A stretch of 46,069 bases of DNA from a virus, in IMG/VR virus record IMGVR_UViG_3300045968_000013, positions 1 to 46,069 of that record; one strand, 5' to 3'. This document shows positions 1-46,069 of this stretch, piece after piece. Both the position numbers and the translations under genes were made by a program. Under the pieces are notes generated by a model. It made no database searches. It was not told where the DNA came from and worked only from the letters and a program-made list of their open reading frames with translations. The stretch's first letter is position 1, and each line of letters begins with the position of its first letter.

Positions 1-127
1 TTTCCATGATGATCGAGCTTGTGGAAGTTGAGCCTGGAAAGTTTCGTGTCGCTCGCAAGCGAGGTCCGGTCGCGCGTTCTCGCTTGCCTGCACCGCATGT
101 GATCTCGGACGCGATGCCCGCGACCGA
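1..127. repeat. Direct terminal repeat, left copy
   Basis: These 127 bases are identical to positions 45943-46069. An exact repeat of this odd length at both contig ends is what a de Bruijn assembler leaves when it closes a circle with k = 127, so I read it as an assembly overlap and not as a biological terminal repeat. The unique circle would be 45,942 bp. A short physical terminal redundancy is the alternative. Confidence 0.9.
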
Positions 128-326
128 ACAGGTCGATGGAAATTTCTACGAGAGTAAGGCGGCGTTCCGCGCCGTCGGTCGTGCGCTGGGGCTCACCGAG
201 GTGGGCAATGAAAAATTCAAGCCGCATGTGCGTTCGACGGATCAGCGCGCTGTGAAGGAGGCGCGCCGCACTGCGATCAAGACTGCGGCTGAGAAGTACC
301 GCGCGGGGCATCGAGCACGCGCGTGA
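6..326 (+). CDS. Hypothetical head-region protein, 106 aa
   Basis: Unrecognised small basic protein. On the circle its ATG (6-8) overlaps the TGA of the gene at 45763-45951 in an ATGA junction, so it is translationally coupled to the decoration-like genes before it and precedes the scaffold gene. The C-terminal half is rich in Arg, Lys and Ala and probably helical; the middle carries a YESKAAFRAVGRALGL stretch. There is no signal peptide or membrane segment. Its position between portal-side genes and scaffold suggests a minor head or assembly role, by context only. A second, truncated copy of its first 40 codons lies at the contig end because of the terminal overlap. Confidence 0.75.
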   Translation: MMIELVEVEPGKFRVARKRGPVARSRLPAPHVISDAMPATEQVDGNFYESKAAFRAVGRALGLTEVGNEKFKPHVRSTDQRAVKEARRTAIKTAAEKYRAGHRARA

Positions 327-399
327 GTGAACGACGGGCGGGGGTCCGTCACATCGAAACGTGGTCGCCACAACGCGCGAGTAGCGCGAGGGGTTGACT

Positions 400-1692
400 A
401 TGTCTGACGTGACCGTCGCACCGGCAGCGAACCCGCCGCCGACGAACGAGGTGCGCGTTGATCCGAATGCTGCACCGAGCGCACCGACGCCGGTCGGCTC
501 CCAGGCACCGAGCAAGCCGGTCGATGACGCAAGCTTCAAGGGAAGCGAGCATCGCCCGCTGTCGCGCCGCGAGGCGATCCAGAAGGCGTTCGACCGCGCG
601 CAACAGGCAAAGCCTGCCGACGCGAAGATGGGTCACAACAATCCGCCTGAGAAGATGGAGCGTGAACCGCCGAAGCGCGGCGAGCGCCCGAAGGCTGACC
701 CCGAGAAGCCAACCATCAATCTGAAGAAGCGGCCCGACGATCAGCCGAAGGCCGAGCCCGAAGAGAAGCGCGAGCCGCAGCCGCGCGCCGATCACGGTCA
801 CTTCGCGGCACGTCAGCAGCCCGATGGCGCGACGCAGCAGCAACAGCAGCAGCGTCCTGGTCCTGGCGCACCGCGCCACGATCACCCGCTGCAGCGCATG
901 AGCCAAGCAGCGAAGAACGACTGGGCGAAGACACCGGAGACGGTGCGCGCCGACGTGCATCGCCTGCATGACGAGTTTGGTCGCGCCTATCAGCAGTATC
1001 GCGGCGACCACCAGGAAATGAACGCGATCCGCAACTTCCACACGATGGCGCGCCAGCAGGGCACAACGCTGCAGCGTGCGCTCACCAACTACGTCGGCAT
1101 GGAGCACAAGCTCCGCAACGATGTGGTCGGCGGGCTCGATCTGATTGTGGACAACTTGAACCTGCGTACGCCCGACGGACGCAAGCTCACCCTGCAGGAT
1201 GTCGCGTGGCACATCGTCAATCAGACGCCCGAGCAGCGCGCGTTGATGCAGTCGAAGAACACTGCGATGGCGCAGTCGCATCAGCTGCAGGCTGCGAACC
1301 AGCGCATCCAGGCTCTTGAACACAACGCGCGGCAGGTACAGTATGCCGCCGCCTTCGGGCAGACGCGCAGTTCAGTCGATCAGTTCGCTGAGACACATCC
1401 GAGGCTCGACGAACTGGGCGATCTGATCGAGCAGGAAGTCAAACTCGGCTTCGACCTCGACACTGCGTACAAGCGCGCCGAGCTTCTTCGGCCCGCCACT
1501 GCGGCTCAGACCCGCAACGGACACGCGGCTCAGACCCGCTCCACTACGGCTCAGACCCGTACTCCCGACCGCAGCATCAGCGGCGCACCCGGTGGCTCCT
1601 CAAACGGCACGGGCACGCATCGCAAGCCGGTCGGTCGCCGCGAGGCAATCGCGAACGCCATCAAGGCAGTCAACGCGAGTGGCTCGCTCTGA
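400..1692 (+). CDS. Putative capsid scaffolding protein, 430 aa
   Basis: Sits immediately before the major capsid gene, the usual place of a scaffold in short-tailed phages. The protein is highly charged, Pro- and Gln-rich, with no hydrophobic core at the ends and predicted helices in the middle (about residues 165-350), as scaffolds have. A Gln run lies near residues 145-152. The motif RREAI flanked by HR and a helix occurs near the N-terminus (residues 55-67) and again at the C-terminus (412-424). Three AQTR units are repeated around residues 369-387. ATG at 400 is preferred over an in-frame TTG at 394; the ribosome site is weak (GAGGGG). Function rests on gene order and composition, not on a family match. 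Confidence 0.65.
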   Translation: MSDVTVAPAANPPPTNEVRVDPNAAPSAPTPVGSQAPSKPVDDASFKGSEHRPLSRREAIQKAFDRAQQAKPADAKMGHNNPPEKMEREPPKRGERPKADPEKPTINLKKRPDDQPKAEPEEKREPQPRADHGHFAARQQPDGATQQQQQQRPGPGAPRHDHPLQRMSQAAKNDWAKTPETVRADVHRLHDEFGRAYQQYRGDHQEMNAIRNFHTMARQQGTTLQRALTNYVGMEHKLRNDVVGGLDLIVDNLNLRTPDGRKLTLQDVAWHIVNQTPEQRALMQSKNTAMAQSHQLQAANQRIQALEHNARQVQYAAAFGQTRSSVDQFAETHPRLDELGDLIEQEVKLGFDLDTAYKRAELLRPATAAQTRNGHAAQTRSTTAQTRTPDRSISGAPGGSSNGTGTHRKPVGRREAIANAIKAVNASGSL

Positions 1693-1715
1693 ACCCGTAA
1701 TCATGGAGTGGCACC

Positions 1716-2732
1716 GTGCCGAACATCAACACCAATGCGGCCTACCAGCAAATCCTCTCGATGGCGCTGGAAGACCGCTCGTCCTCGTATGAGGACCTCG
1801 TCTCCAACAACAACGCGATGCTCGCTGTCATGCGCCGCAAAGGCTTGTGGCAGACCTACAGCGGACCTCGCATCCGTCAGACACTGCAAATCGGTAAGCA
1901 GACCGCGCAGTGGTATTCGGGCTACGACACGCTTCTGAACCCCGCGCTCGATATTATGAACGATGCCTACTACGACCCGAAGATGGTCGTGGTGCCTGTC
2001 ATCTTGTCGATGCAGGAAATTCTCAACAACGAAGGCGATGCGCAGCTGATGGACGTGCTCGACACGTACATGGATGCTGCGGAGCGCGCACTCGAAGACA
2101 CGATGGACGCGGGCATCTACTCCGATGGCACCGCGAACGGCGGCAAGCAGATCACCGGCCTTGCGACGGCGATCCCGATCACGCCGACCAACGTGTACGG
2201 CGGCATCGACCGCAACACCGCCACCATCTGGCGCACCTCCACGTTCGACGCGAACTCGTTCATGGCGGGGCAGACGCAGGTGAAGTCGGACACCATCCGC
2301 CCGATGCTCAACACGATCATGACCAACCGCTCGCGTGGTCGCGACTACGCCGATCTGCTGATCATGAGCCCCGAGCACTACGCGGCGTATGACGCTGCCA
2401 CCGTGCTCATCCAGCGTCAGACCAACGAGACATCGCTGGGCAAGCTGGGCTTCTCCGCACTCGAATACATCGGCGGCGGCAAGCGCGCCGAGATCGTGCT
2501 CGATGGCGGCATCGGCTCGAACATGCCTGCGAACACGACCTTCGGCATCAACACCGATCACTTGCGGCTCCGCTATCACCCGAACCGCAACTTCGACAAG
2601 TTGTTCGAGGGCGACGGTCAGATGCCCATCGACAAGGACGCAATCGCTCAGTTCATCGGCTGGATGGGCGAACTCACGCTCACCAATCCGCTGTTCTGCT
2701 GGCGCTTCTACGACAGCGCGCCTGGAGCGTAA
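1716..2732 (+). CDS. Major capsid protein, HK97-like fold, 338 aa
   Basis: Forms the icosahedral shell. Length and composition fit an HK97-fold subunit without a long N-terminal delta domain: a helical N-terminus (NAAYQQILSMALEDR), a long spine-helix region around residues 95-125 (QEILNNEGDAQLMDVLDTYMDAAERALEDT), then DGT/GLA turns typical of the A-domain, and a C-terminal FIGWMGELTLTNPL stretch. It follows the scaffold-like gene and is followed by head-tail genes. The start is a GTG at 1716 with a GGAG-type site at 1705-1708; the ATG at 1703 is out of frame. A strong hairpin follows the gene, which may protect its abundant mRNA or lower downstream transcription. Confidence 0.85.
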   Translation: MPNINTNAAYQQILSMALEDRSSSYEDLVSNNNAMLAVMRRKGLWQTYSGPRIRQTLQIGKQTAQWYSGYDTLLNPALDIMNDAYYDPKMVVVPVILSMQEILNNEGDAQLMDVLDTYMDAAERALEDTMDAGIYSDGTANGGKQITGLATAIPITPTNVYGGIDRNTATIWRTSTFDANSFMAGQTQVKSDTIRPMLNTIMTNRSRGRDYADLLIMSPEHYAAYDAATVLIQRQTNETSLGKLGFSALEYIGGGKRAEIVLDGGIGSNMPANTTFGINTDHLRLRYHPNRNFDKLFEGDGQMPIDKDAIAQFIGWMGELTLTNPLFCWRFYDSAPGA

Positions 2733-2793
2733 CGGCGTCGAGCTTCCGACGGGGCAACCCCTCTCGCCGCACGCGAGGCCTCATCGGATCAAC

Positions 2794-2836
2794 CTGGGAC
2801 CGTCGCGCTTCGGTGGCGACCACGCGGCGGTCCCAG
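2794..2836 (+). promoter_or_regulatory. Strong hairpin after the capsid gene
   Basis: CTGGGACCG (2794-2802) pairs with CGGTCCCAG (2828-2836), and after one T/G mismatch CGCG (2804-2807) pairs with CGCG (2823-2826), leaving a 15-nt loop. There is no T-tract, so it is not a standard intrinsic terminator. It lies in the 147-bp gap between capsid and the next gene, the largest gap in the structural unit apart from the joint with the early region. It could be a partial terminator or an mRNA-stabilising 3' structure. Confidence 0.55.
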
Positions 2837-2879
2837 CCCACATCCCAGAACAGTCCCTCAGACGGACATCGAGGAAACG

Positions 2880-3626
2880 ATGGCTGCTATCGATCCGAAG
2901 AACACTGACGACAATTTGCTCGTCTTCTTCCGCAACGCTGCGATGCCCAACGACGCGAAGACCGCAGCTGAAGGGCGTCCCTGCTTCGATGATGTCGAGG
3001 TGTGCGAAATCCGTACTCCTGGCTCGCGCAACACGACCATCCAGCCCGCGACTGCGGTGTCGCACTGGGTCACCGACCCGATCACGGGCGGGCAGACCAA
3101 GCTCACTTATGCTGAGCGCTTCCGTCGTCAGTACCGGCAATTCAAGGAGCAGCAGCACCAGACTATCGCTGGCACGCCGCTCGACTACGCGCCGTTCCTC
3201 ACCGAGGCGCGCCGCGCCGAGCTTCGCGCGCTCAACATTTACACCGTCGATCAGCTTGCCATCGTCGATGGTCAGGAACTGAAGAACCTGGGTGTCGGCG
3301 GTCGCGATCTGAAGAACCGCGCCATCGAGTACCTGGAAGAGGCGAAGACGAAGTCGGTGGACACGCGCCTGCGTGCCGAGAACGAGGCGCTGCGTGCGCG
3401 GCTCGCTGTCGTCGAGGGCGACAACGATCTGCTGAAGCAGAAGACCACCGCGCCGCCCGCGTCGAACGGTGCAGCCGCCGAAGATGGCTTCTCCGACATG
3501 ACCGACGAAGCGCTCGTGAAGTTCATCACGACGCACGCGGGGCACGCGCCCCAGGGAAATCTTCCGCGCAAGACCTTGGTTCACATGGCGCAGCAGCTGC
3601 GCCCCAAGGAGAGCAAGGCGGCATAG
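2880..3626 (+). CDS. Hypothetical virion protein with helix-hairpin and coiled coil, 248 aa
   Basis: Starts at ATG 2880 behind GAGGAAA. The first half (residues 1-95) is a beta-type domain with several DNA- or protein-interaction-like loops. Residues about 100-150 (ARRAELRALNIYTVDQLAIVDG followed by LKNLGVGGRDLKNRAI) look like a helix-hairpin-helix of the kind that tracks hydrophobic core positions in ribosomal or RuvA-like folds. Residues 155-185 form an acidic and leucine-rich coiled coil (LRAENEALRARLAVVEGDNDLLKQ). The last 40 residues are another small helical domain. It lies between capsid and head-tail adaptor and ends one base before the next start, so a head or head-completion role is likely. 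No named family recognised. Confidence 0.7.
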   Translation: MAAIDPKNTDDNLLVFFRNAAMPNDAKTAAEGRPCFDDVEVCEIRTPGSRNTTIQPATAVSHWVTDPITGGQTKLTYAERFRRQYRQFKEQQHQTIAGTPLDYAPFLTEARRAELRALNIYTVDQLAIVDGQELKNLGVGGRDLKNRAIEYLEEAKTKSVDTRLRAENEALRARLAVVEGDNDLLKQKTTAPPASNGAAAEDGFSDMTDEALVKFITTHAGHAPQGNLPRKTLVHMAQQLRPKESKAA

Positions 3627-3627
3627 T

Positions 3628-4371
3628 GTGACGATCCTGAAGGTGGTGCAGGAGGTGACGGAGGTTGTCGGCGTGCTTTCGCCGACCTCCGTCTTTTCCA
3701 ACATCCTTCAGAACCGCACGATGCAGGAAATGGTCGCGCTCGCCAACGAAATGGCGCAGCGCATCGCGTCCGATGCCGGTCACGACTGGACCGCGCTCAA
3801 GAAACTCAACACCTACACCGGCAACGGTACGCAGACCGCGTTCAACATCCCCGCCGACTACAAGCGCATGCTGCTCACCGCGAACGTGCGCTCGTCCGTC
3901 GCGCCGAAGCAGCCGCTGCGCTTCATCCCTGATTTCGATCAGTGGACCGAGCGTCGGCTGTCGAACGCGAGTGACGGCTACGGCGAGTGGACGATTGCTG
4001 GCGGGCAGATGCTCGTCTTCCCGGCACCAGCTGGTCCGGTCGTCGGTCCTCCTGCGGTGCCCGCGACCACCATCACGTTCCCGTACCTGGACAAGAATTG
4101 CATCGTGATGACTGCTGGCGGCTTCGGCACTGAGTTTCAGCAGGACACCGACAGCTTCCGTCTCGACGAGCGCCTGCTGAAGCTGGGCATGATCTGGCAG
4201 TGGAAGGCGAACAAGGGGTCGCCCTACGCCGAGGACATGGGCACCTACGGCGATGCGCTCGCCACCGCGATGGGGAAGGACAGCCCAGCGCCCATCATCA
4301 TCGACCGCTATCCGATCTCTGCGTCTGCGCAGGTGTCTGGCTCGTGGCCCACGAACTGGGGGCCGCAATGA
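3628..4371 (+). CDS. Head-tail adaptor / tail tubular-like protein, 247 aa
   Basis: Resembles the P22 gp4 / T7 gp11 type of adaptor that sits below the portal: an N-terminal helix followed by repeated short helices (MQEMVALANEMAQRIASD), W54-A-L-K, and a beta sandwich with a F-N-I-P-A-D-Y-K-R motif near residues 72-80 that is common in such adaptors, then a C-terminal WQWKANKG helix. The order adaptor, nozzle-like protein, then virion proteins supports it. The GTG start at 3628 follows the previous stop directly. The protein ends with a 4-base overlap into the next gene. Confidence 0.65.
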   Translation: MTILKVVQEVTEVVGVLSPTSVFSNILQNRTMQEMVALANEMAQRIASDAGHDWTALKKLNTYTGNGTQTAFNIPADYKRMLLTANVRSSVAPKQPLRFIPDFDQWTERRLSNASDGYGEWTIAGGQMLVFPAPAGPVVGPPAVPATTITFPYLDKNCIVMTAGGFGTEFQQDTDSFRLDERLLKLGMIWQWKANKGSPYAEDMGTYGDALATAMGKDSPAPIIIDRYPISASAQVSGSWPTNWGPQ

Positions 4372-6071
4372 GCCGACACATGGCATTCCGGCGTCAGCCG
4401 GTCGATCCGCAGGCGGCGCAGCAGCTGCGCACGATCAACATTCCTGCGCCGACGCGCGGCCTCATCATGGATGAGAACGAGGCGTTCATGCAGCCGGGTG
4501 GCGCGCTGATCCAGGACAACTGGATGCCGACCATGCGCGGCAGCAAGTTGCGCGGTGGCTCGCGCCGCTGGACCGATCTGCACGCGCTCGACGCTATCGT
4601 GCCGCCGATCAACGACCCGTCGCGCAAGCCGGTGATCTCCGCGTTCGAGTACATCGACGGCAACATCGCAAAAATGTTCGCCGCACAGCAGACCAAGCTG
4701 TTCGATGTCTCGACGAACGCCAACCCGACGCTGGTGAAGTCTGGGCAGCTGAGCGGCAACTACGCTGCTGCGCAGATCAGCAGCCCCGGCGGCAACTTCC
4801 TGATCGCGGTGAACGACGCGGGCGACTTCCCGCTGCAGTTCGACGGCTCGAACTGGACAACGCTCAACGGCGGTCAGATCAACGGCCCCGCCGGTCCCGT
4901 CGCGACCGGCCAGAACCTCACGTACGTGTGGAAGTATCGCGGTCGCCTGTTCTTCATCCAGGCGAACTCGATGAACGCTTGGTACCTGAGCACGATCAAC
5001 GCTGCCGTCGGCACGCTGAAGCAAATCCCGCTCTCGGGTGCCGCGTCTCTCGGCGGCAAGCTTCTCTTCGGTGCGTCCTGGTCAATCGATGCTGGCGACG
5101 GCATCGACGACAAGTGTGTGTTCTGCACCGACCAGGGCGAACTGCTGATCTACACCGGCAGCGATCCGAGCGACATCAACAACTGGCGGCAGGAGGGCCG
5201 CTACAAGATCGCGCCCCCGATGGGCATGAACGCGCACATCCCTCTCGGTGGCGATCTGCTCGTCGCGACCGTCGAGGGCATCGTGCCGGTGAGCCAAGCG
5301 ATCACCAAGACCGCCGAGCAACTCGACCTCGCTGCGCTCACGCGCGCCATCAAGCCGATGTGGCGCGATGAGGTGCTGGCGAAGCGCGGCACCTATCCCT
5401 GGACGATGGAGAAGTGGGACGAGTACGGCGGCATCTTCGTGACGTGGCCCGGTGGTGGTGTCGGCAATCGCTACTGCGGTGTTGCGAACGCTGCGACCGG
5501 CGCATGGGCGCGCTTCACCGGCTGGGACGCGGTCTGCTTCATGCGCCAGCGCGGTGACATGTTCTATGGCACGCAGGACGGTCGCATCCTGCAGTGTGAC
5601 CGCACCGGCTTCGACGACGCCTATCAGACTGTCATCGGCGGCGTGAACCAGTGGACCGGCAATCCGTATGTCTGCACGCTCGTCGGCGGCTGGGAGTTGT
5701 TCCAGAGCGCAGCCGCGCAGGTGACGTGGCATCAGGCGCGTGCGTCGTTCACTTCGCCGAACGGTCAGCCGTTCGAGCCCGCGCTTGATGCGACGACCGA
5801 CTACATCATCGTCGTGCCGCCGCCGCCTCCTCCTGGTCCTGATCCCGGTCTGCTCGATGTGTGGGACCAGGGCTTGTGGGACGTGATGAAGTTCGATCAG
5901 GCAGCGCAATTCCGTGCGCCGATGCGCAACACGATGTGGCGCAGCATCGGCAAGAGCGGCTTCTCGCACGCGCCGATCTGTCAGGTGACAGTCGCGCAGC
6001 AAGCAACTCCGAACGTCGAACTGATCGCCATCGCGGCGACGTTCGAGCGTGGCGGCGTGAACGTGGGGTGA
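4368..6071 (+). CDS. Tail nozzle-like beta-propeller protein, 567 aa
   Basis: Follows the adaptor gene with an ATGA overlap, in the position of P22 gp10 or T7 gp12. After a short N-terminal arm, the protein is almost entirely beta with recurring units that include a G-x-x-FF or FLIAV strand and an aromatic turn (YVWKYRGRLFFIQANSMNAWYL; KLLFGASWSID; MFYGTQDGRILQCD), as expected for the beta-propeller/barrel of a short-tail nozzle. A run of six prolines (about residues 485-490) in a PPPPPPGPDPG linker separates a C-terminal beta domain that has two DVWD/LWDV repeats. The P-rich hinge is unusual. Assignment rests on order and repeat style. Confidence 0.65.
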   Translation: MSRHMAFRRQPVDPQAAQQLRTINIPAPTRGLIMDENEAFMQPGGALIQDNWMPTMRGSKLRGGSRRWTDLHALDAIVPPINDPSRKPVISAFEYIDGNIAKMFAAQQTKLFDVSTNANPTLVKSGQLSGNYAAAQISSPGGNFLIAVNDAGDFPLQFDGSNWTTLNGGQINGPAGPVATGQNLTYVWKYRGRLFFIQANSMNAWYLSTINAAVGTLKQIPLSGAASLGGKLLFGASWSIDAGDGIDDKCVFCTDQGELLIYTGSDPSDINNWRQEGRYKIAPPMGMNAHIPLGGDLLVATVEGIVPVSQAITKTAEQLDLAALTRAIKPMWRDEVLAKRGTYPWTMEKWDEYGGIFVTWPGGGVGNRYCGVANAATGAWARFTGWDAVCFMRQRGDMFYGTQDGRILQCDRTGFDDAYQTVIGGVNQWTGNPYVCTLVGGWELFQSAAAQVTWHQARASFTSPNGQPFEPALDATTDYIIVVPPPPPPGPDPGLLDVWDQGLWDVMKFDQAAQFRAPMRNTMWRSIGKSGFSHAPICQVTVAQQATPNVELIAIAATFERGGVNVG

Positions 6072-6075
6072 TGCA

Positions 6076-7218
6076 ATGCCGACACCGCAACAGATGCGTT
6101 ACTACCAGTCGCTGCCCGAGGACGTGCGCAACATGATCGCTGCTGCGCTGATGCAGCAGATGTATGGACAGCCCGTCCCGCCTTCGATGAGCGGCGATGA
6201 TGAGCAGCAGTACAGCGGTCTTCCTGCTGGCGGTGACGCTGGTGGTCTGACGGGCGCTGGTCTTGCGACCGCTGGCGATGCTCCTGGTGGCGCGCCCGGT
6301 GGTGTCGGCACCGGCACTGGCACTGGCACGGGCATCGGCACTGGCGGTGGTCAGGGCGGTGGTCAAGGTGGTGGTGGCGGTCAGCAGGGCGGCGGCGGTC
6401 AGCAAGGTGGTGGACAGCAGGGCGGTGGACAGCAAGGTGGCGGCTTCGGTGGTTTCACCACTGGCGACGTGACCGGCAACGTCGGCTTGACCGGCGTCGT
6501 GGGCCCCGCCGCGAGCGACATCAGCGGTGGCCCCTTCGGCGGTCAGATGAGCGGCTTCAACAGCGGCAACATCGCTGACCCCGGCTTCGGCAATCCTGAT
6601 GCATCGCAGAACGGCATCGGCATTCCCGGCAGCGGCAACATCATCGGCGGTCCCTCGCTTGGTGATCAACTCGGCATGGGTGACATCAACTCGGGCGCGC
6701 CTGCTCCTGGCTTCACCGGCTTGAACACCGATGCGATGGGCCCAGGCTTCGGCATGACCGTTGCCGCGCCCGATGGCTCAGTCGCGCCGGGTTACGGCAT
6801 GGGCTTCGGCCTGGGCATGAACCAGGGCTTCAGCGTCAGCGACCCTGGCGGCTACAACGTCGATGCCGCATCGAACATGGGCCCAGGCTTCACGGGCTTC
6901 AATTCGGAGAACGCCGCGCCTGCAGACTTCAGCGGTCTGTCGATGGATGCGAGCGCTCCTGGCTACACGGGCGGCTTCGGCGACATCACTGGCCCTGGCT
7001 TCGACGCTGGCCCTGGCTTCGACGCTGGTGGCACCTTCGGCGGCGATGTCGCTGGCGGTCCCGGCACCGGCTTCAGCAGCGGCTTCGACGCAGGCATGTC
7101 CGCTGGCTTCGACGCGGGTGTCGCCGCAGGCATGGATGCTGGCGACGGCGGCGATGCTGGCGACGGCGGTGATGGCGGCGGTGGCGACGGCGGCGGTGGC
7201 GACGGAGGTGGCAAGTAA
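6076..7218 (+). CDS. Glycine-rich low-complexity virion protein, 380 aa
   Basis: The first 35 residues form an amphipathic helix (MRYYQSLPEDVRNMIAAALMQQM). The rest is dominated by Gly, with Gly-Gln runs (about residues 90-128), degenerate repeats of the form P-G-F/Y-x-G-F/L-N (about 145-320), and a terminal Gly-Asp block of GDGGD repeats. No enzyme motif is visible. The gene lies inside the tail/virion unit and its stop shares bases with the start of the acetyltransferase-like gene. Such a chain is probably a flexible, intrinsically disordered virion or ejection component. The identity of the protein is unknown. Confidence 0.7.
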   Translation: MPTPQQMRYYQSLPEDVRNMIAAALMQQMYGQPVPPSMSGDDEQQYSGLPAGGDAGGLTGAGLATAGDAPGGAPGGVGTGTGTGTGIGTGGGQGGGQGGGGGQQGGGGQQGGGQQGGGQQGGGFGGFTTGDVTGNVGLTGVVGPAASDISGGPFGGQMSGFNSGNIADPGFGNPDASQNGIGIPGSGNIIGGPSLGDQLGMGDINSGAPAPGFTGLNTDAMGPGFGMTVAAPDGSVAPGYGMGFGLGMNQGFSVSDPGGYNVDAASNMGPGFTGFNSENAAPADFSGLSMDASAPGYTGGFGDITGPGFDAGPGFDAGGTFGGDVAGGPGTGFSSGFDAGMSAGFDAGVAAGMDAGDGGDAGDGGDGGGGDGGGGDGGGK

Positions 7219-7694
7219 TGCTGCGCTACGTCTACGGGCACGACCAAGTGATCGCGCGCTTCGTCGCAGCGCTGATCCCGCACGTCGGTTGGCGTGGCTT
7301 CCCGTCGAACAGCAAAGCCATCGGCATCATCGACGAGGAAGGCAAGCTCATCGCTGGGCTCGTCTACACCAACTGGAACCCCGACGCGGGCACCATCGAG
7401 ATCAGCGGCGCTGCCATCAATCCGCGCTGGCTCTCGCGCGAGACGCTGCGCCGCATGTTTGGTTATCCGTTCAACGAGGTCCACTGCCAGATGGTGGTGA
7501 TGCGCGTGCTCGCGACGAACGAGCGTCTGCTTCGTCAGCTGGCAGCGTACGGCTTCAACTTCGTTGAGGTGAAACGCCTCTTCGGTCGCGAGCATGATGG
7601 CGTGATCTGCACGCTGACCGCAGAGGACTGGGCGGCGAACAAGTTCAACAAACGTGAGCCGCGCGTCGTGGTGCCGCTCAAGGAGGCTGCGTGA
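7218..7694 (+). CDS. GNAT-like acyltransferase, 158 aa
   Basis: The size and strand pattern fit the GCN5-related N-acetyltransferase fold: strands around IGIIDEEGKLIAGLVYTNWN (residues 33-52), GTIEISGAAI, and CQMVVMRVLATNERLLRQLAAYGF with an acetyl-CoA-type helix following V-L-A-T-N (about residues 93-110), then a F-V-E-V-K-R-L-F strand. GNAT-like genes in this place are common among short-tailed phages, where they are thought to modify host or virion proteins, but the substrate is unknown. It overlaps both neighbours by a few bases, so it is expressed with the tail genes. Confidence 0.65.
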   Translation: MLRYVYGHDQVIARFVAALIPHVGWRGFPSNSKAIGIIDEEGKLIAGLVYTNWNPDAGTIEISGAAINPRWLSRETLRRMFGYPFNEVHCQMVVMRVLATNERLLRQLAAYGFNFVEVKRLFGREHDGVICTLTAEDWAANKFNKREPRVVVPLKEAA

Positions 7695-8080
7695 TGGCTT
7701 ACTCAGCACCGAGCGGATACGGCGGCAACATGCAGCAGCGCGATAAGATCGCGCAGGCGATGATGGCTGGCCCGCAGGCGCAGCAGGCGCTGCTCAACAT
7801 TCAGAACCCGCCGCCGACGATGCCGACACCGACGCCGCCGCCGATGCCGCAGATGGGCCCGCCGCTCGCGGGGCAGAACCGTCCTGGCGCGTTCGCTGGT
7901 GCGGGTATGACCGGCGCGATGCCGGGTGCTCCGACTGCAGCGCAGCCGATGGGTGGCGCACCGATGCCGATGCAGCCCGGCGGTCAGATGCCGCCGACGC
8001 AGATGCCGGGTGGCGCACCGATGCGCCCTGGCATGCCGATGCCGACGCAGCCCCAGCCGCAACCGGGCGCGCCCTATTGA
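7694..8080 (+). CDS. Pro/Met/Gln-rich hypothetical protein, 128 aa
   Basis: A short N-terminal helical part (residues 1-38, QQRDKIAQAMMAGPQAQQALLNIQ) is followed by a Pro-, Met-, Gly- and Gln-rich disordered tail with repeated M-P-x-P and GGAPM units. AGGAGG-like DNA at 7681-7686 precedes ATG 7694. Similar in style to the Gly-rich protein two genes upstream, so probably another flexible virion component. No function can be assigned. Confidence 0.65.
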   Translation: MAYSAPSGYGGNMQQRDKIAQAMMAGPQAQQALLNIQNPPPTMPTPTPPPMPQMGPPLAGQNRPGAFAGAGMTGAMPGAPTAAQPMGGAPMPMQPGGQMPPTQMPGGAPMRPGMPMPTQPQPQPGAPY

Positions 8081-8088
8081 GGTGAGTG

Positions 8089-9774
8089 ATGGGTAAGCCT
8101 TCTGCACCGACGCCGCCGAACCCGCAGCAGACCGCTGCTGCGGCAACGGGTACCAACGTCGCGACCGGCGTTGCGAGCAGCATTCTGAACAACGTCAATC
8201 AGTACACGCCGCAGGGAAATCTCGAATACCAAATCTCGCACACGTACCCGTGGACTGATCCGACGACGAACCAGACCTACAACGTGCCGGTCTGGAAGGC
8301 GACGCAGACGCTCGCGCAGCCGGGATCGCCTTACTACGATCAGCAGCAGGCCAACCTCGCGACTGGGTACAATCAGGCGCAGATTGGCAAGCAGCTGTCC
8401 TGGGACCTGATGAACAAGGCCCAGGGTGGCGGGCTCAGTGTCGATCCGTCGAACAACCCGTACGCGGCGGGCGATCCGACTGCTTTCGCGCGCGACTATC
8501 TGAGCGCGCAGGGCACCTTCGGCGATGCGGGGTGGCAGCAGACCAGTCTCGCGCCCAGCGGTCAGCAGCAGACGCAGTTCGATGCGACCGGCATGCCAAT
8601 CCAGAACACGCTCGCGCCGACCGGCTCGCAGCAATACAGCTTCGGCGATGCTGGCGACATCACGCGCAGCTACGGTCCCGGTGACTTCAGCGCTGATCGC
8701 AACAACGTCGAGAACGCGCTGATGCAGCGGCTGCAGCCTGGGCTCGATCAGCAGCGCTCGCGGCTCGAACAGCAACTCGCCGACCAGGGCATCAGCTACG
8801 GCAGCGAGGCCTACAACAACGCGATGCTGACGCTGAACCAGCAGCAGACTGACGCGCGCTTCGCCGCGATCAATCAAGCGGGCCAGGAGCAGGCGCGCAT
8901 GATGGAAATGGCGCGCGGTCGTGCGGGCTTCGAGAACGAAGCGCAGCAGCAGGCTTACGGGCAAGCGCAGGGTCGCGGGCAGTTCTACAATCAGGCTCAG
9001 CAGACCGCGTATCAGCAGGCGCTGCAGAGCGGTCAGTTCGCCAACGCTGCCGAGGCGCAGGCGTTCGCCGAAGCGAAGGCGCGCGGCGAGTTCGCCAACA
9101 CGGCGCAGCAGGAGCAGTACAAGCAATCGCTCCAGACTGGTCAGTTCTGGAACCAAGCGCAGGCGCAGACTTTCCAGCAGCAGGCGATGCGCGGCCAGTT
9201 CTACAATGCGGCGGTCGAGCAGAACCGCGCGAAGGAGCAGTCCTTCTACAACGCGCAGAACACCTCGCGTGCGCAGTGGCTGAACGAGCAGTACGACAAG
9301 GCGAACCAAGGCATCAACCAGATCAGTTCGTTGCTCTCGGGCTCGCAGGTGTCGAAGCCGAGCTTCAGTGCGCCGACGAACAATCAGATCGCGAACACCG
9401 ACGTTGCTGGCATCATCAACAGCAACTTCTCGCAAAGCCTCGCGTCGTACAACGCGCAGAACAGTCAGTATCAGCAACTCTTCGGCGGGCTCATCGGCGG
9501 GCTCGCTGGCATCCTGTCGGATGAGCGCGAGAAGAACGTCGGCGACAAGATTGGCACGGTGTTCGCTGCTGGCCCCGACGGCGAGAAGCCGCTGCCGATC
9601 TACGAGTTCGACTACAAGCGCGACCCGACCGGCACGCGCCACATCGGTCCTATGGCGCAGGACGTTGAGAAGATCGACCGCAGCGCGGTGCGGGAGGTCG
9701 GCGGCGTGAAGTACATCGACAAGACACGCATGGGCTCGATCTTGCGCCCACACGTTCTGAAGAAGGCGGCGTGA
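8089..9774 (+). CDS. Virion protein with 18-residue helical repeats and C-terminal S74 chaperone, 561 aa
   Basis: The Gln-rich, mostly helical body (residues 1-460) contains about six 18-residue repeats from residue 281 to about 385, each with the pattern F-x-N-x-A followed by an aromatic, a hydrophobic and a final G-Q/E. The C-terminus carries the intramolecular chaperone signature of the peptidase S74 family: S477-D478-E-R-E-K482, then YEFDYK and IGPMAQDVEKID. In known members the chain is cut between this Ser and Asp with a Lys five residues on, both present here. ATG 8089 is chosen over GTG 8086. It is probably an oligomeric tail or ejection component and not a classical receptor-binding fibre. 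Confidence 0.7.
   Translation: MGKPSAPTPPNPQQTAAAATGTNVATGVASSILNNVNQYTPQGNLEYQISHTYPWTDPTTNQTYNVPVWKATQTLAQPGSPYYDQQQANLATGYNQAQIGKQLSWDLMNKAQGGGLSVDPSNNPYAAGDPTAFARDYLSAQGTFGDAGWQQTSLAPSGQQQTQFDATGMPIQNTLAPTGSQQYSFGDAGDITRSYGPGDFSADRNNVENALMQRLQPGLDQQRSRLEQQLADQGISYGSEAYNNAMLTLNQQQTDARFAAINQAGQEQARMMEMARGRAGFENEAQQQAYGQAQGRGQFYNQAQQTAYQQALQSGQFANAAEAQAFAEAKARGEFANTAQQEQYKQSLQTGQFWNQAQAQTFQQQAMRGQFYNAAVEQNRAKEQSFYNAQNTSRAQWLNEQYDKANQGINQISSLLSGSQVSKPSFSAPTNNQIANTDVAGIINSNFSQSLASYNAQNSQYQQLFGGLIGGLAGILSDEREKNVGDKIGTVFAAGPDGEKPLPIYEFDYKRDPTGTRHIGPMAQDVEKIDRSAVREVGGVKYIDKTRMGSILRPHVLKKAA
8929..9243 (+). repeat. Tandem 54-bp (18-codon) coding repeats
   Basis: Units begin with the Phe codon TTC at 8929, 8983, 9037, 9091, 9145 and 9199, exactly 54 bases apart. 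The sixth unit is degenerate and shorter. Consensus of the protein unit is F-x-N-x-A-x5-Y/F-x-Q-A-x3-G-Q. The nucleotide repeats are diverged, so selection on the protein period and not recent duplication keeps the spacing. Confidence 0.85.
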
Positions 9775-9775
9775 C

Positions 9776-12127
9776 ATGGCAGGCGATAGCACTGATCTCG
9801 GATCACTCGGCAACTCGGTGTCGAGCTTCATCTTCGGTGGCAACACCGGACTGTCCTACTCCGCGCTGAAGCGACGGCAGGCAATCGCCGAAGCAGTCGC
9901 GAAGCAAGCGGCTGCGCAGCCGTACGCACAGAACGTCGGCCAGGGCATCCAGGCAATGGGTCGCGCACTCGGTGCGCGCCTGCAGGAGAACCGCCTCGCG
10001 ACGGCGGAAGCTGAGTATGCGAAGCGCAACGCGGCGAACGTGCAGCGCTTCCTGGGTGGCGGCGGCTTCAGCGCGCCGACGCCGAACCAAACTGTGGCGA
10101 GGCCCGCAGCGCCGACACCGGCTGCACCAGCTGCGCCGCCGACACCGGCTGCGACCGGCCAGCCGAACATGTTCATGGGTCAGCCGTACAAGCCTGCGAG
10201 CGTCGTGCCGACGCCGGATGTGAACCCGAACGCTCCTGCGACCGGGACGCTTCCTGGCGCTACGCCTGCGAGCGACAGTTCCGACATGCCGGTGCCCGAT
10301 GATGTGCGTGCGCGCATCACGGCAGCGATCCAGGGACAGAAGCAGCCGCAACAGCAGACTGCGCCGGTACCGGAGGTGCCGCAGGCAAACCCTACTATGC
10401 CGGGGGCAACGCCCCCGGTGCAGGCCCAATCGTTCCTCAACTCCCAGCAGGACGAGGGAGCGATCCCTTCGACGCCGCAAACATTCAGTGGTGGTGGGGC
10501 GGCTGATCCGATGATCGAGGCGCGCCGCAGCGCTGTCGGTGGCATCGAGAGCGGCGGTCGTCGCGACCCGTACACCGTGGTCGGTGCGCCGACGAACGGT
10601 CGCTATCCGTTGGGGCGCTATCAGGTGATGTCGGACAACCTGCCTCAGTGGTCGCAGGCTGCGCTGGGTCGCGTGGTGACGCCGCAGGAATTTCTTGGCA
10701 GCAAGGAAATTCAGGACGCGATCTTCGATCACCGCTTCGGCGGCTACGTGAACAGGTACGGCGAGGAGGGCGCAGCACGCGCGTGGTACGCGGGCGAGAA
10801 GGGCATGCGCAATCTCGGCGCAACCGACCTTCATGGGCGTCTGACCGTGCAGCAGTACGGGCAGGATTATCTGCGCCGCCTGGGTGGGGGTCAGCGCGCC
10901 GAGGGGCCGCTGCAGACGCAACTCGCATCGCTCAATACCGGCACGATGTCGGACGCGCTGCCTCCTGGTGCCGCGCGCATGATGCCGGGTGTCGAGCAGG
11001 ACGAGAACCCGCCGACGCCGAGCGACATCGAGCCCGCGCCCGCGCAGGTGGCGCAACTCGGTGCGCGTGGTGGATTGACCAGTGACATGTTCTCGGCAAC
11101 CCCGATGTTGCCTGGAGGGATGCAGCGCGCTGCACCAAACGCCGCACCGAGTGCAGCGCCTGCGCCCCGTCCCGATGCGCCTGCTGCGCCCGCTCCTGGT
11201 CGCGTGTATGTCGCGCCGAAGCCGGTGGAGCCCGAGCCGCCGAAGATCGTGCCGATGACGGATCGCGAGCGCGGCGCTCGCATGCTGCTCGCGTCTGATC
11301 CCGAGAACCCGAACACCAAGGTGCTCGCCGAGCAGGTGATCGCGGAGGAGGTCGAGAAGCGCAAGTACGAGCAGGAGCGCAACAACACCGCGTACGCAGC
11401 TGCCGTGCAGCACTATCAGCAAATGCTGACGACGCATCAGACTTCGGTCGGCACTGAGCAAGAACGTCAGGCGGCGCTCGACAAGACGAACGCCGAAGCG
11501 AGGTCGCGCGAGACTTACGGCACCGTGCCGTCGTTCATGGTCGAGGACCTCACCAAGCGCCGCGACAGTGCGCAGGCGTCGGTGACCGCGCTTGAGGGCA
11601 TCCAGAACGCACGCGAGGCGATCAAAGCGGGCGCGTTGTTTGGGCCCGACGCGAAGGCTGCGCTCGCGTGGCACAAGGCGCGTGCCTGGGCGACGGGTAA
11701 CGAGGAGAGTAAGCGCATCATCGCGGCGACCGAAAGCTTTGAGAGCAACATGGGTGGCCCGGTCGCGCAGGCGATCAAGCAGTACGCGGGCAAGGATGTG
11801 TCGCAGAGCGAACTCAAGTACGTGCGCGACATCGTCGGCGGCAGCATCGGGCTGAACAAGGACACCGTCGAGCGCATGCTCAACATCAGCGCACAAGCCG
11901 CGCGCGGCACGATCAATGATCACAACACGCATGTGAACCGCGTGCTCGCCACGCAGCCGTCTGCAGTGCGTGAGACGTTCAACGTGAGCGGGCCGCGTGC
12001 TGCGGTTGGTGTCGGCGGTGGCGTTCCGCACTTCGCCACTGAAGCCGAAGCGAACGCTGCAGGATTGAACGCGGGGACCGAGGTCGTCATCAACGGTCGC
12101 AAAGGGAAGTGGTATCCACCGAAATAG
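9776..12127 (+). CDS. Virion-associated lytic transglycosylase-like protein, 783 aa
   Basis: Probably cuts peptidoglycan during genome ejection. Residues about 250-365 match the SLT/lysozyme-like pattern: AVGGIESGG with the candidate catalytic Glu at 258, then NGRYPLGRYQVM, W-S-Q-A-A-L-G, EFL, IFDHRFGGYVNRYG and ARAWYAG. The N-terminal 100 residues are helical, with long Pro/Ala/Gln linkers at 110-245 and 375-490, and a helical C-terminal region (KRRDSAQASVTALEGIQNAREA onward). This architecture, a large internal protein with an embedded transglycosylase, is common in short-tailed phages. It starts two bases after the upstream stop. I see no signal peptide, so it is not a free endolysin. Confidence 0.8.
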   Translation: MAGDSTDLGSLGNSVSSFIFGGNTGLSYSALKRRQAIAEAVAKQAAAQPYAQNVGQGIQAMGRALGARLQENRLATAEAEYAKRNAANVQRFLGGGGFSAPTPNQTVARPAAPTPAAPAAPPTPAATGQPNMFMGQPYKPASVVPTPDVNPNAPATGTLPGATPASDSSDMPVPDDVRARITAAIQGQKQPQQQTAPVPEVPQANPTMPGATPPVQAQSFLNSQQDEGAIPSTPQTFSGGGAADPMIEARRSAVGGIESGGRRDPYTVVGAPTNGRYPLGRYQVMSDNLPQWSQAALGRVVTPQEFLGSKEIQDAIFDHRFGGYVNRYGEEGAARAWYAGEKGMRNLGATDLHGRLTVQQYGQDYLRRLGGGQRAEGPLQTQLASLNTGTMSDALPPGAARMMPGVEQDENPPTPSDIEPAPAQVAQLGARGGLTSDMFSATPMLPGGMQRAAPNAAPSAAPAPRPDAPAAPAPGRVYVAPKPVEPEPPKIVPMTDRERGARMLLASDPENPNTKVLAEQVIAEEVEKRKYEQERNNTAYAAAVQHYQQMLTTHQTSVGTEQERQAALDKTNAEARSRETYGTVPSFMVEDLTKRRDSAQASVTALEGIQNAREAIKAGALFGPDAKAALAWHKARAWATGNEESKRIIAATESFESNMGGPVAQAIKQYAGKDVSQSELKYVRDIVGGSIGLNKDTVERMLNISAQAARGTINDHNTHVNRVLATQPSAVRETFNVSGPRAAVGVGGGVPHFATEAEANAAGLNAGTEVVINGRKGKWYPPK

Positions 12128-12129
12128 CC

Positions 12130-14247
12130 ATGCCGATTATCTACGACGACGAACCGCAACAGCAGCCGACCACGCAGGTGGCAGGACCGGCTATGGCCGC
12201 GCCGTCGTCGAACATTGTCTACGACGATCAGCAGCAGGCCTCCGACCCGTATCGCGCCGCCGCCATCAAGGAGCGCGAGTGGTTTCAGAAGAACGCGCCG
12301 GGACTGCTGAACGAAGGCTACACGCGCCGTCTCGGCATGGGCGCGGGCATCGGTTGGCTCGACGAGGCGCTCGCTGCAGGCAGCACGCCGTTTGAAATGA
12401 TCAAGCAGCGCACGTTTAACCCGCGCGAGGCCTACAACTATGCGCTCGCTCGCGAGCGGCTCACCAGCGAGAAGGCGCGCGAGAACACCCCTGGCGTTCT
12501 CGGTGCGGGCGCGGAGTTGCTGGGCGGTGCTGCAGGCTTCGGTGGCGCAGCTGCTGGCACTGCGATCAAGTCGATTGCCGGTGCCGCGCCGAAGGCGGTG
12601 CAGATCGCAGGCAAGACCGTTCCGCAGTGGGCGGTGAACACCGGCAAGAACGTCGGCGTTGGCGCGGGCCTGGGCGCGATCTCCGGTGCCGGTGAAGCTG
12701 AGAAAAGTCTGCTGGAGGACCCGACCGACATCCCGAAGCACATGCTCACCAGTGGTGCCATGGGTGGTGTCCTGGGCGGTGTGCTGCCGCCCGCGATCCA
12801 GGCTGCGGGCAGCGGGCTTGGCTACGTGACACGCGCGGTCCAGACGCCGCGCCTGTTCGCGCCGCAGTCCGTCGCCGATCAGCGTGTGCTGCAGATCGCG
12901 AACGATGCCGGTGTCTCGCCGCAGGAGATCGTACGGCGCGTGACCGACGCGCACGCATCGGGGCAGACTGGCTACACGGTCGCCGATGCAATCGGCAACG
13001 AAGGCGCGCGTGCGCTCACTGCCCAGGCGAAGACACCGGGCGCGCAGCGCGAAGCGATTGTGAAGACGCTCACTGATCGCGCCGCTGGTCGGCGCGAGCG
13101 CGTCGTGGCTGATGTCGGCGATGCACTCGGCGTGCAGGGCACTGCGGCGCAGGCCGAGGCCGCGCTGCTCGAACGAGCACGCACGCAGTCGCGTCCGTTC
13201 TATCAGGAGGCTGATCAGCATCCGACCTGGAGCAATCGCCTCCAGGAATTTCTCGATGACCCGATTGCGCAGCGCGGTCTGGCGCGCGGCCGGTACCTCA
13301 ACAGGGTGGATGCGGTCGGTAATCCGAATGCGCCGCGCCAGTTTGATCGCGTCGTCACCGACTTCGATGCAGCTGGCAACAACGTCAGCACCAACGTCGA
13401 TACGATGTCCACGCTCAACACGCTCAAGATTGGGCTCGACGACATGATCGCTCGCCGCGTCCGGCAATTCGGGCGCAACGACCGCGAGGTCGGCGTGCTC
13501 ACCGGCTACAAGAACCGCATGCTCGCCGAAATGGACGCGCTCAATCCGGCGTACCGCGAGGCGCGTGCCAACTTCAGCGAGCCGATGCGGATCAGCAACG
13601 CGGTGGACACAGGGCGCGATCTGACGGCGAGCGCGGCGCGATACCAGGACACGGTGCCGCAGATCGTGCGCGAGACGTTGCCCGAGGCCGAGCGCCAGGG
13701 ATTGCGCATCGGGTATGCCGACAAGGTCTTTGCGCCCTACGAGGCAGGCGGAAATTTCCCGACGCTGCTCACCAGCAAATCAGCGAAGGGGCGCGCCGAG
13801 CTTGACGCGCTCTCGCGCATCGAGGGGCCTGTCCAGCCCGGTCAGCCGTCGCCGCTGCGCCGCTACCTCAATCGCGAGGAGGCGATGATCGAGAACGAGC
13901 GCAAGGCACTCGGTGGCTCGCCGACTGCAGAGAACCTCGCCGACATGGCGGCAGGTGACGCGGCTCTCGGTGATGCTGTCGCTGGCACGACGCGCGATCT
14001 GATGACCGGCAACAAGCTGGGTCTGGCGATGCGCGCCTGGAACCAGTTCACGAAGTACGCTCAAGGCAACAGCGAAGCGCAGCGCATGGCGATCACGCGC
14101 GCGTTGCTCGAAAGCGATCCGACAGCGGCGCAGGCAATGGCTCAGCGTCTCGCGATCCGCGAGGCAAAGGCGCGCGATGTTGCGACCAGGAACATGAGCA
14201 CGCCGTACTGGTCGCGAATGTTGGGAGGGCGCGTGAATGTCCCGTAA
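12130..14247 (+). CDS. Large internal virion / ejection protein, 705 aa
   Basis: Follows the transglycosylase gene by two bases, as ejection proteins often do. The N-terminus has a duplicated I-x-Y-D-D-x-x-Q-Q element (residues 3-10 and 29-36). Residues about 120-250 are rich in Gly and Ala, including runs such as GAGAELLGGAAGFGGAAAGT and GVGAGLGAISGAGEAEKS, which could insert into membranes. The remainder is helical and charged (ATRNMSTPYWSRMLGG at the end). This composition, helical with a Gly/Ala membrane-seeking patch, resembles ejected channel proteins. No catalytic motif seen. ATG 12130 is chosen; it ends 11 bases inside the tail fibre gene. Confidence 0.65.
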   Translation: MPIIYDDEPQQQPTTQVAGPAMAAPSSNIVYDDQQQASDPYRAAAIKEREWFQKNAPGLLNEGYTRRLGMGAGIGWLDEALAAGSTPFEMIKQRTFNPREAYNYALARERLTSEKARENTPGVLGAGAELLGGAAGFGGAAAGTAIKSIAGAAPKAVQIAGKTVPQWAVNTGKNVGVGAGLGAISGAGEAEKSLLEDPTDIPKHMLTSGAMGGVLGGVLPPAIQAAGSGLGYVTRAVQTPRLFAPQSVADQRVLQIANDAGVSPQEIVRRVTDAHASGQTGYTVADAIGNEGARALTAQAKTPGAQREAIVKTLTDRAAGRRERVVADVGDALGVQGTAAQAEAALLERARTQSRPFYQEADQHPTWSNRLQEFLDDPIAQRGLARGRYLNRVDAVGNPNAPRQFDRVVTDFDAAGNNVSTNVDTMSTLNTLKIGLDDMIARRVRQFGRNDREVGVLTGYKNRMLAEMDALNPAYREARANFSEPMRISNAVDTGRDLTASAARYQDTVPQIVRETLPEAERQGLRIGYADKVFAPYEAGGNFPTLLTSKSAKGRAELDALSRIEGPVQPGQPSPLRRYLNREEAMIENERKALGGSPTAENLADMAAGDAALGDAVAGTTRDLMTGNKLGLAMRAWNQFTKYAQGNSEAQRMAITRALLESDPTAAQAMAQRLAIREAKARDVATRNMSTPYWSRMLGGRVNVP

Positions 14248-16495
14248 TCCGTCTGGCGTGTATCAGCTGCCGAGCGGCACTTATCCGCAGGCACCGAACA
14301 CGACCGTCGAAAGCATCGACTGGAACCAGGCCTTCGCTGACCTGGAGCAGGATGCGAACATCGCGCGGCCTATCGTTGCAGGCGGCACGGGTGCGACGAC
14401 TATCGCTGGAGCGCGCAGCAATCTCGGTGCCGAGGCCGCGCGTCAGGTGGTCACCAACTACGACATGCAGGTGTTCGAGAACGGCTCGTTCGTCTCCGCA
14501 GCGGGTGCGACGGCTGCGCCGACGGCGAATGCCTTCATGGGCTTCTCGGTCGTCAACGACGCAAACAACCTCGTGCTGGAAGGCTACGATCAGGTCACCG
14601 GCAAGCACTATGTGCGGCTGAAGGTTGCTGGCGTGTGGATCAACGGCGGCGCGTGGTCTGACATCAGCACCGGGCAGTTCGTGCTGCGTGCTGGCGACAC
14701 GATGTCAGGAAATCTGACCATCGCAAAAGCTGCCCCGCAGCTGTTCATCAACACGACCGACACTGCACAGGCCTCGCAGGTTCTCCTCCAGGAGGCGGGT
14801 GTCACCAAGGCGTTGTTCGATTACATCGGCTCGACGTTTGCGACCCCCTCTCTGCGCGGGCTCGTCCGCGTCGGCAATCTCGCGGGCGGGCCGATTTCGT
14901 TTCTCACCAACAGCACCGACCGCATGTGGATCGCCGCTGATGGCAAGGTCGGCGTCAACACGATCACTCCGCAGACGCAGTTCGATGTCCACCTTGGCGT
15001 CAACTTGAATGCTGGCATCGGCAGCAACACGTACCCCGGCCTGTTCTCGCACAACGATAACTTCAGTGCGTGGGGCAATCTGCAACTCAATGTCTCGATG
15101 TACATCCTGGGGGCTTCGGGCTTCGTCGGCATCAATGTGACGAACCCGACGGCGCTGTTGCATCTGCGCGCTCCTGGCGCTGTCGGTACGCCCGCCGAGG
15201 CGCTGCGGCTCGACAACACCGTGAACGACTTCACGTCCGGTGCGACCGGCGTGTACCTGACGTTCTACGGCGGTCTTGGCACGAAGGAGCTTTCGCGCAT
15301 CACCGGCTATCAGGTTGCTGGCACGGGCGGTGAAGGCGAACTCGCATTCCACACGCGCTTCAGCGAAGCGATGGTCGAGCGCATGCGGCTCAAGAGCAGC
15401 GGCGCTGTCGTCATCGGCAACACGGCTGGACAGGCTGCGTCGATGTTGACCGTCGATGGCGGCACCGGGCCCGGTGGCGGCATCACCAGCGTCAACGCAC
15501 TCGGTGCGACCACGCGCGGTCTTTTCCGTGGCATCACAACGGCTGCGTCGGGCACGGCGCTGTCCATCCAGGCTCTTGCCAGCGTATCCAATCTGGTGTC
15601 GAGCATCGACTTCAACACCGATGGCGCTGCGAACAACGGCGCGCTCATCTTCGCCACGAGCATCGGCGGCGTGAGCACCGAGCGCATGCGGATGAACTCC
15701 GCAGGCAACATCGCGATCAATAACGCGACACTCACGCGCCAGCTGAGCATCCGGCAGAACCAGGGAATGAAGCTGGGCCAGCTGCAGGGTCTTCTCGTCT
15801 ACGACGGCGCGGGTAGCGGCGGCATCATTGTCGGCAGCGACTTCAACCAGGGCAAGGTGCAGGGCACCAACGCGGCTGGCGGCGCAGTTGCGGGCCTCAT
15901 GCTGCAGCACGAGGGCGGCAATCTCGGCATCGGCAACAACGCGCACAACGCGGATGCGCTGCTCTACTTGTCGAACGACAACAACCCGACGTTCATCATC
16001 AACGCGATGGCTGGGCATCCCATCCAGAAGTTTCGGCACCTCAACGTCGTCGATTGCGCGATCCTGCACAACGGCGACGGCAGCGGCACGGCGGGCAGCT
16101 ACATCATCTTCTCGAACAAGTTCGAGAACGTCGGCGTGCATCTGCCGAGCGGCACGAATGCGTGGGTGGCGTGGTCCGACGCGCGTATCGCTTACAAGCG
16201 ATCAGCGAAGGATGTCACCACCACCCTGCCGCCGCTCGATGATTATTTCCTCTACGAGAATGCCAACACCGCTGGCGTCGATGAGGTGTTCGTCAAGGCA
16301 CAAGAACTCAACACGATGTGGCCGCAGGCGGTCTACGCAGGCAAGGGCGACAACGCCGACGACCCAAACTTTGAGCCCAAGAGCATCGCCGATGAAGGCG
16401 TGTGGGGCGTCTTCTACGACCGCCTGGGCGCAATCGCGCTCGCGTACATCAAGGATCACGCGGCGCGCATCGCCGCTTTGGAGGCTGCACAATGA
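14237..16495 (+). CDS. Tail fibre/spike with degenerate S74-type C-terminus, 752 aa
   Basis: Receptor-binding protein candidate. The N-terminal 70 residues (virion attachment) end in ETTVESIDWNQ-type sequence and a GGTGATT loop. Residues about 150-640 are beta-rich repeats of the triple-stranded kind, each with phrases like GVNTITPQTQFDVHLG, GKVGVN, ERMRLKSSGAVVIGN and ERMRMNSAGNIAINN, typical of phage fibre shafts. The C-terminus has the S-D-x-R element of the S74 chaperone (S647-D648-A-R650), then FLYEN, VFVKAQELN and a final helix AALEAAQ. The usual Lys five residues after the Ser is absent; a Lys is at 654. Cleavage is therefore uncertain. Confidence 0.75.
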   Translation: MSRNPSGVYQLPSGTYPQAPNTTVESIDWNQAFADLEQDANIARPIVAGGTGATTIAGARSNLGAEAARQVVTNYDMQVFENGSFVSAAGATAAPTANAFMGFSVVNDANNLVLEGYDQVTGKHYVRLKVAGVWINGGAWSDISTGQFVLRAGDTMSGNLTIAKAAPQLFINTTDTAQASQVLLQEAGVTKALFDYIGSTFATPSLRGLVRVGNLAGGPISFLTNSTDRMWIAADGKVGVNTITPQTQFDVHLGVNLNAGIGSNTYPGLFSHNDNFSAWGNLQLNVSMYILGASGFVGINVTNPTALLHLRAPGAVGTPAEALRLDNTVNDFTSGATGVYLTFYGGLGTKELSRITGYQVAGTGGEGELAFHTRFSEAMVERMRLKSSGAVVIGNTAGQAASMLTVDGGTGPGGGITSVNALGATTRGLFRGITTAASGTALSIQALASVSNLVSSIDFNTDGAANNGALIFATSIGGVSTERMRMNSAGNIAINNATLTRQLSIRQNQGMKLGQLQGLLVYDGAGSGGIIVGSDFNQGKVQGTNAAGGAVAGLMLQHEGGNLGIGNNAHNADALLYLSNDNNPTFIINAMAGHPIQKFRHLNVVDCAILHNGDGSGTAGSYIIFSNKFENVGVHLPSGTNAWVAWSDARIAYKRSAKDVTTTLPPLDDYFLYENANTAGVDEVFVKAQELNTMWPQAVYAGKGDNADDPNFEPKSIADEGVWGVFYDRLGAIALAYIKDHAARIAALEAAQ

Positions 16496-16710
16496 ACCCG
16501 ACCGACGCACGCAATCTCATCATCGCACTCAACAACATCAGCGGCTACGTGCCGCCGATGCTGATGTCGCAGGTGATGAGCAATCCCATCTGCCGTGTCC
16601 TGGAGCAGGTTGCGAACCATGACGCGAGCACCGCGCAGACTGGCGCGCAGCAAGGTGAGCAGACCAACAATGCGAGCACCGAACGGCCGAGGCCGCACGT
16701 CGTCTCGTGA
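16492..16710 (+). CDS. Hypothetical protein, 72 aa
   Basis: ATG 16492 overlaps the fibre stop. A single helical domain (TDARNLIIALNNISGYVPPMLMSQVMSNPICRVLEQVANHD) followed by a Ser/Thr/Gln-rich tail. No family recognised; it lies between the fibre and the lysis-like genes. It could be a fibre chaperone or minor tail protein, by position only. Confidence 0.6.
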   Translation: MNPTDARNLIIALNNISGYVPPMLMSQVMSNPICRVLEQVANHDASTAQTGAQQGEQTNNASTERPRPHVVS

Positions 16711-16723
16711 GAGGAGGTGGCGC

Positions 16724-16786
16724 ATGTGGATGCTGACGCTCTGCATCGCTGCGTTCGTCTGGCTCTATTTCATAGGTGCGCTGTGA
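16724..16786 (+). CDS. 20-residue single-pass membrane peptide
   Basis: MWMLTLCIAAFVWLYFIGAL is almost wholly hydrophobic and preceded by a strong GAGGAGGT site at 16711-16718, six bases from the ATG. The TGA overlaps the GTG of the lipoprotein gene in a GTGA junction. Although tiny, the ribosome site, the composition and the coupling argue that it is translated. A role in lysis as a holin or antiholin-like peptide is an inference. Confidence 0.5.
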   Translation: MWMLTLCIAAFVWLYFIGAL

Positions 16787-16932
16787 TCCACGCGCTCGTG
16801 CTGATGCTGTTGCTCACCGGCTGCGCTGGCAAGCGCCACCCGGCAATCCATGTGCAGGTGATCAGCATCGAGGAGCACGCTGCTGAACACGATACGACGG
16901 CGGCGCGACAGCTGCCGCCGAAACGGAGGTGA
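16783..16932 (+). CDS. Small lipoprotein, possible outer-membrane spanin-like, 49 aa
   Basis: GTG start within the previous stop. The first 12 residues are hydrophobic and end in a lipobox L-T-G-C (Cys 14), followed by a short charged tail ending in PPKRR, so the mature lipoprotein would be about 36 residues. Its size and place next to holin-like genes fit a Rz1-type spanin, but there is no embedded or adjacent Rz-type partner, and the sequence is not diagnostic. Entry-exclusion or lysis timing are alternatives. Confidence 0.6.
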   Translation: MIHALVLMLLLTGCAGKRHPAIHVQVISIEEHAAEHDTTAARQLPPKRR

Positions 16933-16934
16933 CC

Positions 16935-17138
16935 ATGCTGACGCAGGTGATCGCGGTTATCTTTTTGCTGATCGTGTTGGGCGTCCTCATCTGGGCGCTG
17001 CAACAGCTTCTCCCGCTCATCCCGATGCCGCCGCAGTTCGCGACGGCGATCAACGTGCTGATCACGGTGGTGATCGTGTTCGTGATCCTCTGGATCATTG
17101 CGGGCTTGCTGGGTGTCGTCGCACCACTGAAGCTTTGA
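16935..17138 (+). CDS. Holin-like two-TM protein, 67 aa
   Basis: Two hydrophobic segments (about residues 4-30 and 42-63) separated by a P-rich turn PMPPQF, with a short C-terminal V-A-P-L-K-L. ATG 16935 follows an AACGGAGGT site. Size, hydrophobicity and last place in the rightward unit, just before the terminator, fit a class II holin. Small two-TM membrane proteins of unknown function exist in many alphaproteobacteria, so the holin call is tentative. Confidence 0.55.
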   Translation: MLTQVIAVIFLLIVLGVLIWALQQLLPLIPMPPQFATAINVLITVVIVFVILWIIAGLLGVVAPLKL

Positions 17139-17173
17139 GCTTCCTCCCCCGGCTCACCCGAGCCGAAACTGAA

Positions 17174-17205
17174 AACCCCCGGCTCATCACCGGGGGTTCT
17201 TTTTC
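17174..17205. terminator. Bidirectional intrinsic terminator
   Basis: AACCCCCGG (17174-17182) pairs perfectly with CCGGGGGTT (17190-17198) around a 7-nt loop. On the + strand CTTTTTC follows, closing the late unit after the holin-like gene. On the - strand the stem is followed by TTCAGTTTC and it sits right after the TGA of the leftward gene (17204), so it can stop both converging transcripts. Confidence 0.9.
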
Positions 17206-17653
17206 AGTACGCACGCCATGGGGGCGACGGTGGCAATGGCGGCGGGTCCTTGATGCCGGATGGAGTGCTGATGAGCAGATTGTTCTCGCGCTTCACCCAG
17301 GGGCCCTGCGGCGGCGTGCCGGTCTTGGTGTTGAGCCCAGGCATCGCCTGATTGATGGTGCCTGAGCCCGAGCCCGCGTTCGTCACCGGCTTCGTCTTCA
17401 GCACCGTGATGCTGGGCTCCGCACGCGCGGTGCTCATGGCGAGCAGCGCGATGAGGAACAGCACCACATAACCCAGGACGAGCCAGCCGAGGGTGCGCAG
17501 TCTCTGCTTCATCGGTACCGGCTCACGAGGAGGTAGCGCGAGCGTAGGCGCGGGGGCGGGACGAGGACGCTGGTTCTCCGCAGCGTTGACGATCACCGCG
17601 AGGATGAACAGCACGAGCAAAATGCCGCCCGCGATTTGGAGGATGAGCATCAT
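17204..17653 (-). CDS. Two-TM hypothetical membrane protein, 149 aa
   Basis: Last gene of the leftward unit. A first membrane segment (residues 3-24, LILQIAGGILLVLFILAVIV) is followed by a Pro/Arg linker, a second segment (about 54-76, LGWLVLGYVVLFLIALLAM) ending in an A-R-A site that could be a signal-peptidase site, and a long Ser/Thr/Pro-rich exterior tail. An internal Met at residue 48 (17512) precedes the second segment, so a shorter form beginning there is possible. Start at 17653 overlaps the stop of the upstream gene (ATGA). It may be an envelope-acting prophage protein; function unknown. Confidence 0.6.
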   Translation of the reverse strand: MMLILQIAGGILLVLFILAVIVNAAENQRPRPAPAPTLALPPREPVPMKQRLRTLGWLVLGYVVLFLIALLAMSTARAEPSITVLKTKPVTNAGSGSGTINQAMPGLNTKTGTPPQGPWVKRENNLLISTPSGIKDPPPLPPSPPWRAY

Positions 17654-17988
17654 CGGAAGAACCTCGCCTTCGGGTGGATGTTGCGGATGATCTGCTTCGC
17701 CTTCTCGCGCGTGAGGGCGCGGAAGAAGCCGTTGAACTCGTCGGCCGTCTCCCAGCCTTCGCCGGTCACCTTGATGGTGACCGCCCAGTAGAACAGCGGC
17801 GAGCCGATGCCCCAGTACGCGCCGCCAGGATCGTAGCCCTGGTGGTCGATGTAGATGCGGCGCAGTGTGAAGCGGCTGTCGGTGTCCATGACCTCGAAAT
17901 TGGTGAGCGGGTCGCTGGTGCGACCGAGAGGCGCGCCGTAGCGCGCCTCCACCTTCGGGGTTGGGTCCTTCGCAAGTGCGGTGCTCAT
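17650..17988 (-). CDS. Hypothetical protein with YDPGGAYWG motif, 112 aa
   Basis: Carries the conserved-looking phrase IYIDHQGYDPGGAYWGIGSPLFYWAV (given here as its parts: residues about 45-70, key residues Y52, D53, P54, G55, G56, Y58, W59, G60), known from many phage hypothetical proteins, followed by a helical FRALTREKAKQII domain. The stop overlaps the next start and its start overlaps the upstream stop. I do not know its biochemical role. Confidence 0.65.
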   Translation of the reverse strand: MSTALAKDPTPKVEARYGAPLGRTSDPLTNFEVMDTDSRFTLRRIYIDHQGYDPGGAYWGIGSPLFYWAVTIKVTGEGWETADEFNGFFRALTREKAKQIIRNIHPKARFFR

Positions 17989-18188
17989 TGCTCCACCTCG
18001 AACCCTGCCTCGATGATGCCGTCGAGCAGCGGCTGCGCCATGCGGTGGTCAACCCACAGCGCGTTGCCCAGCCACTGCCACGGCTCGCTCTCGACGTTCT
18101 CATTGATCCAGTCGAGCGCAGCCTCGCTGACCGGCTTGAAGCCGACGACGCTGCCGTCGTCAGTGATGCGGAAGTCCACGGTGTTCAT
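17985..18188 (-). CDS. Hypothetical protein, 67 aa
   Basis: ATG 18188 is preceded by an AGGAAAC ribosome site, preferred over an upstream in-frame ATG that would overlap the integrase gene. It is a small acidic helical protein with several Trp (WQWLGNALWV). Its C-terminus overlaps the next start. Unrecognised; placed directly downstream of the integrase, so a directionality or accessory recombination role is possible but unsupported by motif. Confidence 0.55.
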   Translation of the reverse strand: MNTVDFRITDDGSVVGFKPVSEAALDWINENVESEPWQWLGNALWVDHRMAQPLLDGIIEAGFEVEQ

Positions 18189-18219
18189 GTTCAAGTTTCC
18201 TGACTTTGGTTGATGTGTA

Positions 18220-19659
18220 TCACGCCGCACGCTTGAGCGGAACGACGTTGGTCTTGGGTTCTGGGCCGATCACGCGGCACAGGATCGCGTTCAGCTTGTC
18301 GAGGGTCGGCTTCTTCAGCTTCGCCGCCTCGACGGCCCGAACGTGGGTGTAGTCCTCCGTCGTCGCTGCGCCGTCTTCGATGTGGTCGAGGCAGCGACCG
18401 CGATCCGCCTTGTTGGCGTGCAGTTCACCTTCTTCCACAGCGAGCAGCGTGTTGACGGTGTGACGGAGGTCGTAGGGCTTGAACGCCTTGATGCCGAGGC
18501 GCTTGCACAGACCAACAACCGGGTCGGGGTTGTTGCTGTACTTGCGCTCGTAAGGCTTGCCATTCGGGCGACCGCGCAGTGCGGCAGAAATCCTGGCGCG
18601 ATTGTACTGCGCACCCTGCCCGCCGCGCGGGAAGAGGTCACCGTGCTCGCATTCGAGCTTCAGCAACTTCTCGATGACACCGACCGCGAGGTCGTTGAGC
18701 GGGCACACGATGGGGCGGCGCTTCTTCACCCGGTAGTACGGGATGTGAAGCTGTGGGTTCTTGCCGCGCAGGTTCTTCACCTCGTCGCGTGTCTTGTTCT
18801 CCAGGTCCCACTTGGTGCCCGCGACAATCTCAACGGGGCGCAGCATGGTCGCCAGGATCAGCTGGCAGGCATACAGCGCGAGCTTGTCGTAGTGGCTCAG
18901 TTCGAGGTCGGTGCGCTTGTCGGCCCACCACAGCGTCCTGATGTCGTCTTCGCTCACCGTGACCTCGCGCTTCTTGCGCTTGCCCTGGCGCGGCAGGTTC
19001 GTCATCGGGTGGACCGGGCAGTACTGGTGCTTGCCGATTTCACCCGCCCAGCGGAACAGGCTGTAGAGAGAGACGCGCAGGCACTTGCTCAGGCCTCGCT
19101 TCTTCTGCTCGTCGCGGATGTGAACCAGCAGGTTCCAGATCATTGCGCCGGTCACCTTGGTGATGCCGACCTTGCCGAACGCCGCGCTCGCATTGCGCAG
19201 GTGGCTCTCGTCCTGCTTCCAGCTGTCCTTGCGCGGGTGAATGCGACCGTCGCCGTCGTGGTCGTCTTCTTCGCTGATGTACGCGATGTACTCGGCCAGC
19301 ACCTCGTCGAACGTCTTCTCGCCGACCTTGGCCTGCTCGACGATGCCGCGATGGAGCATCACGACGTTCACGCCAGCTTCGGCGTCGGCCAGGATCGCGC
19401 TCGCCGCTGCCTTCGCCTTCTTGGTGCTGAACTTCACTTCGTCGAACGCGCCGAGAGCGAGCGGCACCTGCGCAGGCTTCGGCTCGCCGGTCAGTTTGCA
19501 CTTCGCGTACTTGTCCCAAACCTTGACGCTGAACGTGATCGCGGTCGGGCTGACGCTCGCGAAGAAACCGGCGAGCTTGGTGTCGTAGAACTTGGTGCGC
19601 TCCGCGACGGTCTTCTGGAGCTTCACGAGGTCCGTCTTTTCCAGATCGAGAGTAGGCAT
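18220..19659 (-). CDS. int: Tyrosine-family site-specific integrase, 479 aa
   Basis: Integrates and excises the phage genome by strand exchange at att sites. The C-terminal catalytic domain has Arg 274 (ATMLRPVEIV), the box II Arg 399-His 400 (YDLRHTVNTL), His 426 (CLDHI) and nucleophile Tyr 437 (TTEDYTHV). The expected box II His three residues before Arg 399 is Tyr 396, a variant also found in other phage integrases. Residues about 115-230 are a core-binding SAM-like domain, and the first 75 residues are an N-terminal DNA-binding (arm-type) region. ATG 19659 sits behind a GAAGGA site. Next to it lies DNA with arm-like repeats (19678-19907). Confidence 0.95.
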   Translation of the reverse strand: MPTLDLEKTDLVKLQKTVAERTKFYDTKLAGFFASVSPTAITFSVKVWDKYAKCKLTGEPKPAQVPLALGAFDEVKFSTKKAKAAASAILADAEAGVNVVMLHRGIVEQAKVGEKTFDEVLAEYIAYISEEDDHDGDGRIHPRKDSWKQDESHLRNASAAFGKVGITKVTGAMIWNLLVHIRDEQKKRGLSKCLRVSLYSLFRWAGEIGKHQYCPVHPMTNLPRQGKRKKREVTVSEDDIRTLWWADKRTDLELSHYDKLALYACQLILATMLRPVEIVAGTKWDLENKTRDEVKNLRGKNPQLHIPYYRVKKRRPIVCPLNDLAVGVIEKLLKLECEHGDLFPRGGQGAQYNRARISAALRGRPNGKPYERKYSNNPDPVVGLCKRLGIKAFKPYDLRHTVNTLLAVEEGELHANKADRGRCLDHIEDGAATTEDYTHVRAVEAAKLKKPTLDKLNAILCRVIGPEPKTNVVPLKRAA

Positions 19660-19957
19660 TTCGAGCTTCCTTCGTTGGTAGGTCCTGGACCTACTGGGCC
19701 GGGACCTGGACGATCCTGGAGGTGTTTGGGGCTCACAAGAAACCTATGAGCCGTAGGCACTTCCAGGAACAACGAAGTCAGTTTTACTTTTCCATGAACA
19801 GCGTGTCAAGCGCAAGAAGTGCCTCTGCCGCAACGGTTTCTTAAGGCATTTTGGGCCAGGACCTACCAGGGGGACCTACTTACATCCAGAACCTACCAAG
19901 GACCTTCCAGTAACTGTTCAGGCGCTGCCCCGCAGAAGCCCGCTGGTGCGTTTTGGT
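19660..19957. other. Candidate attP / integrase control region
   Basis: A 298-bp gene-free gap beside the integrase. At its left end a perfect palindrome GTAGGTCC-T-GGACCTAC (19678-19694) and GGACCTGG at 19702; at its right end GGACCTAC at 19859 and 19872, GAACCTAC at 19889 and GGACCTTC at 19900. The two clusters flank a long imperfect dyad (19737-19842). Arm-type sites flanking a core is the lambda-like attP layout, but the exact core is not identifiable without the bacterial attB. Position and repeats support the call; the same repeats could also be operators for integrase expression. Confidence 0.6.
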
Positions 19958-20260
19958 TCACGGCAGGTGTCTTTCCATCTGCCACACGACGCTGATGCGC
20001 CATCCCTTGTCCTGGCAGTACGAGCGCACCCTGGCGCGCGACCATTTCCCCTTCTTCATGTAGCCGACGATGGGTGCCGCCTCGACGACGCGGTCGCTAT
20101 GCCCGTCGTCCCAGAGCACGATCCCGGCGAAGAAGTGCGGGGCGTCAATCGCGGCCAGCGTCTCGACGACCTTGCGCATGTAGCGACCATCCTGGCGCGC
20201 ATCGGGTGACAAGATCAGCACGCTGGGCAGGTTGCGGACATGGTCCGCGAGCGCACCCAT
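19958..20260 (-). CDS. Hypothetical protein, 100 aa
   Basis: Starts at an ATG whose first base is shared with the stop of the upstream gene (TGATG junction). It is a mixed alpha/beta protein with a strand-turn VLILSPDARQ, helix KVVETLAAID, and strand FAGIVLWDDG, suggesting a small alpha/beta fold. The C-terminus is basic (KKGKWSRARVRSYCQDKGWR). No named family recognised. Confidence 0.65.
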   Translation of the reverse strand: MGALADHVRNLPSVLILSPDARQDGRYMRKVVETLAAIDAPHFFAGIVLWDDGHSDRVVEAAPIVGYMKKGKWSRARVRSYCQDKGWRISVVWQMERHLP

Positions 20261-20709
20261 CAGTCCACCTCGTACTCCTGTCGGTGCAGCGGTCGCGTCG
20301 GATCGCCGCGATAGAACGGGGTCCACCAATAGATGCCGTGCTTGCGCACCTTGAAGTGACCCCGCACGGTGTGCTGCCCAGCCTCCTGGCGCGACATCAC
20401 TCCATCACGCAGCGCGCGGGTCTGCGCCTGGGTGAGCCGCAGGTGCGTCGTGCGATAGGGCAGGAACGTCGGGCGACCGCGCTTGGTGCGCTGCTTGTTC
20501 AGCGCGGTGAGATCAACGGGGCGATGCTCGACGGCGTTGCGCGAGTTCATCAGGCCGATGATCGTTTCGGCGAACGGCGGCTCGCCCTCGATGTCGTGCT
20601 TCCAGTTGGTGAGGATGTCGGTGAGGAACGCATCCATCTTGTTGTTCTGATGCGCCAGCGTTGCGCACCAGTTCAGGAACCCCAGGCAGTGCGACGGGAA
20701 GAACGGCAT
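20260..20709 (-). CDS. C-terminal part of a frameshifted gene, 149 aa
   Basis: Continues the protein at 20513-21376 in the +1 frame. The body reads smoothly across the shift: the N-terminal piece ends in FKLWAT, and this frame begins NNESERRALQTLHQHAMPFF. The last 65 residues carry TTHLRLTQAQTRALRDG and VRGHFKVRKHGIYWWTPFYRGD, a pattern seen in phage proteins of rhizobia, so this end is conserved. No start codon with a ribosome site lies at the join; the first ATG (20709) is internal. Start here is therefore not meaningful on its own. See the frameshift finding. Confidence 0.55.
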   Translation of the reverse strand: MPFFPSHCLGFLNWCATLAHQNNKMDAFLTDILTNWKHDIEGEPPFAETIIGLMNSRNAVEHRPVDLTALNKQRTKRGRPTFLPYRTTHLRLTQAQTRALRDGVMSRQEAGQHTVRGHFKVRKHGIYWWTPFYRGDPTRPLHRQEYEVD

Positions 20710-21376
20710 CGCGTGCTGGTGCAGCGTCTGCAGCGCCCGACGTTCGCTCTCGTTGTTGGCCCAAGGTCGCCCACAGCTTGAACGACGATCCCGCCATCCA
20801 GGCCTTCGCGTCCTCGTCGCTCAGCGTTCGCTGGTATGAGCCCGCGCAGAGAACGTCGAGCGATGCCCCGGCGATCATGTCGAGGGGTGGCTTGGTCGGA
20901 TAGCGCCCCTGGATCACGCGACGAAGGTCGTCGTGGACGTTGCCGTCCTCGTGCCAGTTGAACAGCGTGCCGAGGGGATTGATGCTCACACCCGATGACT
21001 TGCGCAGGCGGTGGTCGTGCATCCAGGCGAACGTCATGCTGCCGCGCTGTCCCGTCTCGTCAGTCTCGATCAGCACGCCTTGCTTGATGGGGTCGGGATG
21101 CGTGCGCGGATCGCGTTTGTGCTCCGGTCTGATCAAGCTGGAGGTCAGACCGCCGCGCCACTCGAACCACATTTTGCGGTACGGTGCGCGGCAGAGCGGC
21201 ATCGTCTTCAGCAGCGACGACGGCTTGAGGCGGGTCAGATTGTACGCGGCTCGTGACACATCGTCCGTCAACTCGAACCGCTCTGCTTCGCGGATCGCGG
21301 CAGCGGTGCTGGTGAACAGCCCGCCGATGTCGTCTGGCCCACCGACCTCCGCAATGATGTGGTCGGACAAGCGCAT
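20513..21376 (-). CDS. N-terminal part of a frameshifted gene
   Basis: ATG 21376 forms a TGATG coupling with the stop of the upstream gene. The sequence MRLSDHIIAEVGGPDDIGGLF and the following alpha/beta region look authentic down to FKLWATLG near 20765; after that the frame becomes Arg/Ala-rich noise. Rejoining with the +1 frame gives a protein of about 372 residues with a coherent Trp/Tyr-rich C-terminus. A single-base insertion in this phage, an assembly error or a programmed shift are all possible. No family recognised for the N-terminal part. Confidence 0.55.
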   Translation of the reverse strand: MRLSDHIIAEVGGPDDIGGLFTSTAAAIREAERFELTDDVSRAAYNLTRLKPSSLLKTMPLCRAPYRKMWFEWRGGLTSSLIRPEHKRDPRTHPDPIKQGVLIETDETGQRGSMTFAWMHDHRLRKSSGVSINPLGTLFNWHEDGNVHDDLRRVIQGRYPTKPPLDMIAGASLDVLCAGSYQRTLSDEDAKAWMAGSSFKLWATLGQQRERTSGAADAAPARDAVLPVALPGVPELVRNAGASEQQDGCVPHRHPHQLEARHRGRAAVRRNDHRPDELAQRRRASPR

Positions 21377-21657
21377 CAGGTGATGTCCCGCAACGTGTCG
21401 CGGGCGAGCCTGCGCATGAAGTTGGCGACCCCAGGCTTCCCGGTAGCGTTCGCGATCATGCGCAGCGTCTCCAGGGCTCGCTGATGGTCGCCGCGCATCT
21501 TCGCATCGCGTGGCGGTCGCTTCGTCTTCACATGCGTGAATTCGCACTGATCGTGCTTGATGCAGAAATTGCGCAGGCACTGGAGCAGCGCTCGCGACAG
21601 CTGCGGCGGTGTCCTGGCTTCGATCACGGTCAGACGCAGCTGAACCTGCTTTGCCAT
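21376..21657 (-). CDS. Hypothetical protein, 93 aa
   Basis: A basic, helical protein: a leading strand KQVQLRLTVIEART, two helices (SRALLQCLRNFCIKHD and HQRALETLRMIANATG), and a basic tail. Contains C-x6-C/H residues but no clear zinc finger. It shares its stop with the start of the frameshifted gene and its start codon with the upstream stop. Function unknown. Confidence 0.65.
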   Translation of the reverse strand: MAKQVQLRLTVIEARTPPQLSRALLQCLRNFCIKHDQCEFTHVKTKRPPRDAKMRGDHQRALETLRMIANATGKPGVANFMRRLARDTLRDIT

Positions 21658-21920
21658 TACATCCAGCTTTCGACGATCTTGGGGTCATCGCTGTCGTCGC
21701 GCGGGAAACGAACGAGCCCTGGCGGCAGCTGATCGTGGATGTCCTTGAGCGTCTTGCCGCGCACGATGTACTTCGTCGGCCCGCTGCCGCCCTGGCCGAC
21801 GACGTGAGCCCGCGCCACGAACTCGCCGGGATAGTCCGACGGGTCCGAGGTCACGGTCCAGATCACGAGCCACTTCGTGTTGTCGATGATCAGCGCGCCG
21901 CTTTCCTCGTCGCCCTTCAT
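21657..21920 (-). CDS. Hypothetical protein, 87 aa
   Basis: Internal ATG 21920 chosen over far-upstream starts, because the longer N-terminus overlaps the next gene and is Arg-rich noise, and because it sits in an ATGA junction. The protein is beta-rich: WLVIWTVTSDPSDYPGEFVARAHVVG then a helical DIHDQLPPGL. No domain recognised; it could be a small host-acting protein. Confidence 0.6.
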   Translation of the reverse strand: MKGDEESGALIIDNTKWLVIWTVTSDPSDYPGEFVARAHVVGQGGSGPTKYIVRGKTLKDIHDQLPPGLVRFPRDDSDDPKIVESWM

Positions 21921-22138
21921 TGGACCTTCACCACTTCGACTTGACCAGCGTTGTGGATGAACAGCCGCCCCGTCTCGTCCTGGACGTTGGCGCGGATCAC
22001 ACCGTTGAGCTTCTTCGACATGCCGACCAGCCAGCCGAGGTAAACGTAGTCGCCGCCGGTCACCTTCACGCGCTGCGGCTCGGTCGCGATCCCTGACACC
22101 CACAGGCCGGTGAGCACCTTCACTTCAGCTTCGGTCAC
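21917..22138 (-). CDS. Hypothetical protein, 73 aa
   Basis: Starts with a GTG at 22138 behind GGGAGG (six-base spacing); an upstream in-frame GTG at 22159 lacks this. The chain is beta-type (VKVLTGLWVSGIATEPQRV, DYVYLGWLVG) with a helical end. Overlaps the next gene upstream by 14 bases. Unrecognised. Confidence 0.6.
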   Translation of the reverse strand: MTEAEVKVLTGLWVSGIATEPQRVKVTGGDYVYLGWLVGMSKKLNGVIRANVQDETGRLFIHNAGQVEVVKVQ

Positions 22139-22364
22139 CCGCACCCTCCCAGATCGCACGCAGCCTGCGGCGTTGCTCCATGTCGTCGAGAAACAGCTTG
22201 CCGTTCCAGAACGAGACGCAGGTGAACAGGGCGCTCATGAACGGCGCATCGGTGAGCCAGAAGTGGATCGCGAGCCAGAGATTGAGCGCACCGGCAAATG
22301 CGGCGACCGTCGATGTGAAGTAGGTCATCGCCATCAGATGCCGATACATGCCGCGTGCGGTCAT
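22125..22364 (-). CDS. Small membrane protein, 79 aa
   Basis: ATG 22364 overlaps the upstream TGA. A hydrophobic stretch of about 45 residues (MAMTYFTSTVAAFAGALNLWLAIHFWLTDAPFMSALFTCVSF) suggests one or two membrane spans, then a charged cytoplasmic end DDMEQRRRLRAIWEGAG. A possible superinfection-exclusion or envelope protein, by type only. Confidence 0.6.
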   Translation of the reverse strand: MTARGMYRHLMAMTYFTSTVAAFAGALNLWLAIHFWLTDAPFMSALFTCVSFWNGKLFLDDMEQRRRLRAIWEGAGDRS

Positions 22365-22624
22365 GAGCGCGATCCGCTCCAGCTTCCGGTCGGCCAATGC
22401 GCGCCACCTTCGGCCTCGCGCTCGATCATTTCGCCATGCAGGCAGCTGCCGCCGAACATCACGACGTTGAAGCGCTGGCGGCAGACATCGTTGACGCACT
22501 CGATGTTGATCGCCGCACCGCCTTGCGGGCCGAGGCGAAAGCCGTTGCCCTCACACACCGGGCAATAGCCGTTGGTGATGTCGGTCTTCTCGTCGTCGTC
22601 GAGGTCGCGGATGGGTCCGGTCAT
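22361..22624 (-). CDS. Zinc-binding-like hypothetical protein, 87 aa
   Basis: ATG 22624 chosen in an ATGA junction. It carries CPVCEGNGF near residues 21-29 and CVNDVC about 20 residues later, with a conserved His/Cys-containing SCLHGEMI, consistent with a small zinc ribbon. Acidic N-terminus (DLDDDEKTDI). Biological role unknown. Confidence 0.65.
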   Translation of the reverse strand: MTGPIRDLDDDEKTDITNGYCPVCEGNGFRLGPQGGAAINIECVNDVCRQRFNVVMFGGSCLHGEMIEREAEGGAHWPTGSWSGSRS

Positions 22625-22845
22625 GACGGCTTCTTTCTCTGAAGAATTGCCTGGAGCGGGATGCCGGGGTTCACCTCCAGCATCTGCACGATTTCGTGGA
22701 AGCTGTGATGCGGCGCATCGACGACTACCTCGAAATGACAACCAGGGTGCGCCACATCGAAGTCGCGCAGGTGCTGCAGCCACTCTTTCTCCAGTGACTG
22801 CGGCACATGTGCGATAGTGAAGACACGGGTACGGTCGTCGCTCAC
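22621..22845 (-). CDS. Hypothetical protein, 74 aa
   Basis: GTG start at 22845 overlaps the stop of the XRE gene (GTGA). Contains VFTIAHVPQSLEKEWLQHLRDFD and HFEVVVDAPHHSFHEIVQML, a likely alpha/beta mini-domain with His pairs. No family recognised; translational coupling suggests it works or is co-regulated with the HTH protein upstream. Confidence 0.6.
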   Translation of the reverse strand: MSDDRTRVFTIAHVPQSLEKEWLQHLRDFDVAHPGCHFEVVVDAPHHSFHEIVQMLEVNPGIPLQAILQRKKPS

Positions 22846-23234
22846 TTCGCTCTCACGACATCAGCAACACGTTCCATCAGCGAGGCGAACGCCAAACGCA
22901 CCTCGTGATGGTCGCTGATGTCGTTGAAGGCCTTCGCTACGCGATGACCTTCGCGGGTCTGCCCCAGCACGAGCAGCGGGTTATTCTCGTCGCCACCGTT
23001 GCCGCGCTTCGGTGCGCCCATCAGGTCGGCGACGTGGACCTTGAACAGGTTCGAGATCACCTGCAGGCGTCCAGCGGAGACGCGGTTCACTCCCTTCTCG
23101 TACTTCTGCACCTGCTGGAACGTCACGCCGATGTGGTTGGCGAGATCGGTCTGGCTCATTCCACGCGCGATCCGGTGCGAGCGGATTTGCCGCCCGACAG
23201 CCTGATCTTCTGGCAGAATTTTTTTCTGTGTCAT
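22842..23234 (-). CDS. XRE/Cro-CI-type HTH transcriptional regulator, 130 aa
   Basis: The N-terminal XRE helix-turn-helix is clear: VGRQIRSHRIARGMSQTDLANHIGVTFQQVQKYEKGVNRVSAGRLQ (residues about 13-58), with recognition helix FQQVQKYEKG. This exact style is typical of alphaproteobacterial regulators. The rest is a helical oligomerisation/regulatory region. As a prophage repressor candidate it would bind operator DNA; the likely targets are the control regions of the divergent units, but no operator can be assigned. ATG 23234; 80 bp of untranslated DNA lie before the upstream coding region on this strand. Confidence 0.85.
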   Translation of the reverse strand: MTQKKILPEDQAVGRQIRSHRIARGMSQTDLANHIGVTFQQVQKYEKGVNRVSAGRLQVISNLFKVHVADLMGAPKRGNGGDENNPLLVLGQTREGHRVAKAFNDISDHHEVRLAFASLMERVADVVRAK

Positions 23235-23314
23235 TGCCCCGTCCCCCGCTCAGACCGACTGCCGCTTCAACTTGCATTTCGGCATTCCAATCTCCCTCTC
23301 TCTTTTGTGGTTCT

Positions 23315-23509
23315 TCACTTCCTTGCGATCATGTCGCAAAGCTCGTCGATCACTGTGAGCAGCGCCTCGCGCGGCAGATCAGCGAGCGGCACCATGTCGC
23401 CACCACGCAGCTTCTTGCCGTCGGGCCGCACTACGATGATGGTCTTGCCTGGATTGATGGTGACCAATCGATTGTTGCTGGTGAACTGCAGGACGTTGTC
23501 GTCAGCCAT
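23315..23509 (-). CDS. Hypothetical protein, 64 aa
   Basis: ATG 23509 overlaps the upstream stop; a GTG at 23512 would add one residue. The sequence is hydrophobic-acidic with NNRLVTINPGKTIIVVRPDGKKL and a C-terminal helix REALLTVIDELCDMI. It might be a small regulator partner. No assignment. Confidence 0.6.
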   Translation of the reverse strand: MADDNVLQFTSNNRLVTINPGKTIIVVRPDGKKLRGGDMVPLADLPREALLTVIDELCDMIARK

Positions 23510-23826
23510 CACGCACGCCCCTCCATTTCGGGCTGGCCCTCGAACCGCGCGATCATTTCTTTGAACAGCGCGACGATGTCCTGGCGATCCGCGCCGTTGC
23601 TGATGAAGTTGCAGCGGCTGTCGCCACCCAGGCTTGCCATCTGCTCGAACGGGAAAACGAGCAACACGAAGCCGGTGTCGCGCTTGTCGATCTTGCCCTT
23701 CGCACGCGGACCAGCGTTCTCGCCGTTGAAAATCTTGTCGAGCCCCGCCGCGATCTTGTTCATCGTGTCGCGGTGCTTCAGTTCGATGGGCGCATCACCG
23801 AGAGTATGATCAGGTTTCTTGGGCAT
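23509..23826 (-). CDS. Conserved hypothetical protein, 105 aa
   Basis: Has the pattern DTGFVLLVFPFEQ, then RCNFISNGADRQDIVALFKEMIARFEG (key residues C, N, S, N, D and F in the second half), a small protein frequently found in alphaproteobacterial phages and chromosomes with no established function. Starts ATG 23826; the N-terminal 20 residues are Lys/Pro-rich. Overlaps the upstream gene by 17 bases. Confidence 0.7.
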   Translation of the reverse strand: MPKKPDHTLGDAPIELKHRDTMNKIAAGLDKIFNGENAGPRAKGKIDKRDTGFVLLVFPFEQMASLGGDSRCNFISNGADRQDIVALFKEMIARFEGQPEMEGRA

Positions 23827-24127
23827 TCTTCTCTCCCAGTCCGTCGCGGGCGATGCTGGTCACGCCATCGAGCACATGGCGATAACAGTGGGCGCTGATC
23901 GCATCGAGCGTCATCCCGCCCTGCTTGAGTATCCACGCGGCCTTGCGCAGATCAGGTTCTGGAAACACCTTGAGCGGATACGCGCGTGCCCACCGCTCGA
24001 TGTCGCGCAGCGCCTTCTCCTGGCGGTCGCAAGTTTCGGCAAGCTTGTTCGCCTTCCCCGCCAACTCGCGATAGCACTCGGCGCACATCGCGCCTGCGCT
24101 ATGCCCGCATGACCACTGATCGCTCAT
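23810..24127 (-). CDS. Hypothetical protein with Cys/His N-terminus, 105 aa
   Basis: Residues 7-19 hold C7, H9, C15 and C18 (WSCGHSAGAMCAECYREL), like a one-finger zinc site. The rest is helical (KLAETCDRQEKALRDIERWARAY). Possibly a DNA- or protein-binding accessory factor; not in a named family that I recognise. Its start overlaps the next upstream gene (ATGA). Confidence 0.6.
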   Translation of the reverse strand: MSDQWSCGHSAGAMCAECYRELAGKANKLAETCDRQEKALRDIERWARAYPLKVFPEPDLRKAAWILKQGGMTLDAISAHCYRHVLDGVTSIARDGLGEKNAQET

Positions 24128-24399
24128 GCGTGCCCCTTCACATGGCAGGGCAGATCGACGGAGCGCGGGTCATCGACGCGGCCAGCTGTGGTGAGCATCG
24201 CGTTCGAGCCGCACACCTCGCACTCGACATAGAGCAGGCCGCACTCGGGCGTCGGCCACGGCTCAAGCTCGACGTGGCAACTCGCGCCGTCTTCCATGTT
24301 GGGAATGTGTTTCCCCCACGGGAAGCCGCGATTGAACTGCACCTGGGGCTCGCGACCCCGGCTGATGTATTCGACCTTGTGATGCGGCGCGGCTTTCAT
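24124..24399 (-). CDS. Hypothetical protein, 91 aa
   Basis: ATG 24399. Composed of a basic N-terminus, a beta-rich centre and a CEVCGS element (about residues 60-65) followed by a C/H-containing end (LPCHVKGHA), consistent with a small zinc-binding protein. Start shares a base with the upstream stop. Confidence 0.6.
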   Translation of the reverse strand: MKAAPHHKVEYISRGREPQVQFNRGFPWGKHIPNMEDGASCHVELEPWPTPECGLLYVECEVCGSNAMLTTAGRVDDPRSVDLPCHVKGHA

Positions 24400-24629
24400 C
24401 AGTTGACCTTCGTTCTCACAAAATCTGAGCGCGCGACGATGGCGGCGACCATCTTGTTGAATTGCATCAGTGCGAACGTGCGCCTCTCCTTCTTGATGGA
24501 CGACACATGCGCGCCGACCAGGATCGCGAGCGCCTTCTCGACCACATTGATGTGCTTGCCATCGAGTACGTGCGAAAGATCGCGGCTCAGATCGACGGCC
24601 AGCTTGTCCTCAAGGTTCTCGTCAGCCAT
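24399..24629 (-). CDS. Hypothetical helical protein, 76 aa
   Basis: Entirely helical by composition: LEDKLAVDLSRDLSHVL, NVVEKALAILVGAHV and FALMQFNKMVAAIVARSD. No known motif. Its start lies inside the end of the zinc-ribbon gene upstream (8-base overlap). Confidence 0.6.
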   Translation of the reverse strand: MADENLEDKLAVDLSRDLSHVLDGKHINVVEKALAILVGAHVSSIKKERRTFALMQFNKMVAAIVARSDFVRTKVN

Positions 24630-24987
24630 TGCGCCACTCCCACTTCTCGCCGCACACCGGGCAGGTGAGCATCAGCTTGCTGCCGACGCGATCTACGCGC
24701 TTGTTGGCGCGGCTGTCGCACTTCGGGCAGGCACGCGGGCTACGGGTTCGCGTCTCGCGCTGAACCGCCAGGATGCTTGCCAAGTTGTTTGCATCCGCTA
24801 CGCCCCACTGCTGTTCGTTCTGCGGGGTGTTCTTCATCGACGGCGTCGTCGCCTCAATCACATTGCTCGCCTCGATCAGCAGATCGGCAGCATCGCGGAA
24901 CGCATGCGACAGGTCGCCTTCACCCTTCAGGTCCTTTGACAGCATGAAGGCCGCGCACGTTCGCATGCGGTCGGTGAGGTCCGTCAT
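24622..24987 (-). CDS. Zinc-ribbon-type hypothetical protein, 121 aa
   Basis: C-terminal zinc ribbon: CPKCDSRANKRVDRVGSKLMLTC-PVCGEKW, with C-x2-C pairs about 20 residues apart (near residues 87-90 and 109-112). The N-terminal 50 residues are helical and acidic, FRDAADLLIEASNVIEA. Start ATG 24987 overlaps the stop of the exported protein gene. Probably nucleic-acid binding; function unknown. Confidence 0.65.
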   Translation of the reverse strand: MTDLTDRMRTCAAFMLSKDLKGEGDLSHAFRDAADLLIEASNVIEATTPSMKNTPQNEQQWGVADANNLASILAVQRETRTRSPRACPKCDSRANKRVDRVGSKLMLTCPVCGEKWEWRNG

Positions 24988-25355
24988 CGGCGGCACCTCC
25001 AGCGCTTGCCGTACTGCACGCGCCGCATACCGTGGCGCTCGCAGACATCGGGACGATGCAGCGCGACCTTCCGCGATAGCCGTGGACTTACGGGTGAACC
25101 TGCCACGGCCTTCGTGGAGGGCGAGATTGTTTCATGTGAAACGAGCAGAATTGGCTCAGTCTTTTCAACGACAAGCGGCGGCATGTCAGCAACAGCGCGC
25201 CAGCGAGCGCGGAAGGTGTCGTCATCCATCCTGCGTTCGAGAACGCCTTCGACCGCAGTCGCCTTGGCAACAAGCGGAGCAGACCTCGTCGCGGCAATGA
25301 GGGAGATTGCCGACGGGAGGACAGCTGCTGCTGCCAAGGCGATCATGAGCCGCAT
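24984..25355 (-). CDS. Predicted exported protein, 123 aa
   Basis: Begins with a signal-peptide-like segment (MRLMIALAAAAVLPSAISLIAATRSA) followed by a charged body. The C-terminus DVCERHGMRRVQYGKRWRCRR has the C-x-R-H-G...W-R-C pattern I associate with Bradyrhizobium small proteins, a hint for the host. Placed in the accessory unit, so possibly a periplasmic morphon such as superinfection exclusion. Not identified further. Confidence 0.6.
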   Translation of the reverse strand: MRLMIALAAAAVLPSAISLIAATRSAPLVAKATAVEGVLERRMDDDTFRARWRAVADMPPLVVEKTEPILLVSHETISPSTKAVAGSPVSPRLSRKVALHRPDVCERHGMRRVQYGKRWRCRR

Positions 25356-25714
25356 TATTTTCCTTTCTGCTGCTCCGCTTTGTAGCGCTCCATCCAGCGC
25401 TGCGCCTTCGGGAGTTCATCCTCCAGGTTCAGCATGCGGCGCTTCTGCGGCACGTAGTCGTAGCCGATAGCGGCGAATGCTGCGGCGAGCGCGGCGTGGC
25501 TTGGTCGGCGCGTGGGCCCTGTGAACCAGTTCGAGAGCGTGGCGATGCTCACGTTCGAGAGCACATGCATCTGCGTGTTGTTGACCCCTTCGTCCTGCAT
25601 CGCAGTGCGCAGAACGTCGATGGCGGGGTCCTTTGGTCCTTTCCACACGTAGCTGCGATACGGTGATCCCATCACGCCGCGAAAGTGGTGGCCGTTCTTT
25701 TTGCTCCCCGCCAT
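25355..25714 (-). CDS. HTH-type putative regulator, 119 aa
   Basis: Residues about 30-85 read as a helix-turn-helix of the lambda-repressor-like type: DPAIDVLRTAMQDEGVNNTQM, SIATLSNWFTGPTRRPSHAALAAAFAAIGYDY. The recognition helix is around ATLSNWFTG. Such proteins occur in rhizobial phages. The stop shares bases with the start of the exported protein gene downstream. Probably a phage regulator, target unknown. Confidence 0.7.
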   Translation of the reverse strand: MAGSKKNGHHFRGVMGSPYRSYVWKGPKDPAIDVLRTAMQDEGVNNTQMHVLSNVSIATLSNWFTGPTRRPSHAALAAAFAAIGYDYVPQKRRMLNLEDELPKAQRWMERYKAEQQKGK

Positions 25715-25718
25715 GTGC

Positions 25719-26327
25719 TTACGCTCCCGCCGGTACGCGATACATGCCGTCGCTGATGCGCTTCAGCTTGCCCTTCGATGCGAGCTTCGCGACTTGCGAG
25801 CGGATCGACGACGGTTCACCGCCAAGCTCCTCGATGATGTTGGCGAGCCGGATGCCTTCGCCTGATCCGTTCTGATGTCCGCGCACGAACGCGATCACCT
25901 TCGCGCTGATCGTGTCGTCGCCGCTCGCGCGCTTGCGCGCAGGCTTGCGATCCTTCGGGTGCGATGCAGACTTCTTCTTCGACTTCAGCTGCACGAGCGC
26001 GTAGGTCATCGGCGCGATGCGCTTGACGATCTTCTCGCGCATCAACGCATGCAACGCGACGGACCCAGCCTGCTTGCTGATGCCCGCCTGCTCAGATGCC
26101 GCATTGATTTCCGTCGTCGTGAAGGTCTTTGCTGCTCCAGCAACGATCATGACGACCTCTTTGCCGGTTGGCCTCGCCTTCAACTGACCAGTCGCTTCAT
26201 CATGCCCACCATGTTTGACGGGCACGCAAGTCCACGCTGTACAGTGCTTCTCGACCAACAACTGCACGTCGAAACCTAATTCGACGGGCACGACCATTGT
26301 TATGTGAACCATACGTTTATGAGCCAT
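25719..26327 (-). CDS. Putative double winged-helix DNA-binding protein, 202 aa
   Basis: Two regions look like winged helices: residues about 65-115 (AKTFTTTEINAASEQAGISKQAGSVALHALMREKIVKRI) and 140-200 (AKVIAFVRGHQNGSGEGIRLANIIEELGGEPSSIRSQVAKLASKGKLKRI). They are joined by a Lys/Arg-rich linker. This resembles a replication- or transcription-type DNA-binding protein. Start ATG 26327 is behind AGAGGAAAG. The DNA just upstream (26328-26442) contains repeats and is its probable control region. Confidence 0.65.
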   Translation of the reverse strand: MAHKRMVHITMVVPVELGFDVQLLVEKHCTAWTCVPVKHGGHDEATGQLKARPTGKEVVMIVAGAAKTFTTTEINAASEQAGISKQAGSVALHALMREKIVKRIAPMTYALVQLKSKKKSASHPKDRKPARKRASGDDTISAKVIAFVRGHQNGSGEGIRLANIIEELGGEPSSIRSQVAKLASKGKLKRISDGMYRVPAGA

Positions 26328-26442
26328 CTGCTTTCCTCTTTTCGTGAGTGACGATTTGACGAAAGTGACACCTCACAATACTTGACTTTTAATGTGACGG
26401 GAAATCGGCGAGAGCGTACTGAGGCTTAACTTAAGTATCATG
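26328..26442. promoter_or_regulatory. Small control region with GTGAG/CTCAC dyad
   Basis: An AT-richer 115-bp gap. GTGAG at 26344-26348 and CTCAC at 26372-26376 form an inverted pair; TGAC recurs at 26349, 26357, 26366, 26383 and 26395. It could be an operator and promoter for the winged-helix gene reading leftward. No clear -35/-10 pair. The DNA between 26377 and 26442 holds no other feature that I can name. Confidence 0.4.
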
Positions 26443-26643
26443 TTACGACTTGAAGCACGCATCAGCCGGATTTTCGCGCACCTTTAAGCGGTAATCCTCC
26501 GCAATTTCACGCAGAATAGCGTTCTGCTTTTCAGCCGTTGTTTTGCCCAACGTGCCCTTCGCAATCTGTGCGGGATAGAGCCTCTTACGCTCCGTCAGTG
26601 TGCGCTCGATCTCGTGCAGTTTGTCAGCGGCGCTGTAATTCAT
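26443..26643 (-). CDS. Hypothetical protein, 66 aa
   Basis: Helical and highly charged: AADKLHEIERTLTERKRLYPAQIAKGTLGKTTAEKQNAILREIAEDY. The Y-P-A-Q-I-x-K-G-T-L-G turn and the final E-I-A-E-D-Y occur in other small phage proteins of unknown role. It is separated by hairpins from the gene upstream. Confidence 0.6.
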   Translation of the reverse strand: MNYSAADKLHEIERTLTERKRLYPAQIAKGTLGKTTAEKQNAILREIAEDYRLKVRENPADACFKS

Positions 26644-26671
26644 TGGCCCACCTCTCTATCGATTGTTAAGT

Positions 26672-26753
26672 CCGCGCCCTGGCCCATGGACGCTGGGGGG
26701 CGGTGTAGTGGGCCAGGGACGCGGCTCCCCGGCGGTGTCAGGTGAACCGCCGG
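26672..26753. repeat. Two strong adjacent hairpins
   Basis: CCGCG-CCCTGGCCCA (26672-26686) pairs with TGGGCCAGGG-A-CGCGG (26709-26724), a 15-bp stem with one bulge and 22-nt loop. Five bases later CCGGCGGT (26729-26736) pairs with ACCGCCGG (26746-26753), 9-nt loop. No T-tract follows either. They fill the gap between two leftward genes; they may be a processed RNA structure, an attenuator or an origin-like element. The remaining gap DNA (26644-26671 and 26754-26810) holds no other recognised feature. Confidence 0.6.
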
Positions 26754-26810
26754 AAACGGTTGCTCACATTTTCAGCACACGACACTCCGGTCGCGCGTTC
26801 CTCCTCGCGG

Positions 26811-27041
26811 TTACCCTCCAGCGACAATCTGGCGCGGCGGCTCGCTCAACATCACTGCAGGCGCGAACGTCTGCAGGTACCCGCACGTCGGGCAGCGCAT
26901 TCCGCTCGACGAAACGCGCAGCACGCGATTGCTCTTGTGCTCGTTGGGACAGGTCGCCTCGTGGACCGTGCCAGCACTCTGCCAGCGCATCAGCTTGCCG
27001 ACGACTTCCGGCGTGAACGGTGCGCGGACTACGCTACTCAT
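26811..27041 (-). CDS. Zinc-ribbon-like hypothetical protein, 76 aa
   Basis: C-terminal half carries C-P-N-E-H and C-P-T-C-G-Y-L (about residues 31 and 50-53), so a small zinc site formed by Cys/His is likely. No larger domain. Probably nucleic-acid binding, placed among other zinc-ribbon genes of the unit. ATG 27041 chosen. Confidence 0.6.
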   Translation of the reverse strand: MSSVVRAPFTPEVVGKLMRWQSAGTVHEATCPNEHKSNRVLRVSSSGMRCPTCGYLQTFAPAVMLSEPPRQIVAGG

Positions 27042-27052
27042 GCACTCACTCC

Positions 27053-27517
27053 TTACTGCGGCTTCTGCTTCTGCCTCAGGGTGTCGGCGAGGTGCTCGAT
27101 GTCGGCGATGAACTGAGGCACGTCTTCGAGCTTCAGCTTGCCGTCAGCGAACACCATGCCGTCGCGGTCCTTCAGTCCGTAGTGGATGCTGAAGCATGCT
27201 GGGTTGCCGCACAGACCCAGAATGATGCCGCCTTCGGCGAAGATGATGTCGTCCTCGTCGGGTGCGTCACCGACGACGATCTCGAACAGGTTCGCGAGAT
27301 CGATGTCCGGCATTTCGCCGAGAACCTGCTTCGCGGCGGTGAGGTCGAGCTTCTCGGGGCGGTGTCCGGTGATCGCCTGCATCGCGTCCTCGAACGTCTC
27401 GTGCTCGCCGCGCTTCACGGCCTCTATCGCCTGATGGAAGTTGGCTAACAGTTCTTTCATCTTCGCCTTGATGTCGGGCGGTGCAGCGTCGAGCTTTGCC
27501 TGTGCTTCAGGCAGCAC
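27053..27517 (-). CDS. Hypothetical acidic protein, 154 aa (possible frameshifted start)
   Basis: The conceptual start is a GTG at 27517 with no clear ribosome site. A much better start, ATG 27554 behind GAGGG and overlapping the upstream stop, leads in another frame to MTDNEDQ and then a stop at 27511-27509; a +1 shift around 27533-27537 would continue DLKIEVLPEAQAKLDAAPPDI into this frame. The protein is helical and acidic with a Cys pair (GLCGNPACFS) and no recognised family. The true product is likely about 165 residues if the shift is real. Confidence 0.55.
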   Translation of the reverse strand: MLPEAQAKLDAAPPDIKAKMKELLANFHQAIEAVKRGEHETFEDAMQAITGHRPEKLDLTAAKQVLGEMPDIDLANLFEIVVGDAPDEDDIIFAEGGIILGLCGNPACFSIHYGLKDRDGMVFADGKLKLEDVPQFIADIEHLADTLRQKQKPQ

Positions 27518-27546
27518 CTCGATCTTCAGGTCCTTGGTCCTCGTTG

Positions 27547-27732
27547 TCAGTCATTGGTCCCTCGCAGTTTCTTTTCGTACGCGCGCTCCAGGCGCGTGAT
27601 GTCGTGCTCGCTGTAGCGAGCCCTGATCAGTCCCTCGCGGAACCGGCGCAGCTTGTCTTTCACGTCGTAGTCCTGGTGCTCGCGGAACGCCTTCTTCTCG
27701 TCGCGCACCGTGCGGCGCTCGGTTGCCATCAT
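27547..27732 (-). CDS. Hypothetical charged protein, 61 aa
   Basis: Very charged and helical: RRTVRDEKKAFREHQDYDVKDKLRRFREGLIRARYSEHDITRLERAYEKKL. Two in-frame ATGs (27732 and 27729); the first overlaps the upstream stop. No family recognised; DNA- or RNA-binding is possible from charge alone. Confidence 0.6.
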   Translation of the reverse strand: MMATERRTVRDEKKAFREHQDYDVKDKLRRFREGLIRARYSEHDITRLERAYEKKLRGTND

Positions 27733-27974
27733 GCTGCGTCCCGTTGCTTGAGTGCCTCGTCGGTCGCCTCGCGCTCGAACGCGCGCAACTCCATGCGCAG
27801 CAGCGCGACGGCGGTGATGGTGTGCTCAGCGCGCACGACGTGATTGATCGCGCGGTGCGCGCCCAGGAAGAACATCAGCCGCAGCATCGTGCTCAACTCG
27901 CGATGCTTCAGGTGTTCGACGACCTTTGACCACTCGTCGGCGAGCGGCGTGAGGCTCGGGCTTTGCTGCTCCAT
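27729..27974 (-). CDS. Hypothetical protein, 81 aa
   Basis: ATG 27974 with GAGAGGT before it is chosen over GTG 27983. Helical: MLRLMFFLGAHRAINHVV and LLRMELRAFEREATDEAL. It overlaps about 149 bases of the open frame of the HTH gene upstream, which suggests that the tail of the latter is not real or that the two are fused by a shift (see finding). Confidence 0.6.
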   Translation of the reverse strand: MEQQSPSLTPLADEWSKVVEHLKHRELSTMLRLMFFLGAHRAINHVVRAEHTITAVALLRMELRAFEREATDEALKQRDAA

Positions 27975-28155
27975 TCGTGCCACCTCTCTGGCTGCGGTAG
28001 CGGCGCAGCCACCGCGTCATCAGTGCGTCAGGCCACGCCACCATCGCGGCGTTGCGTGTCGTCGGCTTCGGGATGCCGTGCTTGCGCTGATCGACCCAGC
28101 GCAGGATCGTGCGCTTGCTCTTGCCGATGCGCTCCGCGACAACCTCGATCCTCAT
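27826..28155 (-). CDS. HTH DNA-binding protein, about 60-109 aa
   Basis: ATG 28155 overlaps the stop of the annealing-protein gene. Residues 1-45 are an AlpA/MerR-like helix-turn-helix: VVAERIGKSKRTILRWVDQRKHGIPKP. The same frame stays open to 27826, but after LRRYRSQR the chain is Arg-rich and overlaps the next gene by 149 bases, typical of an antisense-like shadow in GC-rich DNA. The functional protein is probably only the first ~60 residues. It could act as a regulator or excisionase. Confidence 0.5.
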   Translation of the reverse strand: MRIEVVAERIGKSKRTILRWVDQRKHGIPKPTTRNAAMVAWPDALMTRWLRRYRSQRGGTNGAAKPEPHAARRRVVKGRRTPEASRVEHDAAADVLPGRAPRDQSRRAR

Positions 28156-29054
28156 GTCCCTCCGTCGCTGCGGCTCGCCATCTGGCGCGTGATCTGATCG
28201 ACCAACGTGCGATGCTTGGTGGTGTCGAGCCTCTGCAGCGCTCCCATGCTTTCGGCGTTCTTCATCGTCCAGGTATTGATCGTTTCGACATCCGGCGCGG
28301 CCTTCACGTAAGCCATCAACGTCTGCCACCACGTCGCCCAGCTTTCGTCGCTGTCGTCGGGGCGCGGGATCACGAACGGCTCGGTCGCGGCGCGCTCGGC
28401 GTCCGAGGTCCCGGCGACACGATCCGGCACGCGCTCCTCAGACGCCGAAGTCACATCGGTCATCTGAGGGCGCAGTGCCGCCGACCCTTCTTCAGGGCCA
28501 GCTTGTTTGCTGACGATGTCGGTGCGCTCCTTCTGGCTCATCGACGGATCGAGGCGCAGCGGCTGCGGGCCGAACGACGGCGCGCGATCCTCGACTTCGC
28601 TCTCGTCGAGCATGCCCAAGCCGCAGATCGACAGCGTCACGCGGCGCTTGGCCTGCGTGATCGCCTTCTTGAAGGCGTTCGCTGCCGCTTCGCCCTTCAG
28701 GCTTGCGACTGAGACAACGCCGAAATCTTCATCAGTGCGACCATGTTTGTCGGTCGCGCGCACGCGCACCGTCAGCAGGCCCGTGTCGCTCACCTCGTAA
28801 CTGCGGACTTCGGTGCTGATGCCATGGAGCTTGCGCAGCTGGTCGCACGCATCCTTGCGCGCGTAGAGCACGAGCTTGCCCTGCAGCGTGATGAACTCGA
28901 ACGGCTTGGTGAAGGCGTTGAGCCCCAGGCTATCGCAGACCCTGCCGTAGTACTCGACCTTCTGCGCGTCGGTGAGTTTGCCCAGATCGCCGCGTGCGAT
29001 CACGTCCAGGACAGTGCTCGGCGCGGGGCGCGCCGCAGTGGTGACTTCGTTCAT
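28152..29054 (-). CDS. Putative RecT/Bet-like single-strand annealing protein, 300 aa
   Basis: Residues about 38-155 match a phage annealing-protein pattern: Y-G-R-V-C-D-S-L-G-L-N-A-F-T-K-P-F-E-F-I-T-L-Q-G-K-L-V-L-Y-A-R-K-D-A, then GVVSVASLKGE, NAFKKAITQAKRRVTLSICGLGMLDESEV. It would anneal complementary single strands produced by the nuclease encoded upstream at 30235. The C-terminal 130 residues are a variable acidic linker and helical end (WWQTLMAYVKAAPDVETINTW). Start ATG 29054 behind GGAGGT. Family membership is by pattern recall; the group is loosely named. Confidence 0.7.
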   Translation of the reverse strand: MNEVTTAARPAPSTVLDVIARGDLGKLTDAQKVEYYGRVCDSLGLNAFTKPFEFITLQGKLVLYARKDACDQLRKLHGISTEVRSYEVSDTGLLTVRVRATDKHGRTDEDFGVVSVASLKGEAAANAFKKAITQAKRRVTLSICGLGMLDESEVEDRAPSFGPQPLRLDPSMSQKERTDIVSKQAGPEEGSAALRPQMTDVTSASEERVPDRVAGTSDAERAATEPFVIPRPDDSDESWATWWQTLMAYVKAAPDVETINTWTMKNAESMGALQRLDTTKHRTLVDQITRQMASRSDGGT

Positions 29055-29413
29055 GTGACCTCCATCATGTGGCGCAGCGAGTTCTCGTCAGCGCCCTGCA
29101 GCAGCGCGACCAGCGTGCGCCGCAAGAGTTCCGGTTGGCTGTAGATGCGCTGCGTGCTGTCCTTATCGGTGCGCAGATCGCCGTCCTTGGTGACCAGCGG
29201 CTCGAAGAACGCGAGCGCGATCAGATGCGTCTCGGTGCGAGCGCGCTTCACATGGCGTGACATGAAGCTGTAGCGAAGCTCCGGGTCGACCTTGCCTTCA
29301 TCCTTCTTCGCGCGCAGCCGCATGTCAGCGACAGCCGCCTGCAGAATGTGAACCGGCTGCAGGCGCGCCGTCGGAATGTCGGTCAGGTGCTGGCGAACGG
29401 CGGCATCGCTCAT
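29051..29413 (-). CDS. Hypothetical protein, 120 aa
   Basis: Lies between recombination genes with ATGA overlaps. Mainly helical with HLIALAFFEPLVTKDGDL, and a C-terminal RRTLVALLQGADENSLRHMM. Possibly a partner or inhibitor of the recombination pair, by place only. No catalytic motif. Confidence 0.6.
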   Translation of the reverse strand: MSDAAVRQHLTDIPTARLQPVHILQAAVADMRLRAKKDEGKVDPELRYSFMSRHVKRARTETHLIALAFFEPLVTKDGDLRTDKDSTQRIYSQPELLRRTLVALLQGADENSLRHMMEVT

Positions 29414-29637
29414 GTCGCGCTCACGTTTGCGTCGAGCATCAACTGGTTCAGCTTCGCCTGCTGGCGATCAAGGTCGGCCTTCACCCAGGCTTCGACCTTG
29501 ATCGCGTTGTCGTAGATGGTCTGTGCCTGATCGAGATCAGCACGCGCGTGCAGCGCGAACTGCTTGATCGTGCGGTGGACGTTGTCAGCGCCCGCGACGA
29601 TGTCGCGCTGCGCCTTGATTGCGTCGTACTCGGTCAC
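29410..29637 (-). CDS. Hypothetical helical protein, 75 aa
   Basis: GTG 29637 overlaps the upstream stop. An alpha-helical coiled-coil style protein (DNVHRTIKQFALHARADLDQAQTIYDNAIKVEAWVKADLDRQQAKLNQL). No family known to me. Confidence 0.6.
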   Translation of the reverse strand: MTEYDAIKAQRDIVAGADNVHRTIKQFALHARADLDQAQTIYDNAIKVEAWVKADLDRQQAKLNQLMLDANVSAT

Positions 29638-30053
29638 TCGCGCACCGCCAGCATGTTGCCGTTGCCAGCAGGGTGGATGCGCCACTGCTTCTGCGTGGCG
29701 AGCGCACGCTGCTCCTGGAAGCCGTGACCGGCATCCTGCAGCACCTTCAGCACCGCCAGCGCTTCGTTCCAGGCGAGCGTCATCGTGACGGGCTTCATCG
29801 CGCTCGCCTCGTAGAACGCCATGCGGGCGCAGAGAGCGTCGAGCATGTCGTTGCGCCCCTGGCGGCGACCAATCTCGATGCCTTCGTTGAGCGAGTTGCG
29901 CATCGCCTGCTCATGCACCTCTTCGGTGATGTAGACCGGCGCGCCCGCGTCCATCGCCTCGTCGGTGGTCTGCGGCTCGGGCTGCGGAATTTCGATCTTC
30001 ACCTCGACGCGCGGCTTGCGCCGTCGCGCCTTCTTCTTCGTCTTCTTCGCCAT
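29634..30053 (-). CDS. Hypothetical basic-N-terminal protein, 139 aa
   Basis: Begins with a Lys/Arg cluster (MAKKTKKKARRRKPRVEVK), then an acidic/Pro linker, a helix EQAMRNSLNEGIEIGRRQGRND, and a strand-helix part. ATG 30053 has GGGAGGGG upstream. The basic start suggests nucleic-acid contact. No known family. Confidence 0.6.
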   Translation of the reverse strand: MAKKTKKKARRRKPRVEVKIEIPQPEPQTTDEAMDAGAPVYITEEVHEQAMRNSLNEGIEIGRRQGRNDMLDALCARMAFYEASAMKPVTMTLAWNEALAVLKVLQDAGHGFQEQRALATQKQWRIHPAGNGNMLAVRE

Positions 30054-30065
30054 CTTCCCCTCCCG

Positions 30066-30221
30066 TTATGCGTCCTGCTTTTCGCCGTCGTACTCAGCTG
30101 CGGCGCGCAACAGGTCGTCGAGCAGACGCTGCATCGCAGGAGTGCGATGCCTGCTCGGGACTTCCTGCAGCGCCTTGATCAGGACGCCGACGCGCTTACG
30201 CAGATCGATTGCCTTCTTCAT
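30066..30221 (-). CDS. Short basic hypothetical protein, 51 aa
   Basis: ATG 30221 with GGAGGAAG five bases upstream. MKKAIDLRKRVGVLIKALQEVPSRHRTPAMQRLLDDLLRAAAEYDG (three short helices). The ribosome site and helical design support a real gene. Unknown function. Confidence 0.6.
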   Translation of the reverse strand: MKKAIDLRKRVGVLIKALQEVPSRHRTPAMQRLLDDLLRAAAEYDGEKQDA

Positions 30222-30234
30222 TGCCTTCCTCCGG

Positions 30235-31020
30235 TTATGCTGCGCCCGAGATCGTGACGGCACCGTTGCGTGCGCGCCGGATCGTGATGGGCCCATAGGT
30301 GACGCGCCCGATACGCTCAGGCAGTAGTGCCTTCACGTCCTTCTTCGCCTGCTCGTGCTGCAGTGCCATCACGCGCGTCTCGCGCCACTGCTCCAGGTGC
30401 GCCTTCATGTCGGGCACCCAGTTGTCCTTGTGCTCTGCGTTGAGATCGATGCTGATCCACTGCTCGGGCGGGATGGGCGGCGCGGGCAGGGGGTGCGGTG
30501 GCGTGTCGGACTTCACGCAGTCGATGAACTCAGCCATCGCGTGCTCGACCTGATCGATGTAGGTCCCGTCGATGAGGTGATCGAGCTTGAACACCTGCGG
30601 AGCGGAGTTGCCCTGCTGCACGTTGAGCAGGATGCTGCCCATGTGCAGGCTCGTCGCGTAGAGCACGCACTGCGGCGCGAAGGTCCTGATGAACTCCTCA
30701 GAGGTGGTGTACGGATTGAGCACCTTGTTCTCGATCAGCGCATCAAGTTCGAGGATGCGACCGTCGATGTGACCGAGAATGCCGAGGCGCGGGTGCGTGA
30801 TCTCAAGCTGGCGATCCACGATGGTCCAGCCGTTCTCGCGCGCGGTCCAGTCGAGGCAGAAGCCTTCGTTGTGTGCGCCCCAGGCAGCAGCAAACACGCG
30901 CGACAAATCTTCCTGCGGTCGCCTGCCGGTGCGAACCTCCCAGAGCGCGGTGCGCGCGGGCTGATCGGGCACGCAGATCACCGTGGCGTCGGACATACGG
31001 ACGGCAGTACTCATTCTCAT
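30235..31020 (-). CDS. PD-(D/E)xK exonuclease, lambda-Exo/YqaJ-like, 261 aa
   Basis: First gene of the leftward unit. Motifs are clear: E52 in AAAWGAHNEGF, D86 in LGHIDGRI, E97-N-K99 in LIENKV, and Q117 with Y121 in QCVLYATSL, the order found in lambda exonuclease and Cas4/YqaJ-type nucleases. It would resect DNA ends to produce single strands for the annealing protein encoded at 28152. Start ATG 31020 (an alternative ATG is at 31014). A promoter candidate lies 78-105 bp upstream. Confidence 0.85.
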   Translation of the reverse strand: MRMSTAVRMSDATVICVPDQPARTALWEVRTGRRPQEDLSRVFAAAWGAHNEGFCLDWTARENGWTIVDRQLEITHPRLGILGHIDGRILELDALIENKVLNPYTTSEEFIRTFAPQCVLYATSLHMGSILLNVQQGNSAPQVFKLDHLIDGTYIDQVEHAMAEFIDCVKSDTPPHPLPAPPIPPEQWISIDLNAEHKDNWVPDMKAHLEQWRETRVMALQHEQAKKDVKALLPERIGRVTYGPITIRRARNGAVTISGAA

Positions 31021-31565
31021 TTCAACCTGTGTTCGAGGTTGCGAGTGTCAGGTCTGCGATGGGTCGGGCGGGGTGATTTGCGTGAGCCCCAGCGCACACC
31101 ATAGTCCATTTCCCAACTTTGCCAAGGTTCAAAAAATAAAAGGCTTGAGAACAATGACGCCGGATCAGTGCGTTACGCCATCATGGCGCATAATGTGGCG
31201 CTGACCCTATTGACAGCGCCGCCAAAGATCGCGCAGCGCGCATAAGTGTCTGAATTGATTTATGTGAGGATCAAAATTCCTAACATTGAAATGTGGCTTT
31301 GCGCCGATAGGCACCGCGCAGGTTGAGCAAGTAACCCGGTAGCGAAAGGCGATTAACTCACGATAGGACAAGCGGTTCTGCCGTCGCATCGTGTCCACAT
31401 GACTGTCACATGACGATCTGCGCCGAAAAATTTCTCGCGTGTAGAAATCGCGCGTTGCGCCTCAAGAAAATCAACGGCTTGAGCATCGCAAATTTTTTTT
31501 CCACGCGAATTTGACCGCGCCTCCAGATTTCTCACGATGAGGCACCATCACGGGAGATCGCCGCG
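31021..31565. promoter_or_regulatory. Divergent early control region
   Basis: A 545-bp AT-richer gap between the leftward recombination unit and the rightward early unit. It holds palindrome CGCCAT-C-ATGGCG (31176-31188), direct repeats CACATGAC at 31396 and 31407, GGCTTGAG at 31143 and 31476, and the pair CTCAAG/CTTGAG (31461-31483) followed by a T-run at 31493-31500. Leftward and rightward promoters must lie here, and the HTH gene at 31566 or the XRE gene at 22842 are the likely regulators. The only open frames inside (31207-31398, 31353-31535, both -) have no ribosome sites and are not called. Confidence 0.6.
31098..31125 (-). promoter_or_regulatory. Candidate leftward early promoter
   Basis: On the - strand TTGGCA (31125-31120), 16-bp spacer, TATGGT (31103-31098), about 78 bp before the exonuclease start. 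It follows an A/T-rich block (31131-31142) that could act as an UP element. Consensus quality moderate; the call is inference. Confidence 0.35.
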
Positions 31566-31883
31566 ATGGCTCGCAAGCGCGTCAGCAAGTACAAGCAGCG
31601 CAAGTACGAACCGCCTGAGAGCGGCTCGCACCTCGTCACCGCAGAGGCAGTGGTCGCGGCGCTCGGCGGGCTCGCTCGCACTGCTCGCATCACCGAATGC
31701 AAGAACCACACGTCGGTCCATAACTGGATCGCGTTCAACCAGTTTCCGGCGAAGTACTTCCTGGTGATGACCGACGCGCTGCGTGCGCGCGGCTACACCG
31801 CCAATCGCTCGCTCTGGGATCAGCGCGGCAACCACGACCTTGTGCGCAAGGCGCTCAGCGCCGTCGATGCAGCTGCTGCGTAG
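31566..31883 (+). CDS. HTH putative Cro-like regulator, 105 aa
   Basis: The first gene of the rightward early unit, divergent from the recombination genes. N-terminal basic stretch (MARKRVSKYKQRKYE), then a helix-turn-helix-like region with VVAALGGLARTARITECKNHTSVHNWIAFNQFPAKYFLVM (recognition helix near HTSVHNWI). The layout suggests a Cro- or CI-type switch protein acting on the adjacent intergenic DNA. Ribosome site GGGAG. Family membership moderate. Confidence 0.65.
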   Translation: MARKRVSKYKQRKYEPPESGSHLVTAEAVVAALGGLARTARITECKNHTSVHNWIAFNQFPAKYFLVMTDALRARGYTANRSLWDQRGNHDLVRKALSAVDAAAA

Positions 31884-31891
31884 GTGCCCGC

Positions 31892-32266
31892 ATGAAGGCA
31901 CCGACGCCCCTGGAGTGGAAACAGCAGGCTGCGTTCGTCCAGCTTGTAAAGCAGACGATCAATCCGCACTGGCGCTTCACTCACATCCCGCTCGGCGAGT
32001 GGCGCGACATCCGCACCGCGATGAAGCTGTTGCGCATGGGCGTGATGCCTGGATGGCCCGACTTCATCTTCGTCGGGCCCGACATCGTGTTTTTCCTCGA
32101 ACTCAAGCGTAAGCGCGGTGGTCGCGTGCTCTCGGAGCAAACCGACATCCGCGACCACATCATGCGCAGCGCCTGCTGCAGCTATCTGCTGACCGACAGC
32201 ATCGAGGATGCCGTCGATACGCTCGTCGATCTCGGCATCATCCGTCGCGCGCAGGTGGCAGCATGA
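31892..32266 (+). CDS. VRR-NUC domain nuclease, 124 aa
   Basis: Stand-alone VRR-NUC (virus-type replication-repair nuclease): G50-V-M-P-G-W-P-D57-F-I-F, then F-F-L-E70-L-K72, and Q83, the D...ExK core of this PD-(D/E)xK group. Phage members act as Holliday-junction or flap-like nucleases; here it sits among replication genes. The stop overlaps the next start by four bases. Confidence 0.85.
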   Translation: MKAPTPLEWKQQAAFVQLVKQTINPHWRFTHIPLGEWRDIRTAMKLLRMGVMPGWPDFIFVGPDIVFFLELKRKRGGRVLSEQTDIRDHIMRSACCSYLLTDSIEDAVDTLVDLGIIRRAQVAA

Positions 32267-32772
32267 TCCCCGCTGTCGTCACGCTCAACGCTGGCGAGGT
32301 CGCGACTGCGCGCCTCATCGCGAATATGCGCCAGGAGCAGAACCGCGCCTTCGGTGCCGTGCAGAAGTACGGCGGGCCTGGGGGCGAGGAGGCTGACACG
32401 ATCCACGTCGGCGGCTGTCTCGGCGAGATTGCGGTCGCGAAGTATCTGAACCTCTTCTGGGGCGGCTCGCTCGGCGACTACAAGGCGCGCGATGTCGGTG
32501 GCCTCGTCGAGGTGCGCAACTGCATGCAGGCCGGTCGTCGGCTGATCCTGCACGAGGAAGACAAGGACGAGCGTCCGTTCGTCAACACGTTCGCCGATGC
32601 GCCGTTCGTCACGCTGTACGGCTGGGTGTTTGCGCGCGAGGGCAAGCAGAAGCGTTTCTGGAAGGACCCTTCAGGCAAGAACCGCTGGGCCTTCTTCGTC
32701 GATCCGCCACTGCACCCGATGACCGCACTGGTCGACTGGGTCGCGATGCAGCGCGACGGGGGCTACGCATGA
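32263..32772 (+). CDS. Putative endonuclease-like hypothetical protein, 169 aa
   Basis: Residues 51-87 read as G-C-L-G-E55-I-A-V-A-K, W-G-G-S-L-G-D-Y-K-A-R-D77 and V-E83-V-R85-N, resembling a PD-(D/E)xK arrangement of E, D and E-x-R/K. The Arg in place of Lys is not canonical. It follows the VRR-NUC gene, so DNA processing is plausible. No named family; a fold prediction is required to settle it. Confidence 0.55.
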   Translation: MIPAVVTLNAGEVATARLIANMRQEQNRAFGAVQKYGGPGGEEADTIHVGGCLGEIAVAKYLNLFWGGSLGDYKARDVGGLVEVRNCMQAGRRLILHEEDKDERPFVNTFADAPFVTLYGWVFAREGKQKRFWKDPSGKNRWAFFVDPPLHPMTALVDWVAMQRDGGYA

Positions 32773-33020
32773 CCGAGAGCCATGCTGACCTCATCCGTCG
32801 CCTGTCGCGCCTGCTCAAGGAAGAACTGCAGCCGCACGCCATCGGCTTCGCCCTGGTCGTCGCGATCCCGCGCGACGATAGCAGCGTCAACCTGGGCATC
32901 ACCTCGAACATCGAGCCAGCCGACATCGTCGCGCTGCTGGAGCGCACCGCGTTCGGCATCAAGACCAAACCGAACATCAACTTGGTTGACGCGGGTGACC
33001 GCCAGGAGGGGCACGCTTAA
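32769..33020 (+). CDS. Hypothetical protein, 83 aa
   Basis: ATGA overlap with the gene upstream. Helix, strand and helix order (LIRRLSRLLKEELQPHAIGFALVVAIPRDD, NIEPADIVALLERTAFGI) suggests a compact alpha/beta protein. Its TAA shares bases with the next ATG. No assignment. Confidence 0.6.
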   Translation: MTESHADLIRRLSRLLKEELQPHAIGFALVVAIPRDDSSVNLGITSNIEPADIVALLERTAFGIKTKPNINLVDAGDRQEGHA

Positions 33021-33346
33021 TGGGTGGTCGCCGCCTCAACTATGGTCCGCGCTTTCGCACCTTCGGCGCTGTCGGTGGCAAGATTGGCGCGCAGCCTTCA
33101 CCGAAGCGCGCACCGCCGAGGTTCATGCGGACGGAGGTGCTCTGGCGACTGCAGGCCTCCGCTGCGCGGATGCACGCCTACAACGACGCGCATCGCAAAC
33201 CGAAGTGGTCGCTCGACGAGCAGACGCTGCGCCGCAATCTCGAACTGCTGATGGAAATCCGCGAGAGCGGTGACGCCGGTTACGACCGCGTCGCGATCAA
33301 CAACGCGATCCGGCGCACCGTCAAACTGCTGGAGCAATTCTCATGA
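33020..33346 (+). CDS. Hypothetical basic protein, 108 aa
   Basis: Basic N-terminal third (GGRRLNYGPRFRTF, KIGAQPSPKRAPPRF), then two helices (LWRLQASAARMHAYNDAHRKPKWSLDEQTLRRNLELLMEIRESG). Possible nucleic-acid contact. Start and stop coupled to neighbours. Confidence 0.6.
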   Translation: MGGRRLNYGPRFRTFGAVGGKIGAQPSPKRAPPRFMRTEVLWRLQASAARMHAYNDAHRKPKWSLDEQTLRRNLELLMEIRESGDAGYDRVAINNAIRRTVKLLEQFS

Positions 33347-33504
33347 AGCTCGCCGCATCACGCGAGCTTCGCGCAGTGATCCGCGAGCAGGATCGCGAAA
33401 TGCTGCGCCGCCTCCAGGCCTACAGGCCCGAGGGCCCGCTCGACCAGCAGCAGACCGACGCCGCCATCGAGCGGCTGATCAAACGCCTGGAGGAGAACGC
33501 ATGA
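33343..33504 (+). CDS. Small helical protein, 53 aa
   Basis: Begins ATG 33343 in an ATGA junction and ends TGA 33502-33504 sharing bases with the next ATG. MKLAASRELRAVIREQDREMLRRLQAYRPEGPLDQQQ, then IERLIKRLEENA. Helical and charged. Coupled on both sides, so likely real; function unknown. Confidence 0.6.
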   Translation: MKLAASRELRAVIREQDREMLRRLQAYRPEGPLDQQQTDAAIERLIKRLEENA

Positions 33505-34382
33505 GGCAACGCGATGTCTTCACCGAGGTCGCACGCGAGCGCCGCATCAGGCGAATGATGCATCAGCTGATGCCGCAGCAGCGCGAGCACGTCACCGACC
33601 CGGTGATCTTCATCCACCGTCAAGAAGTGAAGCTCCCAACCACATGGAGGAAGGCAATGCACGTATCACTGTTTCAGCCGACCACCGTCGAGTACGGCGA
33701 CCGGAAGGTCCGAGACCTTTCGTTGATCTGCGGCAAGTGCGGCAACGTCGGCAAGGTGCCGATGAACAGCTTCGCGCACGGCATGATAGGCGACGACGAC
33801 AAGCGAACTGATCAGCTTGCGATGCGCAAGTTCTCGCAGCTGGGCTGGGTCATCGGCAAGCAGGCCACCCGTCATCGCTGCCCGCAGTGCGAGGCCGCGA
33901 CCAAGCCGCTTGCCGCTGCTCTCGTGCCACTCAAGAAAAAGGAGGAAGCATCGATGCCTGCATCGAACGGAAGTGCGTCACACGAGCCGCCTCACGTCGA
34001 GCCGCCGCAGCAGATGACGCGCGACGACAAGCGCGTGATCTTCGCCAAGCTCCAGGATGTCTACATCAACGAGGTGAGCGGCTACTCGGCGCAGTGGACC
34101 GACAAGCGTGTGGCCGAGGACCTGGGCGTTCCGCTCGCTTGGGTGAGTTCGATCCGCGAAGAGAATTTCGGGCCGGATCACAACGGCGAGTTCATCGAGC
34201 AACTCGCGTACGCGCGTGCGGTCGTCGAGGACGTGAAGCAGCTGCACCGCGACCTGGAGCAGCTGCGCATGCGCCACCAGGGCGAGATCGATGCGCTGGT
34301 CGCGCGCGTCAAGCCGATGCTGGTCGTGATGGAGAAGACCGAACGCACGATCGCGGGCATCGAGAAGGCGATGGTTCCGTAA
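33501..34382 (+). CDS. Zinc-ribbon and HTH-type protein, 293 aa (second start at 33657)
   Basis: ATG 33501 is coupled to the upstream stop; Met 53 (33657) has a strong GGAGGAAGG site before it, so a 241-residue form starting there is also likely. Cys 77-x2-Cys 80 (CGKCGNVG) and Cys 127-x2-Cys 130 (CPQC) form a zinc ribbon. Residues 185-230 (RDDKRVIFAKLQDVYINEVSGYSAQWTDKRVAEDLGVPLAWVSSIREENFGP) look like a helix-turn-helix with recognition part VPLAWVSSI. The C-terminus is a coiled-coil-like helix. Possibly a transcriptional or replication factor. Confidence 0.65.
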   Translation: MRQRDVFTEVARERRIRRMMHQLMPQQREHVTDPVIFIHRQEVKLPTTWRKAMHVSLFQPTTVEYGDRKVRDLSLICGKCGNVGKVPMNSFAHGMIGDDDKRTDQLAMRKFSQLGWVIGKQATRHRCPQCEAATKPLAAALVPLKKKEEASMPASNGSASHEPPHVEPPQQMTRDDKRVIFAKLQDVYINEVSGYSAQWTDKRVAEDLGVPLAWVSSIREENFGPDHNGEFIEQLAYARAVVEDVKQLHRDLEQLRMRHQGEIDALVARVKPMLVVMEKTERTIAGIEKAMVP

Positions 34383-34411
34383 CTTGAGGCTCAACAAAGA
34401 GGAGGAAGCAA

Positions 34412-34780
34412 GTGGTGAAGAAGAAGACGACGAAGACGAAGCGCGGCGCAGTCCGCGAGAAGGTTGTCCCTGTCCTGCATCGCCAGCACGCATTCGTGTC
34501 CGCGAATGCGGGCACCGAGGTGATCTGGTGGAACAAGCCGGATCACCCTGACGATCCCGCGCAGGGCACGCTGTCCGCTGAGCCTGTGATGGCGTGGCGT
34601 GTCGATCACGAGCACATCCTCGTGCCGCTCACCGTGCAGCAGTGCCCGCCGCACGCCGCGATCCGTCACGCCAACGGCAAGGTTATTGCAGCTGACGGGC
34701 GCACTTATAGCTGGGAGGGATGGCTCGCTGAGCAGCACCGGCTCATCGAGAAGGACTTCGCTGCACTGAAGCAGGAATAG
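34412..34780 (+). CDS. Hypothetical protein, 122 aa
   Basis: Starts at GTG 34412 behind GAGGAGG. Basic N-terminus (VKKKTTKTKRGAVREK), a beta-like centre with W and H, and a helix-rich end. A possible DNA-binding protein. No domain recognised. Confidence 0.6.
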   Translation: MVKKKTTKTKRGAVREKVVPVLHRQHAFVSANAGTEVIWWNKPDHPDDPAQGTLSAEPVMAWRVDHEHILVPLTVQQCPPHAAIRHANGKVIAADGRTYSWEGWLAEQHRLIEKDFAALKQE

Positions 34781-34782
34781 CA

Positions 34783-34998
34783 ATGGCCGACGACACGAGC
34801 GGCCCGCGCAAGATGCTCACCATCGACGAGGTGGTGAGCATCGTGCCGGTGACCAAGAAGACGATCTACCAGATGCAGCGTGATGGTCGCTTCCCGCGCA
34901 GTCATCCGCTGTTTCCTGGCGCGAAGGGGCCGCAGCGCCGCTTCTGGTACGCGGACGAAATCCGCGCATGGCAGAACAAATTAGAGGAAACGTACTGA
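34783..34998 (+). CDS. AlpA/MerR-like HTH regulator, 71 aa
   Basis: Helix-turn-helix: MLTIDEVVSIVPVTKKTIYQMQRDGRFPRSHPLFPG, then RFWYADEIRAWQNKL, the standard layout of AlpA/excisionase-type proteins, in which TIYQM is the recognition helix and FPR/W follows the wing. It may be an excisionase or an early-gene regulator. Its TGA overlaps the next ATG. Confidence 0.75.
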   Translation: MADDTSGPRKMLTIDEVVSIVPVTKKTIYQMQRDGRFPRSHPLFPGAKGPQRRFWYADEIRAWQNKLEETY

Positions 34999-35270
34999 TG
35001 TGCAGCAATCCGTACAGCAATGCTGCTGACCAGATGAAAGCGCAGATGGCAGCGCAGTGCGCGCCGAAGGCACCGGCCGAAGAGGTGGTGCTGATGATCG
35101 AGGCGTATCTGCGCCTGCTCAAGCTCTCGCATCGCCACAACAGTCGCTCTCACCTGCAGAGCGTGATGGCTGGGCTGCGCGACGAGATCGCGCGCGTCAC
35201 CGGCTGGAAGCCTGAGCGCGTCCAGGACCAGTGCGAGGGCATGGTCGCGTTGCTCAGCGCCACCAAGTGA
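34998..35270 (+). CDS. Hypothetical protein, 90 aa
   Basis: ATG 34998 overlaps the upstream TGA and has AGAGGAAA before it; the alternate ATG 34968 lies inside the AlpA-like gene. Mostly helical (EEVVLMIEAYLRLLKLSHRHNS, LRDEIARVTGWKPERV). Directly before the helicase gene; helper or loader role possible but only by place. Confidence 0.6.
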   Translation: MCSNPYSNAADQMKAQMAAQCAPKAPAEEVVLMIEAYLRLLKLSHRHNSRSHLQSVMAGLRDEIARVTGWKPERVQDQCEGMVALLSATK

Positions 35271-35283
35271 TTGCCTGGAGGGG

Positions 35284-36501
35284 GTGGTGGTGGACGACAA
35301 CGTCATCAGCTTCGCGCATCAGGCGCGGCAGGCGTGGCAGTTGTCGTGCCAGAAGGGCGCGAACGGCGGCCTGATCCCGAACCTGCACAACGCGCTGATC
35401 GCGTTGCGCCAGGATCACGACATCCGCGACGTGTTCGCGCTCGACATGATGCTGCGCACCGACGTGATGCTGCATCAGCCTGCAGGCATCGAGACGATGC
35501 ATCGCATTGTTGAGGACACCGATGTCATCGCGCTGAAGGAGTGGTTTCAGAAGAACGGCTTTCCCTCGATGGGCATCGACACGGTGCGCGAGGCGATCAC
35601 GATCCGCGCCGAGGAGAACGCATTCCATCCGGTGCAGCAGTATCTGCGCTCGCTCGAATGGGACGGCACCAAGCGCATCGGCGTGTGGTTGTCGTCGTAC
35701 CTGGGCGCAGACTTCAATCCGTACACGATGCACGTCGGGCGCATGTTCCTGGTGCAGATGGTGGCGCGCATCATGCGGCCAGGATGTCAAGCCGACTACA
35801 TGCTCGTGCTGGAAGGCCCGCAGGGCATTCTCAAGAGCAGCGCCTGTCGCGTGCTCGGCGGCGATTACTTCTCGGATCACCTGCCCGAGATCAACGCGAG
35901 CCGCGAGGCTTCGCAGCATCTGCGTGGCAAGTGGCTGATCGAGGTCGCTGAGCTTCACGCCTTCAGCAAGGCCGAGGCGACGAAGCTCAAGAGCTTCATC
36001 ACGCGGCCGACGGAAATCTATCTGGCGCGCTACGGTCGTCGCGAGGTGCATGAGCCACGTCAGTGTGTGTTCGTCGGCACGACCAACGAGGACACGTATC
36101 TGCGCGATGCGACGGGCGGGCGGCGCTTCTGGCCGGTGAAGACCGGCGTGGCTGCGCCCATCAATCTGGGCATGCTCGCCGATGCGCGCGATCAGCTGTT
36201 CGCAGAGGCGATGCGCGGCTTTGAGCTTGGCGATCCCTGGTGGCCCGATGCGTCGTTCGAGCGCGAGATCATTTCGGGTGAGCAGAAGCAGCGGCAGGCG
36301 AGCGACATCTGGGAGGAGAGCATTCGCCCGTTCGTGTCAGGGCGCACGCAGGTGACGACGGCAGAGATCGCGGCCGAGTGCTTGGTCATCATCGCCGGTC
36401 AGCGCACCAACATCACCGACAGCCGCATCGCGGCTATTCTCAAAAGCTGGGGATGGAAGCGCAAGCACACTGAGCGCGGCAACGTCTGGGTGCGGCCGTG
36501 A
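35284..36501 (+). CDS. VapE-like P-loop helicase/ATPase, 405 aa
   Basis: Virulence-associated-E-type ATPase of phages and islands: Walker A at about residues 178-186 (EGPQGILKSS), Walker B-like KWLIEVAEL around 217-224, and a sensor/Arg-finger region FVGTTNEDTYLRDATGGRRFWPV (about 263-284). The N-terminal 170 residues are less conserved and no primase-type motif is visible. It probably acts as the replicative helicase on the phage origin, with host polymerase doing synthesis. GTG start at 35284 (three GTGs in frame) behind TGGAGGG. Confidence 0.85.
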   Translation: MVVDDNVISFAHQARQAWQLSCQKGANGGLIPNLHNALIALRQDHDIRDVFALDMMLRTDVMLHQPAGIETMHRIVEDTDVIALKEWFQKNGFPSMGIDTVREAITIRAEENAFHPVQQYLRSLEWDGTKRIGVWLSSYLGADFNPYTMHVGRMFLVQMVARIMRPGCQADYMLVLEGPQGILKSSACRVLGGDYFSDHLPEINASREASQHLRGKWLIEVAELHAFSKAEATKLKSFITRPTEIYLARYGRREVHEPRQCVFVGTTNEDTYLRDATGGRRFWPVKTGVAAPINLGMLADARDQLFAEAMRGFELGDPWWPDASFEREIISGEQKQRQASDIWEESIRPFVSGRTQVTTAEIAAECLVIIAGQRTNITDSRIAAILKSWGWKRKHTERGNVWVRP

Positions 36502-36836
36502 AGCGCAAGCGCATGCAGCCACGCACCGCACGCGGCTCGCCTGTGCATCAGAACGCGATGCGCGTGCATTCGCTGCGCCGCCTGTACGAGCGGTATGGCA
36601 TCGCCGGGACCAATGCCGACTACGATGCGATGGTCGAGCAGATCACGAGCGGTAAGTCGCCCGTGCTCGGCCGCGCGCACATCGGCAGCATCCACCTCGT
36701 GAAGGTGCGCGGATGCGAGGTGTTCGTGATGTGGGCAGCTGATGTCGAGGCTATCGTGACGGTGCTGCCACGTATGCCGAACCAGCTGCGCTACCCTTCG
36801 ATTTATGCAGCACTGGAAGGAAAGTGTTTGGAATAA
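36498..36836 (+). CDS. Hypothetical protein, 112 aa
   Basis: GTG 36498 overlaps the helicase stop. A basic N-terminal part (MKRKRMQPRTARGS), then a helical region ALRRLYERYGIAGTNADYDAMVEQI and a strand pair IHLVKVRGCEVFVMWAAD. Stop just before the repeat region, so it is the last gene of the early unit. Unknown. Confidence 0.6.
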   Translation: MKRKRMQPRTARGSPVHQNAMRVHSLRRLYERYGIAGTNADYDAMVEQITSGKSPVLGRAHIGSIHLVKVRGCEVFVMWAADVEAIVTVLPRMPNQLRYPSIYAALEGKCLE

Positions 36837-36839
36837 CCC

Positions 36840-36965
36840 TTCAGCCTCTTCAGGGGTTCAGGATTAACTGACGGCTGAATACTCCTGACGGTCCTTTTCT
36901 CTATGTGGAGTAAAAAATAAAAGGATAATAGGGAAATCGGGTTCAGGGGGTTTCAGGTATTCAGG
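36840..36965 (+). repeat. TTCAG(G) repeats with AT-rich core, candidate origin
   Basis: TTCAGG occurs at 36849, 36857, 36942, 36952 and 36960, with TTCAGC at 36840; CTGACGG occurs at 36868 and 36885. Between the two groups an A/T-rich block (36907-36935) includes TAAAAAATAAAAGGATAATAG. Repeats flanking an unwinding-type block, directly after the helicase gene, fit an origin or a late control region. Confidence 0.45.
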
Positions 36966-36980
36966 CTTAAAACTCAGCGC

Positions 36981-37003
36981 TTGACAGACGATTACGGTGC
37001 AGC
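36981..37003 (+). promoter_or_regulatory. Weak candidate late promoter
   Basis: TTGACA at 36981-36986 lies 62 bases before the small-terminase-like start; no good -10 follows at 17 bp. It is the only full -35 box in the gap. A sigma-70-like late promoter is the inference; the region 36987-37048 holds no other visible element. Confidence 0.25.
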
Positions 37004-37048
37004 GCGTTATTCGCAGCCATCTGATCACCGCAGATGGAACCTCCTTAA

Positions 37049-37336
37049 GTGTCGAGACACGCAACGCCTTCCGATGTCAGATCGCTGGCTCGTGACCACA
37101 CGGCTGGCGCGGTCGCAACGCTTGCCCGCGTGATGCATCACAGCGAGAGCGACACCGCGCGTGTGATGGCAGCGAACTCGCTGCTGGATCGCGGCTGGGG
37201 CAAAGCTCCCCAGGCGATCACGGGCGAGAACGGTGAAGGCGGCATCGAGGTCATCGTGCGCCACATCATCGAGGGCGCAGCGCGTGATGTGCCTCGCGAT
37301 CCGAAGCTCATCGAACTCAAGAAAGTTGAGGAATAG
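37049..37336 (+). CDS. Putative small terminase-like protein, 95 aa
   Basis: GTG start. The sequence LARDHTAGAVATLARVMHHSESDTARVMAANSLLDRGWGKAPQA resembles a repeating phage protein with LDRGYGKP-type phrases often placed immediately before large terminase genes. The size is small for a full terminase small subunit and no DNA-binding HTH is clear. It is followed by the 86-aa gene and then the large subunit. Alternatively a helical scaffold-like regulatory protein. Confidence 0.5.
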   Translation: MSRHATPSDVRSLARDHTAGAVATLARVMHHSESDTARVMAANSLLDRGWGKAPQAITGENGEGGIEVIVRHIIEGAARDVPRDPKLIELKKVEE

Positions 37337-37434
37337 GTCCTGTGAGTAGGTCCTCACACTCACTCAACAAAGTTGAGCTTGTGCCGCAAGCACATCCTCG
37401 TGCTGTCACTGTGTGTCACGGAAAGGAGCACGCG

Positions 37435-37695
37435 ATGCGGCGCATTGTGCGTGCTCTCATCCGCTCCCTGGTGCGCCTACGTCGTCGCCCCCTGGGAGGT
37501 GCTGCCCATGCGTCAGCGACCCCGGCGGGCATTGCCCGAAACGGTACCAATCAAGAGCGGGAGGTAAATCGGCCAACTATCACCGCATCCGCAGACCACC
37601 TGGAGGATCACTACGCTGAGATCGCCGACGCTCAAGCGCGTGACAGCGCTCGCTACAACACGTTCGATCCCTGGCGCTACGGTGATCGCGCATGA
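37435..37695 (+). CDS. Hypothetical basic protein, 86 aa
   Basis: ATG 37435 behind GGAAAGGAG is preferred over GTG 37342. Basic N-terminus (MRRIVRALIRSLVRLRRRPLGG) and an acidic second half (ADHLEDHYAEIADAQARDSARYN). Overlaps the start of the large terminase by four bases. Could aid packaging, by position only. Confidence 0.55.
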   Translation: MRRIVRALIRSLVRLRRRPLGGAAHASATPAGIARNGTNQEREVNRPTITASADHLEDHYAEIADAQARDSARYNTFDPWRYGDRA

Positions 37696-39059
37696 GCTTC
37701 GCGCTACCGCACAATGGTTGGCTACCGCGAGCGCACCAGGATCGCCTCTGGCAGTATTTGCAAGGCGGCGGCACGCGCGCGATGGCGGTGTGGCATCGGC
37801 GTGCGGGTAAGGACGAGATTTGTCTGCATCACGCGGCGTGCGCTGCGTTTAATCGTCAGGGGAATTACTGGCACTGCCTGCCCGAGTTTTTGCAGGCGCG
37901 CAAAGCGATCTGGACGAGCGTCAACTCGCACACCGGCCGCAGGCGCATCGACGAGGCGTTTCCGCTGTGGTCGCGCGAGAGCGTCAACGACCACGAAATG
38001 TTTATCCGCTTCATCAACGGCTCGACGTGGCAGCTGATTGGATCAGACCGCTACGACGCGACCGTCGGCTCCGGTGTCGCGGGCATCACGTACTCCGAGT
38101 GGGCTCTCGCCAACCCGTCGGCCTGGGCCTACCACCGGCCGATCCTGGAAGAGAACAACGGCTGGGCCAACTTCATCACGACGCCGCGCGGTCGCAATCA
38201 CGCGCATGCGATGGCGCTGCACGCCGAGAAGTCTGACAGCTGGTTCTACGAGCGGCTCACTGCGCTCGACACCCGCGCGCTCACCGAGGTGCAGCTGGAG
38301 GAGGCGCTCGCCGAGTATCAGGCGCTCTACGGCGAGGACGTTGGCCGCGCGCAGTTTCAGCAAGAGTACATGTGCGACTGGCAGGCCGCGATCCTGGGAG
38401 CCTTCTATGCGTTGGAAATGGCGCGCGTCCGCAATGAAGGTCGCATCATCGAGATTGAGGCACCGGAAGGCTACACGGTCCACCGCGCCTGGGACCTTGG
38501 CGTCGGCGACGACACGAGCATCTGGTGGTTCACCACCGTCGGCGCGCAGATTTTTGTGCTGGATCACTACGCTGCTTCTGGCGTCGGCCTGGAGCACTAC
38601 CGCGATGTGATCAGCACGCGAAAGGACAAGTACGGCTGGAAAGACGGCAACGACTACGTGCCGCACGACGCGAAGATCAAGGAGTGGGGCAGTGGACGAA
38701 CGCGCGTCGAGACGATGTCGTCTATGGGGCTTCACCCCATGCTTGTGCCCCATGCATCTTTGGATGACGGGATCAACGCAGTGCGCCGCACTCTCCCGCT
38801 CTGCGTCTTCCATCCACGCTGCGAAGACGGAGGCATCGACGCGCTGGAGCAATACCGGCGCGAATGGGATGACGAGAAGAAGGCCTTCCGCGCCAACGCC
38901 GTCCACGACTGGACCTCGCACCCCGCCGACAGCTTCCGATACTTGAGCCTCGCCTGGAGGCGCGCTGCGCCGCGCGCGGTGCGCGTCGTGCCGCAGCTGC
39001 CGTCTGGCTGGCGCATTCCGCCGCCGCTCGACACTCGTCACACGGGGATGGTGCTGTGA
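37692..39059 (+). CDS. terL: Large terminase subunit, 455 aa
   Basis: Packages DNA into the prohead using ATP and cuts the concatemer. ATPase: Walker A-like WHRRAGKDE (residues 34-42), Walker B ITYSEWAL (131-138), coupling TTPRGRN (162-168). Nuclease: D267 in WDLGVGDD with D272 nearby, D325 in VPHDAK, and D412 in SHPADSFRYL, the usual RNase H-type three-acid set. The Arg-Arg-Ala-Gly-Lys-Asp Walker A (not the canonical GxxxxGKT) is characteristic of a phage terminase subgroup. It is followed by small genes and the portal. Confidence 0.9.
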   Translation: MSFALPHNGWLPRAHQDRLWQYLQGGGTRAMAVWHRRAGKDEICLHHAACAAFNRQGNYWHCLPEFLQARKAIWTSVNSHTGRRRIDEAFPLWSRESVNDHEMFIRFINGSTWQLIGSDRYDATVGSGVAGITYSEWALANPSAWAYHRPILEENNGWANFITTPRGRNHAHAMALHAEKSDSWFYERLTALDTRALTEVQLEEALAEYQALYGEDVGRAQFQQEYMCDWQAAILGAFYALEMARVRNEGRIIEIEAPEGYTVHRAWDLGVGDDTSIWWFTTVGAQIFVLDHYAASGVGLEHYRDVISTRKDKYGWKDGNDYVPHDAKIKEWGSGRTRVETMSSMGLHPMLVPHASLDDGINAVRRTLPLCVFHPRCEDGGIDALEQYRREWDDEKKAFRANAVHDWTSHPADSFRYLSLAWRRAAPRAVRVVPQLPSGWRIPPPLDTRHTGMVL

Positions 39060-39301
39060 GCAACGCCTTCTACGAAACCGACCGCATGCTGTTCTACGTG
39101 ATGCGAACGGTGCCGAAGCATCCGAACGAGAACGAGGTTCGTTGGGCGCTGACGCAACTTTGTGCGGGGCTGCTCTACAACGGCGCTCGACCGGATGATT
39201 TGAAGGACGCGCTGCGCTCGTGGCTCGAACCCGATGGCGATCCCGGTGGCGTCGATTGGTACGTGCGTGAATTTATTGCTCCTGCGGAGGCGGTGTCATG
39301 A
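39056..39301 (+). CDS. Hypothetical protein, 81 aa
   Basis: GTG 39056 overlaps the terminase stop. Helical with EVRWALTQLCAGLLYNG and RPDDLKDALRSWLEPD. The gene order terminase, small genes, portal is standard; its role is unknown. Confidence 0.6.
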   Translation: MSNAFYETDRMLFYVMRTVPKHPNENEVRWALTQLCAGLLYNGARPDDLKDALRSWLEPDGDPGGVDWYVREFIAPAEAVS

Positions 39302-39504
39302 GCGCCGCCACGGTTTCCCCGAAGCGCTGGCTGCTCGCCGCCAACGGCGATCTGCTCAACGTCGATTACGTCATGCGGGTGCTGGTCGATGGCGGCAAAG
39401 TCTACGCGCGCCTGACCAACGGCCCCGACATCGAGCTTCGCGTCACCGTCGGCGACATGACGAACCTGCGGCAGCAGCTGCCGCTCAACGCGGTGCAGCC
39501 ATGA
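39298..39504 (+). CDS. Hypothetical beta-rich protein, 68 aa
   Basis: ATGA overlap. Beta-type sequence RWLLAANGDLLNVDYVMRVLVDGGKVYARLTNG. Too short for further assignment; coupled to both neighbours. Confidence 0.6.
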   Translation: MSAATVSPKRWLLAANGDLLNVDYVMRVLVDGGKVYARLTNGPDIELRVTVGDMTNLRQQLPLNAVQP

Positions 39505-39656
39505 CGGTCGATTGGACCCAGTGGTCGCTGACCGACGACGCGGCGAACGCGGCGCTGCTCGCGAAGTATCGCGACATCGTCGCGATGGAGATCGCTCGCG
39601 CCAAGGCAAGCAACTGGCAGCGCGTCACCGATGCGATCTACGGGAGGCGCGTGTGA
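39501..39656 (+). CDS. Short hypothetical protein, 51 aa
   Basis: Starts ATG 39501 in an overlap with the upstream stop and ends TGA 39654-39656 overlapping the portal start GTG 39653. MTVDWTQWSLTDDAANAALLAKYRDIVAME and NWQRVTDAIYG. Three Trp in 51 residues. The coupling argues for reality. Confidence 0.6.
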   Translation: MTVDWTQWSLTDDAANAALLAKYRDIVAMEIARAKASNWQRVTDAIYGRRV

Positions 39657-41992
39657 TCACGAACCAAAGCACGCCGAACGCGCCCGCCAGCGACGACATC
39701 CGGCACGACGACCTGGAGTTCAACCCGCAGCTTGAGCCGAAGAAGGCGAAGGCGTGGCTCAATTTGCTTGAGGAGAGCGAGAAGGCGTTCGAGCCTTGGA
39801 ACGATCACTGCGACAAGATCGAGAAGCAGTACGCCAACTTGGCGCGGCTCGCGCAGAACGCCCGCGATAAAGAATTTCAAATGTTCTGGGCGAACATCGA
39901 GGTCGAGAAGCCCAGCATCTACGCGAAGCCGCCGCAGCCGGTCGTTGTCACAAAATTCAAGGACCGCCGTCCGGTGCCGCAGGCTGCTGCCGAAATTCTC
40001 GAACGCATCAACGTCGTCGCGTTCGACCTCACGCACATCGACGAAGTGATGAAGCAGATGCGCGACGATGTCGTGCTCAACGGGCGCGGCGTGCCGTGGG
40101 CGCGCTACGAGAGCAAGAACAGCTACGGCTCGTTCTACAATTCGGAGCGCGTGTGCATCGACTTCAAGCATCGCAAGGACTTCCTGCACAGTGTCTCGCG
40201 CTGCTGGTACGAGGTGTGGTGGGTCGCGGGTGCTGCGTACCTGACACGCGAGGAGGCGCGCGACCGCTTCCACAAATACTCAGGCGACGAGTACCAGGAC
40301 GCCGAGTACACCGTTGACAAGGACAGCAAGGAGCTTGGCGGCACCGACAACCGCGAGCGCGCCAAGTTCTGGGAAATCTGGGACAAGAAAAATTACCGCG
40401 TCGTGTGGGTCGCGAAGGGCTGCGAGAACATCCTCGACGAGGACGATCCGCACCTCGACCTCACCGACTTCTTCCCGTGTCCGAAGCCTGCGTACGGCGT
40501 GACGCAACCCGGCTCGCTCGTGCCGGTGCCCGACATCCTGCAGTACAAGGATCAACTCGACGAAATCAATTTGCTCACCGCGAAAATCCACGCGCTCTCC
40601 GATGCGCTGGAGGCGAAGGGCTTCTATCCGGCAGGTGGTGCCGAGCTTGGTGACGCGATCCAGGCCGCGATTGCGGTGAAGACACCAGGGCGGCTGCTCG
40701 TGCCGATCTCCAACTGGGCGGCGTTTGGCGGCAGCAAGGAGGTGATCGTTTGGCTTCCGATGGTCGAGATCGCGCAGACGATCACGTCGCTGCAGCAGCT
40801 GCGTCAGCAAATCATCCAGGACGTTTACCAGATCAAAGGCCTGTCCGACATCATGCGCGGCGCGACCGACCCGCGCGAGACGATGGGCGCGCAAGAACTC
40901 AAGACGCAGTTTGGTTCGATCCGCACGCGCGACAAGCAGGACGAGCTTGTGCGCGTTGCGCGCGACCTCGTCGTGATCGCGTCCGACATCATGCTCGATC
41001 AGTTCGAGGACAAGACCATCATCGAAATGAGCCAGACGCAGCTGCCGACGACGAAGATGAAGCGGCAGATGATCGAGCAGATGCAGGCGCAGCTGCAGAA
41101 GCAGCAGCAGGCGATGCAGATGATCCAGACCGACCCGCAAATTCAGCAGAAGCTGCAGGCCAGCCCGGAACAGGCGCAGCAGCTGCAGACGCAGGGCCCG
41201 CAGCTGCTCCAGGCCGGTCAGCAAGCCATCGACGACCTGATGCAGAAGCCGACGTTCGAGCAGGTGATGACCTTCCTGCGCGACATGCGGACCCGCGCGT
41301 TCGTGCTCGACATCGAAACCGACAGCACCATCCTGATCGACGAGAACACCGAGAAGCAGCGCCGCACTGAGTTCGTCGGCGTGCTCGCGCAGCTGATCCC
41401 GCAGCTGTCGCAGATGGTGGTGGCGCAGCCGGAAATGGCTTCCTTCGCTGGCGAGCTTCTCAAGTTTGCCACCGCGCCGTTCCGCGCCGGTCGCTCGATG
41501 GACACGGCAATCGACAGCGCGGTGAACCAGCTGCAGGCCAAGGCCAACCAGCCGCGCGGCGACGACCCGACCACGGCAGCGAACAAGATCACGCTCCAGG
41601 TCGAGCAGATGAAGGACCAGACCAACAAGCAGAAGAACGCGGACGACAAGGAACTGCGCACGCGCGAAATGGACATGAAGGACCAGACGCAGCGCGCCAA
41701 GATCGCGAGCACCGAGCGCATCCAGCTGGGCAAGCTGCAGCAGCAGCAGACCGACAACGAGGCCGACAAGCAGAAGACGCAACTCGAAATGATCCAGACC
41801 CGCGAGGACGCGCAGGCGAAGCGCCTCGACACCATTGGAAAGATGAGGCTCAACGAACAGAAGATGCAGATGGCTGCTCAGCAGAACCAGCAGAAGCAGC
41901 AAGACTTCGCCAACCGTGCCGCCGAGCGCCGCGCGCTGCAGCAATTCCGCGTCAACCAGCAGGCCTATCGCCCGCCAGGAGGTGCGATGTGA
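39653..41992 (+). CDS. Portal protein, P22-like, 779 aa
   Basis: Dodecameric DNA entry and exit ring of the head and anchor for the tail. Start GTG 39653 chosen; 47 upstream codons in the same frame are shadow. Features: N-terminal helical region with E-K-A-F-E-P-W-N-D, several W-rich and DD motifs (FWANIEVEKPSIYAKPPQP; VPWARYES; CWYEVWW; ERAKFWEIWDKKNYRVVWVAKG), conserved in podovirus portals, a CPKPAYGVTQPGSLVPVPD loop near 275-295, and long Gln-rich helices (about 460-545 and 640-779) forming the barrel or tail-binding part. The size (779 aa) is large, as for P22 gp1 (725). Confidence 0.85.
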   Translation: MITNQSTPNAPASDDIRHDDLEFNPQLEPKKAKAWLNLLEESEKAFEPWNDHCDKIEKQYANLARLAQNARDKEFQMFWANIEVEKPSIYAKPPQPVVVTKFKDRRPVPQAAAEILERINVVAFDLTHIDEVMKQMRDDVVLNGRGVPWARYESKNSYGSFYNSERVCIDFKHRKDFLHSVSRCWYEVWWVAGAAYLTREEARDRFHKYSGDEYQDAEYTVDKDSKELGGTDNRERAKFWEIWDKKNYRVVWVAKGCENILDEDDPHLDLTDFFPCPKPAYGVTQPGSLVPVPDILQYKDQLDEINLLTAKIHALSDALEAKGFYPAGGAELGDAIQAAIAVKTPGRLLVPISNWAAFGGSKEVIVWLPMVEIAQTITSLQQLRQQIIQDVYQIKGLSDIMRGATDPRETMGAQELKTQFGSIRTRDKQDELVRVARDLVVIASDIMLDQFEDKTIIEMSQTQLPTTKMKRQMIEQMQAQLQKQQQAMQMIQTDPQIQQKLQASPEQAQQLQTQGPQLLQAGQQAIDDLMQKPTFEQVMTFLRDMRTRAFVLDIETDSTILIDENTEKQRRTEFVGVLAQLIPQLSQMVVAQPEMASFAGELLKFATAPFRAGRSMDTAIDSAVNQLQAKANQPRGDDPTTAANKITLQVEQMKDQTNKQKNADDKELRTREMDMKDQTQRAKIASTERIQLGKLQQQQTDNEADKQKTQLEMIQTREDAQAKRLDTIGKMRLNEQKMQMAAQQNQQKQQDFANRAAERRALQQFRVNQQAYRPPGGAM

Positions 41993-42852
41993 GCATGCGC
42001 GATGCGATTGCGAAGGCGCTTGCCCGCGCTGGCGGTCGCGAGCCGCTGCCTGGATTGCCGAACAAGGCGCAGACCGTCGAGGGCGAGTTGTTCGTCCCTG
42101 GTCCGTACGGCAAGGCGCACGACGTTGCCGAACAGTACATGGGCTTGCAGGGCCGAGCGTACGTACCGCCGAAGCAATACGCGCCGCTCGATAAGGATCA
42201 GGCGAAGCGTATTGCCGAGGCGTTCGACCAGCTGCCGCTCTACGACCCGAAGGCGCTGTCGTCCTACGACGCGATGATCCGCGAGACACTCGGTCAGTAT
42301 CAAGCGATCAAGAACACCGGGCTCGACATCAAGCCGGTCGATCTCTCGACCTATCCGTACGGCTCGAACCCGCGCGCTGTTGCGCGCGATGTCGCCGACA
42401 ACAATCGCATGGCGTTCTTCAAGACCGGCGAGGGCTTCGGCACCGGCACGTCGGAGAAGAACCCGCTGCTGCGCCAGTCCGGCGAGTACGTCGGCGACTA
42501 TCCGATGTTGAACAACGATCTCTTCCGCGTCGTGCATGATTACTTCGGCCACATCAAAGGCGGCTACGGCTTCCGCGCTGGCGGCGAAGACAATGCGTGG
42601 CGCGCTCACGGTCGCATGTACTCGCCCGAAGCGCTCCCTGCCATGACAAGCGAGACGCGCGGCCAGAACTCGTGGGTGAACTCTGGTCCGCACGCCGACT
42701 TCAACAAGACCGCAAGCGGTGCCGACACGGTCTACGCGCCGCAGAAGATCGCGATCATGCCGTCGTGGACCTGGAGCGATCTCGGCAAGTACGCGATCCC
42801 TGGCGCGATGGGCGGGCTCGCAGCTGCTGATCAGTACGGGAGCGCGCCATGA
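41989..42852 (+). CDS. Virion-module protein with candidate H-x4-H...E metal site, 287 aa
   Basis: Begins GTG 41989 in the portal stop, behind AGGAGG. The N-terminal half (residues 1-115) is mixed; residues 138-235 contain FRVVHDYFGHIKGGYGF with H183 and H188, GGEDNAW (E200), AHGRM (H207) and AMTSETRGQNSWVN (E222). H-x4-H followed after 33 residues by E recalls the iron site of aromatic amino-acid hydroxylases. The match is pattern-only. The C-terminus AMGGLAAADQYGS is shared with the next protein. Likely a head-region component. Confidence 0.65.
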   Translation: MSMRDAIAKALARAGGREPLPGLPNKAQTVEGELFVPGPYGKAHDVAEQYMGLQGRAYVPPKQYAPLDKDQAKRIAEAFDQLPLYDPKALSSYDAMIRETLGQYQAIKNTGLDIKPVDLSTYPYGSNPRAVARDVADNNRMAFFKTGEGFGTGTSEKNPLLRQSGEYVGDYPMLNNDLFRVVHDYFGHIKGGYGFRAGGEDNAWRAHGRMYSPEALPAMTSETRGQNSWVNSGPHADFNKTASGADTVYAPQKIAIMPSWTWSDLGKYAIPGAMGGLAAADQYGSAP

Positions 42853-44696
42853 GCGTGATGGGCGCACTCGCCGATCTGACACGCGGCAACAACGTCGGCG
42901 CGCTCCCTGAGGATGCGCAGTACGACCCGTTCACCGGCATGCCAATTCCGAGCGCCTCCGTGCAGCAGGCTGGCCCGAGCACCGCCGATGCGTATCGCAT
43001 GGGCGGACTCGCCAACATGGTGCCGTCGCAGACGGGCTCGATCCTGGAGCACACGTACCCGACGCCGCCCGAGCAGGTGTTTGCCGGTTACGACAAGGCG
43101 GTCGTCAACCAGGAGAAGGCGCAGCGCCGCGCGCAGGCCGAGGCTGAGTTCTTCGGGCCGCGTCAGGCACCGATGATGGGCCAGGAGGCCTCGCACGCGC
43201 CGAACAAGCTCATCGAGGCACTCGCGCCGTCAACGCTCACCGATGTCGGCATGATGTTTGGCACCGGGCCGCTTGGTCGCGCCGCTGCGGTGATGGGTGC
43301 CACGTTCGATCCGAGCGCGGCCGAGGCGGGCAAGACCAAGCTCCCGCTGGGCGCGCTGGGCCGCGCCGCGAAGGGTGCCGAGAAGGGCGTTGCCAACTGG
43401 AAGCTTGGCGATGTCGCCGCGCAAGAGCCGAAGCAGTTCAACGTCGCTGCTCCTGGTGCGATGAGCGCTGAGCAACTCGACACCGCGCGCGAGTACACGA
43501 AGCGCTACGCGCCCGTGTTCAAGATGGGCGGCGATGTGAACGCAGGCCTCGACGCGCCGACCAACCGGCTGATCCAGACCGTGCGCTCGCCGCATCGCAT
43601 GATGTTTCCTGGCGTGTACGCGAACCCGCGCGAGATCGCGGCGGAAGCGGCGCGCCACATCGTGCCTGAAGACCCGATCATGAAGCAGCTGTGGGGCGTC
43701 ACGCGCGGCGACCTCGATGCGATGGCCGTCGGCCGCGTCGGCAACGAAGCGCCGCGCGGGGTGAACGTCGTCGCCAACCCGAAGGGCTCCGAGAGCGCGA
43801 CCAACGTGATGACGCCGCGCAACGAGCAGCGGCTGCAGGATGCGCTCTACGAGGCAGGCCTCGTCCCTGGCATCAAGCACGCCGATGCTTGGTACATCAT
43901 GGACCCGCTCTATCACCGGCTCGAACAAATGTTTGGGCCCGAGGAGGCGGTGCGCCGCTATCGTCACCTCAACACGATGACCGGCATGGCTTCGCCGTCG
44001 TCGCCTGTGCTTCAAGAAATTCAACGCGGGACCGGCGCGCACTGGCTCGAACAGCAGGGGCGCTTTGAAGACGTGAACCGCTTCTTCCCGCTGGGCAAGG
44101 GCGAGCGCGCGAAGCTCCGCGAGCAGATGGGCGCGGACTACCCGAGCGACCTCGACTACATCAAATCGCACCTGCACTTCCGCAATGCTGCAGGCGATCC
44201 GATGGCGAAGTATCTGCAGCGCGGCGAGCTTCTCAGCGACAAGCCGAAGGTGCCGCTCTACGTGCATGCGTCGGGCGTGCCGCAGACCGGCTTCCAGACC
44301 ACCGCGCCGGTTGGCGATGCACACTGGTCGCGCAGCGTCGGCCTTGCTGACACGCGCGAGGGCCCGAGCAACGTCGCGGCTGCGTTCACGCGGCCTGAGT
44401 ATCAGCAGCTTTCGCCCTGGTGGCAGCATCGTATCGCCGCGCCACTCGGCCTGGAGAGCGTCCCCGCGCAAGCGCGCATGTGGACCGTGATGGGCCCGCA
44501 GACCGGCATCGATAGCCCGCTGGGCGCAGGCAAGCTCGAACTGTTCTCGCAGCAGATCGCAAAGGCTGCGAAGCGTCTCGGCATTTCACCCGAGAACGCA
44601 CGCGATCTCATCCTCTCCGGTGGCGCAGGAGCGGGTGCATTGATGCTTGCGCCGCAGATGGGCGGGCTGGCCGCTCAAGATCAGTACTCGCAGTAG
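42849..44696 (+). CDS. Large hypothetical virion-module protein, 615 aa
   Basis: ATGA coupled to the previous gene. Features: a region around residues 330-420 with H-A-D-A-W-Y-I-M-D-P-L-Y-H-R-L-E-Q-M-F-G-P-E-E-A and Y-R-H-L-N-T-M-T-G-M-A-S-P, and near residues 480-565 V-Y-V-H-A-S-G-V-P-Q-T and HWSRSVGLADTR, WWQHRIAAPLGLE, PQTGIDSPLGAGKLELFSQQI. These look conserved as found in phage polyvalent or internal head proteins. The C-terminal MGGLAAQDQYSQ repeats the tail of the protein at 41989. No enzyme motif certain. Confidence 0.65.
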   Translation: MSVMGALADLTRGNNVGALPEDAQYDPFTGMPIPSASVQQAGPSTADAYRMGGLANMVPSQTGSILEHTYPTPPEQVFAGYDKAVVNQEKAQRRAQAEAEFFGPRQAPMMGQEASHAPNKLIEALAPSTLTDVGMMFGTGPLGRAAAVMGATFDPSAAEAGKTKLPLGALGRAAKGAEKGVANWKLGDVAAQEPKQFNVAAPGAMSAEQLDTAREYTKRYAPVFKMGGDVNAGLDAPTNRLIQTVRSPHRMMFPGVYANPREIAAEAARHIVPEDPIMKQLWGVTRGDLDAMAVGRVGNEAPRGVNVVANPKGSESATNVMTPRNEQRLQDALYEAGLVPGIKHADAWYIMDPLYHRLEQMFGPEEAVRRYRHLNTMTGMASPSSPVLQEIQRGTGAHWLEQQGRFEDVNRFFPLGKGERAKLREQMGADYPSDLDYIKSHLHFRNAAGDPMAKYLQRGELLSDKPKVPLYVHASGVPQTGFQTTAPVGDAHWSRSVGLADTREGPSNVAAAFTRPEYQQLSPWWQHRIAAPLGLESVPAQARMWTVMGPQTGIDSPLGAGKLELFSQQIAKAAKRLGISPENARDLILSGGAGAGALMLAPQMGGLAAQDQYSQ

Positions 44697-44705
44697 GAGG
44701 GCCAC

Positions 44706-45359
44706 ATGGCTCAGAGCGCACTGACCGTCACCACACCGAACCCGACCCCGCCGACGAACCTGTCGAGCATCGGCGCAACGCCGCCGACTGATCCCGCGCA
44801 GGCCTTCGCCGACGACGGCATCGCGATGCCGACGCCAAACTCTGGCTCGCTCGCGGCAGCGAACGGCGCGACCGCCAACGAGCCGAGCGGCACCGGCACC
44901 ACCTTCGCGGCGAAGACTGCTGCTGCAGGTGCAGGCACCAGCGTCGATAACGAAGGCAAGGGCACCGAGACGGTGGTCACCGCCACCGTGCCGAACCCGA
45001 GCCCCGCCGGTCAGCTGAAGACCGTGTCGGTTCTCGGCAACTACACCAACTTGGTGTCGAGCCCGCCGAACCAGCAGCATGCGTCGAGCTTGACGCCGCT
45101 GACCAATCCGGCGCTCGCGTCCATTGCGCCGCCTTCGGTCGCGTCGGGTGCAGGCACGCAGCTGCTCACCTGCACCGGCACCAACTTCACGCGGCAGTCG
45201 GTGATCTGGGTCAACGGTGTTGCGCAGGCGACGACGTTCGTGTCGCCGACCACCATCACCGCGACCGTCACCAAGAAGGCGACCGCCGGTACGTGGCCGG
45301 TCGTCGTCGTTACGGGCGGCGTCATCACCACCGCGCCGCAGACCTGGACGTTCACATGA
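44706..45359 (+). CDS. Ig-like (IPT/TIG) domain head protein, 217 aa
   Basis: AGGAGG site before ATG 44706. The first 120 residues are Ala/Pro/Thr-rich and disordered. The rest is an IPT/TIG-type Ig domain: IAPPSVASGAGTQLLTCTGTNFTRQSVIWVNGVAQATTFVSPTTITATV. Such domains on phage heads or tails help adhesion. Decoration of the capsid is the leading inference because it lies between portal and scaffold genes. Confidence 0.65.
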   Translation: MAQSALTVTTPNPTPPTNLSSIGATPPTDPAQAFADDGIAMPTPNSGSLAAANGATANEPSGTGTTFAAKTAAAGAGTSVDNEGKGTETVVTATVPNPSPAGQLKTVSVLGNYTNLVSSPPNQQHASSLTPLTNPALASIAPPSVASGAGTQLLTCTGTNFTRQSVIWVNGVAQATTFVSPTTITATVTKKATAGTWPVVVVTGGVITTAPQTWTFT

Positions 45360-45760
45360 GCACCATCAAGAGCATCAACGAGCCCGAGACTGTCGGTCAC
45401 GGCAGTCTCAGGCCCGCGAGCCCGAACGAACCGCCGGTCGCGCCTGACATGCCGACGCCGGTCATCACGTCGCTGGAGCCGAACTCGTGCGTGATTGGTC
45501 AGCCTGACTTCACGCTCTACGTCCACGGCACCGGCTTCTTCGCTGGCAGCGTGATCCACTTCGCCGGTCACGATGAGCCGACGACGTTGAACGAGGACGG
45601 CACGCTCTCAACCGGCGTGAAGCCGTCGCTCTGGCTGAACCCGGCCGTCGTGCAGTGCGCGATCCGCAACGGCGAGGTGGTGTCTGCTCCGGTGGACTTC
45701 ACGTTCCGCGAGGAGGACGAGCCGCCGACCTCGCGCCACGCGCACAAGCGCAAGAGGTAG
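45356..45760 (+). CDS. IPT/TIG-like domain protein, 134 aa
   Basis: ATG 45356 overlaps the previous stop. Contains TPVITSLEPNSCVIGQPDFTLYVHGTGFFAGSVIHFAG, a second TIG-type Ig unit, with VDFTFREED at the end and a basic tail RHAHKRKR. Similar in design to the protein before it, probably an ancient duplication or a pair of decoration subunits. Confidence 0.65.
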   Translation: MSTIKSINEPETVGHGSLRPASPNEPPVAPDMPTPVITSLEPNSCVIGQPDFTLYVHGTGFFAGSVIHFAGHDEPTTLNEDGTLSTGVKPSLWLNPAVVQCAIRNGEVVSAPVDFTFREEDEPPTSRHAHKRKR

Positions 45761-45762
45761 CA

Positions 45763-45951
45763 ATGGCGCTGCCTGTTGTGACAGTCGCGAGCGGTGGTCT
45801 GCCGGTGGTCGATGTGACGGCGACAACGCCGACGCTTGGTGTGCCGGTCACCGAGGCGGCTGGCGGGCGCGGCATTGCAGTCACGAAGGTTGCCGCCGGG
45901 AAACCCGGTCTGGCGGTGACCTACGTGGTGCCAACAATAAAGTTTCCATGA
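45763..45951 (+). CDS. Short beta-repeat protein, 62 aa
   Basis: Built of about four short G-x-P/A-V-x-x-V units (GLPVVDV, GVPVTEA, GIAVTKV, GLAVTYV) about 10-14 residues apart. Its TGA overlaps the ATG of the next gene through the contig joint. Probably a small virion decoration or cement subunit by place and beta design. Confidence 0.65.
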   Translation: MALPVVTVASGGLPVVDVTATTPTLGVPVTEAAGGRGIAVTKVAAGKPGLAVTYVVPTIKFP

Positions 45952-46069
45952 TGATCGAGCTTGTGGAAGTTGAGCCTGGAAAGTTTCGTGTCGCTCGCAA
46001 GCGAGGTCCGGTCGCGCGTTCTCGCTTGCCTGCACCGCATGTGATCTCGGACGCGATGCCCGCGACCGA
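45943..46069. repeat. Direct terminal repeat, right copy
   Basis: Identical to positions 1-127. It starts in the end of the short beta-repeat gene and contains the first 40 codons of the gene at 6-326. Biologically this is one locus, not two. Confidence 0.9.

Follow-up and report, generated by a model that had tools for sequence, protein, structure and literature searches.

Introduction

Injected multidomain phage proteins that contain uncharacterised enzymatic domains are already known. Polyvalent proteins, in which effector-type domains such as ART-PolyVal, Zeta toxin, GNAT and LPD23 are combined, are predicted to enter the cell together with the phage DNA, and zincin-like peptidases are common in them (Iyer et al. 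2017, PMC5512222). Two enzyme-related families are also relevant to the locus described here. The aromatic amino-acid hydroxylases (AAHs, PF00351) have an H-D/E-x-F-G-H motif and a later Glu. The COQ4 family (PF05019) has the motif HDxxH-x11-E, and its homologue Alr8543 binds two Mg2+ ions with H120, D121, H124 and E136 (PMC9774615). Among phage protein families, PHROG 3170 contains the gp105-type proteins of Mycobacterium C1-cluster phages and gp166 of Gordonia phage Skog, and PHROG 7806 contains LKA1 gp7 and phi15 gp2.

We analysed 46,069 nucleotides of a viral record (IMG/VR IMGVR_UViG_3300045968_000013; this whole stretch is called the window), in which a gene directly behind the portal gene encodes a single domain, hereafter the HDGH domain. 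The same domain is found in PHROG 3170; in the C1 phages, it makes up a gene of its own (433 aa), and the surrounding region contains genes for head fibre and head decoration. The LKA1-type proteins (PHROG 7806) are about 160-190 aa long, usually have one residue fewer between the two motif histidines and are expressed early, whereas the gene in the window is placed beside the portal. In polyvalent proteins, the domain lies within giants that also carry ART-PolyVal, Zeta toxin, GNAT or LPD23 domains (PMC5512222), whereas the window copy stands alone. With the AAHs, the window protein shares the motif and a later Glu, but nothing significant beyond the motif, the spacing is different and there is no global fold match; with COQ4, it shares a near-identical metal motif, in which its histidines are one residue further apart. 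We consider that HDGH is probably an enzyme domain that depends on a metal and belongs to phage proteins acting early in infection.

Genomic context and distribution of the HDGH domain

The genes for the portal, the HDGH protein and a 615-aa protein follow one another in this order in the window, and all of them overlap (Table 1); the TGA of the portal gene overlaps the GTG start of the HDGH gene within the sequence GTGA. The 615-aa protein matches no Pfam or PHROG family and nothing in the phage collection; at other viral loci (L002 and L013-L015), its C-terminal ~380 residues recur downstream of the HDGH domain and share its reading frame. From its gene position, the window protein would belong to the virion. 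Behind the portal module, the window has two further consecutive ORFs (44706-45760), the first with an IPT/TIG domain, and both are kept beside the same type of portal in L002 and L011. PADLOC reported nothing for the window protein, and a PG_binding_2 match (E 0.01), which was below the cut-off, was ignored.

Table 1. Positions of the HDGH-domain gene, its neighbours and its putative site residues in the window, and of distant members at other loci.
Feature	Position	Strand	Remarks
Portal gene	39605..41992	+	directly upstream of HDGH gene; phrog_12082, E 7e-177; 39605 is an in-frame position from which searches were run rather than a mapped start
AGGAGG, likely ribosome-binding site	41977..41982	+	6 nt 5' of GTG; from sequence
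HDGH-domain gene	41989..42852	+	287 aa, GTG start; homologues, PHROG 3170
Alternative ATG start of HDGH gene	41995	+	from sequence
Core motif N176-D-x-F-R-x-x-H183-D184-x-x-G-H188	42514..42552	+	predicted helix 175-189 (AF2)
H183 codon	42535-42537	+	from sequence
D184 codon	42538-42540	+	from sequence
H188 codon	42550-42552	+	from sequence
E200, exactly x11 past H188	42586..42588	+	predicted helix 197-208; 110/111
H207	42607..42609	+	same predicted helix as E200; 110/111
E222-T-x-x-Q226	42652..42666	+	predicted helix 216-232; E222 codon 42652-42654
Downstream gene, 615 aa	42849..44696	+	ATGA overlap with HDGH stop
PHROG 7806-type early proteins of T7-like Pseudomonas phages	L185:3662-4228; L299:609-1109; L300:1329-1820		distant HDGH members

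PHROG 3170, annotated as being of unknown function, was the sole database family matched by the window protein (E 3.2e-20), and all 111 sequences in our alignment of viral and cellular relatives (alignment A2) matched it as well. Relatives were found by tblastn in 200 phage records and by seeded scans in at least 595 viral (IMG/VR) stretches and 127 genome stretches. The family is common in viruses and occurs in the cells of at least four bacterial groups. Nevertheless, it is matched by no Pfam model at the cut-off, including the LPD models in Pfam, by no NCBIfam model and by no solved structure; searches of PDB sequences with one sequence and three profiles gave a best E of 0.19, and none of the matches was relevant. 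A seed-free profile scan of 493 Flavobacteriales and Actinomycetes genomes, among which two genomes that had supplied queries were counted apart, yielded one further clear member (L265). Cellular members are thus rare, and therefore no family bridging the domain to a known enzyme emerged. The domain appears to be undescribed in the resources searched, but it may have been mentioned before without a name, among the LPDs that accompany the polyvalent-protein paper.

Conservation of the putative site

An earlier note on this DNA had proposed a possible enzyme-like metal site with an H-x4-H...E triad in the window protein; it listed H183, D184, H188, E200, H207 and E222, and gave a spacing of 34 from H188 to E222. 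All six residues are encoded at the codons given there, and the spacing is as described. The bare pattern is cheap, since, of 157 background ORFs with lengths of 200-400 aa, 26 (17%) contain H-x4-H-x(28-45)-E, as do 3.4% of shuffles of the window protein; conservation is therefore the real question. Ten residues are invariant in the 111 sequences (N176, D177, F179, R180, H183, D184, H188, F195, G199 and Q226), and E200, H207 and E222 are each kept in 110, as are V182 and G187. The note had named variability at H183, H188 and E222 as one of two findings that would count against the site, and these three residues are conserved (111/111, 111/111 and 110/111, respectively).

Because the search seeds include some of the conserved residues, we also examined subsets of the alignment. 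In the 51 viral rows that carry the ETxGQN seed, positions 183, 184, 188, 200 and 207 are kept throughout (51/51), and the 43 genome rows in which the GE..H seed is missing keep positions 188, 200 and 222 in 43/43 and position 207 in 42/43. The conservation of the site is not imposed by the search seeds, and it lifts the H-x4-H...E site above chance. To judge from the alignment, D184, E200 and Q226 are as much a part of the putative site as the residues that the note had stressed. L265, an actinobacterial homologue that has diverged very far, retains HDVLGH...GE, which includes the equivalents of H183, D184, H188 and E200, and has lost H207 and E222.

Confident AlphaFold2 models of two distant members (pLDDT 93.0 and 93.5) both consist of a strand-helix-strand unit followed by three helices, which carry HDxxGH, E200/H207 and E222, respectively. 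H183, H188, E200 and E222, probably together with D184, may coordinate one metal ion or two in a place where the three helices would meet.

Short relatives in T7-like phages

A search of BFVD with the predicted fold picked up other phage proteins as well, some of them short. One of the short ones, LKA1 Q0E607, we take to be LKA1 gp7, the LKA1 protein of matching length. When eight LKA1-type proteins were compared with the window family by hhalign, the match had Prob 96 and P 3e-9, and N..FR..HD.GH-x11-E and [DE]T..Q were aligned in register. In these relatives, E200 is kept, the residue at 222 is Asp in most and H207 is not kept. From this comparison, we take the core site to consist of H183, D184, H188, E200, E/D222 and Q226, with H207 specific to the larger branch, and the consensus of the domain would be N-x2-F-R-x2-H-D-x(1-2)-G-H-x11-E ... 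[DE]-T-x2-Q.

In T7-like Pseudomonas phages, the genes for the short relatives lie mostly at about 0.6-2.4 kb, in the left early end, where the relative is gene 1 of Issaku and gene 2 of phi15; a search of viral contigs with LKA1 gp7 found only three close loci. Since these members are early genes, packaging into the virion is not general in the family. This bears on the reading in which the window protein is a non-catalytic virion or connector protein and its conserved residues hold a structural metal, as might be expected from the overlap with the portal gene, the place in a structural module and the downstream partner without an enzymatic family. We find that reading very doubtful, because the family also occurs among the T7-like early genes and on bacterial chromosomes beside an NAD enzyme, where a virion role is impossible, and because conserved N, R, D and Q residues beside the histidines are typical of an active site.

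Comparison with aromatic amino-acid hydroxylases

How far does the resemblance to the hydroxylases, to whose iron-binding pattern the earlier note had likened the site, extend? An hhalign comparison of the HDGH family with bacterial PF00351 proteins gave P 2e-4 (Prob 46, score 37.7) over ten columns (D.F...HD.FGH); the best of 300 column shuffles scored 23.7, and none of them (0/300) reached the score of the real alignment. This P value is not blind, because it was the motif that prompted the comparison. When D-x-F-(R-x-V)-H-D-x-F-G-H was masked, the next-best match (KNTGLDIKPV with LTGWQVYAVP) was collinear and had P 0.21. Because the match is confined to about ten residues, we call it a shared motif, and homology with the AAHs is possible but unproven.

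Searches of the PDB with Foldseek, using the two models, returned nothing below E 0.001. Nevertheless, an AAH ranked first in each. For the first model this was tryptophan hydroxylase 2 (E 0.27, TM 0.14); for the second it was phenylalanine hydroxylase (E 2.2, TM 0.17), and AAHs made up 12 of the 44 listed matches. Because Foldseek also scores letters and both proteins carry the motif, the two rankings depend in part on each other. In the AAH fold matches, TM was 0.14-0.19 and the rmsd about 17-19 A; for these predicted structures, the ranking is suggestive but the geometry is not.

These results could mean that the window protein is a distant AAH homologue, possibly a pterin-free oxygenase, in which H183, H188 and E222 hold a mononuclear non-haem iron. 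The conserved 2-His-1-carboxylate triad H-x4-H...E is present, and the AAH core has a similar order of elements to that predicted here (helix, strand, helix, strand, HDxxGH helix, helix, Glu helix). We nevertheless regard such an origin as rather unlikely. The second His is separated from the Glu by 34 residues rather than about 40; D184 and E200 equal E222 in conservation and, unlike it, are retained in L265; furthermore, PF00351 did not match the window protein at E<=1 and was absent from the families listed for the 111 sequences (25 of 31). Literature searches for phage aromatic hydroxylases found nothing. The likeness is more than a casual pattern, whereas membership of the hydroxylase family was not supported. 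If the homology were true, early or injected proteins of phages would contain a non-haem iron catalytic core.

Comparison with COQ4 and metallopeptidases

A second reading assigns the metal to a COQ4-type site, in which H183, D184, H188 and E200 would be the ligands and E222 and H207 would form a second shell. The H188-x11-E200 spacing is that of the COQ4 motif, most LKA1-type relatives have exactly HDxGH-x11-E, and L265 keeps just these four residues; hhalign also places HD, H and E in register, although this match is weak (P 0.019, Prob 2.4). HDxxH-x11-E is found in most LKA1-type relatives, whereas the window protein has HDxxxH-x11-E, in which the second His follows one residue later. The COQ4 fold is all-helical, whereas our models have strands before the motif, and no COQ4 chain appeared among the listed PDB fold matches. 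On balance, we consider a COQ4-type site improbable. The HD-domain phosphohydrolases (PF01966) were rejected as relatives, because hhalign around the HD gave only P 0.3, with no profile similarity.

The frequency of zincin-like peptidases in polyvalent proteins (PMC5512222) raises the question of whether the domain might be a metallopeptidase that processes the polyvalent protein, as H-x4-H resembles the HExxxH of some peptidases and four members have weak matches to Pfam MATCAP. This seems to us highly improbable: the motif is HDxxGH with an invariant D184, and neither HExxH nor HExxxH with a catalytic Glu was found; a separate match of metallopeptidase type, weak and below the cut-off (DUF6782), is present in L013, and solo cellular members have nothing to process. 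The four members that match MATCAP (best E 6e-6) are relatives in the alignment and include L051. We discarded MATCAP (PF08014) as support for a peptidase, because the one match that could be located covers profile positions 6-87, falls in the region before the motif and is below the cut-off.

Occurrence in polyvalent proteins and a possible early role

At 40 of the 80 viral loci, the HDGH domain is part of a reading frame of at least 600 aa. Six giant members also have ART-PolyVal, Zeta_toxin, GNAT, DUF7178 or LPD23 domains, some of them matched below the Pfam cut-off, and the domain recurs in polyvalent proteins encoded near the portal. It is therefore polyvalent-associated, in the sense that it shares large multidomain proteins of phages with domains of effector type. 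At one locus (L020:3605-7471), a single polyvalent protein combines the HDGH domain with a kinase domain of the Zeta-toxin type (E 3e-19).

The earlier note had spoken of a metal enzyme tied to portal genes, which it expected to be new. A conserved, enzyme-like, metal-type site, the overlap with the portal gene and the portal-proximal polyvalent members agree with the tie; its novelty needs to be qualified, because the family also occurs among T7-like early genes and on bacterial chromosomes. The reading that we favour, and hold to be reasonably probable, is that the window protein is an undescribed enzyme domain standing alone, made early or brought in with the DNA, whose metal centre acts on a small molecule and so changes the host. 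Phages would make the domain early or bring it in with their DNA, alone or within polyvalent proteins; the metal centre would catalyse a reaction on a small molecule, and the protein, entering or appearing at the start of infection, could thereby alter host metabolism or defences.

Cellular members and a possible substrate

In Bacteroidota and in gamma- and alphaproteobacteria, the genes for solo members are grouped with those for an adenosylhomocysteinase-like NAD protein and DUF3293. This conserved cassette is present in L108-L116, L126, L138 and L120; L116 showed no DUF3293 match. Actinobacteria are also represented: in Actinophytocola (L120), all three parts of the cassette are joined in one 814-aa frame. 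The adenosylhomocysteinase-like protein is below the NCBIfam cut-offs and matches PDB sequences by phmmer at E 1e-14; literature searches on DUF3293 found nothing.

This linkage weakly suggests that the substrate might be a nucleoside- or homocysteine-type metabolite. In the phage T3, a SAM-cleaving enzyme occupies an early slot comparable to that of the short T7-like members. We considered that HDGH might represent a new metalloenzyme superfamily acting on an SAH/SAM-related or other nucleoside-type metabolite, with the SAHH-like NAD enzyme and DUF3293 as its cellular partners, and that its early or injected use by phages might upset host methylation or a nucleotide-based defence; in this specific form, the proposal is unlikely. 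The cellular linkage may also concern a different branch of the HDGH family. Together, the putative site (H183, D184, H188, E200 and E222) and the recurrent cellular partner offer direct ways to approach the reaction that this putative early effector of phages would catalyse.

The close cassette is absent from most of the other actinobacterial members. A distant SAHH-like gene (about 25% identity) is present in the fetched flanks of four loci, three of them actinobacterial and one from Paraburkholderia.
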